A stretch of DNA of 64,000 bases, from the NCBI GenBank assembly GCA_916048095.2, contig OU696575.1, forward strand, positions 5,675,501-5,739,500, given 5' to 3'. This DNA is from Sacculina carcini. Taxonomy: Eukaryota > Arthropoda > Thecostraca > Sacculinidae. The notes below the pieces were generated by a model, which saw only the letters and a list, made by a program, of their open reading frames with translations, was not told where the DNA came from and made no database searches. Shown here in pieces: positions 1-64,000 of the stretch. The position numbers were made by a program, and so were the translations under genes. The first letter of the stretch is position 1, and each line of letters starts with the position of its first letter.

Positions 1-1047
1 GTTCGGCCGGTTATATAAATAACAAATACAAACAACAAGCTCATCTTACCTCCGGAAGAACTTTCTATTGATGAGTGTATGGTAAATTACTACGGCCACC
101 ATCCTACAAAACAATGCATCAGGAGCAAACCTGTGCGATTCGGTTTCAAACTGTAGAGCATATGTACGTCTGACGGTTTCATGCTTCACTCGGAACCTTA
201 TTGTGGATCAGCGACACAATTGGACAGTTCCGGGCTTGGACAAGCAGCAGCTGTCGTGTTGGGACTCGTTTCGAAATGCCAACTGAATCCTGATCACCAC
301 GTCACAATTGACAACTTCTTTTCTTCTGTGCCTCTTTTGGAGCAGCTTTCCGCGATGTGCATTGGAGGGACAGGCACTATCAGAAAAAATCGAGTGCCGA
401 AACATTCACATTTGATGCCCAGGAGCATGGTGAATAAGGAGAACCGAGACTGTGTCACTTCAGTCTTTTTTGATGACTTATCTTTAGTGAGATGGAAGGA
501 CAACAAAGCTGTCACAGTTATCATTAACAAACACGGTGTAGAGCCGCTCCATAAGATAGGACGTTGGAGCAATGAGCACAAAAATAAAATTATTATTTAT
601 ATGCCTACTGCCGTAGCTACATACAACAAACACATGGGATGAGTCGAGCTTCATGGCCAGTTTGTCGCCAATTATAGAGTTCGTATAAGATCTAAGAAGT
701 GGTGGTGGCATTTGTTCGTATGAAACATAAATTCATGTGTTGTCAACGGATAGCTTCTTTACAGAAAATGGGACATGATCTGTCACTCCTAGATTTCATG
801 CGTCAATGTGTAATGGAAACAACCCGCCATGGCACAGGCTCATCACAGCCCGGTACTCGACCCCTACCAATGGTAGGTTCGGCGGCCGGAAGCAATGTAC
901 GCTGGGAAGCAACTGGATATTGGCCAGAAAAAGCTAGCAACAAATATGGCCGCCGCCGTCGTTGTTTCAGGAGGTCGGCCTATATTTGTGTAAAATGTCA
1001 AGTTCTATTGCACCCAGAATGCATACAAGAATACCACACCAGATGAT
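1..1047 (+). pseudogene. piggyBac transposase relic, C-terminal part
   Basis: This is the C-terminal two thirds of a piggyBac-family DDD transposase, which cuts and pastes DNA at TTAA sites. The frame enters from the left edge. The first catalytic region SIDECMV lies near base 65 and the second, HVTIDNFFSSVPLLE, near 298-345, followed by the family's RWKDN motif near 490. The third aspartate, usually in a GVD context just after YNKHMG, is gone: a stop and VE replace it near 640. A TAG near 153 probably replaces a Trp codon after RFGFKL. Further stops occupy 640-1040. A cysteine-rich tail near 990-1020 (VKC..LLHPEC) resembles the zinc-binding C-terminal domain of this family. It is dead. It is not a copy of the piggyBac at 4654-6570, because the residues differ extensively. 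Confidence 0.85.
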
Positions 1048-1104
1048 TTTGTAGAGCAAAGATTTAATTGATTGCTCGAGCTAGAGCTCGAGTGGACGTA
1101 CGTA

Positions 1105-1388
1105 CATCCACTTACAAACGCACAACCCACACCGCTGGCCGACTTAGATCCATCAGTGTACACAGCAGTATACCGTCCGTAAGAATGAATTCGCTCCAGT
1201 GTGTTTGAGCGAAGCACACTGGGCACTGTACGGTGTTTCGGCAGAGCTGCTAGCGATACGTCAACATCGGGTGTGACCAATTCCCATGGTGACTCCGCCG
1301 TGTATTCTTGTCTGAGGACGTCGTTAGCACCCATCCCGCGTGACTGCCTTTATTTTGTTGCAAAACACAGAACACTGAGTTCCTGGAG
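1105..1388 (-). pseudogene. LINE RNase H-domain fragment
   Basis: Reading leftward from about 1388, this strand encodes part of a LINE ORF2 C-terminus, including the RNase H start AVYTDGSKSASGVGCAFVSG. It is closely related to the LINE inserted at 47080-49890: both share the phrase MGANDVLRQEYTAESPWELV and differ at few residues. The match stops at about 1105 in this strand's 3' direction and at 1388 upstream, where sequence from a different LINE region in the opposite orientation begins. It is a short rearranged piece with no complete domain. Confidence 0.8.
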
Positions 1389-1460
1389 TGACCGGCTCTT
1401 CGTCGAACTGCGTACTTGCCCGGCCTACGACCGCTACTGGGTCTATCGCTGCGCTCGATA
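1388..1460 (+). repeat. Short duplicate of LINE ORF1 sequence
   Basis: This stretch closely matches 2333-2405, the region that encodes GDRLF, RTCP and the YWVSRCAR residues before the zinc knuckle of the ORF1 fragment downstream. It abuts the opposite-strand RNase H fragment, so the junction near 1388 is a rearrangement. I see nothing recognisable in 1461-1650. Confidence 0.65.
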
Positions 1461-1650
1461 ATAATGATGCGCACATATTTTCATTCCCATCACCAATCTA
1501 GTAATCATTGTAAGCAACGCTGTAATCAACGCTCGGGCGTTTCTGTGAGCGGCGTCTTGGGATTCGAACTTTGCGAATCGAGATGGGAGATAAGGACCAG
1601 GATACCTCCGGCGAATGTTGCGTGTAACATATCGTCCGGCGACTCGGCCA

Positions 1651-2560
1651 GGTGGATTGGGTGTTCGCTTTGTTCCACTTAGGCGCACACCAGATGTGCA
1701 TCTCTGAGTGGCGTAAAACGGACCACATACGGCAGGTCAATTGGGTCTGCTCACTGTGCCTATCTAAGGCTAAGCTAGCGCTTCAGATCCAGCAGGATGT
1801 GTCTCGCATGCGGGAGCGGCTTGGTGCCCTTGAGTCGACGCTCTGCTCGATTGATTGGAAGCAACCGCAGTCGATCACTGATGTTGCGGCAGCTCCGGTA
1901 AAGAGGCCCACTATGCGGTCGTCCTACAATCTCGAGGCAAGTCACCACTGAGTCCCAAGAAGATTGCAAGGTTGCTTCGCGACGTCCATGTTGAGTCGTC
2001 CAGACAATCCACAAAGGGTGGGCTAATCATCAGGTGCGCCTCTTCCCACGATGCCGAGCGAGCGTTGAACTGTGTGCGTTCAGCTGATCCACAGATTGAG
2101 GCTTACTGTACCAAAGCGGCATCTCTCCGACCTAAGGTCACACTCGCCAACGTGCCACTGGATCTCGAGACGGACTCGTTCGTTGAGCTTATTCGCCGAA
2201 AAACCATGTTCTGGGCGCTCTACCTGTTAGAGCTATGAAACTGCCCTTTTTCAACAGAATTCGTAACGACACTCGCCACGCTGTCCTTTCGATAACACCA
2301 GAGTCCTCCGCCAGAGCGGCCATCCGGTCTGTGGGTGACCGGCTCTTCGTGGAACCGCGTACTTGCCCGGTCCACGACCACTACTGGGTCTCCCGCTGCG
2401 CTCGTTGTGCGGGGCTTGGATACAGTGAAGCGAGGTGCATGCGGGCCGAAACGTGTGGCCACTGTGCTGGACCCCATCGTTCCTTTCAATGCGACCGTAC
2501 ACTACCGGATAAGTGCAACAACTGTGCTTCCTCCTCTCGCCCTCAAACTCATTCTGCTTT
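1651..2560 (+). pseudogene. LINE ORF1 (Gag-like, zinc-knuckle) fragment
   Basis: This is a broken nucleic-acid-binding ORF1 protein of a LINE. The first part (near 1690-1770) has cysteines and a HLGAHQMC stretch resembling a PHD-type finger. A helical segment follows near 1770-1860 (SRMRERLGALES). After a stop at about 1950 and a frame change, the middle part (1972-2238) resembles the domain that precedes the knuckles in such ORF1 proteins. The last part (2335-2530) carries cysteine-histidine knuckles: RCARCAGLGYSEARC, then CGHCAGPHRSFQC, then a partial CNNC. At least three frame changes disrupt it. Assignment to a clade is uncertain. Confidence 0.7.
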
Positions 2561-2829
2561 CCTATCTTCATGCCCTTCGTTAATCTCAGTTCGCAACTCC
2601 ATTCGTCATTGCACTGCTACATCTGATGATATTTTGCCTCAACCCTCCTCCCTCTCATTTCCTGCCGCTCCAGCCTCTAGTCTATTCCGTCTCCCTCTCA
2701 ACATCTCTTCCCTTCCGTCTACCTAACAACCTCTCGGCCTGACTACTTCCTCCAACATCATCCTTCTCTGATTCTCTCCCCTGTGATCATCTTCCTCAGC
2801 TCTCCCTCCGCCCCCAGTTCATGTACAAT

Positions 2830-4547
2830 ATACGCAACATTCTCAAGCATCTCTTTCTGTCGGACTCCTCAATACTCGATCCTGTCGCCACAAAACAACT
2901 TATCTGTCCCGTCTGGTCTCCTCCCATCTCTTATCCATTCTATGCTTTGTTGAAACTTGGTTGCTGGACACCGATCTTCCATATTTTCTATCTAACATCC
3001 CCTCCAATTTTTCCTTCATCCATAAAGCCAGAACCGATCCCAAATCCCCTGGAGGTGGAGTGGGCTGTATGTTTTCTAAGTCTCTTTCTATTTCTCTTCT
3101 ACCTGATCATATTCCTCCCCCTTCTTCCTTTGAGTTCATTTATCTTTTCCTTTCGTCGTATCTATCCTATCCAAAATTTTGTATTCTTATTGTTTATCGA
3201 CACAACCATCCTTGCACTACTTCATCATGTTTCTCCGAATTCTCCTCTCTTATTGAAGCTATTGAACCTTCCATTTCTAGTTGTTATCTTGTCATCGGCG
3301 ATTTTAATTTCTGGGTCGAATGTCCTGCTATTTCCTCATATTCGTCGAATTATATCTCTCTCCTTGGTTCCCATGTTCTTGTATCTCCTGTTTCTTCTCC
3401 CACACACATTTCGGGCCACACTCTTGATTTAGTTATTTTCCCTTCTCCTGTCCTATCTACCGATTCTCCTCCTTCCTTCGAAGTTTTTATCCTCCCCCTC
3501 GACTCTTCCTTCTCTGACCACAGTCTCATTCTTACCTCACTTCCTGCCCACGGACCTCCTAATTCATTGCCTTCCCCCACCTTTTCTCGCAACTGCAAAT
3601 GATTCGACTCTTTAATCTTTCAGTTCGTTCCCGCAAATTATTTCCCTCTACATATTCTTCACTCTCTTCCTCCCTCCGATATATATATATCCTCTCCTCT
3701 TTTCTACTCTATCCCTCATTAACAACCACATGTTCCCTCTGACTCTCCGTTCTTCCCGTCCTCGTTCTTCTCAGAATAATCCTAACCCCAATCGCCTGAA
3801 ACATCGTTCAAGGGCGTTGGAGCGTGCCTGGCGACGATGGCCCCTGCGGTAGGGGATACGAATACTGCCTCCGTACACGCTGCGTGTCGTAAGAGGCGAC
3901 TAAAAGCGGACACTGCTTCTTCCCCCCTATACTGCCATGTCAAAGGGGGAGTAATAATTCAGCAGAATTGGCACCCCCTTTGGAATTCTGCAACTGTCCC
4001 CTTTCCTATCCCTTCTCCTGGAATTAAAAAAAACTGCCGACGCACTCGCTTCTCATATGACTGGTCTACTTTGCTCGGCTCGCTCATTATATATTTCTTC
4101 TCTAGTATCCTCCAAGTAAACTGTTTAATCGACTTTCTTGTCTCTCTCGATATCCTAAAGCTCTCTGGAACACACTTGACTCCCTTTCTGGCATTCGATC
4201 AACATCTGTTGGTTCCTCCCTAACCGCTAACGAGCTCTCCTCCTATTTCACAAACAAAATCATTTCCGCACAATTTAGAATTCCTCCTGCCTTCCCCGTC
4301 ACATATATCACCTCCCTGTGCAAAGTCTCATCTTGACATTTCCGACTTCTTATCTCTTTTCTTCTCCCGTAAATTTATCTCGTCTCCCTCTGATCCGATG
4401 AACTTCAGTGTAATTGCTACTTCTAACCACGTCTCGACCAGCCTTCTTCTATCAAGCTTGTTCAATCACTCATCTGTTCTAGACTGGATTACTGCAGATC
4501 AATCCAATGCAACTGTCCTAAATCTTCCTTGAAAATTATCCAGCTTG
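2830..4547 (+). pseudogene. LINE ORF2 relic with AP-endonuclease domain
   Basis: The endonuclease (APE) domain of a CR1/L2-like LINE is readable in two frames. It begins near 2860 with LNTRSC, then VETWLLDTDLP. The ORF at 2961-3602 carries the catalytic signatures: GGGVGC, the VIGDFNFWVE block near 3290, SGHTLDLVI near 3410, and the SDHSLI histidine motif near 3515. The linker to the reverse transcriptase resumes after a repeat insertion near 3836-4036 and reads TADALASHMTGLL, then ALWNTLDSLSG. Downstream text near 4460-4545 matches the region after the polymerase core (ICSRLDYC). The catalytic RT core is absent. The sequence stops near 4547, where piggyBac-associated sequence seems to begin. 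Unusually C/T-rich. Confidence 0.75.
3836..4036 (+). repeat. SINE-like repeat, copy 1
   Basis: This ~200-bp repeat starts near CCTGCGGTAGG and contains the conserved core TGTCGTAAGAGGCGACTAAA (3884-3903). It ends in an A-rich tail (AATTAAAAAAAACT). It interrupts the LINE linker reading frame, and weakly similar 9-bp sequences (TGGCGACGA and TGCCGACGC) flank it as possible target duplications. Copy 2 lies at 20107-20303, and the 5' end of the LINE at 39830-42394 shares the same head. No tRNA-type A or B box is visible. It may be a short non-autonomous derivative of that LINE. Confidence 0.65.
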
Positions 4548-4653
4548 TAACTTTCGAGATGGCGGCACACGAAAAGTAAGTTTATTTTCACAGTCCTGTC
4601 AATTTTTCAAACTTTGACTGTGTATATATTCATGGGATATATATTTATGTATA

Positions 4654-6570
4654 ATGTCAAGCATAGATTGGGAACAAGTTTTGCAAATTAAGAGAGGTAC
4701 AGGTATTTTTCTCGCAGTGGTACCATATGGTACCGCTAGTGAGTTACGTGTACAAAATATTAATTTTGCTATATTTCTCAGATCTCTCTCTATAACCGAG
4801 ATATTGGATATACTGATGGACAATGATAAAAATCAAGTTGAACATGTCTTCATTGAACCTGCTGATGTTGCTGATATAACTGACGAAGATTCTGGTGATG
4901 AAAATCTAGATGGAGAATATAATGTCGATAACCTCTCAGGGAGACAGCTTTCTGCCCCAGCTGAATTATGCTCGCGTCGGTCTAATATCGACAATGAAGA
5001 AAGTGAAGATGAGATTGTAGAGGAACCTGTGATTGAGGATAGCTCTAATTCAACCAATAAACGGAAAAAGAATGTACAGAGAGTAGCTAAGCGGAAAGAA
5101 AAAAAGCAGCTAAATTTGACTCTTCACACATCATCTTCACACAGTGCAATATTTCCTGAAGGCAAATATTCAAAATACAAAGATTTTTCCCCTTCTGAGA
5201 TATTCGAAATATTTATTGATGAAGATATTCTCGACCACATGAAGAATGAAATGTCCAAATATTCACTCAAAAGAAATTGGCCAGATGTGAATGTTCAAAC
5301 TTCAGAGCTGAAAGTATTCTTAGCTATATTGGTGCTTAGTGGATACAATTGCACCCCGATAACTCACATGTACTGGTCAAGATCTGCCGATATATTCAAA
5401 GAAGCAGTATCAAATGCAATGAGGAGAGATCGATTTGACACCCTCAAAAATGCTTACACTTCAATACCAGCAACATAAATGCCCCTGATAAATATATCAA
5501 ATTACGACCACTAATTACTCATCTACAATAAAAGTTCATGCAACATTTCATTCCTAGCAGAAATATTTGCCATGACGAAGCAATGGTGGAATATTTTGGG
5601 AGGTATGGTTGCAAGCAGGCCATATGAAACAAACCAATTAGGTTTGGTTATAAGGTTTGGTGTCAAAATACTCCAAGTGGATATATGTGTGCTTTTGATG
5701 TATATCAAGGTAAAACATATCAAGGTGATGAATATACGGATAATTTGCTAGGGAAATGTCCATCAACAGTATTCTATCTCTTGAGTTATTACAATGAAGA
5801 GAAAAAGGTTCTCCCTTATCATTTCTTCAGTGACAATCTCTTCACCTCAATCCCATTGCTTGCTGAACTTCGAAAGAATGGTTATGATGCAACTGGCACT
5901 TTACGATCAAATCGTCTGGAAAAAAATTGTCCACTGAAATCAGTGTCATGCATAGATATATTAGACAGGGGATATTTTGATGATGTAACCGGTGAACGAG
6001 AAGAGACAGGAATCAATATTACGAGATGGAAAGACAACGCTGTTACAATGGCTTCAACATGTCTTCATGAAGATCCCATTGGAAAAGTTATGAATATGAA
6101 TATGGATATGGAATAAGTTATGAATATGGAAATGTATAAAACAAAAATATGGGTGGTACTGATCGTATGGATCAAAATATAAATGTTAATAGAATTTCAA
6201 TCAGGGGTAAAAAATGGTGGTGGGCTCTTTTCACCTGGCTGATTGATGCTAGCATTCAGAATGCGTGGATTTTAGCAAAAAAGGTGGGAAAAACAATGAT
6301 CACCTGCATTCCCGTAGAGAGATTGTTATGAGTTATCTACAGCGCTTTCAAGATCCTCCAAGATCTAAAAGAAGAAAGCCCAATTCAAAACCTGGCGAAT
6401 TAGAAGCTCGCTATGACCTATATGATCATTTCATTCAACCTACTCAGGATGGAGCAAGACGCAGATGCGACGGGGAATTGTGTGGAGCTAGATTACGTAC
6501 CCAGTGCTCAAAATGTGATGTCGGTTTATGCATTCAATGCTTCCAGAAGTATCATTGTCAAAGAAGCTAA
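4654..6570 (+). pseudogene. piggyBac transposase, full length but frameshifted
   Basis: A DDD-type piggyBac transposase read from ATG 4654. The N-terminal part has an acidic stretch and a basic nuclear-localisation-like stretch (NKRKKN, AKRKEKK). The frame stops at 5478 and continues after a shift; the first catalytic region reads NICHDEAMVEYFGRYG near 5560-5610, followed by an in-frame stop. The second is SDNLFTSIPLL near 5829-5862, and RWKDN lies near 6025. After another break the third catalytic Asp is intact in MGGTDRMDQN (6149). Reading ends with a C-terminal cysteine-rich finger (CDGELCGARL, CSKCDVGLCIQCF) and stop at 6570. There are three or four breaks, so no functional protein. The element's left TTAA could not be identified. 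Confidence 0.88.
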
Positions 6571-6629
6571 TAAAATAAATTTCATGTGAGGTATTTGTAT
6601 GGTATTTTGTGTGTTCATGTATTTGTGTG

Positions 6630-6633
<4 letters not shown>

Positions 6634-6700
<67 letters not shown>
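6634..6700. repeat. (AT)n microsatellite
   Basis: A nearly pure AT tract downstream of the piggyBac coding region. It is immediately followed by the end of a Penelope-like fragment. A second (AT)n tract at 6891-6923 lies on the other side of that fragment, as expected if the fragment sits in a microsatellite. Confidence 0.95.
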
Positions 6701-6703
<3 letters not shown>

Positions 6704-6889
6704 ATTGGTGTAGCCTGGAAGAATATTCTCATTCAGACAAACGAGATTAAACTGGATTGCCGCTTTGCAGTTTTCAATCTTCTTCTTTGTCGTCTCGATC
6801 GCTCGTGCGAGTTTTTGATGATCGCTGTTGAGCTTGTGCAGTAATTCGCCGATGTGTAACGTTTCGGAGCAGCCGGTCTCCATCCTCAT

Positions 6890-6890
<1 letters not shown>
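6701..6890 (-). mobile_element. Penelope-like element terminal (pLTR) fragment
   Basis: Read on the minus strand, this 190-bp piece encodes the start of a Penelope-like ORF: HQKLARAIETTKKKIENC, then FNLVC, then LPGYTNI. The same segment occurs on the plus strand at 33190-33380, after the GIY-YIG coding part of PLE2. Both copies terminate at the same sequence, GGCTACACCAATATC, followed by (AT)n. The fragment begins at a hammerhead-like motif. It is probably a solo terminal repeat of a Penelope-like retroelement inserted in (AT)n. Confidence 0.7.
6861..6888 (-). ncRNA. Degenerate hammerhead-ribozyme-like motif
   Basis: On the minus strand the order is TGAGGA, a GGAG/CTCC stem, then GAAAC. This matches the catalytic core order of the minimal hammerheads known in Penelope-like elements (CUGANGA, stem II, GAAA). 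The expected first C of the core is missing at the microsatellite border, so cleavage is doubtful. The homologous motif at 33190-33218 is better preserved. Confidence 0.4.
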
Positions 6891-6927
<37 letters not shown>

Positions 6928-6994
6928 ATCTTACTATATTGTATGTTCGCGTAATGTTTTGGTCTGTTATTTTGTACTCGTTATGTCCTAGTGG

Positions 6995-9900
6995 CATGGG
7001 CGTAAATCCTGGGGGGTATGGGGGGTATATATACCCCCCGACAAATTGGCCGGGGGGATGAATATGAAATTATACCCCCCGAGAATCCGGCTGAGAATTC
7101 GTGAAATGCTATCTATAAATGCCCACAAAAAGGGTGTGTGTTCATATCTAGGACTGTTCGCAAAAAAGCCGTGCAAACAGTGCATGTCGTTACTTTTACA
7201 GTAGAACAGTATAGTTTTTAGCTTTGCAAAGGGTATCCTTATGCATCACGGCACGTGCGCTCACCCATGATCCACTCTACTATTACGCACACGCGCATAC
7301 ATACAAGAACCCAACCCAAGACATGATCGTATGGACAATACACCAATATCATCTGGTGGACGGGAACGGGTCAATGAACTGGCTGTCTTCTACATCAAGC
7401 GCGTGCGTTTTCATTGCATGAACGTCGATTGCGCCTCCGTTTTTGGCACCAAAATGCGAATGATTGCAGCTGTGTGTGTACTCGGTATTGTGTTGTTGGC
7501 GTGTTAGCAGTCAATTGGCAAGCTCTACATTTGTCGCAAGGTGCACAGGTATGTTTTCTATATTCCTGTATTTATTAATTCAAAAGGAATCAATTACGAA
7601 AAAAGTTTGCATTAAGCCAGTGTCAAAATGGGTAGTTACGAAAAAGGTTCCTGGAGAATGAATGTCATATATACTTCTGAAAATATCTTCCGGGCGATGA
7701 AATTTCGCATCGTAATGCCAGGCTAGATTAGATTCAAGGTATACCCCCCGATAACTTGACTTGGCGAAGGATAAGACAAATACTGTAAATCCCGGCCATT
7801 AAAACATAATTTTCTTCCAAAATTGTACTCCATATTTTAGATGATAGGCTTAATATCTAGAGTTATATAAGGTCAAAACACATATTCTACCAAAGTTTTA
7901 TTCATCCATAGGAACCAGATGTGATACATGATGTAATATATCAATCATAATAAGGTACAAATATGTGCAAAAGTTTGATAAAGAACGTAAATTAACACGT
8001 AAATGATTGGAAGTAACATATTTTTCAACAAATTGTATATAGGATCAAATTCAGTTTTTAACAAATACTACCAGATAAAAGTTTATATTTTGGGTTGACT
8101 TAATTTAGCGTACTACTAAAAGCCGAATATTTATGATTATTGATGATATTATAGATGATTATTCCAGTGGTTTATGAGGGTAATCATGCCTGCCAGCTTG
8201 GACGCGAATATCCGCTCATTCATCTCGCTCACTGTGTCATCAATATCACCTGTGCGTATCTTATTGTTTGCCAACAAGGTCACCTAGCAGCGATGTATGC
8301 AAGGTTGAAATTGCCCACGCACATCTCTTGTAGTTATGCAATGACAGGAGCGTAGATACTAGGGAATGTAGGGTGTATCACCCCAATTTCGGGATTTTCA
8401 CCCGATGATTATTTCCCGAATGTGCATGTCCCTATGAGCAAAATTAAACAAAAGTGATCTGCCAAGATAGTAGTTGAAGACGTAGTTACCCCACTGATTA
8501 AGTAACAATACATATTTTTGAAAATTTGATAAATATGAGCAAGAGTGATATCGTACTGTGCTACTAAGCATAGATAATACCTTGAGCTGAGTTTTCCTTT
8601 CATTACATTTCATTTCATCCATAGCATGTAGCCATCTCTTCAAGTAGCGGTTCCACACGTTATTTTTACGGTGCTCGGGTCAAGTTTTATGCATATTTTT
8701 GGATGATTACTTATAAATTACTAATAACATTGTGCTCACCATTATAACATAAGTTTTTCGTTCACAATGTTTGCCTGCAGATTTCGGTGTGAGCATTGGA
8801 AATGTCTGAGAGTGGTGGTAAAAGAGCGGACATAAGAAAATATTTCGGAGCCTCTGTGTCGAATAATGATAAGTCCCGAAATGAATCTGGGACCAGTTTT
8901 CTCGCTGCTAAAAGTAATAGTGAAGCTGCTGAGCCCAATCAAATGGCAATGGGACACAGTGATGGTACATCAGCTGAAGCTGCTGAGCCCAATCAAATGG
9001 CAATGGTGCACAGTGCTAGCATAACATTCAACAATACACCTAATCAACCGAATGTCAACGACATTCCACCACTACGAACAAAAACACAGCGCATATATTT
9101 CCAGAACAAATGGTACACAATCTACAATTGGATCCATTACGAGCCAAGTTTGAAAAAGATTCTGTATTTTACCTGTGCCAAAGCGCACAGTATGGGCTTA
9201 TTCACCGTAAAGTTTGGGCGATCAGTGGAAAAAACGTTCATTAGCCGTGGATTTGGCAACTGGAAAAATGCACTGTGTAAGTTCCGTGAGCACAAGGCTT
9301 CCCATCAGCATAGATTTGCCACATCCCAGTTATGTGCGGTGGAGACAAAACCGGTGAACAGTATCATTGATGACGGCAAAAGAAAGCAGCAGCAAACAGC
9401 ATACACTTGCCTGACAAAACTGTTCACTTGTGCTCGTTACCTGCTGCGTCAAGGACTGCCGTTTCGGGGCAAGGATAAGCTGGAAGGAAACTTTTACCAG
9501 CTTGCAAGTATGATTGCTGCTGACGACAATGAGCTGAGGTGTCACATGCAGAGGACAACCAGCTTCGTATCTCCCAAGATACAGAATGAAATCATCGAGA
9601 TTTTCTGTCATCATATACTGAGGATTTTGGCAAAATCAATCAAAGAGGACCAATTATTTGGAGTTATTGTTGACGGAACACAGGACATAAGTGGCATAGA
9701 ACAAGAGTCCATCTGCATCCGACATGTTAATGATAACCTGACAGTCAGCGAGTCATTTGTCGGAATGTACAATACTCCAAACACCACGGGTGAGATTATC
9801 TGCAAAGTGGTATTAGACGTACTCACCAGACTCAGCCTTCCGCTCTCAGCTTTAAGAGCCCAAACATACGATGGTGCTGCAAATATGAGCGGTGCGTATA

Positions 9901-12043
9901 AGGGATGTCAAGCGAAAATATTGCAGCAGCAGCCACTAGCCATGTACTTTCATTGTGGAGCTCACCAGATCATCTGATCATGCAGAAGGCCGTAGATGTT
10001 AGCGTATGTGTACGTGACGCTATACAGTGGGTGCATGAGCTGGGAGTGCTATTGCACAGGTCTGGAAAGTTCAAGGTTAGTACAAGTGCTACAAAGCACT
10101 ATCTTATCTAGCAATGGCAATTTCCTAGCATCGTATAGTAATGTTTAATATTTGCATCCAAGTGTTGGAAAAAATTGTGTCATCATATGAGCACATCATA
10201 TCAAGTATTTTGAATGACTCACCATATTTTGGTTTTTCAGAGCATTAGATGTAGTTGACAATGATATACAAATGAAGTAGTCATCCGAGACAGATAAAAC
10301 GCAAAACTTGCACGTATGCAGAAATTGTTTATATGTTTGATGCGATTCAGAATGCGACTTTAAACAAAAATCGAACAAACAAATTCAACTTGAAACAATC
10401 GCATGCTGATGTTTCTATTGCAGTCAATGTTCATAGAGATCGTGGTGTCCACGGGAAACCCTCCTGCTCGTCAAATTCGGCCACTGTGTCCGACTCGTTG
10501 GTTGTGCCGCTCACAACCCGTCGTTAGTGCCATTAAGCAATACCGCTTGATTTTAGACTCTTTGGCTGAAATGGCTGAAACAGGCAGCGGCGACGCTAGA
10601 GCAACAGCAGTGGGCCTCCATGACAGATTCAGCAAAGGAGTGACGTTTCTGGGATTGTGCATTGCTGAAAAAACTGTTCAAGTGTTAGAGCAGTTGAGTC
10701 GTAGACTTCAAGCCAGATCTGAAACTCTTTCAGGTGAAATTCTAGTTTTTATGCCTCCTAAACTTGTGTTGTTCCACTTTGAACATCATTCTGGTTACAA
10801 TATTACGTTATTTTGGTTATTGACCATATCGTATTGTGATTGCCCACTAGATTACTATTGCAATAATTTAAACGTTTACTTTTCCAGGGATGGTTGAAGC
10901 CGTGAAATCGACGATCACCCAGCTAGATTCATGGAGGAGAGAAGAGGAATTCGGCGCAATGTATGATTATGCAGAATCACAAGTGAACTCTCTAGGATTG
11001 GAGGACATTATGCAGCCTCGCAAAAGGAAACTGCCACTCAGATTCGGCGGAGATGCAAAATCATACCTCCCACATACTGCTCGCCAACATTATAAAATGC
11101 AGTATTTCGAGATGCTGGACTGTGTCAGGCCGCAGTTGAATGACGTACTGGACAGTAGAGGCCTAAACCGATATATAGAACTTGAAAAAATGATCACCAC
11201 AGGAACGGTAAATGAAGCCGTTGTGTCTCATTACACGGAAATAAATCTCGAACGACTGAAGTTTCAGCTTCCAATGTTTATCGGCACCACAAAAGCTGTG
11301 TCTGTTGGTTCTGCTCAAGATGCCTATCGAGCGATGGAGACGGCTTCTAGAGCTATGTTTTCTGAGATGCGGACATTGTTGAAGCTGCTTCTTGTCTGTG
11401 CTGTAACAAGTTGTGAGTCAGAAAGGAGTTTTTCTGCCCTCCGTAGGCTCAAAACATGGCTGAGAAGCACAATGTCGCAAACACGTCTGAACCACATTGC
11501 CCTTGCTCATATACACAAGGATATACTCGATTCAGTTGATATAGATGTGCTAGTCAGAGAATTTGTCAGAAGGTCTGAGCAGCGGATCTCTCTGTTTGGC
11601 TCTTGCTAAATAGAGAGATATTCATCACCAATATCTATGATAATGCTATGTAATAACATGCTATAATGTGAAAAAATGTCTTATCTGTTGCTCTTGTTTT
11701 CTATGTGTTAACCACTATGTGTTTTTGCTCACCGTGTGTTGATTATATGAAACATGGTAAAATCAATATGTTTGTTTGTCATCACCTATATTTCCGTTAA
11801 ATAAGTTTGTGCTAACACCTGTGATACTGTTCAGTCCGATAGTAGTGTGTGTCCGGTACCCCATGTGTGTGTGTATGTGTGTGTGTGTGTGTGTATGTGT
11901 TAGTCCATATAATATACTTTGTGTTGAGGTATATGTTGAAATTGAATATGACAAAGTTAGTTGAGGGTCAACTGAGCAACTTTGAAAACTAATGCATGAT
12001 GACCATCATCCCCCCCGAGCTTCGACACAAATTTACGCCCATG
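6995..12043 (+). mobile_element. hAT-superfamily DNA transposon, near complete
   Basis: Both ends are defined. The 8-bp direct duplication CCTAGTGG lies at 6987-6994 and 12044-12051. The terminal inverted repeats are CATGGGCGTAAAT (6995-7007) and its complement at 12031-12043. Eight-base duplications are the hallmark of hAT. The left subterminal region is rich in G and C runs that form GGGGGGTATATATACCCCCC (7018-7037). The stretch 7062-8801 holds no protein I can identify and probably carries the promoter and 5' untranslated region. The stretch 11610-12030 is 3' noncoding with a (GT)n tract near 11862-11901. The element encodes one transposase (8802-11609). Confidence 0.93.
8802..11609 (+). 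pseudogene. hAT transposase, ZMYM/TTF-type zinc finger, three exons
   Basis: The protein starts at ATG 8802. An N-terminal TTF-type region (near 9085-9310, with YFTCAKA and a HKASHQH histidine cluster) is followed by the DUF4371-like RNase H catalytic region with Asp in GVIVDGTQD (~9661) and in TYDGAANMSG (~9865). The third exon ends in the hAT dimerisation region SCESERSFSALRRLK. I infer two introns: 10076-10423 (AAG|GTTAGT to TTGCAG|TC, phase 0) and 10734-10887 (CAG|GTGAAA to TTCCAG|GG, phase 1); both restore the reading frame. One defect is visible: a probable 1-nt loss near 9970, just after FHCGAHQ. Relatives are the ZMYM1-like and 52-kDa-repressor-like hAT proteins. Apart from that lesion it could be complete. 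Confidence 0.88.
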
Positions 12044-12049
12044 CCTAGT

Positions 12050-12065
12050 GGTACCATATGGTACC
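12050..12065. repeat. 16-bp palindrome GGTACCATATGGTACC
   Basis: A perfect palindrome just right of the hAT target duplication. The identical 16 bases occur at 4719-4734, inside the 5' coding region of the piggyBac transposase. Before the hAT insertion this one would have lain in the piggyBac 3' flank. It may be a shared internal binding site or an old duplication. Confidence 0.6.
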
Positions 12066-12271
12066 AGTCTATTTCTCATAAAATAAACGGAATTCAAATA
12101 ATTGTTTCATATCATTATCTTCTTATTACCCTTCTGATTAACTCATATAGATATGATCAAAATCGGCAAATAATTCTAATTCCCGAAAAAATGGGTTAAT
12201 AGTGTTTATTGCTTGATAAATTGTGTCACCGGTGGCTGGCATAATGCTGTGACGAGCACTTTAGGAAGTAC

Positions 12272-12790
12272 TGATAGAATGGATCAAAGCAAATAAATAT
12301 ATAATTTTCATAGCTTTGTTTCATGAGACAATCGCATTTCATTCTGTTAATGTGACTCGGCGAGCTATCTTGCTGATTGACGTCAGACCTCAGTTACTGA
12401 GTTAGCGTGGAAATGACACCCTTGGTTACGCTTGCTGCTAATTCAAACTCCGATCTACAGGAAAGCATACAATCATATTTGAATATCTGTAAGCTCACGT
12501 TCAGTTATGGAATGTTTGTCGCGTGCATTGACTGACGGTCTCAATGAACACATTGAAGCCGCCGTAGGCTGTGACATCACCTTCCATCAATATCATCATC
12601 ACTTTCGACGTTGTTGTCCGTGTCGACGTGTCAACAGTTTGTCCGTAGACCGGCACATTTCATCATAAAACTGACGTGCGTCAGCGAAGGCAGCTCAATT
12701 TTACCAGCGACAACGACAACTCTTATCATCCTCGTGTCGTCACATTACTAGCAAGCTAGTGCCTGACTAGCTGGCCGTCCAGACATATCA
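12272..12790 (+). repeat. Left long direct repeat (LTR-like)
   Basis: This ~520-bp block starts TGATAGAATGGATC and is repeated in the same orientation at 15263-15780 with many substitutions and small gaps. Well conserved islands include ATTGACGTCAGACCTCAG, AGCATACAATCATATTTGAA and CTGACGTGCGTCAGCG. The TG start and the distance between copies suggest LTRs of an old retroelement. The right end of the block is not sharply defined. Confidence 0.65.
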
Positions 12791-13025
12791 TCGACCACAA
12801 ATATTACCTAGAGTACTGTATTAGGAATCTGCTGAAATAACACCCCATAAACACAATCTGTTGTGGACAAGTACCTAGAGTTTGCTGCAGTCAAGTAAAA
12901 TCATAATTTACTGCCGGAGACCCAATTTGCATACCGCATAAAAACTCAGCACAACTAACGCACTGCTCACAATCACGTACGAGCTCCAGGAAGAGCTATG
13001 CGAAAGCAGTGCAGCCTAGGTTGTG

Positions 13026-13250
13026 CAATTTGATGATTCTGTAGCATTTGACCGTGTGGGCCACAAGGACTTATTGCAAGAAGAATTACACTGAAATCAA
13101 TGCACCTTAATGAGTATCTTACAGCAATTTCTATCCAATCGCACGCAACATGCTATCATTGGTATGGGCTGGACATAACTGGAACAACATTGTGCCCGGT
13201 GTACGACAGGGAAGTGTGTTGGGTTTTATTTTCTTCAATATTTACAGTCG
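13026..13250 (+). pseudogene. LINE-type reverse transcriptase scrap
   Basis: Several frames together show an AFDRVGHKDLL stretch, FLSNRTQHAIIG, and a GKCVGFYFLQY stretch resembling the GVRQGSVLG block. This order matches motif A, the inter-motif FLSNR block and motif B of Jockey-like LINE reverse transcriptases. Stops and shifts are frequent and it is too short for a clade call. Confidence 0.6.
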
Positions 13251-14732
13251 GGTTCCAGCAGCCAGCGAGTGCAGACAGTATCACAGTGAACACGCATACA
13301 CGTAAACGTGCAGTGCTTCTACGTATCCGGCCTATCCGTCGGTGATGCAAATACAGACTGACATGACTCCCGCTCGCACCTGCGACGCTATAAACGTGCA
13401 AACCGAGATCCACGGGCCGGTTATTCATCTGCAAAAGCTACCACGCCTCTGACGTCCATCCAATGCGTCAAAGCCGCCAGCCTGGGTGTTCCTGCTGTTT
13501 GGAGCGGTTGAGCAGCTCCAATAGCAACAACCGTCGGCGCGTGCTGTAAAAGAAATCGGTACCACTCCATCGCTAGCCAAACCTTCAACCACACGGTGCA
13601 AGTGTCAGACAGTGACATCAACTACGACGACGCGGCCGACTGTGTCGATAGCAAAAGCAAAACCTCCACCCTTCCCACTGAAGAGAACGTGCATGGGTGG
13701 GTCCGCCGATTGAAACAAATACCTCAAGGATTCACGTCGAGACCTCAAACAACGCGATATCGCAAGGATCGAGAATCTGCCGTTGATATCTCGCTAATAT
13801 TCAGCACTATCAAACGCCAACAAACACCGGTTCAAACAGCGGACAGAATTAGTGCAAACCGCCTCACTGTGTGGTTGAGACATCGCGTTAAGGACCTCGC
13901 TCACCCAGGATGTCCACAAACATGAACTTGAGAGTCCCCTACAATCTCGTCGTCAAACACAAGCATGCGACACGTCGAAAACCCACGTCCGTCGCCATCG
14001 CCGGAGCTCCCGCAGTTGGACCCAGCACAGGAACACCCCGACGAGCATCACCGCGAGGTCGATGCCATCACGACAACACTCGCAAGTGAGGACGGCGTAT
14101 GGGGCCTCCTCCAGGTGTGAGCAGCAAGAGTCAAGAATATGCCCTTCTCAGTATTCCCTGACGAGTTGTTCGGTGGGCTGAATACACGACATTGCTCCCG
14201 CCTTCCCCACGTGTCACAGCAGCAGATCCTCCTCACAGTGGATCGAGGGTCTGCTGGAGGCGCCCATGGATCTACATAATGCAGAGAGGACGGTCCACGC
14301 TCTGGTGGAAACATCGCTCGGCGACCTCAACGAAAGTTCCGTTGAAAACAACCCAAGCTAGTGTCGCAAAATGTCGGTACTCTGGGACGTACTGGGGGAC
14401 CTGCGAAACGAGCGCGGTCCCGATTCTGACAGCGAAACGTCCAGTGTCCGACAATCAAAGTACTCGCGGCTATGAGCGTGCCGCCGCAAGGCGTGTGCTC
14501 CCTGCTGAAGAAAGGAACGAAACCAACCAGCTGGTTTTCCTGCGCAGCGCCCAGGAACGTCACGGCACGGAACAGGTTCTTGACTGCCGGCCTGCCGTGC
14601 AACAGCTGGAGAACCACATGCGGCCAGCCGTACAAATCCATGACCTAGCGCCGACGTCTGGCGGTGTATCTCGCATGTGTTACGTACCCTTAGGCTGTCA
14701 ACAGCCATTGTCACCACAACGTTGCATTATCC

Positions 14733-15212
14733 ATGGCGAGCAGCCGACGCGGCAGAATACGTCAAATATGCCCAATCGCTACGGTTGCCACCAGCGTGGA
14801 AGCCATCATCGCGAGCGACACGTCCTCAGAAGCCGGCGGCATTGCCACACCGGAAAACAAGTTCATCCTGCACATGCTGGCCACAGCGGACACCATATAC
14901 CTGGCGGATATGAAGGCTTCACCGATTGCGGTGGCAGTCGCACTCATCGCCGGTCGACAGTGCCCGCTAGTGGTCACCAACAACGTTGCAGTGACGTGCA
15001 ATTTGGCCCGAACCCGTGTCTCAGTAATGTGGATGCTAATAGACCAAGCAACATACCTTGTCATGTACCTGCCGACTCATCTTAACACGACTGACGGACC
15101 ATCACGACCAACTTATTATCGCCCGACGAACTATTTATTAACCTTGGATTTTTCCTTCAAAAGCATCGAATCAATGGGGACATATAGACCAGAATGGACA
15201 AAAATAGAATAA
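14733..15212 (+). pseudogene. RNase H-like domain of a retroelement
   Basis: A 159-codon frame lacking an obvious start. Asp in ASDTSSEAGGIATPEN and Asn in VVTNNVAVTCNLAR sit where RNase H catalytic residues and the DN motif are expected (here NN, so one acidic residue is lost). It is followed by YLPTHLNTTDGPSRP, which resembles the terminal region of retroelement RNase H domains (P-x-x-x-N-x-x-D-x-x-S-R). It lies directly upstream of the right direct repeat. It shows similarity of pattern only; the element class cannot be told from it. Confidence 0.55.
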
Positions 15213-15262
15213 GTCAGTATTCCTCATTCAACTGAAATGTAAACCTTGAGCATAAGATGGAC

Positions 15263-15780
15263 TGATAGAATAGATCAAAACAAATGAATATATAATTGCA
15301 TAACCTTGTTTACTGAAAATTTCGCATTTCATTCTGATATTGTGACTCGGCGAGTTAACCTGCTAATTGACGTCAGACCTCAGATACCGAATTAGCATGC
15401 AAAACCACATCATTGCTATACATGCTGCTGATTCAAGCCTCGATCTGCAGGACAGCATACAATCATATTTGAAAATATGTGAGCTCACGCTAAGTTATGA
15501 AATTTAAACCCCATGTTTAGTCGCATGCATCGATTGGCGGTATCAATTAATACCTTGATACCGCCGCCAGCTGTGACACATCCATCACCTCCCATAATCA
15601 CTAACATCACCACTTTCTACGTTGTTGTCGGTGTCGACATGTCAGCCGTTTATCCGTAGTCTTCCTAATAACACTGACGTGCGTCAGCGGGGTCAGATGA
15701 ATTTGACCAGCGACAACGACGTCGCTTATCATCCCCGTGCCGTCGCATTGCTAACAATCCGTACCTGGCTAGCAGACCTC
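15263..15780 (+). repeat. Right long direct repeat (LTR-like)
   Basis: Partner of 12272-12790 in the same orientation, offset by about 2991 bp. It begins TGATAGAATAGATC. Divergence between the two is high enough to imply an old insertion. The stretch 15781-16281 shows no feature I can support beyond short T-rich runs. Confidence 0.65.
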
Positions 15781-16281
15781 AACTAAATTCGGCTGAAATA
15801 AGGTCAGCTCAGGATAGTTCCAAAAAACAGCCACCCAAATCGAGGACAATTGTACTGCCTCTGGATCATTTTCGGCCACTTCATTGCCGTCTTCGTGTTT
15901 GTCGTGATTGTCATCTTCCGCTTCGACGCTTTGTGACAACACTCAGCAACGTATAAGTCGGTCACCTATGAAACTTCAACAACACAATCTTTTATCCTCG
16001 TCCACATCGTTGTTGTTATATTTAACATCTTTAATTTCATCACTATTCGCTCTCTCTTCAGCTGATGTTTGCTATAAAATTCCAGAAATAAAATATCAGC
16101 TGATTTTTGCTATAAAATTCCTTCTCACTTCCAGAAAAGCCGAAAAGGGCAGATGTGTGCTTGCTCCAGAGAGTCTTCCTCATCATTATAATCTTCCTCA
16201 AATTTGTCTTTGTCGTCAATTCTTCCTGTAACGTCAACTGGAATCATTGTCATCGCAGCTCGTCAACCTACGCGACATTGC

Positions 16282-16315
16282 CACACACTCACACACACAC
16301 TCACACACACACACA
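16282..16315. repeat. (AC)n microsatellite, left flank of LINE
   Basis: An interrupted AC tract (with CTC interruptions) that ends at AGTCGCG, where GC-richer sequence begins. The same-strand AC tract at 19877-19892 follows the LINE 3' end. The pair looks like one microsatellite split by the LINE. Confidence 0.9.
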
Positions 16316-19300
16316 GTCGCGTTTTATCCTTAGTCGAAGAAGGTCGTGTTTTGCCCTGGCTCCCGCAATTCCCCAGTGTGTACATTTAAACTTACCCGTG
16401 AGATTCTGTCAGTGTCCGGTCAGGTGTTTACACGCTCGCCCGCGACACCTGTCATAATCGATCATCGCGGCGGCGGCTGAGCGGTGTGCGTGTCATAGGC
16501 GTGTGCGGGCATATTTCCCAGTGCGACAGTGCGTATAGTGTGCCCCTAGTCATAATTCATCATTGCGGCGACAGTTAGACGGTGAGGCGAGTGTGCGTAT
16601 ACATACGTTTGCGTGTTTGTGTTCGTTCGGTTACATCATGTGCCCTAGGCACCATTTCTAGTGATCCACCATCCTTGAATTTTTTTTTCTTCTTTTTTTC
16701 GTAAATTAGGCGTCACCAAATCATGCGTATATAGATTAGGCTTCGTTTTCAACTTTGGATGTGTTCTGCACGTATGCTTCGGTAATGTTATTCTGACACC
16801 GAGTGGAAGAGTCAACGCGACCCACAATGCCCAACCACTGGAGCCCCAAGGCTAGGAAAACTGTCTCGAAACCACCGTCCGACTACACATGCAGGGTATG
16901 CGGCGACACCGCTCGCATAGGACTGAACTACGGCGTTCGGTCCTGTCCCTCCTGCCGCGAGTTTTTCCGACGTTTTCAGTTAAAAGACCCGGGCACCTGT
17001 AAGATGAGCGGCGAATGCCACATCGACAGAACCACACGCGCCGACTGTCCACCGTGCCGGTTGACCAAGTGCCACGCCGAGGGCATGACTCCGCAGAGGC
17101 CGCCAGGTAACACGGATGACAACTCTCGAACACCCGGCGTGTCAACTTGCCAAGTCTGCGACACGGCTAATGCTAGGAAGAGAACCATCTGCTGTTCCAG
17201 CTGCAGCGCCACGGCTCATCTCACCTGCGTAGGGCTGTCGCGTGCTCAGGCCAGCGAACGTCCTATTTGTCACTGTCAAACGTGCATCAATACTGAGCTG
17301 CAGCATGACGCCGTGGTTCAACCTGTTGTCGACGAGACGGCACCGGATGACCTGGCAGAGGCCCTAGCCCAGCTAAGAAAGCGCTCACGCGTTGCTCAGC
17401 ACAGAGCTCGCAGACACAGGCACCGAGCCGCCACAGAACTGGCAGAGCTCATCACTGCTGCAGTCGATCAGCGTACAGCTCTGTCCTGGTGGCTTATGCT
17501 GTCCTATGCATACACCGGTTTCAGTGCTGCCAAAAACGGCATCAAACAGGACGAGCATCAATCAAACAACAAGCCGAACCAGAGCGACGACTCCGGCTTC
17601 AATAATGCCTATGTAGCTCGTCGCATTCGGGCAAAATGTGCTGACGGTGATGTCAGAGGAGCCCTGCGTCTAATCACAACGCCGGACACAGTAGCTCCTC
17701 TCAACGCTGAGTCGTTAATGGAACTCCACAACAAGCACCCACCAGCACCGCCCGATGAAGACCTGGACGCCATAGTGTACAAGCACCAGATGCCTCTTTC
17801 ACCCACTGAAGACGATGTCGCCGCCACCATCCAGTCGATGTCCCCGGGCTCATCAGCCGGTCTTGATGGAGTGAGACCGCTCCACTTGCGTCAGTTGACG
17901 TCTAAAAAAACTGCCGAGGCCGGTCGTCAGCTGCTGACCGCCTTGATCGCTCTCTGACGTTGCGCTGTGGAAGGTGGCATACCAGACCAAGCCAGGAATG
18001 CGTTTTATGGATCGTCTCTGATTGCTATCAGGAAAAAGAGCGGAGGGATGCGCCCAATCGCAATCGGCAGCTCCTATCGCCGCCTAGCCTGCAAACTTGT
18101 TGGGGGCCGCCTCCTAACGGCAGTCGCGGGCGAGTTACGACCCACTCAGTTAGGAGTCGGCACACCACTGGGGTGCGAGGCCACCGTGCATGCAGTTCGC
18201 GAATATGTCTCGGCGGCCGACCACGGCGTGCTGATGAAGGTCGACCTAAGGAATGCCTTCGATTCGGTGCACCGACAAGTGGTACTTCAGGAGGCTTCGC
18301 GGCGCTATCCCGCCGCCATGCCCTTGCTTCGTCAAGCTTACGGCAGTCCAACGCCCCTCTTTGTCGCCGATCAGGTCATCTGGTCATGCAGGGCCGTGCA
18401 GCAGGGCGACCCACTCGGGCCAGTGTTATTTGCTTCAGCCATTGCTCCAGTGATCAGACAGCTAGTGATATGAAGCCAAGACAGAGGTTACCTGGCTAGC
18501 AGAAAGCGCGACACCAGCTGTCACCGAATCATTCTTCCCGAACGCTCGGAACACCTCACTCCCCTTACTCACAGTGCTTGGGGCACCACTTTGTCGCGAG
18601 GGAGTGCCAGCGGCCTTAGAGTCAGCAGCAGAGGTGGTCGACCGCATGAAAGAGCGTACAGCTAATATCGGAAGACATACAGCTCTGTTCTTCTTGTCGC
18701 GCTATGCGTCCGTGCCTCGCTGCACCTACTTGATGAGGGTATCACAGACGTATTTGCACAGCGAGCAACTCGAACTGATCGATACCAAGATGCGGGACGC
18801 TATCTGCAGTGTGTGCAATGTCGACCTGACAGATGACGGCTGGTTGCAGGCCACCCTCCCAGTTCGTCTCGGTGGTATCGGAATAAGACGACTGGTGGAC
18901 ATCGCGCTACCGGCCTACATATCCTCTGCGTCTGCGACTCGCAGGCTGGTCAGTCTGATCACCCGTCGCCCCTGCGACGACAGACGAGCACTGCTAGGCG
19001 AAGCACAGAAGATATTTTCCGCCAGGGTTGGGAGCGTATACGACGCTGAAGACTCGTTACCCACACGTCAGCGGCAACTAGATGAGCTAGCCTCTCGCTA
19101 TCGCAGCAACGAACTTCTCAGCCGTGCCAATCAACTGCACCGCGCCCGCCTTCTTGCCGCAGCAGAGCCTCACAGTGCCGCTTGGCTGGGAGCCGTACCG
19201 GTAGAGAGCCTAGGCCTACTACTACCAGACGAGGCAGTGCGCGTCAACATTGCTTTGCGATTGGGAGCGACCGTTTGCATGCCTCATAGGTGCCGGTGCG

Positions 19301-19876
19301 GAGCAATGACAGACAGTCTTGGCCACCACCAGCTGTCCTGCCACCGTGATCCCGGGCGTCTGCCACGTCATGCGGCACTCAACGATGTGATTCGTCGTGC
19401 GTTGGCAGCGGCTGGTGTACCAGCCTTGCTAGAGCCCCGCGGCCTCGACCGCGGCGACGGTAGACGACCCGACGGCATCACCATCTCACCGTTCAGCAAC
19501 GGAAAGTCACTGGTCTGGGACGCCACGTGTACCAACACGTTCGGCGCTACTCAACTCCGCGATTGCGCCACCAGAGCAGGAGCCGCCGCCAGAGCAGCTG
19601 AGAGGCGCAAGCGAGATCGCTATGCCGAGCTGGCGCAGCGTTATCGCTTTGAGACACTGGCGGTGGAGACAAGCGGCGTGATGGGATCATCCCTTCTGCG
19701 GCTACTACAAGAACTGGGTCAACGTATAGCGGAATTGTCCGGAGAGCCTCGGGAGACATGTTGGCTTCGACAGCGAGTCAGCCTTGCGGTAGCCCGCGGC
19801 AACACGGCAGCCTTAACGATGACCTAGCCCACTGTATGTTATACGTTGTGTGTCTGGCCTTTAAATATATTGTTGT
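16316..19876 (+). mobile_element. LINE with restriction-like endonuclease and nuclear-receptor finger
   Basis: A single-ORF non-LTR retrotransposon of the group that uses a C-terminal restriction-like endonuclease (R2/NeSL/CRE-type). Its 5' region contains two ~95-bp tandem copies beginning GTCATAATCGATC (16453) and GTCATAATTCATC (16548), which may be a repeated promoter. Coding spans 16827-19827. The 3' untranslated part is only ~50 bp and ends at GTTGT before (AC)n. The same (AC)n orientation at both borders suggests integration into an AC microsatellite. No separate target duplication can be distinguished within such a repeat. The element is GC-rich compared with its neighbours. Confidence 0.75.
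16827..19827 (+). pseudogene. LINE protein: nuclear-receptor DBD + PHD + RT + REL endonuclease
   Basis: From ATG 16827. Residues ~20-88 form a nuclear-receptor-type two-zinc-finger domain: YTCRVCGD, NYGVRSCPSCREFFRRF (P-box region), then C-x5-C, CPPCRLTKC and GM. Spacing of the eight cysteines fits the family except one extra residue in finger 1. Residues ~110-155 form a PHD-like finger (CQVCDTA, CCSSCSATAHLTC, CHCQTC). The RT follows: SAGLDGVRPLHL, GGMRPIAIGSSYRRL, motif A KVDLRNAFDSVHR and motif B QQGDPLGP. The C-terminus has a knuckle (CRCGAMTDSLGHHQLSC) and a restriction-like nuclease core (RRPDG, LVWDATCTN, AVETSG). Breaks: an in-frame TGA at 17955-17957, and near 18470 an internal deletion plus frame change that removes RT motif C (the YxDD loop). 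This copy cannot retrotranspose itself. Confidence 0.88.
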
Positions 19877-19892
19877 ACACACACACACACAC
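19877..19892. repeat. (AC)n microsatellite, right flank of LINE
   Basis: Eight AC units directly after the LINE 3' end. It has the same strand orientation as the tract at 16282-16315. The region 19893-20106 has no recognisable feature. Confidence 0.9.
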
Positions 19893-20106
19893 TCGTCGTC
19901 ATTATGACATTTCATCTAGAATCTACGCTATCTTACCAACACCACCTCCGCAATATTATCAAAACCATCATAATCATATGTGATCCCTGAGCTCAGCGTG
20001 GGCTTGCCAGAATACCCTCTCCATAAGAAGGATTGGGTCGCCAGCGACCGTCAAAACATCGATTTTGCTATAAATGCTGCTTTTCAAATGCGCTGATAAA
20101 AAGTAT

Positions 20107-20303
20107 GTACTGCGGTAGGATACTGCCGCCGTAGCCGCTGCGTGTCGTAAGAGGCGACTAAAAGCGGACCCTCTGCTTCTTCCCTCCCTGCACTGTCATG
20201 TCCAAGGGAGGAAGCGATAATTCAGCAGAGTTGGCAGCCCCCTTGGACTAATACAGCTGTCTTCTTTTCTATCCCCTCTATCCGAATTTTAAAAAAATCT
20301 GAA
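20107..20303 (+). repeat. SINE-like repeat, copy 2
   Basis: Starts ACTGCGGTAGG, carries TGTCGTAAGAGGCGACTAAA, and continues colinear with the copy at 3836-4036 through a region with TTCAGCAGA and TTGGCA. It ends at an A tail (TTTTAAAAAAATCTG). The region 20304-21262 that follows is AT-rich with GT-rich patches and no gene I can support. Confidence 0.65.
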
Positions 20304-21262
20304 AGCAGCAATCATGTCAAAAATTCATCCACAATTGCTGATTGAATCTTTCAGGAATTAACGGTAAACTCACGTGAAATGCATATCAGGACACTTCAGA
20401 TAAGCGTCAAATTCAGGTATATATTTTATAATGGAACCTTCACTAGCCAAGAGCAAAGAAACGATAAATGAGCGAAGAGACGAACGACTACAGGGACTCA
20501 GCATGAAATAAGACAAATGACGGTCAAAATTGAGGAGAATGACGGCACAAAACACTGCGCAGATCACCTACAGAGCAACGTCAATGGGGGGCATGGACCC
20601 AGTTGTCGTTAACAATGACCAGATAATATCTGCGTAAAAGGTGTCAGAAATGAGAAAGTGTCTGGTCAGGTATGTGTCTAGTCGTTAATTTCTTCCATCT
20701 ACCAGGGAAGCTTGGCGATGTGTACTGTCAAGATCAAAATTAATAAAATGCTGTAGACAGAACATCAAATATTGTTAATTAGATATTGACCCATTTACAC
20801 TTATTGTAATTGTCCTAAAAATTTGTATTTATTTCAATGTATTCAATTATGATGGAATAAATAATGAATTGAAACGTATGTGTATATTTGTGTACTGTAT
20901 CTGCGTGTTCACTCTTGTCTCTGAGCTCGTTCCGTACTGATGTTTTCGTAGTGCTCGCACTAGTTATCTGTGCTGTTGATAGTGGTAAAGAATCTCGCGG
21001 ATAAGTGCAAAATTGTGTGCCCGCGACCAACCAACAGACCAACCAACAGCCAACTCTGTTACACTGGTCCGACCATTCGTGTGTGTGAGTGTATGTGTTC
21101 AAACACCAACCGGTATCTCTGCGTGTGGGTAGCGTGTTTGTATGCGCGTATGCGTGTGTGCTTCGCCCGTTGCTGATTACATCGAACTGTGGCGTGTCAT
21201 GCATATTTTATTAGTTATATAATTGTTAGTTATATGTGTGTTAGTTATATGAGTGTATTTTA

Positions 21263-21470
21263 ATGTGTATGCGTGTGCGTATGCGTCTATATGTATGTGC
21301 CGCATGTGTTTGTACGTTTGTGTGGCATGCCTTCCAGAATGTTCGTTGTAGGTAAAGTGACGTGTGTCTAGTAAAACCAGCAAACACGCATGTTGTATGT
21401 GTATGCGTGCGCGTATGTGTCTCTATGTATGTGCCGCATGTGTCTGTACGTTTGTGTGGCATGCCTTCTA
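21263..21470 (+). repeat. GT-rich tandem minisatellite, ~138-bp unit
   Basis: Two tandem copies of a unit containing ATGTATGTGCCGCATGTGT, TGTACGTTTGTGTGGCATGC and CCTTCYA start near 21263 and 21401. The unit continues GAATGTTC..GTAGGTAAAGTGACGTGTGT. The second copy is split by the IS630/Tc1-like element and resumes at 24037 with GAATGTTCCATGTAGG. The intact first copy therefore shows the empty insertion site. Confidence 0.7.
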
Positions 21471-21653
21471 TACCATTTGCAATTTGATTTGAGAAAAGTG
21501 AAAATAGAATTGAGAAAAGTGAAAATAGATTTGAGAAAAGTGAAATTAGATTTGAGAAAAGTGAAATTAGATTTGAGAAAAGTGAAATTAGAATTGAGAA
21601 AAGTGAAATTAGAATTGAGAAAAGTGAAAATAGAATTGATCCATGTTATTTCA
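21471..21653 (+). repeat. Left inverted end, 8 x 21-bp repeats
   Basis: After a 16-bp cap, units of 21 bp follow each other, alternating AAAATAGA and AAATTAGA versions in the order outer A, A, then T-types, then A. The right end at 23853-24034 repeats the same order in reverse complement with one visible mismatch (TTGGGAAAAG for TTGAGAAAAG). The open frame through it (RKVKIEL heptads) is a by-product of the 21-bp period. Confidence 0.95.
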
Positions 21654-21872
21654 AACATATAAATTATCGTTATAACCCGAAAATGCAAATTTATTTCATA
21701 TATTTGTTTAAAAAATAATAAACTGAGAATCTTGTAACATCTCTAATATCTTTATTGAACAGAAATTCATTGAAATATCATAATCAGACATCAGACATTA
21801 GCAGTGATTCCACAATACGTGTAAACAGCCATTAAGTACAACAAAATCAGTTTAAATAATCGCAAACGAATT

Positions 21873-22912
21873 ATGGATGCGTGTAGAAACGAAAGGGATT
21901 GGAAGAATGTAGCTAAAACACTCGGTGTTAACATAAAACGGTCTTTTACTGGCTGAAATCCAACGAGGATTGCCCAAAACACCGGGGAGGCAATCGCGTG
22001 AAAAAAACGCCACAAATGATTAACACAATAATATCAGCGGTTGAAAAAACGCCGTCACTCACTCTGACAGACCTGCAGCTCATCATCCACTCGCAGCATG
22101 TATATCAGGTGTGCCTAAACACAATCAGGAACTGGCTTGACGGGGAGTTTTTGTCGCTGAAAGCCTTGCGACCGACGAATGATCGCATGAGCAACGCCGA
22201 CAATAAGCGAAAAAGGGCCGAATACATGGAGGAACTCTTCCGTATTCGGTCCGATGGTCGCACGCCAGTGTGGGTGGATGAGACGAACTTCAATTTGTTC
22301 TGCAAGCGCAGCCAAGGACGGTCAAAAGTGGGGACCAGAGCTGCTGTGGTTCTCCCGGCCAGCAAAGGCACCAATCTGCACATCATTGGCACCATGGCAA
22401 CAACAATACTCGTCCTCATGTCCACCAGGCGGGGCTCGTTCAACAAGGAGAGCTGTGCTGAATGCTTTCAGTGTCTGGTGGAGCAGTGTCGCCAAGCTGG
22501 AATCGATCGCCCCACGGTAATTTTTGACAACGCCCCAGCACACAGTCCACTGGAGGCAGTGTTTGAGGAGCAGCAGGACATTTAGCTGCTCAGAAAGACC
22601 CCCTACTCGTACCTGCTCAGTCCTATCGAGCTTTCATGGAGCTCAATAAAGAGCCACGTGAAAAGAAGTTTAAGGGAGAAAATGCCCGATGTGCTGGCCA
22701 TGACTCGGGACAACGCCGGCCCGTCCATTACCGAGCAGCGGATGCAACTGCTGGAGACGGTCGCTCTCGAGGCGATCAGCCACGTGGATACAAGTCGTAT
22801 CCAGTGCATTGTATCATACAACGCACCTGCAGAGCTACGCCAATCGGGTAGAGCGTTACTACGCTGCAGCGTTCCGCGGAGAAGACCTCGTCGAGATTTC
22901 TTGTTTAATTAA
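21873..22912 (+). pseudogene. IS630/Tc1-like DDE transposase
   Basis: This protein cuts the element at its ends and joins it to TA sites. Reading starts near ATG 21873 with a helix-turn-helix-like start (DACRNERDWKNVAKTLGVN). A 1-nt shift near 21945 leads into the long frame. Catalytic residues are visible: Asp in PVWVDETNFNLF (~22270), Asp in VIFDNAPAHS (~22522) and Glu in SPIELSW (~22620). The Asp-Glu gap counts as 33 residues including one in-frame TAG at 22583-22585. The frame ends at 22912. A relic of the same family is at 42396-42935. With two lesions this copy is probably inactive although its ends are nearly perfect. It is distinct from the Tc1 at 36115 and the mariner at 53386. Confidence 0.87.
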
Positions 22913-23407
22913 TTTTGTACTGCTTGTGTCTGCTTGTTCCCTTGATTATTTTCCGTTCATCAGCTGGCGTGACGTTTCAATGCTATTTGAATTCAAACAA
23001 CGCGTGTACTTAAATTCAAGCGAAAAGGCAAGATATCACCACTCAACACAATCACAACGCAGCATGGCCCACTAAAACACCTTCACTAACAAACACACAC
23101 GAACGTTGTGCGCAAACAACTGCCCTATGGCGCGCACTGCCCCAGTGGCGCGCACTGCCCCACCCCCTGCATCCCCACACCAGCGAGTTCACTCCTTGGA
23201 AATGCTGCGCTCGCTCATAACACGTGCATACAACATACATACACTCACACTACCTCGCACACACAAATAGACACCATACACAAAAATATACTGTACAATA
23301 TTAAACATAGTAAAGATGGCTAGCAACGACAAGCGCTATTCGCACGTGATGCCTTAACACTTGCCATAAGCTGGATTGTACCGTCTCTGAAATTGTTGTT
23401 TCTGTAG

Positions 23408-23466
<59 letters not shown>

Positions 23467-23489
23467 TGTGTGTGTGTGTGTGTGTGTGC
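23408..23489. repeat. (TG)n microsatellite
   Basis: About 40 TG units with one TCTG interruption, inside the IS630/Tc1-like element. The cysteine-valine and histidine-threonine frames across it are artefacts. Confidence 0.97.
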
Positions 23490-23852
23490 GCGCGTATGTG
23501 TACACGTGTGTGCACGCTTTGCTTGCGAGTGCTCTCCGAGAACAGTGGCTCTATGCAAAATCGCTGACAATGATATATTGGCTGATAGAATTCCTCATAA
23601 AGTAAGCACATGTACGGTACATATATGTATTAAAATTGTAGTACATAGTACATATCATTGCACATAATTGTATAGTACATATTAAGTAGTACATATATGT
23701 ATTGTAATTGAATTGAATATAATTAAATAATTTGTTATACATATTTAAATGCACTGGAGAGCACAATAGTGACCTTATAGCTTAAATAATTAATATATCA
23801 CTTAATTTTATGTAACACTTCTAAACATTTCAAATGAATACTCATAATGTGT

Positions 23853-24034
23853 AAAATAACATGGATCAATTCTATTTTCACTTTTCTCAATTCTAATTTC
23901 ACTTTTCTCAATTCTAATTTCACTTTTCTCAAATCTAATTTCACTTTTCTCAAATCTAATTTCACTTTTCCCAAATCTATTTTCACTTTTCTCAATTCTA
24001 TTTTCACTTTTCTCAAATCAAATTGCAAATGGTA
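23853..24034 (-). repeat. Right inverted end, 8 x 21-bp repeats
   Basis: Reverse complement of 21471-21653. It starts inside near AACATGGATCAATTC, the complement of the GAATTGATCCATGTT that closes the left array, and ends GCAAATGGTA at 24034. The region 24037-24262 to its right is the resumed minisatellite flank and unassigned sequence. Confidence 0.95.
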
Positions 24035-24262
24035 TAGAATGTTCCATGTAGGTTAGGTGACGTGTGTCTGCGTGCGACATAGCTTGTGTGTGTGTGCGTG
24101 TTAGCTTGTGAAAATAGTTCCACCAATGAAAGTAGCCTACGTGCTGGCGTGATCACATAGCGACCAATCGGGTGGCTACATTTGTCTGTTTCTATTGCCT
24201 GGCCAATCGTGTTACAATGTTCATACGCGGTCGGGTCGATGCACACGCACGGCCAAGTATAT

Positions 24263-25837
24263 TTAAGTCACATCGCCCCGGTGCGCGGGCAGTTGGACTG
24301 GTACTTTGGCAATAGCGTGACTGACAGGGCTACTCTCTGTGTCTCGCTCGCCGTCTAACGTTGAGCGACCCTGACGAAATCCGCACTGAACATCATTGAA
24401 CAGCCGACCGCGTTCCAGAAACCATACCAGCCGTCTGCAAACCATTTTCTCAAATAGTTTGCAGAGACTGGAGGTCAGCGATATCGGGCGATAGTCAGAC
24501 GGGTGATCGCCCGATTTGCCCTGTTTCGTGATGGGTATCACGATTGCCCGTCGCCAGGAGGCTGGAAACTGCCCACCATTCCACAGATCATTGAAGACCC
24601 GCAGCAAGGTGGACAGCACTGCGGGCGACAGACGTTTCAGCATGAGGTTGTGAGCCTCATCAGGGCCTTCAGCCACATCGCGAAGCGATCGCAAGGCTGT
24701 TCTCGGCTCAGATGCAGAAAAATCGCTGTTGTTTGGCAGCTGACAGTTGGTGGAGAAATCAAGGGGTGATCTCTCGCACTACTGTTTGATCGCCGCTAAA
24801 TCAGGGTCGTTTGCACGACAGCGCTCCGCTAAATATCGGTCAATTTCGTCAGCAACATGCTCCGGATTCATCACGTCCACGCCACTGATCTTCAGAGAAG
24901 GCAGTGGAGTGGGACGGTACTCCCCAGAGATGCGCTTTGTACGGTCCCATATGGTGGATATAGGACAATGCCGATTAATGCTGGACACATAGGACATCCA
25001 TGAGGCCCGCTTCGCCTCGCGAAAGGTCCATCGAGCTTGTACGCGAGCGTGGCGAAAGCAAAGCATGTTTGCCACCGTGCTGTTGCGCCGGAAGCGACCC
25101 CAGCAACGACGTCGCTCTCGCAACGCCGCAGAACACGCGTCTGTCCACCAAGGAACAGGCCGCCGCCGGTGACGCGATGCCGTACGCGGAATGCTCTGTT
25201 TGGCACAGGTGAAAATGGATTCAGTAACATCTTCGACGCTGGGTCGAAGTGTGGGGTTGTCCATGGCTTCCAGTGTCAAGCAATCATAGCGGACCCAATC
25301 AGCTCGTTTGAAATTCCATCTCGGTGGTCGTGTTCCCAACCTAGGTACCTCATTTAGACAGATCCATATAGGGAAGTGGTCACTCCCATACATACTGTTC
25401 TCAACGGTCCAGCTAGTGGATGCCTGCAGACTGGGACTGCACAGACTGAGGTCCAGAGCGGACATGCTTCCCGATGGCATGGTGCAATGCGTATATGTGC
25501 CTGTGTTTAAAATACCTATGTCTAAAACAGTTAAAATATCCTCCATAATAAAACCACGGCTACAATATGCATCACAGCCCCAAAAAGGGCTGTGAGCATT
25601 AAAATCGCCTAAAACATAAAAAGGGGGTGAAAGTGAATTGAATAAAAACTCGACGTCAGCCCTTGGGAACGGCCGACCAGGCGGCAGGTACAATGAGCAC
25701 ACACTCACCTCCCTACCACCGAGCCAGCATCGAACTGCACACACCTGCAAATCTGACTGAATATGCAGGCGGCGACAGGGTACGCTGGTGCGAACAGCCA
25801 GCATAACCCCGCCATGGGCTATAGTCGAGCTGGGATT
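24263..25837 (-). pseudogene. LINE ORF2 fragment: AP endonuclease and start of RT
   Basis: On the minus strand the frame encodes the back half of an AP endonuclease (VLGDFNAHSPFWG near 25600, SALDLSLCS, YGSDHFPI), a linker (PRWNFKRADW), and the RT start (VIPITKQGKSGDHPSDYRPISL near 24500, FEKMVCRRL, FRQGRSTLD). An in-frame stop occurs at 24779-24781. Homology to the LINE at 47080-49890 ends after STLD near 24355, just before RT motif A. The remaining bases to 24263 look like a deletion junction, since a short match to the later HHVGAIF segment appears near 24270. The upstream end stops at (AT)n 25838. Catalytic RT motifs are absent. Confidence 0.85.
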
Positions 25838-25862
25838 ATATATATATATATATATATATATT
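25838..25862. repeat. (AT)n microsatellite between LINE and PLE1
   Basis: A short AT tract that separates the truncated LINE from the 3' end of PLE1. Both elements stop exactly at it. Confidence 0.95.
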
Positions 25863-25952
25863 TCGCATAAAGAAGTTGCACTCACGCACCCGGTTATGTT
25901 ATATGATGAAAAAAGTATACTTCATCGGGTACAATTATTTATGTATTAGTAC

Positions 25953-25982
25953 GACGTTTCGCCTCAACAAGGCTTTATCAAG
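25953..25982 (-). ncRNA. Hammerhead-like motif in PLE1 terminal repeat
   Basis: Minus strand: CTTGATAAAGCC, a loop TTGTTGA, then GGCGAAACGTC. The AGCC/GGC stem followed by GAAAC is the pattern of the minimal hammerhead in Penelope-like elements. The first box (TGATAA) departs from TGANGA at one position. It lies about 140 bases after the stop codon of PLE1, in the expected terminal-repeat position. Confidence 0.45.
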
Positions 25983-26119
25983 TACTGTTTTATAAAATAC
26001 ATCAAAAAGACGAGCCACGAACACAACATATTTAGTAGATATAAGTGAATATAAACATTAAGACGCGATATGATTTTGACACACTTTTAAGTAAATAATA
26101 TATAACTAACAATCGACAA

Positions 26120-28421
26120 TTACATGCAATAAATATTACCATTAAACCAGAATTTGCAATTAAGTTCAATTCCTTTGCAGCCGTTCATGATGCAGCTGGA
26201 GTCATTTTCTTGAATGTATGCTGCCTCTGCATATCTTCTAGTAGCATCGTCTAATATTCCGCTGTGTATAACTGTCCACTTTATCGATACTTCCATTTTG
26301 TTATGCTCTTCCATGAAATGCTTTATAATTGGACCTCCCAGCTTATAGTTGGAGTGTTCCAGGATCCTTACACGTACTGGTCGCGAGGTCTCACCAATGT
26401 AGATTTTTCCACATACCGTGCACACTATCTTATAAATGACATTTTTCCTCCAATATAGTTTTCTGTCGGGACTCATGGATGTGGCACAGGTATCACATTG
26501 TGGTGCGCATCTGAAACGCTCTCTTGGTGGAGCGAAAATCCGCTTCAGCGGTCGACCCGGGTCGAACCACACCCGTATTTTCCCCTGGAGACCTGTTCTC
26601 TTGATGAGGGAATAACATTGTCGGCGACTGCTCTCACCCAGATACGGTAGTTTGATAAAATATTTGTCTTCCTTGCTTTCAGCTTGCTTGTCTACTCTGA
26701 TATCTCTAATTGCCTTGTTCTTGCTCCTTTTGATCACATAGTCGGGGTAGCCATTTTGTCTAAATCGGTTCTCAATGGTCTTAATGGAAGTCTGAAGTGT
26801 CGCCGGTGTAGTGGCTCTTCTCGAAGCCCTCACAAATTCCCCATATGCTATTGCACACTTAGCACTTTTTGGACCATTAGACATCCAAGATGTGATTGAG
26901 CCGCTGTGGTGAGGCTTCATGTATACCTCAGATACAAATTGTTCACCGTTGTAGCTGATGTTGCAGTCCAAAAAAGCCATTCTGCCATTCTTCGGCAGCT
27001 CAATAGTAAACTCAATAAAATTTGAGATGGAATTGGCGGTAGCTAGCAACACTGCGGTGTCAATGTCGTCATACCAAGCTACAAATATATCATCGATGTA
27101 TCTCTTGTATTTGAGTGGCCGATGAAATGCCGTTTGAAATTGCTGGTCCAAATAGTCGGCGAATATGATGGCCAGTTGAAGAGCCAGTGGATTTCCCATT
27201 GATAATCCTTCGATCTGTTTATAGAGTTTAGCTCCCTGAATGACGACATCATTTGATATGGCCATATTGACCAAATCAAAAATATCCTCAACCGCCATCT
27301 CATGAAACATATCGTCTTTGGACTTGTTGTTAATTAAAAAGTCACGTAACACTTCATCTAGGCCCTTATTGTTGTCATCTGAGCAGCGTGGAATAGTGCC
27401 ATATAAGTTTTTTATGTCAAGAGAGGCAAACCCCTTTACTCCGCATTGTGGTAGTGTTTTAAGCCACTGCAAAAACTCATCTGAACTTCTAAGATGTGCG
27501 GGTACATTATTGATAAGTCCATCCAATTTCTTCGAAAGGCATTTTGCTAGTTTTGTGGCTGGCCCGTCGACTGCAGCAACTATGGGTCGCCCTTTCAGTT
27601 CTCCGACCTTGTGGTCTTTGGGTAAGGTGTAAGCCGAACTAGGCATTGGGAAGCTACATTTGAGCTTACAGAGGCAGCTCTGAACAGTTTTGTTCCTTCT
27701 ATATTTTTGTATAACGTAGTCGAGGTTTTTGTTGAATTGGGCTTGCCTGGTGGATGGGAGCACAGATTTAATTTCCTGAAAATTTCCTCCCTCGACTGTT
27801 GATTCAGTCAGCATCCTCTCATAGTGCTCAGTGCTGAGTGCCATTAGACGTCCGGTCTTGTCTGTAGGAGTGATGACGGTATTGCTTTGCATCTTAATCT
27901 CTTTGATCTTATGCAACTCATCTGGCATTTTATTCGGTAAAAGTTTATGACTGTTTTTCAAAATCTTCATCGCCCCACCAGCAAATTCCTGTATTGCTTC
28001 ATTTGGGATGCCATCTTTTTCCATTTTTGCGATGCTTTTTTGAATTGTGGCTCCACACTCTTTCGTAATTCGTCGACAATCTCTCCTGCAATATTGTTGA
28101 GGCACGTATGATGGACCATTGTTTAGCAAATTTCTGTGAGGAAGACCATCGTTAGACTTGTCTACAAACATTATCCTGTCGCTTTGTTCCGTCGCATCAA
28201 AACCGCACTTTGTCACCTTCTTCTCGGCCGTCGACAGCAAGTTATTAAACTTTTCATTTTCTTTGTGTGCAGCTCATTACTCCATTCCACCATCCTGTTA
28301 TGTTCATTTTGTTCAAGTGGAAATACTGCACAATTAAGGCTTTGCAGGCGTTCATATTCACAATCCAGTGTGAGCTGTAGCCATTCCTTAGCTTGTTTAG
28401 CCACTAATCTTTCGGCTTTTT
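26120..28421 (-). CDS. Penelope-like RT with GIY-YIG endonuclease
   Basis: One uninterrupted 706-codon frame (28240-26120) with a further upstream segment in another frame (to 28421) joined across a 1-nt shift near 28215-28250. The RT domain shows RPIVAAVDGPATKLA, motif A ASLDIKNLYGTIP, motif B GLSMGNPLALQLA, motif C KRYIDDIFVAWY, and LPKNGRMAFLDCNI. The C-terminal GIY-YIG nuclease starts VIYKIVCTVCGKIYIGE and has SRPVRVRILEH and a final Glu-containing helix (AEAAYIQEN). The protein makes cDNA and nicks the target. The true start codon is lost to the cassette; the first ATG within the long frame is near residue 24. Apart from the lost 5' end and the upstream shift the catalytic parts look intact. 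Confidence 0.9.
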
Positions 28422-31400
28422 CCGCCCAGGGTCACCGACGGGTATACTGACAAGTGGGAAATGTGGGCGCAAGTGGTCAACATATCGGCTATCACCTGTG
28501 ATCTCGGTGAGTCCGTGCGCTGGCTCGGGAAGAATACTGGGTTCTGCGCCACTAACGCCATCAATAAGAGCGATGAGTTAGAGGCCTTGGTGTCTCTGCG
28601 GGAGTGGTGCAGGATGCATTCACCCATGCGTCAAGTTACATTCGGCAATACGACTTACAGTGTGCCGTCGTCGGGACACCCTAATGTCCCGGGGCCGTTC
28701 CTGTCATTGTCGCACGGCCTTGCCGACAAATTGCCGATATTGGACGCATGTCCTGTTGTGCCTCCTGCACACTGGGCATTTACTGACATCCCGGATGTGT
28801 GTACCGTAAGACCTCTCATTCTGGGGGCAGGCGACCTAAACAAAAAATACCCTTCGGCTCCGCAGTGGCACTTCCGGCCGCTAAAGTCGATGCCCCGCGA
28901 ACGATGGAGAAGAATCGCGGCGTTCATATGGGATGACTATACCCCGTTGACTACTACGATAACACCCTGGCGCGTGTTGAACGGCAGAGTAGCGCCGAAC
29001 TCAGAACCGGCGCCTGTCGAGACCGAAGACGACATGGCCAAACGCGCGGTGGTCGCGGAGAGCTTACTGCGCGGCGTGTCGCATGTGCTAGAGTGCGCAT
29101 ACGAGCCCGTTGCCGCGGAGACACCTGACTTCGACTCGGAGGAGTGGACCTCTCGCGGCGCTGATTGGAGTCCGCCAGCTGATCACACGCACGGCGTTGA
29201 AGAAGATACTAGCGGAACAGGGCGCTGACATACCTAACAGGCCGAGTACTGGGCATCAAGAACGACCACCTCCGGCGCCTCACCTCGAGCCTTTGCGCCA
29301 GGGAAAAAAGACAAAAGTAAGGCCAAAGAAGGTCAGGACACCTGAGGAGGATGAAGAGCGAACGTTCAAGGCGTCGCTATGGAACAGAGCAATGGCAGTG
29401 GGGCTCAAGATCGCCCGGAATGGACAGGCGCTCAGGGAGTTTTTTGGGACCTCGCCGGTGCAGATGTCGCGCACGGGGCCCGGTGGGCACGTGTGGAGGA
29501 CGGCTGTGGCCCGCGCCGTTGTGGCAGAATGGTGCGGCCTATCCATGCGGGATGAATGGGACTTGGCGCGGTTGTGTTCACTACCGCGCAGTGATTCGAT
29601 AGAGGACGCGGGAGTGGGACGAGAGTGGGCTACGGAGCTTCGGCTCTTAGCACTGGCCAGCCTCACCAACGGCATGCAAGCGTCAACTAACACTCCTAAA
29701 CCGCAGCACGTACGTCTACAGCACACGGCGTGCACGGTACTATCTCAGTTTCCACCGGAGGTGTGGAGACGTACTTTTTCTCCCGTGGGGAGGGGGTCGG
29801 CACCGTCTGGAGCGGACGGTACCGCCCTAACAGCATCAGACCAGTGTATATTCTGCCAAACATACCGGGCCGCCCTCCGAGGCGGCGATAGCACGTCCGG
29901 ATATGTGAAATGCTGGGACAAAACGGACAGAATAGTGTCAAAGAGCCAGTGCTTCGGAGACATGGCTGCTCGGGCCGAGCAGCATAACAAGCAGGCTCAT
30001 GTCATGAATGGTAACATCCACGCCCCGATGTCATGCGTGGTGTTAGCCTCGTTGCTACACATTGCCTCAGTCGGGTCGGGCAGAGTCGACCCCGGTTCCG
30101 TACACGACATATGGGACACATGGAAGACACAGGGCCAACGTGCAGGCGGCGCCCTTGACGGACTAAATGCCACTTCAGTCAAGAACCTCCGTAACACCGG
30201 ATACAGTACCGCCTCGCGCGGCGTGGTGGCCTTTGACTGCTCTGACCCGCAGCTGATATCACGTATCGACTTGACGGGGGTAGCGGAGTGTACCGTTGAT
30301 AGGCATTTTCCATCGCCTGTCAGCAAGTACCTGACACTCGTGCGGCTCGTTACGAGCCGTAAGGTGCGTGTGGCGCGTTGCGTCACACAACAGATATTGT
30401 CGATGTGGGATTGCGGCATGCATTCGCACGCCACTGTGTTAGGCGTGCCGCGGGAATGGACTTCCGACATGCCGACGTCGTATGAATGCCGGCATCTGGC
30501 CTTCCGCGGGACCACGTCCTACTATCGACGAGGAAACAGATTTGTGACAAAGTACGGAGGGGGCCCCTCGACCGCCGGTTCCGACCGGCTGGCCAGGGTG
30601 TCCGGGCTTTCCGAACTCCCACGTTACTCGGGGGTATGGGAGGGCCAGTACGCCATTGCCGGGTCTGCGGACGGCGACGGGGACTGTGTGGACGGTGCGA
30701 TACCGCGCGCGCTGGTGCCTGGCTCCGACCATGACCTGGAAGGGGTCGCCGCCGTGTCTTACCGAACGACAGTCACCAGGGTGACAGGGCACGTAGATAT
30801 GGCGTCGGGCAGCATCACCGTGGACGGGGTTGTTTTTTCATCCTCGATGCTGTCCGGCACCGACGACAACTCCATCTACGTGTGGACTGCCGCCGATACA
30901 ACACCTATCAGCAATTCTCAAGGTGTGTTCTGTGCCGCTGGTATCCTGGAGCGCGTCTGGGAGGGACGCTTCGCACTGTACGGTTTTTCTTCCGGACAAG
31001 TTGCCATGGCGCAGAGGGACGAAGGGACATTTTCTTTGGGCATCCGCACCAACACCACCATCTGCGGACACGATCTCGCACACACCTCCACGCCGAACAT
31101 ATAAGTGTCTTGGCTGCCTGTCCAGTTCCCGCAGGCGAGTGACGAGATCGCGCCCCTGGACATCGCACTCTCGGTGGCGGCGGACGTTTCCGCACGCTCC
31201 AGAGTGTCTATCCATGCGCTGGCAATGCGCACCGCAACCCAACTGTGCGAGAACGAGCGGAACATCCTGCAAAATCGCATTGCCATGATACTGGCAAGCG
31301 AGCCCGGCGGTGTCGGACGCCTTGTGTCCGCCTTCTGGGGGCCTGGCAAGGCCCTCGAGAGGCGAGGTGAGCTGGCCTTGCTATGGGAATGCAAGCCTGA

Positions 31401-32141
31401 GTTGGTCGGCCTGGTGGCCGGCACGGGACGCTGCTGAGACGACTTGCCCGTACGACGGAGGGGTGCATCGACCTTCGTTGGGAATACCACGGTGCCGGCC
31501 TGGTACGTCGTTGCCGGGTCGCATGTCCTCGTCAACATGTCGGACATCGTAGAATGTGACCATACGTCACCCGCTAGCTTCATGGCGGCGAACCTGCGCT
31601 GGGTAGGGGCAGCCCCCGAGCCCGTGGAAACGGGATCCCCCGCGCTGCTGCGGCCTCGTACCGAAGGTTCGTCGTTTGCTCACGGGTTTGACCTTACGAC
31701 ACGATCAACGTCGGCGGTGTTTACTGCTGTGCAACTAGCTGCTGCTCGCAGGTTATCCGCCCAGGGTCGCACGAGGAGCGCCGAGCTCTCTATGGTCTCG
31801 GCGCAAGTCCTGGATCCGGGCTGGGGATCGCCTGGGTCACCAGAGTGGGCTAGCAGCTACGTATCGGCCCTAGATGGCGACGCAAGACTATCTGCTGTGC
31901 TACGCAACGCCGTGGGAGACATAGGCTCATTGCTCAACCCGGCCAAGGAGTGGTTCCAGTCGTGCATCGGCTGGGTGATCTTCGTGGTCGGGTGTTTCAC
32001 TGTGTTGTGTTTTTTCGGACAAGTCATCATGGTGCTGGCCCGTGCTCGCAGTTTCGTGCAAGCAGGGGCCGGCATTTGGCACGTTTTCACGAACGTGTTT
32101 TTGTTCAAACCGACAGTATACCCTTCGGTGACCCTGGGCGG
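28422..32141 (+). mobile_element. 3.7-kb inverted-repeat cassette with glycoprotein-like frame
   Basis: Bounded by 28-bp inverted repeats with one mismatch: CCGCCCAGGGTCACCGA.. at 28422-28449 and its complement at 32114-32141. It lies between two unrelated, oppositely oriented Penelope-like elements, and both PLE frames end exactly at the repeats. Only TT could be a shared flank, so no firm target duplication is seen. The interior is clearly GC-richer than both flanks and encodes an unknown 255-aa ORF and a long glycoprotein-like frame. I recognise no transposase, polymerase or integrase. It may be a captured virus-derived env cassette moved in trans, or the two ends may have formed by rearrangement. 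Confidence 0.7.
28461..29228 (+). CDS. Unknown 255-aa protein of the cassette
   Basis: The ATG lies 11 bases inside the left inverted repeat, and the same frame is open upstream through the repeat, so the protein may originally have been longer. I recognise no domain. It has conserved-looking Trp/Cys/Pro spacing, a WHFRPLKSMPRERWRR basic patch and an acidic C-terminus (ETPDFDSEEW). Its last 119 bases overlap the next frame. A 1-nt shift near 29210 would fuse it to that frame, so it could be the N-terminal part of the same protein, or a separate upstream product such as a matrix- or nucleoprotein-like polypeptide. Codon use is GC-rich like the rest of the cassette. Confidence 0.5.
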   Translation: MWAQVVNISAITCDLGESVRWLGKNTGFCATNAINKSDELEALVSLREWCRMHSPMRQVTFGNTTYSVPSSGHPNVPGPFLSLSHGLADKLPILDACPVVPPAHWAFTDIPDVCTVRPLILGAGDLNKKYPSAPQWHFRPLKSMPRERWRRIAAFIWDDYTPLTTTITPWRVLNGRVAPNSEPAPVETEDDMAKRAVVAESLLRGVSHVLECAYEPVAAETPDFDSEEWTSRGADWSPPADHTHGVEEDTSGTGR

Positions 32142-32175
32142 TTCCATAATCGCTTGCCATTTCTCGATGTGCTAG
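29110..32175 (+). pseudogene. Virus glycoprotein-like long frame with two stops
   Basis: A single reading frame of about 1020 codons broken by TAA at 31102-31104 and TGA at 31435-31437. The segments on both sides are in the same frame. The N-terminal ~85 residues are basic and proline-rich. The middle (near 30220-30560) has an FDCSDP motif, regularly spaced cysteines and a CGMHSHATVLGVP motif. This is the arrangement I associate with glycoproteins of jingchuvirus-type negative-strand RNA viruses and the Env proteins captured from them by retroelements. N-glycosylation-type NTT sites and a single strong hydrophobic segment (WVIFVVGCFTVLCFFG, near 31965-32020) close to the C-terminus fit a type I membrane protein. 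The frame ends just past the right inverted repeat. Ancestry is an inference from motif pattern; no search was run. Confidence 0.55.
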
Positions 32176-33065
32176 TTCAATTGAACGGTGAACGAATAGA
32201 CACCAGTGTCCACACCAAGCCCACCAACGCAGGCCTGTGCATGAGCGGCCGAAGCGAATGCCCAAACAGATACCGGCGAGCAACGATTTCTGCATACGTG
32301 CGACGTGCTCTGACACACTGTTCAACGTGGCAATCAACTCACAGTGAACTGGAGCGAGTTACGCAAGTCTTGGTAAATAATGGTTACTGCAACACAGAAA
32401 TATCAGACGTCATCGCAGAAACGCTGAATAATTTTTTCCAAAAACATACATCGAATCGCCCAGACACAAAGAGCATTGAGCTCTATTACAAAAACGTATT
32501 TTCGACCTCGCACAGAGTGGATGAACGTGTGATGAAAAACATTGTCGAGAATAACGTGAAGGCCACTGAAGAAAACACTGTAGTGAAATTGATTATTTAT
32601 TACAAAACGCAGAAGACGGCAAACTTGGTTCTCCGCAACAAACCAGAATGTGACAAGCCTGCGCAGCTGCAGCAGCATCACGTCGTTTACCAATTCACAT
32701 GCAATGTTGAGGGGTGTGGACCTCAAATTTATATTGGTATGACGACGACGACGTTGTCGCGGCGGCTGACTTGCCACCTGAGCAACGGCGCCATCAAAAA
32801 ACATTTCAGCTCGGCTCACAAACAAAAACTGAAACGTGATGATATTGTTCGTGGTACTGAGGTGTTGGCGTATGAAAACGACGCACGTCAACTGCGCCTG
32901 CTTGAAGCAGTGTACATCACCCAGCTGAGGCCATCAATAAACATTCAGCAGGAAGAAAATGGTGTACTTCCAACTCAGCGAGCCCCCCCATTTGAGCGAA
33001 ACTCGACTCGCCCTTGCGACAGTCAGACGCCCGCACATCCGCCTGATGATAACACCTTGGCGTGA
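32142..33065 (+). pseudogene. PLE2 RT C-terminus and GIY-YIG endonuclease
   Basis: The open frame contains the last conserved RT block (NRLPFLDVLVQLNGE), an alpha-helical linker with no break, and the GIY-YIG module: VVYQFTCNVEGCGPQIYIGMT, then LSRRLTCHL, GAIKKHF, and a late acidic motif (LRLLEAVYITQLRPSIN). The upstream ~1.5 kb of RT is absent. The frame itself is undamaged to the stop near 33063, so the truncation came with the cassette border. It differs strongly from PLE1 in sequence and so represents another family. Confidence 0.85.
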
Positions 33066-33189
33066 TTCCTGGTCGCTAGCACCTAGGCGCGACTAGAGTC
33101 ATTGTATTTAAATATTCGCCCACATTTTGAACAATTATTTGTATTCGTTGTGTATTGTATATCATGTGTATTGTGCTTTTATGAATTGT

Positions 33190-33218
33190 CTGAAGATGGA
33201 GTCAGTAAACTCCGAAAC
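33190..33218 (+). ncRNA. Hammerhead-ribozyme-like core in PLE2 pLTR
   Basis: CTGAAGA, then GGAGT and ACTCC pairing around a CAGTAA-type loop, then GAAAC. This matches CUGANGA - stem II - GAAA exactly. Stem III and the cleavage-site strand are not certain, because such PLE hammerheads have very short stem III and may act as dimers. Lies just before the first codons of the PLE N-terminal segment. Confidence 0.6.
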
Positions 33219-33379
33219 GTTACAGAATATAGGAACGCTTTTGAAGTGTTTGAGTCAAAGCGACCAGAAACTGGCAAGAGATTTAGAATCCACCAGGAAA
33301 AAGATTGCAAAATGTGAAATTGCAATTGACTTTAATCTCGTTTGTAAGCGCGAAAATCTACTGCCTGGCTACACCAATA

Positions 33380-33400
33380 TCATATATATATATATATATG

Positions 33401-33450
<50 letters not shown>

Positions 33451-33483
33451 ATATATATGTATATATATATATATGTATACATA

Positions 33484-33539
<56 letters not shown>
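33380..33539. repeat. (AT)n microsatellite
   Basis: A 160-bp AT/GTAT tract between the end of PLE2 and the 3' end of the Helitron. The Tyr-Ile repeat frames across it are artefacts. Confidence 0.97.
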
Positions 33540-33540
<1 letters not shown>

Positions 33541-33604
33541 TAGCATTAAAACCCGCCCGTTGTGCGGAAGAATGTTTGAGTTGGTCAGCACAGTTATGTT
33601 ATAG

Positions 33605-35098
33605 TCAGACTATGATTGAATTTGTAACAGCATCTAACATTTCCGTATAACCAGCACCTGCCCGATTTGTGTTGGCTTGGTGGTGCTGTGCACTATCGAG
33701 CAGTCTCCTCTCCTGAGACTGAGCCTCAGTCTCAGCATCTCGGGTGGCGGCGGTCCTCTCTCTGTTGTCAGATCGCCTCTGCTGAGCAAGGTGAACAGCC
33801 AGCTGCTGTATTGCAGGAAAGCGTTCGTGTATGGGAAGGCCGAATATCCGCCACAAGGCCTCATTGGTACTCAAGTATCGACCAAGCTGATAGTGAGTTA
33901 CTTCATCGTGCGTCGATTCATTTCCAAGGGAAAACATAGCCGCATCCGAACCTTTGTTTATGTACTTGCAACGTATTTTATTGATTTTACAGAGTTACAA
34001 TATTCAACATTGATATGCGCGTCGAAAATTTTCGACAGTACTGGACAATATGGAACTATCCACCTATTATCAACATCATGTTCTCCCATCGTAGTTCGGT
34101 AGCCGCCATCTTGAAATGATCTTCTTCTGTAGGTGGGATAGCCATCTTCGCTAATCTGCGTGTTCAGTTGAAGCCGCTTTGGGTAATTTTTCGAGCATTT
34201 ACCATTGATCATGCAAGGGCAATTGTAATTGAGAGCGCCGCATGGTCCATGTACCATGTGCCTCTTTACGATATCAAAGAGTATAAGGTCACTCTGTTGA
34301 TGAGGAAGCTCTGCTGAAATCACGGAGTCTATATCGTTAGGATATATATGGGAAATCAGCCATAGTAATATATGAGCATGTGGGAGTCCTCTTTTTTGCC
34401 ACTCTACTGTGTACACAAAGCTTCTTACTGGTTCAAATATCTGGGATTTTTTATAAAAGATTAAGTTTCATCAAAATGTGAAGTTTCAATCTAAATACTC
34501 TAGCTATCAAGTCTTGTCTATTGGAATTTCTTTGGCCAGTTAGAAGCTCGTTTTCAATATCTGTCCATTTTGGATTTGATGTGAAAGTTATGAAGAGGTC
34601 AGGTTTACCGAAATTCCGAACATTTGTCATTGCATCCTGAGTCCTTTCAGGCATGTACCGAGGACCACCTGTAAATGTTGCTGGTAATATACAGAGTTGA
34701 CCAATACCGCTAGCCTGTCCGTCGTTATTAATGTGGTCTCTAAGGTGTATATATGAGTCAACTCTGAGCTCTTTTTGGTGAGTTTTTATGTACACTAGTC
34801 TTTCTGCCTCTATCTTTGCGTACATATCAACGGCGTACTGATGAAAGAGGTTTTGGCCCCTGTGTACAGCGTTAAAAGAGTTTTCTCGTACCATAAATTG
34901 ATATGAATAAAAGTCCATACACGACACAGTTTTCGTACTGCCATGTTGTGGTATGCCAAAATGATAACCATATTCTCCCGTAGGGAACAGAAGTGGGTAC
35001 TGGAGGGCGTCATAGGAGCGATGCGTCTCACAAACACGTAATGTTGCACCGCGGGAGTGTAATACAATATCACGTTTTCCGTGCTGTTCGTCTCTCAA
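33605..35098 (-). pseudogene. Helitron Rep (HUH) protein fragment
   Basis: The reading from 35098 downward gives the Helitron N-terminal domain (YDALQYPLLFPTGEYGYH, FHQYAVDMYAKIEAERL, GQLCILPATFTGGPRYM, PDLFITFTSNPKW). After a frame change near 34440, the replication-initiator HUH motif appears in VEWQKRGLPHAHILLWL (~34400), followed by HGPCGALNYNCPCM and NYPKRL. A further frame change near 33950 leads into a last open segment (33937-33605) without a recognised domain. The catalytic Tyr region and the helicase are absent. The protein would have nicked single-strand DNA for rolling-circle transposition. Two or more frame breaks make it inactive. Confidence 0.85.
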
Positions 35099-35231
35099 AA
35101 TAACGGCAACTTCGCTACACTCTGGACGATTGAATCGTCTGGCATCGTCGAAATCGTCGTCGTTGTCCGTTGTTTTGACGAATTCCTTGTTCTACCATTC
35201 GGTGGTATTCACTGGTGTGGACATCTGGAAT

Positions 35232-35445
35232 TTTTCAATTTAATTCATACTATAAATATTGAACTGGAAGAATCCTCACAAATAATGCACGATATATGGA
35301 AGTTTTAAATATAATTCAGACTATAAATATTGAACTGGAAGAGTCCTGACAAATAATGCACGATATTTGGAAGTTTTCAATATAATTCAGACTTTAAATA
35401 TTGAACTGGAAGAGCCCTCACAAATAATGCACGATATTAGGAGGT
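35232..35445. repeat. 71-bp minisatellite, 3 units
   Basis: Three tandem copies of a unit containing ATAAATATTGAACTGGAAGA and CACAAATAATGCACGATAT, starting near 35232, 35303 and 35374, with a few substitutions each. Just beyond, CAATAGGCTCCTTTGT recurs three times within 35467-35526. All lie in the 5' noncoding part of the Helitron. Confidence 0.8.
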
Positions 35446-35787
35446 TTTCAATTTTTTTCAATAGGCTCCTTTGTCAGCAATTCAATCTTCAATAGGCTCC
35501 TTTGTTGTAACAATAGACTCCTTTGTTGTTAAACGCTGTGTTAAATCTTTCAGTCGTCGGTGGAAATGACATGGTCTTGAATAAACGGTTATATCTTTTA
35601 AAATTTTGACACTACATATTTGAAAAATAGATCATCTTGTAGAAGACAAAATTTCCAATCTGTGGATATAAAAAACTGTAAATTCTGTTGAGCAGTTTTC
35701 CTCGAACCCGTGACATAAAATCACCAAAATGTGAAAAACTCGTTTGTGCACACACACACACACACAGAATAACATTTTTATTATTAT

Positions 35788-35827
<40 letters not shown>

Positions 35828-35831
<4 letters not shown>

Positions 35832-37130
35832 TGCCGGCAAAAAAAATATTTACATCTCGGTGGCAAGAAAAAACTTTACACGGAGTACCTCTGCGCAATA
35901 CTTCACGTGCCCCAGTGATGATAAACGATCGAAACAAAATTATTGGTTTGATACTTCATGTCTACCTCCTAAACTAGCGTTTGCCACCCAGATAAACTAT
36001 TGTAATCATTTGTGGTCGTGTTGTGGGTTTGGTAGTGTTGGGCTAGTTTTGGTTACCTTTTTGTGTAATTTGTTGAAAGTTTGGTGAATTGCAACTTTAT
36101 TCAAGCTGCACACCATGGGTCGAAAGAAACTTAGAATTGAAGAGAAAGCTCGTGGTATAACTCTGTTGGAGAATGGGCACTCTGTGATCGCTGTGGCCAA
36201 AGATCTAGGGGTGTCCAGGGAGGCCATCTACCAGCTGAAGCGCCTGGCGGCAGACCTTCCTCTCGGAGCAGTACCTCCTAGAAAAACTGGCTCGGGGGCA
36301 CCCAGGAAAACCACAACGAGGACAAATCAGCTCCTCGAACGTGAGGTGATGGTCAATCCATCAATAACTGCAAGCCAGCTGAAGAACAAGCACCCGGAGC
36401 TGCTGTACAACGTCTCGACGAGGACCATTCGTCACCGACTGCAGAAAGACCTGGGCCTTCCCAGTCGGCGCGCTGCGAAAAAACCTTTGCTCACGGCGGC
36501 AATGAAGAAAAGAAGGCTTCTGTTCTGTAAGAAGTATCTGCACTGGACGGCTGAAGACTGGAAAAATGTAATGTTCTCTGATGAGAGCACATTTAGACTG
36601 GTCAGATGTGGCTCGAAGACCGTTCGTCGTCCCAGCTCGGCGTCACGGTATGACCCCAAGTTCACTGTGAAAACCGTGAAGCACCCTGACAGTGTCATGG
36701 TTTGGGGTGCTTTTAGTGGCAAAATTAGCAGAGGGGGTTTGTTTTTCCTCCCCAAAAACCAGACCATGAGAGCAGCAAATTATATAGGGGTTTTGGACCA
36801 GCATGTCCTGGGTCCTTACGCTGCTCATGGTTGTTCCCATTTCATGCACGATGGCGCCCCAGCACACAAAGCAAAAATTGTAACAAGATTTCTGAATGAG
36901 CACGGAGTCAATATTTTGGAGTGACCCGGCAATTCCCCCGACCTAAACCCCATAGAAAACGCCTGGGTCGTCATGAAGAACAGAGTTGAAGAAGCCCGGC
37001 CGAGCAGCGTGGACGAGTTGAAAACCGAGCTGCAGCGCATCTGGACCACCATGGAGCCATAATATTTTTCTAATCTGGCTGAATCGATGCCCAGTAGGCT
37101 GAGAATGGTTATTAAGTGTAAAGGTGAGTA
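35828..37130 (+). mobile_element. Tc1-family DNA transposon
   Basis: The left end starts CAGTGCCGGCAAAAAAA at 35828, right after (AT)n and preceded by TA, which is the Tc1 target. The expected complementary right end is not found; sequence after 37061 runs into GGTGAGTAAAGGTAAGGT repeats and (AT)n at 37158. The right terminus is therefore lost or replaced. Confidence 0.75.
36115..37061 (+). pseudogene. Tc1 transposase, one nonsense codon
   Basis: A DD34E transposase starting at ATG 36115. The N-terminal paired-type helix-turn-helix region (ARGITLLENGHSVIAVAKDL) is followed by a basic GSGAPRKTTTR hook and a second HTH. Catalytic Asp in VMFSDESTFRLV (~36575), Asp in FMHDGAPAHKA (~36850) and Glu in SPDLNPIENAW (~36940). 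The Asp-Glu spacing is 34 residues. The only lesion seen is a TGA at 36922-36924 where the family has Trp (before PGNSPDLN). Length, about 315 codons, is slightly short of the usual 340. Confidence 0.9.
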
Positions 37131-37154
37131 AAGGTAAGGTAAGGTGTAAAGGTG

Positions 37155-39812
<2,658 letters not shown>

Positions 39813-39829
39813 CATATATATCAACATAT

Positions 39830-42394
39830 ATAAAAACATTAAAATCCTGAATAATAAAATACGAAGAAGTTAAAAGCTTAGTCTCCTGTATTGCTAAAAT
39901 CTATGGTTGTCGGGAGTGCAATATGCAATAAATCATTAAAATTGGGCCTAATACCTCTAATATTCCATTGTAAAATGGACATAAAAATAAATATAATACA
40001 ATAAAATACAAATAAATACTCCCGTTAAAAAAGCGCATATACACTAAAAACCAGGTAGCACAGGTACCTAATCGCATCGCTTGGCCGATCGTCCTCTCTC
40101 CGCGTCAGGTGGGGACCCACTTGGAGAGGCCGAGAGCTTCCGCTTAGAGGAACTCTCCACCTCCATGGCAGTGGTGGGAGTCCCTCCGTCGTGTGCGGAA
40201 GGCGGTGCGCTAGCAATACGGAGCGCGGAGAAGCAGGGACCGCGCTCGCTTTGTGACCGGGAGATGATCGCCGGTCACTCCTCGGCGAGGCTGACTTGAC
40301 TGAACGGCGGCTCTTGTGAACCACCTTCCAGTCTCCGGATTTCCTCCGGCTCGGAATCGACCGCTCTGCTGGCTTGGAAGCCTGTTGAGCGGCCCGTGAG
40401 CCTGTTTTTGCCGCCCTGACTAACCGGCATCGCTGCTGATTTGCCAGCACGGTCCGTCGGCCGGTTGACCGGCCGATCGGCGACCCGCTGAGGTCGCCGC
40501 TCAGCAGCCTTTTCAGGCTGCTGGGGAGCGGCCACCTTGGGCCGCTGGGTTGCGGCCGTCTGGGGCCGCTGGGTTGCGGCCGTCTGGGGCCGCTGGGTCG
40601 CGGACGCCTGGGACCGCTGGGGTGCGGCCGTTGGCGACCGCGGCACGACAGCCCCTCAGACCGCCCATCAACTGGTGTTGGTTCATGCTCATGTTTCTCA
40701 GCCTCAGGTACAACCAGCTTCAAGCCCATTAGTCCCGCCAGCTTCAAGAAGTCTCTAACAGTCAGCTTCTCCAGAAACAAGTCGACAGACTGTGGAGGCT
40801 GAGCCGACACAGCACGCGCCTCGCCGAAACTGCAGCGCTGGGCAGCGCGGAGAGCCAGAATTTATTTTTCTTTCAGCCATTCCGGGCAGTCACGCTACGA
40901 GGACGCATTACCGCTGCTCCTGCTATTGACGCAGAAATACTCATTGTCACAATCAGCAGCGGGAACTCGTATGCCCGAAACGTTGGCACCTGTAACATCG
41001 CATTGGGTTGGGTACGTAGGGGCGGACACGGATACGCTGACGGATGTCACCGATCTTGATGTCGTCCGGCACAACAGCACCGTCAAACGTGAGGAAGAAA
41101 GAGTGTGTTGGCACCTCGCTACCCTCACGCCAACGGACGATGCGCTCCACGCGGATGACACCCTGTGATGCCAATCCGTCGCAAATCTCTTCATCATCGA
41201 CACCCTCTAGCGCACGACAGAACAGAATACCTCTGGCGTGGTTCAATGTCGAGTGCGCACACACCGAGATGGGGGTGCTCACCCAACGCTTGTTTTCGCC
41301 CGTACCCACGCGATAACGGAAAGTGGTTGCCTTTATCGCGCGGGCTGCTGCCGTCTCAGTGCTATATTTCACCATCAACGATCCATCACGTTGTCTGTTG
41401 GTCTCGATAGGCACGTCGCCAATGTTTCTAAAACCATCCATGCGACGAAACGGAATCAGTGACGAGTTTCACATTTTCGCTGGTGCTGGAGAAGACCAGA
41501 ACCAACGGAGCAGGAGCAGTAGGACTGTCGCCCTGACTTTTACTCAGAGTACGACCACCTTTCGGTGGCCGTGGCCGATCGCCCGATAGATGACCATCAG
41601 TTGGGGTGGTGGAGGATGTGGAAGCCACGTGAGATTGTATCTGCGCACACGACCACCCACCTCTGCACGGGACCCTACTGGTGGAACGGGCAGAGCCAGC
41701 ATGGGATGCCACGCCAGTGGTGGTGTGCGCTGTACGGGCACCGATTACCCCTGGGCCCGCTGCGAGCTCCGCCCGGTACGAGTCCGCGGGAGCTACAGCG
41801 CCGGGCCCGGACCAGTGACCCCCACCGGTCCATCTGTACTCAGCAGCTGCAGTCCCATTGCAAACGGCGGACACTGCACCGGGCGGGACCCCCCTCGAGC
41901 ACCAGGCACCTCACCCTTGACCCTCTTGAGCCCTATCCGGCCACCCGTGCCGGCGTCGGACCACACTCTCCACTGTCGAGGAGACAAACAGCGGCCCCGT
42001 CGGGGTTCGACGCGCAGGCCAAAGACGAGTGTTGCGTCACGCCACCACTATACCCCGGGTGACGTGACACTCAGCGGCCAGGATCCTGTTTGCCGATCCG
42101 ACGGGGGAGGGTTTCCAGATGACCGTTGGCTGCTGGCCGATGGCCGACAGCTCATCCGCCTTTTGACAGGTCTTGTTTTTCTTCCTGCTGGGTGTTTGGC
42201 CACCCTCCTCACTGGCATAGACCAGTGGGGGGCCGGATTAGTCGCCGACATTCCAACAATGCGGCTGGTTGTACCGGGTTACATGTTACCAGTAGCAGGC
42301 CGAAGCATGACCAGACATTTCTGCCTTTAGTCGCCTTTCACGACACGCGGCAGCTACGGCGGCAGAATTCTAACCCCCCTACCGCAGGGCGAAT
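39830..42394 (-). mobile_element. 5' part of a LINE: leader, ORF1 and start of endonuclease
   Basis: Minus strand. The 5' end near 42394 reads CCCTGCGGTAGGG and shares the head and the GTGTCGTRARAGGCGACTAAA core (here GTGTCGTGAAAGGCGACTAAA, split across 42323-42345) with the SINE-like repeats. A ~500-bp leader is followed by ORF1 (41874-40025) and then by the first residues of an AP endonuclease near 39990-39840 (LQWNIRGIRPNFNDL). The element stops at (AT)n 39809. The remaining ORF2 is absent. Confidence 0.75.
40025..41874 (-). pseudogene. LINE ORF1 (Gag-like) protein, frameshifted
   Basis: A basic, Ser/Thr/Pro-rich N-terminus (41874-41430) leads into the conserved ORF1 core (41441-40953: GSLMVKYSTETAAARAIKA, VRVERIVRWREGSEVPTHSF-like text, FLTFDGAVVPDDIKIG) and a zinc knuckle CYRCQRFGHTSSRC near 40955. 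Frames then change; a third knuckle is degenerate and ends RDCPEWLKEK near 40880. The C-terminal tail (40810-40025) is rich in SGPRRPQP repeats. The protein would coat the LINE RNA. At least two frame breaks are present. Confidence 0.75.
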
Positions 42395-42395
42395 A

Positions 42396-42935
42396 CCCTA
42401 AAATGGGTAGATGAAACCAATTTCAACATGTACTGCAAACTAAATCACGGCAGATCGAAAGTGGGCACCCGAGCATCAATAGTGCTACATGCATGCAAAG
42501 GCGCCTGCATATAAAGACAAGCTCAAGGGTGGTTGACATTTCGACTAGACGAGGCTCATTTAATGTGCTCAGTGGTTTTGATCGCTCATCGAGTAATGTC
42601 GGGCGGTCAAATTGCACGACTCAACAATTATCATCGACAAGGCTCCAGTGCACAATAACATTGAAATCTTCAAAAAACAATTCTGATATTGTATTCCTCA
42701 GCCTGGATCCATATTCCTATCCCTGGATCTCAGAATTGCTGTGGAGCACCACTAAAAGCCAAATCAACCGAAAACTACGCGACAGAATGTCTCTTATCCT
42801 CAACATGACTGGTGGTGATGAGAATGGACATTCCCTTGGTGAGCAAAGAATGCAGCATTCGGAGAATATTGCGCTGTTGAGACAATCGATGAAATCAACC
42901 AACAGCAGTTGCAGACTTTCACTGGCATAGTTGAA
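42396..42935 (+). pseudogene. IS630/Tc1-like transposase relic
   Basis: The residues KWVDETNFNMYCKLNHGRSK, then KVGTRASIVLHA near 42403-42490, and IIIDKAPVHN near 42625-42660, are the decayed counterparts of the catalytic blocks in the transposase at 21873-22912. The second Asp survives but Asn next to it is Lys. Numerous stops. No inverted ends with 21-bp repeats were found around it. The region 42936-43389 shows nothing I can assign. Confidence 0.75.
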
Positions 42936-43394
42936 AAATACTATTCCGTCGCGATTCATCGGTAAGATCTGCTAGAACCTAGTGATGATTACCTCGTACT
43001 TGTTAGTTGTATTCCTTATTCTGTAAATATTTTTTATTGCAACCTAAAAACCACTTCAATCACAAATTCACTAAGATGAAAACCAACACAGTGATACCAC
43101 CATAATTTGTAGCAGTAGTATTTAACAAAAACACGCTAGCCACGCAAGCTGTTAAGACAGACTGTCGTTGACACCCTCCGTCGCTTGAAGCTAGCACTCC
43201 ACTCCCAAACGCTTCCCAGTTGTCAATCCGTAACACAATGGAATAAAAAAGTAAGACCCCTCATGAAGCAATATCAATCAAAACTGTGCATTCGCACTTC
43301 TGTCAGTGAAAAACGTCCAACTGAACCTGTCTGGACTAAAATCGCCTTCACATCGAGGGACGTACAAAACAGCCTTAGTTGCTTGACTCATGTT

Positions 43395-43571
43395 TGTGAC
43401 ATGTGTATAAGTGCTGTACCGTATGGCGTCATGTTAGAGAGTGTAGAGTGTGACAGGCTCATTCACAGAACTTTGTTGCAACCCGATCCTGTGCACCTGC
43501 AGCCATGTATGTCAGTATTGTATGCATCAACACCAGTCATGTGTGTGCAATAAACCGGACCACACGTTACA
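43395..43571 (+). repeat. 5' LTR of gypsy element
   Basis: 177 bp, starting TGTGACATGTGTATAAG and ending CCACACGTTACA. It differs from the 3' LTR (50478-50654) at six positions by eye (~3.4%). It contains a late AATAAA signal (TGCAATAAACC). The bases after it, TGGTGTCAGAAG, are a plausible tRNA primer site. Confidence 0.95.
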
Positions 43572-43643
43572 TGGTGTCAGAAGTTTCGGACCTGCGTCCC
43601 ATTATTATCGTTATTGTGTTGGTGGTTGTATCGTGGAGTAACT

Positions 43644-46600
43644 ATGTCGTGCAGACAGCCGGGTGAGCTAGATCTCAGCTCTCCAACGTTGGCGAATAAG
43701 TGGCGCACCTGGAAAAGAGATTGGACATATTATGCGTCCGCTAGGGAGTTATCCAGCAAGCCAATGACGATGCAAATTGGCACTTTTTTTAATTGTGCCG
43801 GGAAAGCTGCACAAGAAGTGGCTTCTCATTTTTCGTGGTCGGAGGGGGCGACACTCTCGATGAATTGATTGCCGTGTTCGAGAATTACTGTGCGCCACAC
43901 AAGAACGTGATTATGGAGAGGTTCAAATTCTACAGCCGTGCTCAACAGCCAGGGGAGAGTGTCATGGCTTTCGTCGCTGCGTTGCGAAATCTCAGTGCTA
44001 GCTGTGAGTTCACTAACACTGATGAAATTATTCGCGACAGAATATGCATCGGTATATACGACAAATCAGCGCAACAAACGCTGTTGAAAATCTCGTCCCT
44101 GACGTTGGCCTCAGCTATTTCAACGGCGCTGACGGAGGAGGTGTCGCGTCAAGATCAACTGGCCATGACCAACGTGGATCCTCCAGTTTCAGGCGTGTGT
44201 GCTGCTGCTTCGTCATCTGCAGCCGGTGGTCGTCCAACTGGTGAAAGTGAGTGCCGTTTTTGTATGCGCAGGCACGAAATGAGACGGTCCGAGTGTCCTG
44301 TGTGGAACCGCCTCTGCCGAGTCTGCGGACGCCGTCACCATTTTGCAGGCAGTATCGAGTGTCGCGCTGCACGTGCTGGCGAGAGCGGTGAGCGTCGCAG
44401 TGCACCCACCAGGGAAAGAGCGGTCGCTCAGAGCGATAGCCCAGCACGAGACAGTCGGGCGATGAGTCATAGACGTGATGTGCAGACACTGCAGGACAAT
44501 GAGCTGCAAGATTCGCTGTCAGCGGGTATGGAGAGTCGCAGTGTCGGTAGTAAACTGTTCAAAACATTGATCACGCAGAACGGTAAACTGATCAAATTTC
44601 TCGTTGACTCAGGGTCACAACTAAATGTAGTTTCTGTTGAGTCCTATGAACAATTTTCTGGCGATGTTGAACTGGTCAGTTTAAAACCGTCAAAAATGCT
44701 GCTTCGAATGTATAACGGTGCTCTCATATCCACTGTGGGTAAAATATCGGTCCCAGTTAAGAAACATGTAAATGATAATCTGCAAAATGTGTTGTGTTAT
44801 GTAGTGGACGCTGATGTTTTTCCGGTCCTCAGTCTGCAGACTTCGGTTAGCATGGGTATTATATCAGTGCTCGATTGTGACCCACTTGATTACGTGCCCG
44901 GGCCCAGCATGGTACCCAACTCACAGAATAAATCACCGTCTGCAATCACACTGTCAGGTTTGACACAATCGCCTATGACAGCCGGAAATAAGCAAGACGT
45001 AATGTATAAATTCGCTGATGTTTTCGATAACAATACAGTTGGGCTGATTTGCTAGGACTTTGAAATTCAAGTAGACCCCACAGTTGTTCCTGTGGTTGAA
45101 CCTCCTAGGCGTGTGCGTATACATGTGAGAAAAACTTCGAGATAAGCTGAATAGCCTCGGAAATCAGGGAATAATTGCCAAAGTGGTCGAGCCAACAGAA
45201 TGGGTATCCAACATAGTTATTGTGCCCAAAGCTTCAGGTGATATCAGGTTGTGTCTTGATCCCAGATCTTTGAATAAGGCGATTCGCCCACACCAACGGT
45301 AGATGAGGTTGCGTATCGACTTTCAAAGGCGTGAACGTTTTCAAAGGGAACGTTTTCTCTCTCATTGATGTACATTCAGCGTTTCTCCATGTAGGATTGT
45401 CAGACCAATCTTCCAGGTTATGCTGTTTTCACACACCGTTCGGTAGGTACAAGTGGTGTCGTCTGCCTTATGGAACATCTTGCGCACCCGAAATTTGGCA
45501 ACGATTAATGCACGAAATGATCACTGACTTGGCAGGAGTAGAAGTTATAGCCGATGACTTTCTAGTCTCGGGAAAAGGGGACACATGAGGAAGCAGTAGC
45601 AGACCACGATAAAAAACTAGTCGCGTTTCTCCAGACAGTCCGTTCGCGAAATTTGAAACTGAATGTAGCGAAATTCAGATACCAACTGAAGGAAGTAGAG
45701 TGGATGGGACATGTGTTTAATGATAGTGGCATGAGTCCGAGTCCAAGAAAGATTGAAGCCGTTGCTAAATATCCGCAACCTACCTGTTTGACAGAGTTGA
45801 AGCGATTTTTGGGAATGGTAGCGTACCTCTCGAGATATATTCCTGACGTGTCGTCGGTACTTACTCCTCTTAGACAGCTTATGAAAGCGAAATATGAGTG
45901 GTATTGGAGTACGGAGTGTGAGAAAACATTTGACAAGATAAAATATCTTTTGATCAGAGCCCCGGTGCTCACGTATTACCGACCCGAACTTCCCGCTACT
46001 GTACAATGTGATGCTTCGAGCACCGGACTAGGGGGAGTACTACTACAGGAGGGACGCCCCGTAATTTATTGCAGCAGATCACTGACATCAGCTGAGTGCG
46101 CGTATTCACAAATAGAAAAAGAATTGCTGGCAGTTAGTTTTACAATGAACCGAATAGATCAATTTGTCTATGGCAGATCTGTTTTGGTGCAAACAGATCA
46201 CAAACCGTTAGTTTCAATTCAACAAAAAGCGTTGTGTGACGCCCCACTCCGTCTCCAAAGAATGTTGTTATCTTTGCAACGCTATAATTTCACATTGGTG
46301 TATTGTCCAGGTGCAAGTGTTCCAGTGGCTGATGCTTTGAGTCGCAGCACTAACGCGAGTAATAGCGTTCAGAGCGTGGCAAGTGTTGGAATTGAGAATA
46401 TAAACTTGAGTTCAGGGCTAGCTGTTTCTCCAGAACATAAACAGGTCTATAAGGAGGCAACAAACAATGATCATTCGCTCCGACAAGTAATTGAGTACAC
46501 CAACTCGGGGTGGCCCTCTCGTAGATCTATGTTGCCTGCTGATGTCGCTCAGTACTGGCCATTTCGTTTAGAAATGACGTCCCAGGACAGATTATTGTTT

Positions 46601-47066
46601 AAGTATGATAAGTTAGTGGTTCCCAAGTCGCTACGGGAAGGTGTCCTCTCCAGGCTTCATCGCGCTCATATTGGCTTGGCGTCAATCATGAGATATGCCA
46701 GAGATAACGTGTTTTGGCCGGGCATGGCGTCTGAGGTCAGAAACATGATATTGAACTGCACTGTTTGCATGTCCTATAGACAGGAGCAACCATCTGAGCC
46801 CATGATGCCACACACTATAGCGGAACGTCCGTGGCAAAAATTAGCGGCAGATCTCTTTGAATTGAGCGGAAAATGTAGGAGTTCAAAGTGTAGGAGTTCA
46901 AACAATTCATGCATCAAACAGACGGAGTACATATCACGTCAAGTCCGCGGTACCCCCAATCAAACGGGAAGGCTGAAAATGCTTTAAAAGAACGGTAAAA
47001 CAACTCTACCGTAAAGCCAGCGCTTCTCATGAAAATCCACTTTGGGCATTGATGATCTGGCGTAAC
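43644..47066 (+). pseudogene. Gypsy Gag-Pol, broken
   Basis: Gag starts at ATG 43644 and shifts frame near 43840. A finger region (CRFCMRRHEMRRSEC and CRVCGRRHHF) lies near 44250-44350. The protease motif FLVDSGSQLNVV is near 44598. A TAG at 45053-45055 ends the frame. The RT is in pieces (45057-45590; IIAKVVEPTEWVSN, SLIDVHSAFLHV, and motif C degenerated to VIADDFLV). From 45653 one frame carries the RT thumb, RNase H (VQCDASSTGLGGVLLQEG, VQTDHKPLVS) and the integrase zinc finger (LHRAHIGL.. to CTVCMSYR). The integrase catalytic core is mostly deleted; only the first Asp (AADLFEL) and, in another frame, NGKAENAL with its Glu remain. Confidence 0.9.
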
Positions 47067-47079
47067 ACACCCAGTGAGG

Positions 47080-49890
47080 TATACGCATTGTACCATGCCA
47101 TCGGGAAGCATGTCCGCTCTGGACCTCGGTCTGTGCAGTCCCAGTCTGCAGGCATCCACGAGCTGGACCGTTGAGAACAGTCTGTATGGGAGTGACCACT
47201 TCCCTATATGAATCTGTCTCAATGAGGTACCTAGGTTGGGAACACGACCACCGAGATGGAATTTCAAACGAGCTGATTGGGTCCGCTATGATTGCTTGAC
47301 ACTGGAAGCCATGGGCAACCCCACACTTCGACCCAGCGTCGAAGATTTTACTGAGGCCATTGTCACCTGTGCCAAACAGAGCATTCCGCGTACGGCATCG
47401 CGTCCCCGGCGGCGTCCTGTTCCTTGGTGGACAGACGCGTGTGCTACGGCGTTGCGAGAGCGACGTCGTTGCTGGGGTCGCTTCCGGCGCAACAGCACGG
47501 TGGCAAACATGCTTTGCTTCCGCCACGCTCGCGCAAAAGCTCGATGGACCTTTCGCGAGGCGAAGCGGGCCTCGTGGGTGTCCTATGTGTCCAGCATTAA
47601 TCGGCATTGTCCTATATCCACCATATGGGACCGTATAAAGCGCATCTCTGGTAAGTACCGTCCCAATCCACTGCCTTCTCTGAAGATCAGTGGCGTGGGC
47701 GTGATTAATCCGGAGCATGTTGCTGACGAAATTGGCCGATATTTAGCGGAGCGCTGTCGTGCAAACGTAGACGACCCTGATTTTGCAGCGATCAAACAGC
47801 AGTGCGAGAGATCACCCGTTGATTTCTCCACCAACTGTCAGCTGCCAATCAACAGCGATTTTTCTGTAGCTGAGCTGAGAACAGCCTTGCGATCGCTTCG
47901 CGATGTGGCTGAAGGCCCTGATGAGGTTCACAACCTCATGCTGAAACACCTGTCGCCGGCTGTGCTGTCTACCCTGCTGCAGGTCTTCAATGATCTGTGG
48001 AGTGGTGGGCAGTTTCCAGCCTCCTGGCGACGGGCCATCGTGATACCCATCACGAAACAGGGCAAATCGGGCGATCACCCGTCTGACTATCGCCCGATAT
48101 CGCTGACCTCCAGTCTCTGCAAGCTGTTTGAGAAAATGGTTTGCAGACGGCTGGTATGGTTTCTTGAACGCGGTCGGCTGTTCAATGATGCTCAGTGCGG
48201 ATTTCGCCAGGGTCGCTCAACGTTAGACCACTTGGTGACCATCGACTCTCGCGTACGTGAAAGTTTCACGCGAGGTCACCACGTCGGGGCGATATTCTTT
48301 GACATCGAAAAGGCATATGACACCACATGGCGACATGGAATTCTTCGCAGACTGCATCGCTGTGGTGTCAGACGCAACATGGGGATGTTCGTACACAATT
48401 TCCTTTTGCACCGCACATTCTGTGTGCGTGTGGGGAACTCCCTGTCTCTTCCGTTCGATCAGGCAGAAGGCGTTCCACAGGGTAGTGTGCTCAGCGTGGC
48501 CCTTTTTGCCATAATGATCAACGACATTGACAATCATTTGCCTCCCTCGATTGGACGGTCTCTATTTGTGGACGACTTCGCCGTATGGTGTTCTTCCCTC
48601 AGCACTGTTGCTGTCCAGCGTCAACTGCAGCTGGCGGTGAATAAAATAGAGACTTGGGAACGCGTAACGGCTTCCGCTTCTCGACGTCCAAAACGGTCGG
48701 TGTACACTTCTGTCGCCGTCGAGGTGCCTGCCCTGACATGGAAGTGGAATTGTACGGCAGTGCTGTCTCATTCCAACGCACGGTTCGGTTTTTAGGGGTC
48801 ACGTTGGACTCGCGCTTTACCTACACCGACCATATTTCACAGCTGAGAACCACATGTCTAAAGGCACTGAATGTGCTGAAGACTGTTTCCCGCATGCGGT
48901 ATGGAGCAGATCGACAGTCCCTTCTCCTTCTGTACCGCTCGTTAGTCAGGTCGCGTCTCGATTACGCAAGCATCGTATATGATCTGGCTTCGGAGTCAGC
49001 AAAAGGCCGTTTGAATGTCGTACACCACGCAGGGATACGCATTGCCACCGGCGCGTTTCGCACGTCGCCAATTGTCAGCCTCCTTGTTGAGGCTGATGAG
49101 GCTCCGCTGGCGCTCCGTCGTCAAGAGCTGGGCATGCGTTATTCTTGCAAGCTGGCAAGCACCCATCAAAACCCCGCGTATGACGTGGTATTTTCCCAGC
49201 ATGTGCCTGAGCAGCAGCACCTTCCAGGACCTCAGTGTTCTGTGCTGTTTTGCAGCAAAATGAAGGCACTGGTGGAGTCATGCGGGATGGGTGCTAACGA
49301 CGTCCTCAGACAAGAATACACGGCGGAGTCACCCTGGGAATTGGTCACACCCGAGGTTGACGTCTCGCTAGCAGCTCTGCCGAAACACCGTACAGTGCCC
49401 AGTGTGCTTCGCTCAAACACACTGGAGCGAATTCATTCTTACGGACGGTATACTGCCGTGTACACTGATGGATCTAAGTCGGCCAGTGGTGTGGGTTGTG
49501 CGTTTGTAAGTGGAGGTACGTGCCGCTCGAACACGCTGCCACCGAGCGCCTCCATTTACACGGCTGAACTTCACGCTATCCTGCTGGCCCTGGTTTTTAT
49601 TCGCTCATCTTCTTTTTCATTGTTTTTAGTTTTATCTGACTCCCTTAGTGCTTTAACTTCATTATCGTCTTTTTCCTTACATCCTCTTATACAGAGGATT
49701 TTTATCTCTCTTGACATCATCCATTCCTTTTGTTCATCATCATCCATTTGTTCACTATCACACTTATTTATTTCATCATTCCATTCCTCATGTCCATCAT
49801 TTTAGGGTGTTTGGGCTGTGAATAGACTGGGGGGGTGCCGTATGGTCCCAGAGGCCGGTGCACCCCATAAACACAAATAACAAATAACGA
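47080..49890 (+). mobile_element. LINE insertion (5'-truncated) in the gypsy integrase
   Basis: Flanked by the 13-bp duplication ACACCCAGTGAGG at 47067-47079 and 49891-49903. This is a perfect match, so both ends are certain. The element starts within the endonuclease domain (truncated 5' end) and ends in an A-rich tail with AAATAAC repeats (49877-49890). It belongs to the same family as the fragments at 24263-25837 (minus) and 1105-1388 (minus). Confidence 0.95.
47083..49805 (+). pseudogene. LINE ORF2: partial endonuclease, RT and RNase H
   Basis: The frame begins in the last third of an AP endonuclease (YGSDHFPI then a stop near 47208), continues from 47236 with the linker and RT: DYRPISLTSSLCKLFEKMV, FRQGRSTLDHLVTI, motif A FFDIEKAYDTTWR, motif B GVPQGSVLSVALFA and motif C SLFVDDFAVWC (near 48565). 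Motif C is intact as FVDD. A frame change occurs near 48650-48720. After the thumb and a Cys-containing region the RNase H domain starts at AVYTDGSKSASGVGC (~49455) with TAELHAILLAL (~49561) and LSDSLSALTSL (~49635). The last ~60 codons become low-complexity Ser/Phe/Ile. An endonuclease-RT-RNase H order fits the I-like LINE groups. Confidence 0.9.
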
Positions 49891-49903
49891 ACACCCAGTG
49901 AGG

Positions 49904-50382
49904 GTACGAAATACTCGCCAAGTCAGATACTGTTCGGGCGTAGATGCAGAACGTTACTACCGACACATGGCGATTCTCTTTCCCCTGCAACGGCCGTCGG
50001 TGTGCAAGAGAAGTTAGAAGAGCAGAAAAGGCGTCAACAGCAGGCGTACGACACTAGAGTGGGTCATCATCCGCTGGTGCCACTGTCTATCGGCTCAGCA
50101 ATACGAATGAAATTGCCGGGTTCAACAACATGGTATTCCGGTATTTGCCTGTGGTATTTAGGACACCGTTCATATGAAGTCCTTGTGAATGGAGTAAGAT
50201 ACACGCGGAATCGCAGGCAGCTGATACTCGACAGTCAGACCCAACCAGATTTGTACAATGGCGTCAGCTCTCCTGCTCAAGATATCAGTGAGCCGAAGCT
50301 GAGTCCGGTTCTTCAACGACCTGTACGAAGATCGTCGCGTCAGACCAGGCGTCCAACGTACCTTGATGATTATGTTTGTTAA
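49904..50382 (+). pseudogene. Gypsy integrase C-terminus
   Basis: Continuation of the gypsy Pol after the LINE. The first codons (YSPSQILFG-like text in a shifted frame) match the post-catalytic part of gypsy integrases. The frame from 50002 shows EEQKRRQQQAYD, the GIRMKLPG-like RMKLPGSTTWYSG strand region, and the terminal PVRRSSRQTRRPTYLDDYV typical of Ty3/gypsy integrase tails, then stop at 50382. Confidence 0.85.
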
Positions 50383-50477
50383 ACCAATATGTTTGTGTGA
50401 TTCATTTTTTCCTGTATTTATATCAACTTGTCACTTGAAATATTTTTAACATATATGTTTTTTGGGGGAAGAGGAGA

Positions 50478-50654
50478 TGTGACATGTGTATAAGTGCTGT
50501 ACAGTATGGCGTCATGTCAGAGAATGTAGAGTGTGACAGGCTCATTCACAGAACTCTGTTGCAACCCGATCCTGTGCACCTGCAGCCATGTATGTGAGTA
50601 TTGTATGCATCAACACCAGTTATGTGTGTGCAATAAACCGGACCACACGTTACA
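50478..50654 (+). repeat. 3' LTR of gypsy element
   Basis: 177 bp, TGTGACATGTGTATAAG to CCACACGTTACA, followed by the ATGTT target duplication. The near-identity of the LTRs puts the gypsy insertion before the LINE insertion it carries. Confidence 0.95.
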
Positions 50655-50669
50655 ATGTTAGCACTGATA

Positions 50670-51110
50670 CGCTTGGAATGTTCGTCTATTTTAGAACGAA
50701 CAACTATTCCCCTTGCTCCCAAGATTAGTGCTGTTTCCAGACATCTGATGCGGTCTGGCAGCTTTCGAAGCTCATGGAGGAACGCAAATATTACTGCGAT
50801 TCCCAAGAGCCCTCACCGCCAGTCGTTAGTCAGTACCGGTCGATTTCAACAAGTACAACTTCAACCAACACCACTTTAAAAAAAGTATACGATCGCTTGA
50901 TATAATTTCGATTAATTCGCTACCTGGAGTCATTAATTACAGATCCCAAATTAATTTGCGTATCAATTTTATTTAAACTGATGTCCTTTCATCGAATACG
51001 CACCGCATTCAGCAGGCCCTTAATCAGTATCAAGTACAGCTACAGCAGGCCCTTAATTAGTATCAAGTACAGTACAAGTACAGTAGTACAGCTTGATCTC
51101 TCAAATGCTT
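50670..51110 (+). pseudogene. LINE reverse transcriptase remnant
   Basis: Readable pieces are LAPKISAVSRHLMRSGSF, SSWRNANITAIPKSP (the conserved RT block WK-x-A-x-I-x-PIPK), and, after frame changes, a TLKKVYDR-like block and INYRSQINLRIN near 50900-50970. The order fits the RT 0-2 region of a Jockey/CR1-like LINE. A 35-bp direct duplication (AGCAGGCCCTTAAT with CAGTATCAAGTACAG) lies at 51012-51070. Beyond 51111 to about 52600 I see AT-rich sequence with CA-rich patches and no gene. Confidence 0.6.
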
Positions 51111-52604
51111 CTCACCGAGCCAGTCACAAAAATCTGAGTGAAATTTTAGTATGTATTAGTGTATGAAAACACATACACTAATAAATGCATATCATCTTTA
51201 AATTATCATCATGTAGGCATTAGAATTTGTCAGGAGTACACGCATATACATGAACAAGCACATGCATGCAGAATACACATGCATTGCACATGCACACCTA
51301 CACGCGCACTCACACAAACACTCGCACACAACATAACCAACAATGACAAAAGTCGAACAAATAAATAAGATTAAGCGTTAATCATAAATACAGCAATATA
51401 CATGTTAATTGGGTATAATTACCGCAAGTCAGACAGCGTTGATTTAGACAGCACGAAATAACAGCACGTGCAGCCAGCAGGCGATCAGTGGCGACTGACC
51501 GGAGCAGCAGTGTAACTGACATACACCACCTGCCGTCAATCTAAAAGACAACGCAGGTCACGATAAATACGACAGCTTCCCTGAGATTTAGCAACAATTG
51601 TTCGTAGCATTGCAAAACTCAAAGAAAACCCAGAACATATTTACATCACTAAATAATGACTTCATCTCTAAGTCTGTTCTTGCATGCAGTGATTATGTTC
51701 GTTCCTGGTTTCCAGTGGTCATTTGTATTTTGTATTTGATATAACACCTATTTGATAAAGGAGCGCAAAAAAGGACAGCCAATGTAAGCAATGTTAAAGA
51801 AAAAACGACCAGATAAATCATGTTTAGCTCTTTGGCTTCAAGAGCAGCAGTAAAAGCAAAACACGAAACTTGGAAAAATATTAATGTACGACTTTTCAAG
51901 TAGTATCAAACCACGTGCACCAACAACCAAGAATGAAACATGGAAAAATAAACTTAAAAAATGTTATAGAAATGTGGGAAATTAAATGGTTTAAAAATTA
52001 CGTAGTCTCAGTTTAGGAATTTGAAAAATTATTTCAAACGTTTCAATATTGGTCGAAACACGAAATGCAAATTAGATGTGAGAAAACAACTAAATTGACT
52101 GCCCAGACTCCCTAGCTACAAAACCTATATACAAACACTTCATAATGATCACAATTAGTCGATCATAATTATTATCATAAATATGATCATAATTTAAACC
52201 ATACCCTAAAAAGAAGTCAAACGAAACCGGAGTGCAGGTTTTAAATATTGAGCCACATTGAGCGCATACACTCCATATACGTTTTTAGCAGGTAGAAAAT
52301 AAATAGTTATGAAAATTAGTGTAACGAATGAAAATTTAAAATTGTGCACAGGGATAATGGATGATGTTTTATTTGCTTATATTAGTATTATTGCTTATTT
52401 TGAGGCGTAAACTACTTACTACTACTTACTGTGAACTTGAAATACATTGCCCAATACTTCATCGTTTTCCTATATCTTGTCATATTCATGCAGATGATCT
52501 ACCACTTTGAGTTCATATTTAAAAAAAAAATCTTCAATCGTCTTTTGTGTCCTATCACATATTGGGTTTCTTCACACAGTCTACTCCTGATTTTTCCCAG
52601 GTCA

Positions 52605-53169
52605 TAATGTGTATTATAATAAAGAATATGTCATAAGTGTAACATTACCGAAGTCCAACTCCACAACGTACACAGAAACATGCATTGAAAGACAGGCGCT
52701 TGTAGGCGCGCGTGGGACATCGCTGTCCCACGCGCGCCTACAAGACCACGCCGCACAGAGTACACGCCCGAACACGACTCCTCTCACACTTTCTTCCTTC
52801 TCAACACGACACCCGATCACCGCCACACACCTAGCACGCTGCAAACGCTGCAATGTGCAAACACACACACACTCGCACACAAGCATACATACACAATGCG
52901 CAGAACACTAAGCCAGCAAATGAAATACAAGCATAAGCCCACACACAACGTAAACCTCTAACTACAATGAGTTATATATACATTAAGCTTGTTATACATT
53001 AAAGCTTATATATATATATATATATATAAGTGTTTCAGTATGAACACTTGAATTTTATATGCCTACACTACTTATGGAATTATATGTGGTTACACTTGTT
53101 ATTTTCGAGACGCACGTAGTGCGGATCTACTAGCGACCATAACCGCACGAAGTGCGGAACTTGTCGCTA

Positions 53170-53170
<1 letters not shown>
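52605..53170 (+). mobile_element. Helitron 3' part with two successive 3' ends
   Basis: Plus-strand copy of the family at 54651-57214. The stretch 53030-53135 is the reverse complement of 54665-54760 and 55975-56080. It ends with two consecutive Helitron-type 3' ends: hairpin CGCACGTAGTGCG + GATCTACTAG, then hairpin CCGCACGAAGTGCGG + AACTTGTCGCTAG, followed by TATATA. The 5' boundary is not identified. Contains the 52699 hairpin. Confidence 0.6.
52699..52744. repeat. Perfect 21-bp hairpin with TCGC loop
   Basis: CTTGTAGGCGCGCGTGGGACA and its exact complement are separated by four bases. The GC-rich arms stand out from the surrounding AT-rich sequence. It could extrude as a cruciform or be the remains of a recent inversion; nothing similar was seen elsewhere in the window. 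Confidence 0.9.

Positions 53171-53242
<72 letters not shown>
53171..53242. repeat. (AT)n microsatellite
   Basis: AT tract between the Helitron 3' end and the mariner left end. The mariner TA target (53241-53242) is its last TA. Confidence 0.97.
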
Positions 53243-53245
<3 letters not shown>

Positions 53246-54547
53246 GGTGGCGCCGGTAAATAACCACAAATTTCAAACCTGTATTGCGAGTAAACTATTT
53301 TGTGCAGAGCAATAATTTTTTGTATTTATGGTCCAGGTTTTATAGTAGTTGTGTGACATAGCAAGAGGGAACGTTGCAGCTAAAGATGATAACAGAAGAA
53401 ATGAAAAGGCACGCTGTCATTGTGGCGCTTCACGCCGGCAACGAGGCGCCGGAGGTCTCCACCTTCCTCAAGGTCGACAGAAGCTTCGTGTACAAAGTCA
53501 AGCGGAGCTTGGATGAGTCTGGGGGCGACGTCCAGTCTGTGGCAAAGCGGAAGAAGCATTCCCGACGATCTGATGCCATCAGAGACGACGATTTCATCGC
53601 CAAAGTCCAGAACATCGTCGGCGATGACCCGAGCAAGTCAATCCGAGCCATCGCTCGGGAGCTGCAGGTGCATCACAAGACAGTGTGGCGTTGCATCCAC
53701 GAAGATTTACGCTACAGTTCATATGTGATGAGGCGGGGTCAATTTATGACACAACAAACCAAGGAAAACCGCTACGAAAAAAGCAAAAAGTTGCTGTGTG
53801 AAATCAAGCATCCCGAAGAACCCAAAATGCTTTGGTTCTTTTCCGACGAGAAAAATTTCGACCAAGATCAAAAGGTGAACCGGAGGAACGACCGGTGGTT
53901 GTGTCAGGACCCCGAGGATGTACCCCACGTCATGCACACAAAGTTCCCAGCCACCGTCATGGTTCTCAGCGTCGTCTCCAACCAGGGAGACGTCATGCCT
54001 CCGCACTTCTTCGAGAAAGGACTTCGGGTGAACGCCGAAGAGTATGTGAAGGTTCTCCGTGATGTCGTGAAGCCCTGGATCGACGGAGTGGCCGAGGGAA
54101 GGCCGTATGTCTTCCAGTAGGACTCGGCACCTGCCCACAAGGCCAAGGCGACGCAGGAGTGGATGAGCGCCAACCTGCACAGCCACATCACGCCCGAGTT
54201 CTGGCCGCCAAGCTCCCCGGACCTGAGCCCGCTCGACTACTACCTGTGGGGCGTAGTCGAGAGGGACACCAACAAGCGCCCACACAACACTCTCGACTCC
54301 CTGAAGTCAGCCATCAAGCAGGTGATGGTCAAGATGGACAAGGCCATGCTGACCAAGGCCTGCGCCCGGTTCAGGCCACGGATCGAGGCCGTCATCGCTG
54401 CGGAGGGGGATTCATCGAGTGAAGTGTGATCGACAGGTCGCCATCAGCCAACCCAGTTCAAACCGTTCATCCAATGTACTGACTTTTGTCAAAAAATAAA
54501 TGTTTTGTGTGGAGCGCATATTGTCTTCATTTACCGGCGCCACCCTG
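53243..54547 (+). mobile_element. mariner-type transposon, complete ends
   Basis: Inverted repeats CAGGGTGGCGCCGGTAAAT (53243-53261) and its exact complement (54529-54547) are flanked by TA (53241-53242; 54548-54549). Length 1305 bp is typical for the group. The transposase occupies most of it. Confidence 0.95.
53386..54429 (+). pseudogene. mariner-like transposase (DD37D-type), one nonsense codon
   Basis: Starts at ATG 53386. The N-terminal paired-like HTH region (HAVIVALHAGNEAPEVSTFL) and second HTH (SIRAIARELQVHHKTVWRCI) precede the catalytic residues: Asp in WFFSDEKNFDQDQ (~53845), Asp in DSAPAHKAK (~54123) and Asp in SPDLSPLDYYLWG (~54235). The second and third Asp are separated by 37 residues, which suits DD37D (maT-like) mariners rather than classical DD34D. 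The only lesion is TAG at 54118-54120 where a Gln is expected (before DSAPAHK). Ends at 54429. It is a single C-to-T change away from being open. Confidence 0.92.
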
Positions 54548-54580
54548 TATATAGATCGTATATCGCTCGATCGATCGCTA

Positions 54581-54581
<1 letters not shown>

Positions 54582-54651
<70 letters not shown>
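54582..54651. repeat. (AT)n microsatellite
   Basis: AT tract following CGATCGATCGCTAG and preceding non-autonomous Helitron copy A. Confidence 0.97.
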
Positions 54652-54655
<4 letters not shown>

Positions 54656-55904
54656 GATCCGCACTACGTGCGTCTCGAACATAACAAGTGTAACCACATA
54701 TAATTCAATAAGTAGTGTAGGCATATAAAATTCAAGTGTTCATACTCACATTGAGTCGGATACGCGCTTCAACTATTAGTGCCAAAGGCACGCGAATATT
54801 GGTATTATGGTTCTGGTATGTTTAACCAGCCTGCGACAGAATCGCCGTCTGATCATCAAAATGTTGCACAATCCGTGTGCACGACATTATATAAGTTCGC
54901 ATCGCACATACAGACGCACACGCATACAAACACTGGCTGCACACGTGTTCGTTCATAGAATTTCGGCACACGGACACACATACCAATACAAAATGCAAAA
55001 CGGTATCGTGTGTGCAATTCCTGGGAAGAATTGCAAAATTATGCAAGAACAGTTCGCAGAAAAGATGTGGTGGCAATCTGGCAGGGAAGTTTCTAGCAAT
55101 CGCTCAACTGAATGACAGAAGTGTGTAGAATAAAGGTAAAAAACAAACACCAATAGAAAAATATATGATAATTACAATTACAATATTGGTAAGCTACACA
55201 TATACACTTGAAAAACGCTTCTGGAACACGCACATGCACGACGATGTATTTAATTAAACACTCCGTTTTACTACGCACTCTGCACGCCACTGTGCATTTG
55301 CAAACGCTCGCTGCAATGCACGTGAGTCATGGTATATCGACACACAGACACACACACCAATATATACATCAGTGTGCCGTTCTGTACACTGTGTATGTAT
55401 GTGTGTGTGTGTGTGTGTACGTATACCTGTATGTGTATGTGTGTGTGTGTGCATCTATGTCAGTGTGTGTGTGTGTGTGTGCATGTATGTCAGTGTGTAT
55501 GTGAGTGTGTGTGTGCCTGAGGTGGCAATCTCGCATGGGCATTTCTAGCAATCGCTCAACTGAATGGCACAGTGTGTAGAATAATGGTGAAAAACAAACA
55601 CCAGTAGAAAAATAAATGTTAATTACAATTACAATATTGGTAAGCTACACATATCCACTCGAAAAACGCCTGTGGAACACGCACATGCACGACAATGTAC
55701 TTATTTAAACACTCTGTTTTACTACGCACTCTGCACGCCACTGGGCATTTGCAAACGCTCGCTGCAAACGCTCGCTGCAATGCACGTGAGTCATGGCATA
55801 TCGACACACAGACACACACACCAATATACACCAATGTGCCGTTCTGCACACACACTCACTCACTCACTCACTCACACATGTACGTTGAGCTTTATTATTA
55901 TAGA
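54652..55904 (-). mobile_element. Non-autonomous Helitron copy A
   Basis: Minus strand. The 5' end TCTATAATAATAAAGCTCAA starts at 55904. The 3' side reaches GCACGTAGTGCGGATCTAC at 54652 and stops there at (AT)n without a CTAG. It encodes no protein I recognise. Inside, a ~265-bp subrepeat (CACATGCACGAC.., CTCTGCACGCCACTG, GCATTTGCAAACGCTCGCTG) occurs twice, near 55133-55395 and 55589-55860, separated by (TG)n tracts. Copy B is nearly identical at an offset of about 1306 bp. Confidence 0.75.
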
Positions 55905-55918
55905 TATATATATATATA

Positions 55919-57214
55919 CTAGCGACAAGTTCCGCACTTCGTGCGGTTATGGTCGCTAGTAGATCCGCACTACGTGCGTCTCGAAAATAACAAGTGTAAC
56001 CACATATAATTCAATAAGTAGTGTAGGCATATAAAATTCAAGTGTTCATACTCACATTGAGTCGGATACGCGCTTCAACTATTAGTGCCAAAGGCACGCG
56101 AATATTAGTATTATGGTTCTGGTATGTTTAACCAGCCTGCGACAGAATCGCCGTCTGATCATCAAAATGTTGCACAATCCGTGTGCACGACATTATATAA
56201 GTTCGCATCGCACATACAGACGCACACGCATACAAACACTGGCTGCACACGTGTTCGTTCATAGAATTTCGGCACACGGACACACATACCAATACAAAAT
56301 GCAAAACGGTATCGTGTGTGCAATTCCTGGGAAGAATTGCAAAATTATGCAAGAACAGTTCGCAGATAAGATGTGGTGGCAATCTGGCAGGGAAGTTTCT
56401 AGCAATCGCTCAACTGAATGACAAAGGTGTGTAGAATAAATGTAAAAAACAAACACCAATAGAAAAATATATGATAATTACAATTACAATATTGGTAAGC
56501 TACACATATACACTTGAAAAACGCTTCTGGAACACGCACATGCACGACGATGTACTTAATTAAACACTCCGTTTTACTACGCACTCTGCACGCCACTGTG
56601 CATTTGCAAACGCTCGCTGCAATGCACGTGAGTCATGGTATATCGACAAACAGACACACACACCAATATATACATCAATGTGCCGTTCTGTACACTGTGT
56701 ATGTATGTGTGTGTGTGTGTGTGTACGTGTACCTGTATGTGTATGTGTGTATGTGTGTGTGTGTGCATCTATGTCAGTGTGTATGTGTGTGTGTGTGTGT
56801 GTGCATGTATGTCAGTGTGTATGTGAGTGTGTGTGTGCCTGAGGTGGCAATCTCGCATGGGCGTTTCTAGCAATCGCTCAACTGAATGGCGCAGTGTGTA
56901 GAATAATGGTGAAAAACAAACACCAGTAGAAAAATAAATGTTAATTACAATTACAATATTGGTAAGCTACACATATCCACTCGAAAAACGCCTGTGGAAC
57001 ACGCACATGCACGACAATGTACTTATTTAAACACTCTGTTTTACTACGCACTCTGCACGCCACTGGGCATTTGCAAACGCTCGCTGCAAACGCTCGCTGC
57101 AATGCACGTGAGTCATGGCATATCGACACACAGACACACACACCAATATACACCAATGTGCCGTTCTGCACACACACTCACTCACACACGTACGTTGAGC
57201 TTTATTATTATAGA
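55919..57214 (-). mobile_element. Non-autonomous Helitron copy B
   Basis: Minus strand, 1296 bp. The 5' end TCTATAATAATAAAGCTCAA starts at 57214; the 3' end CTAG is at 55919-55922, preceded by the hairpin CCGCACGAAGTGCGG and spacer AACTTGTCG. A second, internal 3'-type end (hairpin CGCACGTAGTGCG then GATCTACTAG) lies just upstream of it. Copy A follows head-to-tail across 14 bp of AT. The pair could have come from rolling-circle tandem amplification or from unequal exchange. The stretch 57215-57595 holds no recognisable feature. Confidence 0.82.
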
Positions 57215-57595
57215 TATATATATACCTACAATATACATTCTTAAAAAAATCGGAGTATAATATATTTTGCCTGTGAGGTCACAGGTCAAATTTAGATAAC
57301 CTTTTTTATTTCACCTTGCAGAGCAAAATTACTCAAAATATGTTGTAGAGCTATTCAACAGCTTCAAAATGGTGTTTGGATGGTGTCTCTAGGTGGTCAA
57401 ACAGCTGAGATATTGACTGCTGACCGATATAACAAAGTTTTATTACGAATCAAGCCAGACCATGCTGTATTTTGTTTTAGATTATAATTAACGTTTCTCT
57501 TCTAGCCTCCTGTATATTGTTGTATATTGCTGTATCTGATGGAAGATTGTTTTCGTGTTTGTGTCCGAGTGCGTTTACCTAGCTTGACGTATGCC

Positions 57596-57767
57596 CAGAG
57601 CCGTAGCAGCCGCCCCCCGTACCCCCCGGCCGGGGGGGCCCCGAATGTTGAGGGGCCCCTTTGCTTCACGTATTATGTGATTATATCTAATAAATGCATT
57701 CAATATTCACAATGGGGGCCCCAAGTGTTGCCTTCGGGGGGGGGCATAATTCCTCGCAACGGCTCTG
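57596..57767. mobile_element. hAT-type MITE, copy 1
   Basis: 172 bp with 8-bp duplication CGTATGCC at 57588-57595 and 57768-57775. Ends CAGAGCCGTAGCAGCC and GCAACGGCTCTG are imperfect inverted repeats. The left arm includes the palindrome CCCCCCGGCCGGGGGG. It has no coding capacity. Confidence 0.9.
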
Positions 57768-57972
57768 CGTATGCCATTAATTATATACACCTATTGGAAT
57801 GGAGGATGGTAACCTGCACGCTGAAGGCTGATAGTGCCGACAGTTATTGTGTTTTTGTGTACGTGCGCGTGTTGTGCCATGTGAGCGCTTCCCAGACAGA
57901 ACTCTGTTTAGCAGTAGGAAGATGTGCGACCCATGTGTGACTGCATGCTGGGTAGAGTGTAGAGCGATGTGC

Positions 57973-58229
57973 CAGAGCCGTAGCAACCGCCCCCCGTACC
58001 CCCCGGCCGGGGGGCCCCCGAATGTTGAGGACCCCGTTGCTTCACGTATGATATTAAAATTTATCATATTTATTATGTATAGCCTTTACCTTTTTGCTCA
58101 GATGTTTTCACCTGAGCTTGTATTATGTGATTATGTCTAATAAATAAAGTCATTATTTGGTGCTATATTTATAATGGGGCCCCAAGTGTTCCCTTCGGTG
58201 GGGCCCCATAAGTCCTCGCAGCGGCTCTG
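57973..58229. mobile_element. hAT-type MITE, copy 2
   Basis: About 256 bp, ends CAGAGCCGTAGCAACC and GCAGCGGCTCTG, with duplication GATGTGCC at 57966-57973 and 58230-58237 (sharing one C with the end). It has the same CCCCCCGGCCGGGGGG palindrome and the flanking GGGGCCCCAAGTGTT block as copy 1, plus ~85 bp of extra AT-rich interior. Confidence 0.85.
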
Positions 58230-58239
58230 GATGTGCCCC

Positions 58240-58700
58240 CTCGCTTTTAACGACGGGCATTGGCTCTCATACGTATATGAACTCTGTTGAACTTGTTGTT
58301 CCAGTAACTGCGTCCATGCAGAGTGTACTTTCTAAGCCCGAGGCACGATGCATGGTCTTCAATGGGTGATTCGCACAGTGCCTGCGATAGAAGGCGAGAC
58401 CTTTCTCTCGCTTGACCGGTATATAAGCTGCGTTTTCCCCAGAGACGAGGAGGACTTGGGCGAGTAGGACTAGGGAACTTGAGCCAGGAGGACTTGGGCG
58501 AGTAGGACTTGACTTGAGCGAGGACTACGGACTTGGACACAGTAAGGCTAGGCTGCGGCTCTGTATAATTTAGTTTAACTCGACTCACTTTTAGCCACTC
58601 TGGAGCATCAATACAGTCGGAGCATTTTGTGAACTGTTTTTTCGAACCGACGGCAAGTTATCGCGGCACAACATAAAGAGGTCCTTCTCCAGCGACTGCA
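58240..58700 (+). promoter_or_regulatory. Possible solo LTR or promoter
   Basis: Contains a TATA box in context GACCGGTATATAAGCTGCG (58416-58434), followed by two copies of AGGAGGACTTGGGCGAGTAGG (58448 and 58487), and a GAACCGACGGCA stretch. The layout resembles the U3-R part of an LTR, but no partner LTR or target duplication was found. Beyond it, 58700-59180 shows only an 88-codon frame without recognised features. Confidence 0.35.
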
Positions 58701-59179
58701 CGGCGTAGAGACAAGACAACACAACACATTACAACCGACGGCAATTTTAGCTGAAAAGACCTTCGATGTCAAAATTTTGAGTGTCATAGCTCGGGAACGG
58801 TGTGACCTAGAATACTAAAATTATATATTTTTACTCAACTCAGTGAGTTCTATAAGCCACCAAAAAGAACAAAATCTGAGTCGGATCCGGAATATCAGTG
58901 GTTGAACTGACATGGAGTTACCCATATGTATTGTAAGATATTCCAAGTCAGAATGTATCGTGTTTCATCCTACTAAATTAATTACACCAATGGTTGCATT
59001 GTCCCTAACTCAGTGTGTTAGTGATCGTGGTGTACATATTGAACCCAAATATTGTTTTTCAGCAAACACATCATGTGTCCCGCTGCTGTCGTCTTTTACG
59101 TCTATTCGTCCCTTTTTTGATAATGATGCAGCAGTCACACTTGTACAGTACTTAAACACACTGTCCTTAAAACACTAAA

Positions 59180-59405
59180 TAAATCAGAAATAAAATACAC
59201 GTACAAGCGTATGTACACAAAGCGGCAGTACTCACGAGTAGATCGCGCTGCAGACAAGGTAACGCAAGCAAGATGTATCGCAAACAAGATACGCGAGTGA
59301 ATCGCATTGCAAATAAAGGAACGCGAGTACAAATCGCATCACTAACAATGTAACGCGAGTGAAGCGCGTAATGCATACAAATCAATGCAAATGAATCGCG
59401 GAGCA
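59180..59405. repeat. Degenerate ~35-bp tandem repeat
   Basis: Five or so imperfect units of the form AACGCGAGT..AATCGCA..AACAA occur between 59255 and 59400. Function unknown. Confidence 0.5.
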
Positions 59406-59689
59406 GGCGGAACTGACATAGGCAAGACACATGCACTGACGTATGCACGGCTCCATTGAGTATGTAGATGCATATAAAATGTCAGTGAAATACAATGTCA
59501 CATACAATGCTGCAAGGACAGGAAACTGTGAGCGTGTGCTTATGGCACGTTCCACGAAGTGGTGCGTGACATTGTTGCACATGACGCACCACAAATGAGG
59601 AGAATCAGACTATGTCGCAAATAGCCGTACAAAAGAGGATGTTTCCGACGACGAGAAAGGAAGGACAGAAAAAATTAAAAGAGAGTGGG

Positions 59690-60056
59690 GGCGCCTAGGC
59701 GTGGTACAATTGCAGCATTTCACCGGGATAAAGCGATGAAACTTGGATGATGGATGGGAACCAGACCATCTCCACAAATCTCAAGGCGAAATCGATGGGA
59801 CGCAGAGTAGCACCAGCTTGCGTACTTCGCACAAGGTACCTGCGGTAGACCATACACGGTGTGCGATATATTATAGCAACGGATCTATCTCACCGAGCAC
59901 TCAACACAACAATAACAATAACAATACAACAACAATAGGATGATACAACGCCACGACACACACACCACCACTGCTGTACACACACTGGCTGACGGCCGTT
60001 AGCGTCACCCACGCCTAATACCCTCGCGCCCTCTGGCGGTGTAGGCACACACTACA
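59690..60056 (-). repeat. Putative 3' LTR of the terminal gypsy element
   Basis: On the minus strand, TGTAGTGTGTGCCTACACCG begins at 60056 right after the purine tract AAGGGGAGA, which is where a gypsy 3' LTR should start. The far end cannot be placed, because the partner LTR is outside the window; 59690 is a guess. It includes an AACAACAATAACAATAA-type tract. Confidence 0.45.
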
Positions 60057-60064
60057 TCTCCCCT

Positions 60065-63000
60065 TCAAGTGGTGGAGGGGGCGCTGTCGGCTCTGCAGAC
60101 GTAATCGCTCAGATGCGACGGTGGTCTGCGTGTTCGGGCGCTCCGGCGGAATTGCGGGGTTCGTGAGGCTTCCGATGTACCGCCCACATTCTCCCCCGGC
60201 GGCGGCGGCGGTGATGCGGGTCTGCTTCTGGTCTCCTGCGACGTTAGCGGCGCCGTGCCAACAGATGGCGGCGGCTGCACTTCGAGCGGCGGCTGTACCA
60301 CGGGCGAGGGTGTGTTGGCTGCTGGTCGCAGGTGTCTACGGTTGCGCCAGTAGAGACCGCCGTGAGGCAGGCGCACAGCGTACTGGCGGCGACGGCCAGT
60401 CATGGCGACCACGCCAGTCCGGTCCCAGCGACCGGATGTCGGGTCCTGGAGAGCCACCGTAGTGCCGGGCCGCAACGGCGGCAACACCTTAGCCGACCGG
60501 TTGTATTGGGCGACCTGCTTGTTGTGTAAGCTCGCCGCTCGCCGGTCGCACTCAGCGGTGGGCGGCTGCCACTCCGGCAGAAACGAGCGTGGATGCGCGG
60601 GAACGGCGGACGACACGGGGCGGCCGTACAAAAGCTGCGCGGGGGAGCGACCATCGGCACCCGGCGCGTTGCACAGCTCCAACAGACCGGCGACAAAGGC
60701 GTCTGTGTCGATGTTCCCGTCGTGCGCCGCCTTCTGAATGAGCCGCTTCACCCGTTTCACGGCGGACTCAGCGTGCCCATTAGAAGACGGGAAGTGCGGA
60801 CTGGAGACACGATGGCGTATGTGCCAAAGTCGCAGAAATTCGGCCGTGTGGCGCGCCGTGAACTGTGGGCCGCCGTCTGACGACAGTACGGTCGGAACCC
60901 CCGTCATGGCGAACACATGTCGGAGCATCTTCACCAGCTGGTGAGCCGAGGTGTCACGGCCACAGTCGAACACCAGTGGCCAGTTGGAGAACCGGTCCGC
61001 GCACACGAGGTAGGTCTTCCCTGCGTGTTGGAAAAAATCCGCGGACACCGATTCGAAAGGACGTGTCGGGTGCGGTTCCGTCAGGTATGGCTCTTTTTGC
61101 TGGCTGTCTTTGTACTGCAGACATTTTCGGCACGATGCTACGGCAGTGGCGATTTCGTTGTTCAGGCCCGGCCAGAAGACAGTTTGCCGTGCGCGTTGCA
61201 CAGTCCTGGCCTGCCCCTGGTGACCGTCGTGGAGCCGACGGAGGGTGTCCTTCCGCAAACACCTGGGCACAAGCAGGCGGCAGCCGACCAGGATCAGCCC
61301 ATGGTCCGCAGTGAGCTGGTCGCGCACGCCCCAGAATGGGTGGAGACTGGCGGGCAGCAGATGTTTGTGCTGAGGGAAACCGCCCAGCACGTACGCCATC
61401 AATTGGCGACACTCATCGTCGGCCAGAGACGCAGCTCGCACCGCCTCCAGGGTGGTGTCAATCGGTGACGTGCGATGACCCAGGTCGTCTGCGTCTGTGA
61501 ACGCGTCCAGCGTCTGGACGAAGAATCCAGACGAGCACTCGTCAACGTCAGCGTCAGCATCAGCAGGCTGGGAAGGTGCGCGCGACAGAGCGTCGGCGAT
61601 GTTGTGCTTTGCACCCGGTCTCCAGCTAGCGACAAAAGTCAAGTGCAGCAGACGCTGTCGCATACGTTGCAGGCGCGGGTTGGAGATGTCTCCGAGTGCC
61701 TTCTCGTTCAGTATCGGAACGAGAGGCTTGTGATCGGTGACCACACTGAACGTGGGGAGGCCAGCCAGATACTGATGGCATTTCTGACATGCCCACACAA
61801 CTGCCAGCATCTCCAACTCACACACAGCATACCTGCTTTCGGTGTCGGACACAAATCGCGACCCACACTGGATCAGCTGCCAACGGCCTTGATCATCCCG
61901 CTGGCGAAGAACGAATCCGAGACCTTTCTCACGTGCTGCATCCGTCTCCAGCATTGTGGGCCGCGTTGGGTCGAAGTGACCAAGCACAGGAGGGCTGGCC
62001 AACGCGCGTTTTACGGCCGTGAAAGCAGCGTCGTGTTGTGACGACCACTGCCACTCGACGCCTTTGCGGAGCAGCTGGCGCAGGGGCTCAGCAGCGGAGG
62101 CGATGGAGTCCGAGAAGTCACCGAACTGGTTCGCCAAACCGAGAAAGGACCGCAGGGATGTAAGGTCCGTCGGCGCGGGAAATTCTGCGAGGGCTCGAAT
62201 TTTCTTGTGGTCGACGGTGAATCCAGAGGCGTTGATGTGGAATCCACAGAAATTGGCGGAAGTGGCGGCGAACATAAATTTTTGCAGGTTCAACGTAACG
62301 CCGGCGTCGTCGAAGCGTTGTAGCAGCTGCCAGACTCGCTGCAGATGCTCGTCGTAGCTGGCGGTATACACCAGCACGTCGTCCACGATCTTGCAGGAGT
62401 CGGGTAGGCCAGACAAGGCGACGTCGCCGCGTCGGTTGAACTCGTCGCCGCTGGAGACCAGGCCCATAGGCGCGCGACAGAACCTGAATCGGCCCCACGG
62501 GGTGATGAAGGTGGTGAGGTCTCGGTGCTCGCGCCGCAAGGGCACCTGAAAGTACCCTTGCAATGCGTCCACCTGGGTGAACCACCGATTGCCGAGGCCC
62601 ATACTGCTGACAGCCTCCACAGGCGAGCGAACCGGATGCGTAGGCCGGCGAACGAAGCGGTTGAGGCGTGTGAAGTCCACCGTGAGTCGGCAGCCGTTTG
62701 GCGTGCCATCTGCCTTGCGCTTGCCGACAACGACGATCGGTGAGCACCAGTCTGTCGGGTGGGAGACCGGCTCGATGACGCCCTGCTGCTGAAGCAGCTC
62801 CAGCTGCTGTTGTGCCTGGGCGCGATGACAGAACGGCACGGAGCGGGGAGCCGTCACGTTGTACGGCACCGCTTCATCGCGCAGATCGATCCGCATTGCC
62901 CCGCCTTTCATCTCCCGGAGAGGACCGTCCGTGGAGAACACACGAGGGAAGGCCGCTATAAGCTGCTCGCTATGCGAACGACGATCCGCCGCTGTTGGCT

Positions 63001-64000
63001 GAGCTGTGTTGGTCCAGCGCGGGCATTGCTGAGGTGTGGCTGCCGGTCCAGCGGTCACCTGCTGCAGGTGCTGTTCGCGGGACATCTGCCGAGGGAATGC
63101 GCGGTGCAGTAGACGCAGCTCCACTGCGTCTCGCCAGCAGAGCAGAGCACAGCGCACTGACGGCACCACGTACAGAGTGGAGCGGCAGGAGGCATCACCG
63201 AGTCGCAAGACTGCCTCGCACGTGCCCAGACACCGCAGCAACTGACCGTTGGCGACCCGCAAGCGTGACCGCGGTGGGCGCAAACTATTGTTGGCCACTC
63301 CAAGTTGCTGCGCAATCCCAGCGTCAATTACCGACACATCGGCGCCGGAATCGCATCGCCACTTAACCTCGCGCGGCGCGCGGCCCTCTGCAGAAACGGT
63401 GATGCTAATAGCGGTTACGCGCGTGTGTTTAAAGTCATCAAAAACATCGCCGATATACGAGCACAAAGCAGGTGTATTGACATTCACAACATCGTCAACA
63501 TCATCATCAGTGTCATCGGCGACGTCTCTGACAAAATTGTCCCGACGACGGCCAGCACGGGACTGTGATGAGCGGCAGACGCGCGCGTAGTGCCCGCGCT
63601 TTCCGCACCGACGACACAAGCTCTCCGCGGCGCGGCACGGGGCCGACTGGTGATGCTGCCCACACCGCACACAAGGGGCGGAGCCATCGTCGCGATCTGA
63701 CTGCCGGCTCAGTTGACTGCGCATGCGCGGCTGCTGACGGCGTACAGCCGCGACCTCTGTGCGGGGAACCGGGGAACCAGTCACATCGGCCGAGGCGCTT
63801 CGCATAGCTGCAGCGTTGAAGCGGGCTGACTCAGCCGATTGGCACATTTTGAGTGCCTTGTCCAACGACAGGTCCCTGTGCGCGACTTGCAGGAGCTGGT
63901 GCAGAGCGGCAGAGTCGGACGTCCCCATAACAAGCTGGTCACGCAAACGCTCGTCGCGGCAGGCAGCGCAAAAATCGCAGCTGGCAGCAATTTCTCGCAG
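60065..64000 (-). CDS. Ty3/gypsy Gag-Pol polyprotein, uninterrupted, partial
   Basis: A single open frame from the right edge down to 60065, about 1310 codons in view, with no stop or shift. Counting from the first in-frame Met (63946): tandem knuckles CVRCGQHHQSAPC and CRRCGKRGHYARVC (~92-125); protease CDSGADVSVID (~200); RT with FTQVDALQGYF (motif A) and IVDDVLVYT (motif C); RNase H with ETDAAREKGLGFVL and VVTDHKPLVP; integrase zinc finger (GHQGQARTVQ to CRKCLQYK) and DDE core (VCADRFSNWPLVF, SSDGGPQFTA, SNGHAESAVKRV). C-terminus ends in RRSARTRRPPSHLSDYV. The 5' part of Gag and the 5' LTR lie beyond 64000. It is unrelated in detail to the gypsy at 43395 and seems young and potentially functional. 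Confidence 0.95.
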   Translation of the reverse strand: MREIAASCDFCAACRDERLRDQLVMGTSDSAALHQLLQVAHRDLSLDKALKMCQSAESARFNAAAMRSASADVTGSPVPRTEVAAVRRQQPRMRSQLSRQSDRDDGSAPCVRCGQHHQSAPCRAAESLCRRCGKRGHYARVCRSSQSRAGRRRDNFVRDVADDTDDDVDDVVNVNTPALCSYIGDVFDDFKHTRVTAISITVSAEGRAPREVKWRCDSGADVSVIDAGIAQQLGVANNSLRPPRSRLRVANGQLLRCLGTCEAVLRLGDASCRSTLYVVPSVRCALLCWRDAVELRLLHRAFPRQMSREQHLQQVTAGPAATPQQCPRWTNTAQPTAADRRSHSEQLIAAFPRVFSTDGPLREMKGGAMRIDLRDEAVPYNVTAPRSVPFCHRAQAQQQLELLQQQGVIEPVSHPTDWCSPIVVVGKRKADGTPNGCRLTVDFTRLNRFVRRPTHPVRSPVEAVSSMGLGNRWFTQVDALQGYFQVPLRREHRDLTTFITPWGRFRFCRAPMGLVSSGDEFNRRGDVALSGLPDSCKIVDDVLVYTASYDEHLQRVWQLLQRFDDAGVTLNLQKFMFAATSANFCGFHINASGFTVDHKKIRALAEFPAPTDLTSLRSFLGLANQFGDFSDSIASAAEPLRQLLRKGVEWQWSSQHDAAFTAVKRALASPPVLGHFDPTRPTMLETDAAREKGLGFVLRQRDDQGRWQLIQCGSRFVSDTESRYAVCELEMLAVVWACQKCHQYLAGLPTFSVVTDHKPLVPILNEKALGDISNPRLQRMRQRLLHLTFVASWRPGAKHNIADALSRAPSQPADADADVDECSSGFFVQTLDAFTDADDLGHRTSPIDTTLEAVRAASLADDECRQLMAYVLGGFPQHKHLLPASLHPFWGVRDQLTADHGLILVGCRLLVPRCLRKDTLRRLHDGHQGQARTVQRARQTVFWPGLNNEIATAVASCRKCLQYKDSQQKEPYLTEPHPTRPFESVSADFFQHAGKTYLVCADRFSNWPLVFDCGRDTSAHQLVKMLRHVFAMTGVPTVLSSDGGPQFTARHTAEFLRLWHIRHRVSSPHFPSSNGHAESAVKRVKRLIQKAAHDGNIDTDAFVAGLLELCNAPGADGRSPAQLLYGRPVSSAVPAHPRSFLPEWQPPTAECDRRAASLHNKQVAQYNRSAKVLPPLRPGTTVALQDPTSGRWDRTGVVAMTGRRRQYAVRLPHGGLYWRNRRHLRPAANTPSPVVQPPLEVQPPPSVGTAPLTSQETRSRPASPPPPPGENVGGTSEASRTPQFRRSARTRRPPSHLSDYVCRADSAPSTT

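Follow-up and report, generated by a model that had tools for sequence, protein, structure and literature searches.

R2 retrotransposons are among the described systems closest to the family presented here and, in the partial account available to us, they resemble it in having a single open reading frame (ORF) with DNA-binding fingers at the N-terminus and an endonuclease at the C-terminus. In the available part of PMC12203849, the R2 target is bound by an N-terminal zinc finger (ZF)/Myb module, and a different target in R2 is attributed to a change in the N-terminal domain. Other LINEs with a restriction-like endonuclease (RLE) insert in microsatellites; the available part of PMC4640811 reports this for the (TG)n-specific Togen LINEs of fish and for some HERO families, and also describes the NeSL/Utopia RLE LINEs, some of which have added domains (Ulp1-like protease, RNase H). 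The family found in a 64-kb window of the Sacculina carcini genome (the window being the whole stretch of DNA that was analysed) belongs to a known kind of element, an RLE LINE in microsatellites, carrying a new N-terminal module. Whereas R2, as far as its partial account goes, has a ZF/Myb module, this family has a nuclear-receptor (NR)-type C4 DNA-binding domain (DBD) followed by a PHD finger, and it inserts in (AC)n, whereas R2 inserts in 28S rDNA. Togen occupies the same dinucleotide repeat, but no NR-type domain is mentioned for Togen or HERO in that part of PMC4640811, the comparison with both being by description only; NeSL/Utopia elements, described in the same portion of text, have other domains and other targets. 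Among open-licence papers, as far as their titles and the openings of their abstracts show, no LINE with an NR domain was found, a scope that takes in neither Repbase nor the majority of subscription journals. This agrees with the initial annotation of the locus, which knew of no described family with such a domain, and a Repbase entry for such a LINE may have gone unnoticed.

The window holds one broken copy of this non-LTR, RLE-type LINE at about 16316..19876 on the plus strand (as for all features of the copy), delimited by its similarity to copies L031-L033 and by AC repeats on both sides. The (CA)n/(AC)n microsatellite that holds the insertion was identified by TRF on a window slice and by reading the sequence at the 5' flank (16282..16315), and reappears in the same orientation as (AC)8 at the 3' flank (19877..19892). 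A 5' untranslated region (16316..16826), mostly common to L031 and L032 by copy comparison, precedes the N-terminal part of the ORF (16827..17954, 376 codons), which starts at ATG 16827, the first ATG of a frame open from ten codons upstream, and ends at TGA 17955-17957. Positions 16827-17306 encode MPNHWSPKARKTVSKPPSDYTCRVCGD...CPSCREFFRR...CKMSGEC...CPPCRLTKCHAEGM, then a PHD-like finger. The Pfam profile zf-C4 matches residues 21-88 (16887..17090) with an E-value of 2.2e-17 and 63.7 bits (cut-off 21.1), the DBD covering profile positions 2-69 of 70. The top PDB sequence match of the domain is the androgen-receptor DBD (E 5.8e-14), and other solved relatives include ROR-gamma, ancestral steroid receptors and RXR. 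The initial annotation had placed an NR DBD with an eight-cysteine pattern at the N-terminus of a LINE ORF; the domain is indeed there, and the count is nine with the cysteine of CRLxKC included. Across all six frames of the window (64 kb), a narrow nine-cysteine regular expression matched the DBD locus and nothing else. The domain shares with the nuclear-receptor superfamily the nine cysteines, the FFxR helix and CRLxKCxxxGM. Unlike the receptors, it is fused to a reverse transcriptase (RT) and an endonuclease, with no ligand-binding domain detected (no Pfam match to PF00104 in six intact members or in the three window pieces).

The PHD finger, which had likewise been proposed, lies at residues 108-153 (17148..17285). 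It stays under the Pfam cut-off of 24 in the window copy (E 0.00067, 20.1 bits) and exceeds it in the relatives L037 (27.8 bits) and P0001 (26.4 bits); its top Foldseek matches, weak ones, are PHD structures (E 0.013). AlphaFold models of the DBD were poor (mean pLDDT 49 for the DBD alone, from a three-sequence alignment). Foldseek ranked PHD fingers first, placed GR and FXR/RXR DBDs at E-values of 0.20-0.36 and gave no match below 0.001 among the best 50 of 273; given the low confidence of these models, no weight was placed on them. Downstream of the TGA, an RT fragment (RVT_1, 18027..18464; Pfam E 3.9e-11) continues in the frame of the DBD. Near 18462-18470, about 115 bp of copy L031 are missing from the window copy and the frame shifts. 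The C-terminal part (18469..19827, ending in TAG) stands in another frame and comprises the linker, a CCHC knuckle and the putative RLE motif (RRPDG...WDATC), located by invariant columns, this third ORF piece having no Pfam match. Because of the TGA between DBD and RT and of the frame loss, the window copy is broken. Thus, the claim that DBD, PHD finger and RT share one frame stands here for the common frame of DBD and RT, but not for an uninterrupted one.

Elsewhere in the window, an open frame at 29092-31101 matches the Pfam family Monjiviricetes_fusion (E 2.7e-14), a fusion glycoprotein of the type found in negative-strand RNA viruses, and 31438-32172 matches it below cut-off (0.0013). These frames are adjoined by GIY-YIG frames on the minus strand (26120-28273, with a weak RVT_1 match) and the plus strand (31854-33062), which look Penelope-like.

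The sequence assigns the element to the R2-type LINEs, with a probable RLE. In the PDB, the family profile is matched best by R2 proteins (9nl3, E 3.7e-18, in the RT region). Invariant C-terminal residues in the six-subfamily alignment are, in A1 numbering, C854, C856, H865, H866 and C870, and R912-P-D-G...W929-D930; from the motif, we take this to be a PD-(D/E)xK-like endonuclease. No APE domain was matched by Pfam in the six intact members.

The window copy belongs to a large family. In the 264-Mb genome (43 contigs, the window included), at least 150 stretches match the DBD and PHD region (best 150 of 249 candidates scored), a few of them being two pieces of one copy. The whole span between the first cysteine of the DBD and the last of the PHD finger (residue 153) is covered by 127 of the 150, residue 140 or further is reached by 131, and 45 belong to open frames of 1000-1140 codons. 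Of 20 copies taken as 9-kb pieces, 11 have uninterrupted frames of 1028-1140 codons; the 1140 codons of L048 count a stop-free upstream repeat, and four more frames enter masked stretches. Six intact subfamily ORFs, 52-65% identical to the first, have in common the nine DBD cysteines, the PHD ligands, the RT, the CCHC knuckle and RRPDG...WD; zf-C4, PHD and RVT_1 are each matched by Pfam in all six, and the helix residues F37 and R40 are invariant. In these subfamilies the ORF runs continuously from the DBD to the RLE, which bears out the in-frame fusion to an RLE-type LINE protein and the PHD finger first proposed from the window copy. An insertion boundary between DBD and RT was seen in none of the six and was rejected.

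Among 44 loci, which represent 43 copies (L008 and L009 being one), the nine-cysteine pattern is unbroken in 34, 29 with the narrow pattern and 5 of the 15 misses on re-test; the ten others include the split L008/L009, the 5'-short L006, L021, L029 and L050, the masked L047, and also L010, L011 and L022. Viewed from the RT, 94 of 138 matches (138 of 2401 candidates scored) have DBD and PHD 100-2500 nt upstream on the same strand, and three more gain an upstream DBD from two additional DBD lists (150 of 194 and 150 of 213 candidates scored). The other 41 have no DBD in these lists, which were made from the best-scored candidates. One of the 41 was read, C3:838299, and it is a 5'-truncated copy whose long frame enters a stop-free AC repeat. 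No intact copy with a different N-terminus was seen among the copies read, and those copies without a listed DBD that were checked were 5'-truncated or had the DBD in another frame; intact copies lacking the domain, which would have told against the fusion, were not encountered among those read. A genome scan with zf-C4 gave at least 147 matches (150 of 213 candidates scored), 107 of them at LINE DBD and PHD places; the other 40 include the six top-ranking rows of the whole scan, which are host receptor exons, and the remainder is an unsorted set of split host exons and LINE copies. Three DBD matches (G000 C8:7416117, 7422656 and 7429195) are spaced by exactly 6539 bp, which looks like a tandem duplication containing a decayed LINE copy.

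Substitution patterns in the DBD (NG86, 69 codons) show purifying selection, which the initial annotation had proposed to check in the paralogous copies. The dN/dS of close pairs is 0.09 (L041/L043), 0.14 (L041/L042), 0.25 (L042/L043) and 0.06 (L037/L038), and 0.63 for L049/L050, from very few changes. In the subfamily of the window copy, it is 0.28 when pooled over six pairs of four copies, L004, a near copy of L003, being left out, and 0.29-0.43 against the diverged copy L007. Few changes also underlie the values for the PHD finger (1.28) and the linker (4.16) in this subfamily, and for the RT of the young pair L037/L038 (1.02). Synonymous sites are saturated or nearly so in eight deep pairs; dN is 0.40-0.60 in the DBD versus 0.20-0.41 in the RT, and the DBD therefore drifts faster than the RT around its fixed cysteines.

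Relatives were also found in public data. At least 46 public proteins match the family profile (7992 candidates scored), and two of them, P0001 and P0008, have zf-C4. A second search with P0008 as query gave 132 matches; among the 120 of these listed, the nearest named relatives are from a crab and a barnacle, and P0048 ("Retrotransposable element SLACS protein [Chionoecetes opilio]") shows 73% identity over 62% of the query, in a record without the N-terminus where the DBD would stand. The records P0002, P0034 and P0047 start at or beside the position where the DBD ends, which is consistent with cut or mis-started records. A region search with the DBD of P0008 alone returned only P0008 itself. 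In a tree of 55 RT-bearing rows, all 11 known DBD carriers fall in one 20-row clade (SH-aLRT 100). The other nine rows of this clade have no DBD in the protein record, so the gain of the DBD may be placed anywhere on or near the stem, and loss is possible.

Six rows with a ubiquitin hydrolase domain form part of a separate 19-row branch (SH-aLRT 89) outside the DBD clade. Such relatives (P0012, P0013, P0025, P0065) belong to the same RT/RLE lineage, and P0012 also has a PHD match (34.3 bits), as does P0013, though a weak one; unlike the window family, they end in a UCH domain and give no match to zf-C4. Their presence suggests that the lineage is prone to host-domain uptake. In sister LINEs (P0011, P0012, P0013, P0025, P0065 and others; P0025 and P0065 are from the barnacle Amphibalanus amphitrite), the ubiquitin carboxyl-terminal hydrolase domain lies C-terminal of the endonuclease, and records are named after ubiquitin hydrolases 38 and 2. 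By eye there seem to be two or more kinds among these hydrolases, which points to repeated capture. A 2A-like motif, D(V/I)ExNPGP, occurs in 10 of 135 proteins of the lineage (P0014, P0019, P0021, P0040, P0042, P0053, P0058, P0060, P0066 and P0110) and is absent from both P0001 and P0008.

The origin of the DBD was approached through a phylogeny against host receptors, the comparison proposed at the outset. Seven host receptor DBD exons were read from the Sacculina carcini genome; six we take to be HR3 (twice), FTZ-F1, HR78, HR39 and HR96-like, and one was identified as NR4A, a set of types that points to an arthropod. Host exons split by introns were left out of the tree. Nine LINE DBDs and the seven host DBDs part at one branch (UFBoot 95, SH-aLRT 96); the LINE DBD therefore does not derive recently from any of these seven genes. 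The closest of the seven to the window copy is FTZ-F1-like, at 46% (BLASTP), and other subfamilies are closest to another. Forks inside the DBD tree are mostly weakly settled, and no one donor receptor is singled out. The receptor spacing is kept in the window subfamily and in P0008, and the other rows are one residue shorter before the seventh cysteine. Since the PHD finger occurs on both sides of the RT tree, in the DBD clade and in the hydrolase-bearing relatives, one capture of the DBD by a PHD-bearing ancestor is the simplest reading. The idea that the fusion arose by chance or as an assembly artefact, a host receptor exon having landed in a single LINE copy, has next to no probability in our view: no point was found in its support, and it is contradicted by the at least 150 matching genome stretches, on which a one-copy artefact was rejected, by the two DBD-bearing relatives in public data and by the separation of the DBD group from host receptors.

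The copies occupy (AC)n microsatellites in one orientation. A sense (AC)4 or longer stands within 170 nt past the C-terminus in 37 of 43 sequences, and an antisense one in 3 of 43; in the control, such repeats were present in 89 of 2550 overlapping 170-nt window stretches, both strands counted. The 43 are what remains of 47 sequences minus four without a C-terminal match (L044, L061, L070, L074). The six without a counted 3' repeat are L039 and L073 (one locus, AC-rich and degenerate), L048 ((AAACAC)n), L057 (degenerate, AC-rich), L045 (masked) and L047, whose repeat at 168 nt stands behind unrelated sequence and was left out of the count. The C-terminal match of L042 is part of a second copy just upstream. 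On the 5' side, a sense repeat is found within 700 nt upstream in 31 of 41 copies and an antisense one in 7 of 41 (control: 21 of 182 window stretches), this sample leaving out the duplicates L008, L031-L035 and L040, and the masked L046 and L047. An AC4 run is also present in 23 of 74 of the 700-nt segments at the outer edges of the 9-kb loci, which are AC-rich neighbourhoods. The choice of AC is strong, though the background near the copies is AC-rich too. The junctions lie in the AC repeat and not in 28S rDNA, the insertion site by which the R2 family is recognised. A signature of target-primed reverse transcription (TPRT) is present: of the 37 copies with a 3' repeat within 170 nt, 29 have a run of at least six A ahead of it. 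Copies that are 5'-short, such as L033, L038 and C3:838299, abut the AC repeat (variable 5' truncation), and full-length copies have their AC junction 5' of a 5' untranslated region.

In L045 (1-455 and 801-2005) and in the upstream part of L042, copies stand head to tail in one AC array, so one array can receive insertions repeatedly. Some 14-mers in two copies, for example ACAACTCGGTGAGT / TGTACTCACCGAGT, were observed in or near element flanks (L042 5155-5184, L049 2054-2084, L037 7258-7287).

These sites bear on the suggestion, made with the first description of the locus, that the domain could direct the element to hormone-response-element-like targets. A hormone-controlled element with ligand-dependent targeting to such elements would account for the likeness to receptor DBDs; as no ligand-binding domain was found in the six members scanned, hormone control is not supported, and the insertions are in AC repeats, so that we regard this explanation as highly improbable.

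Taken together, it is rather probable that a single capture brought an NR DBD into an R2-type LINE that inserts by TPRT in (AC)n/(GT)n, and that the domain was retained there as the N-terminal DNA-binding module. The single ORF encodes, in order, the NR-type DBD, the PHD finger, the RT, the CCHC knuckle and the restriction-like endonuclease. The DBD would have been acquired most simply by an ancestor that already had the PHD finger, and selection would have kept it at the N-terminal place that the ZF/Myb module holds in R2; by position and kind, the NR-type DBD may be the counterpart of that module, as far as the partial account of R2 goes. We infer that the DBD binds DNA, and its target. Aided by a PHD finger that would bind chromatin, it would most likely hold the ribonucleoprotein (RNP) on the double-stranded target beside the cut; the RLE would then nick the (GT)n strand, and the nicked (GT)n 3' end would prime cDNA synthesis on the A-rich or AC-like tail of the RNA. 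From the insertion orientation, the (GT)n strand would be the one nicked for priming, and A-rich tails with scattered C would seem to fit priming in the repeat. The order of these steps is likewise the one we infer.

Whether the DBD itself chooses the repeat is a narrower question. The domain may bind in a sequence-specific manner, as first suggested, and we tentatively propose, with less than even confidence, that the (AC)n/(GT)n duplex is recognised directly by the DBD, whose recognition helix is altered, and that DBD and PHD finger together determine the site of integration. The recognition-helix residues vary by subfamily (CPSCRE, CRACNI, CPACKI, CPACRQ, CRACLV, CRACQA, CRACNV) although every subfamily is located in AC-rich repeats, and the repeat may therefore be chosen by something other than the DBD. 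The AC repeat could instead be chosen by the RLE, the linker and the RT, as in other microsatellite-specific RLE LINEs that lack an NR domain, with the DBD adding general DNA or chromatin affinity only, a possibility that deserves serious attention but falls short of being probable. This would explain why the target is constant under a varying helix, and Togen, (TG)n-specific, has no NR domain mentioned in the available part of PMC4640811; it sits less easily with the invariance of nine cysteines, F37 and R40 in six subfamilies and with the low dN/dS of the DBD. NR DBDs are transcription-factor domains, and the DBD is the first domain of the ORF product, both of which would suit a role on the element's own nucleic acids, as a transcription factor acting on the 5' region or, within the RNP, in binding RNA. 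We consider this role unlikely, since the N-terminal position in R2 serves target DNA binding in the available part of PMC12203849.

The reading that we favour, a captured DBD serving as the N-terminal DNA-binding module, is of interest for both nuclear receptors and LINEs. Nuclear-receptor DBDs are parts of animal transcription factors, and the R2 ZF/Myb module is under study for gene insertion. Recognition of AC repeats by the DBD, if it takes place, would mean that an NR-type domain works outside transcription factors, as an integration-targeting module, and would make this domain an existing substitute for the R2 ZF/Myb module. The family supplies diverged NR-type DBDs outside transcription, and a DBD taken up and selected across subfamilies is a natural experiment on the gain and change of target specificity in LINEs.
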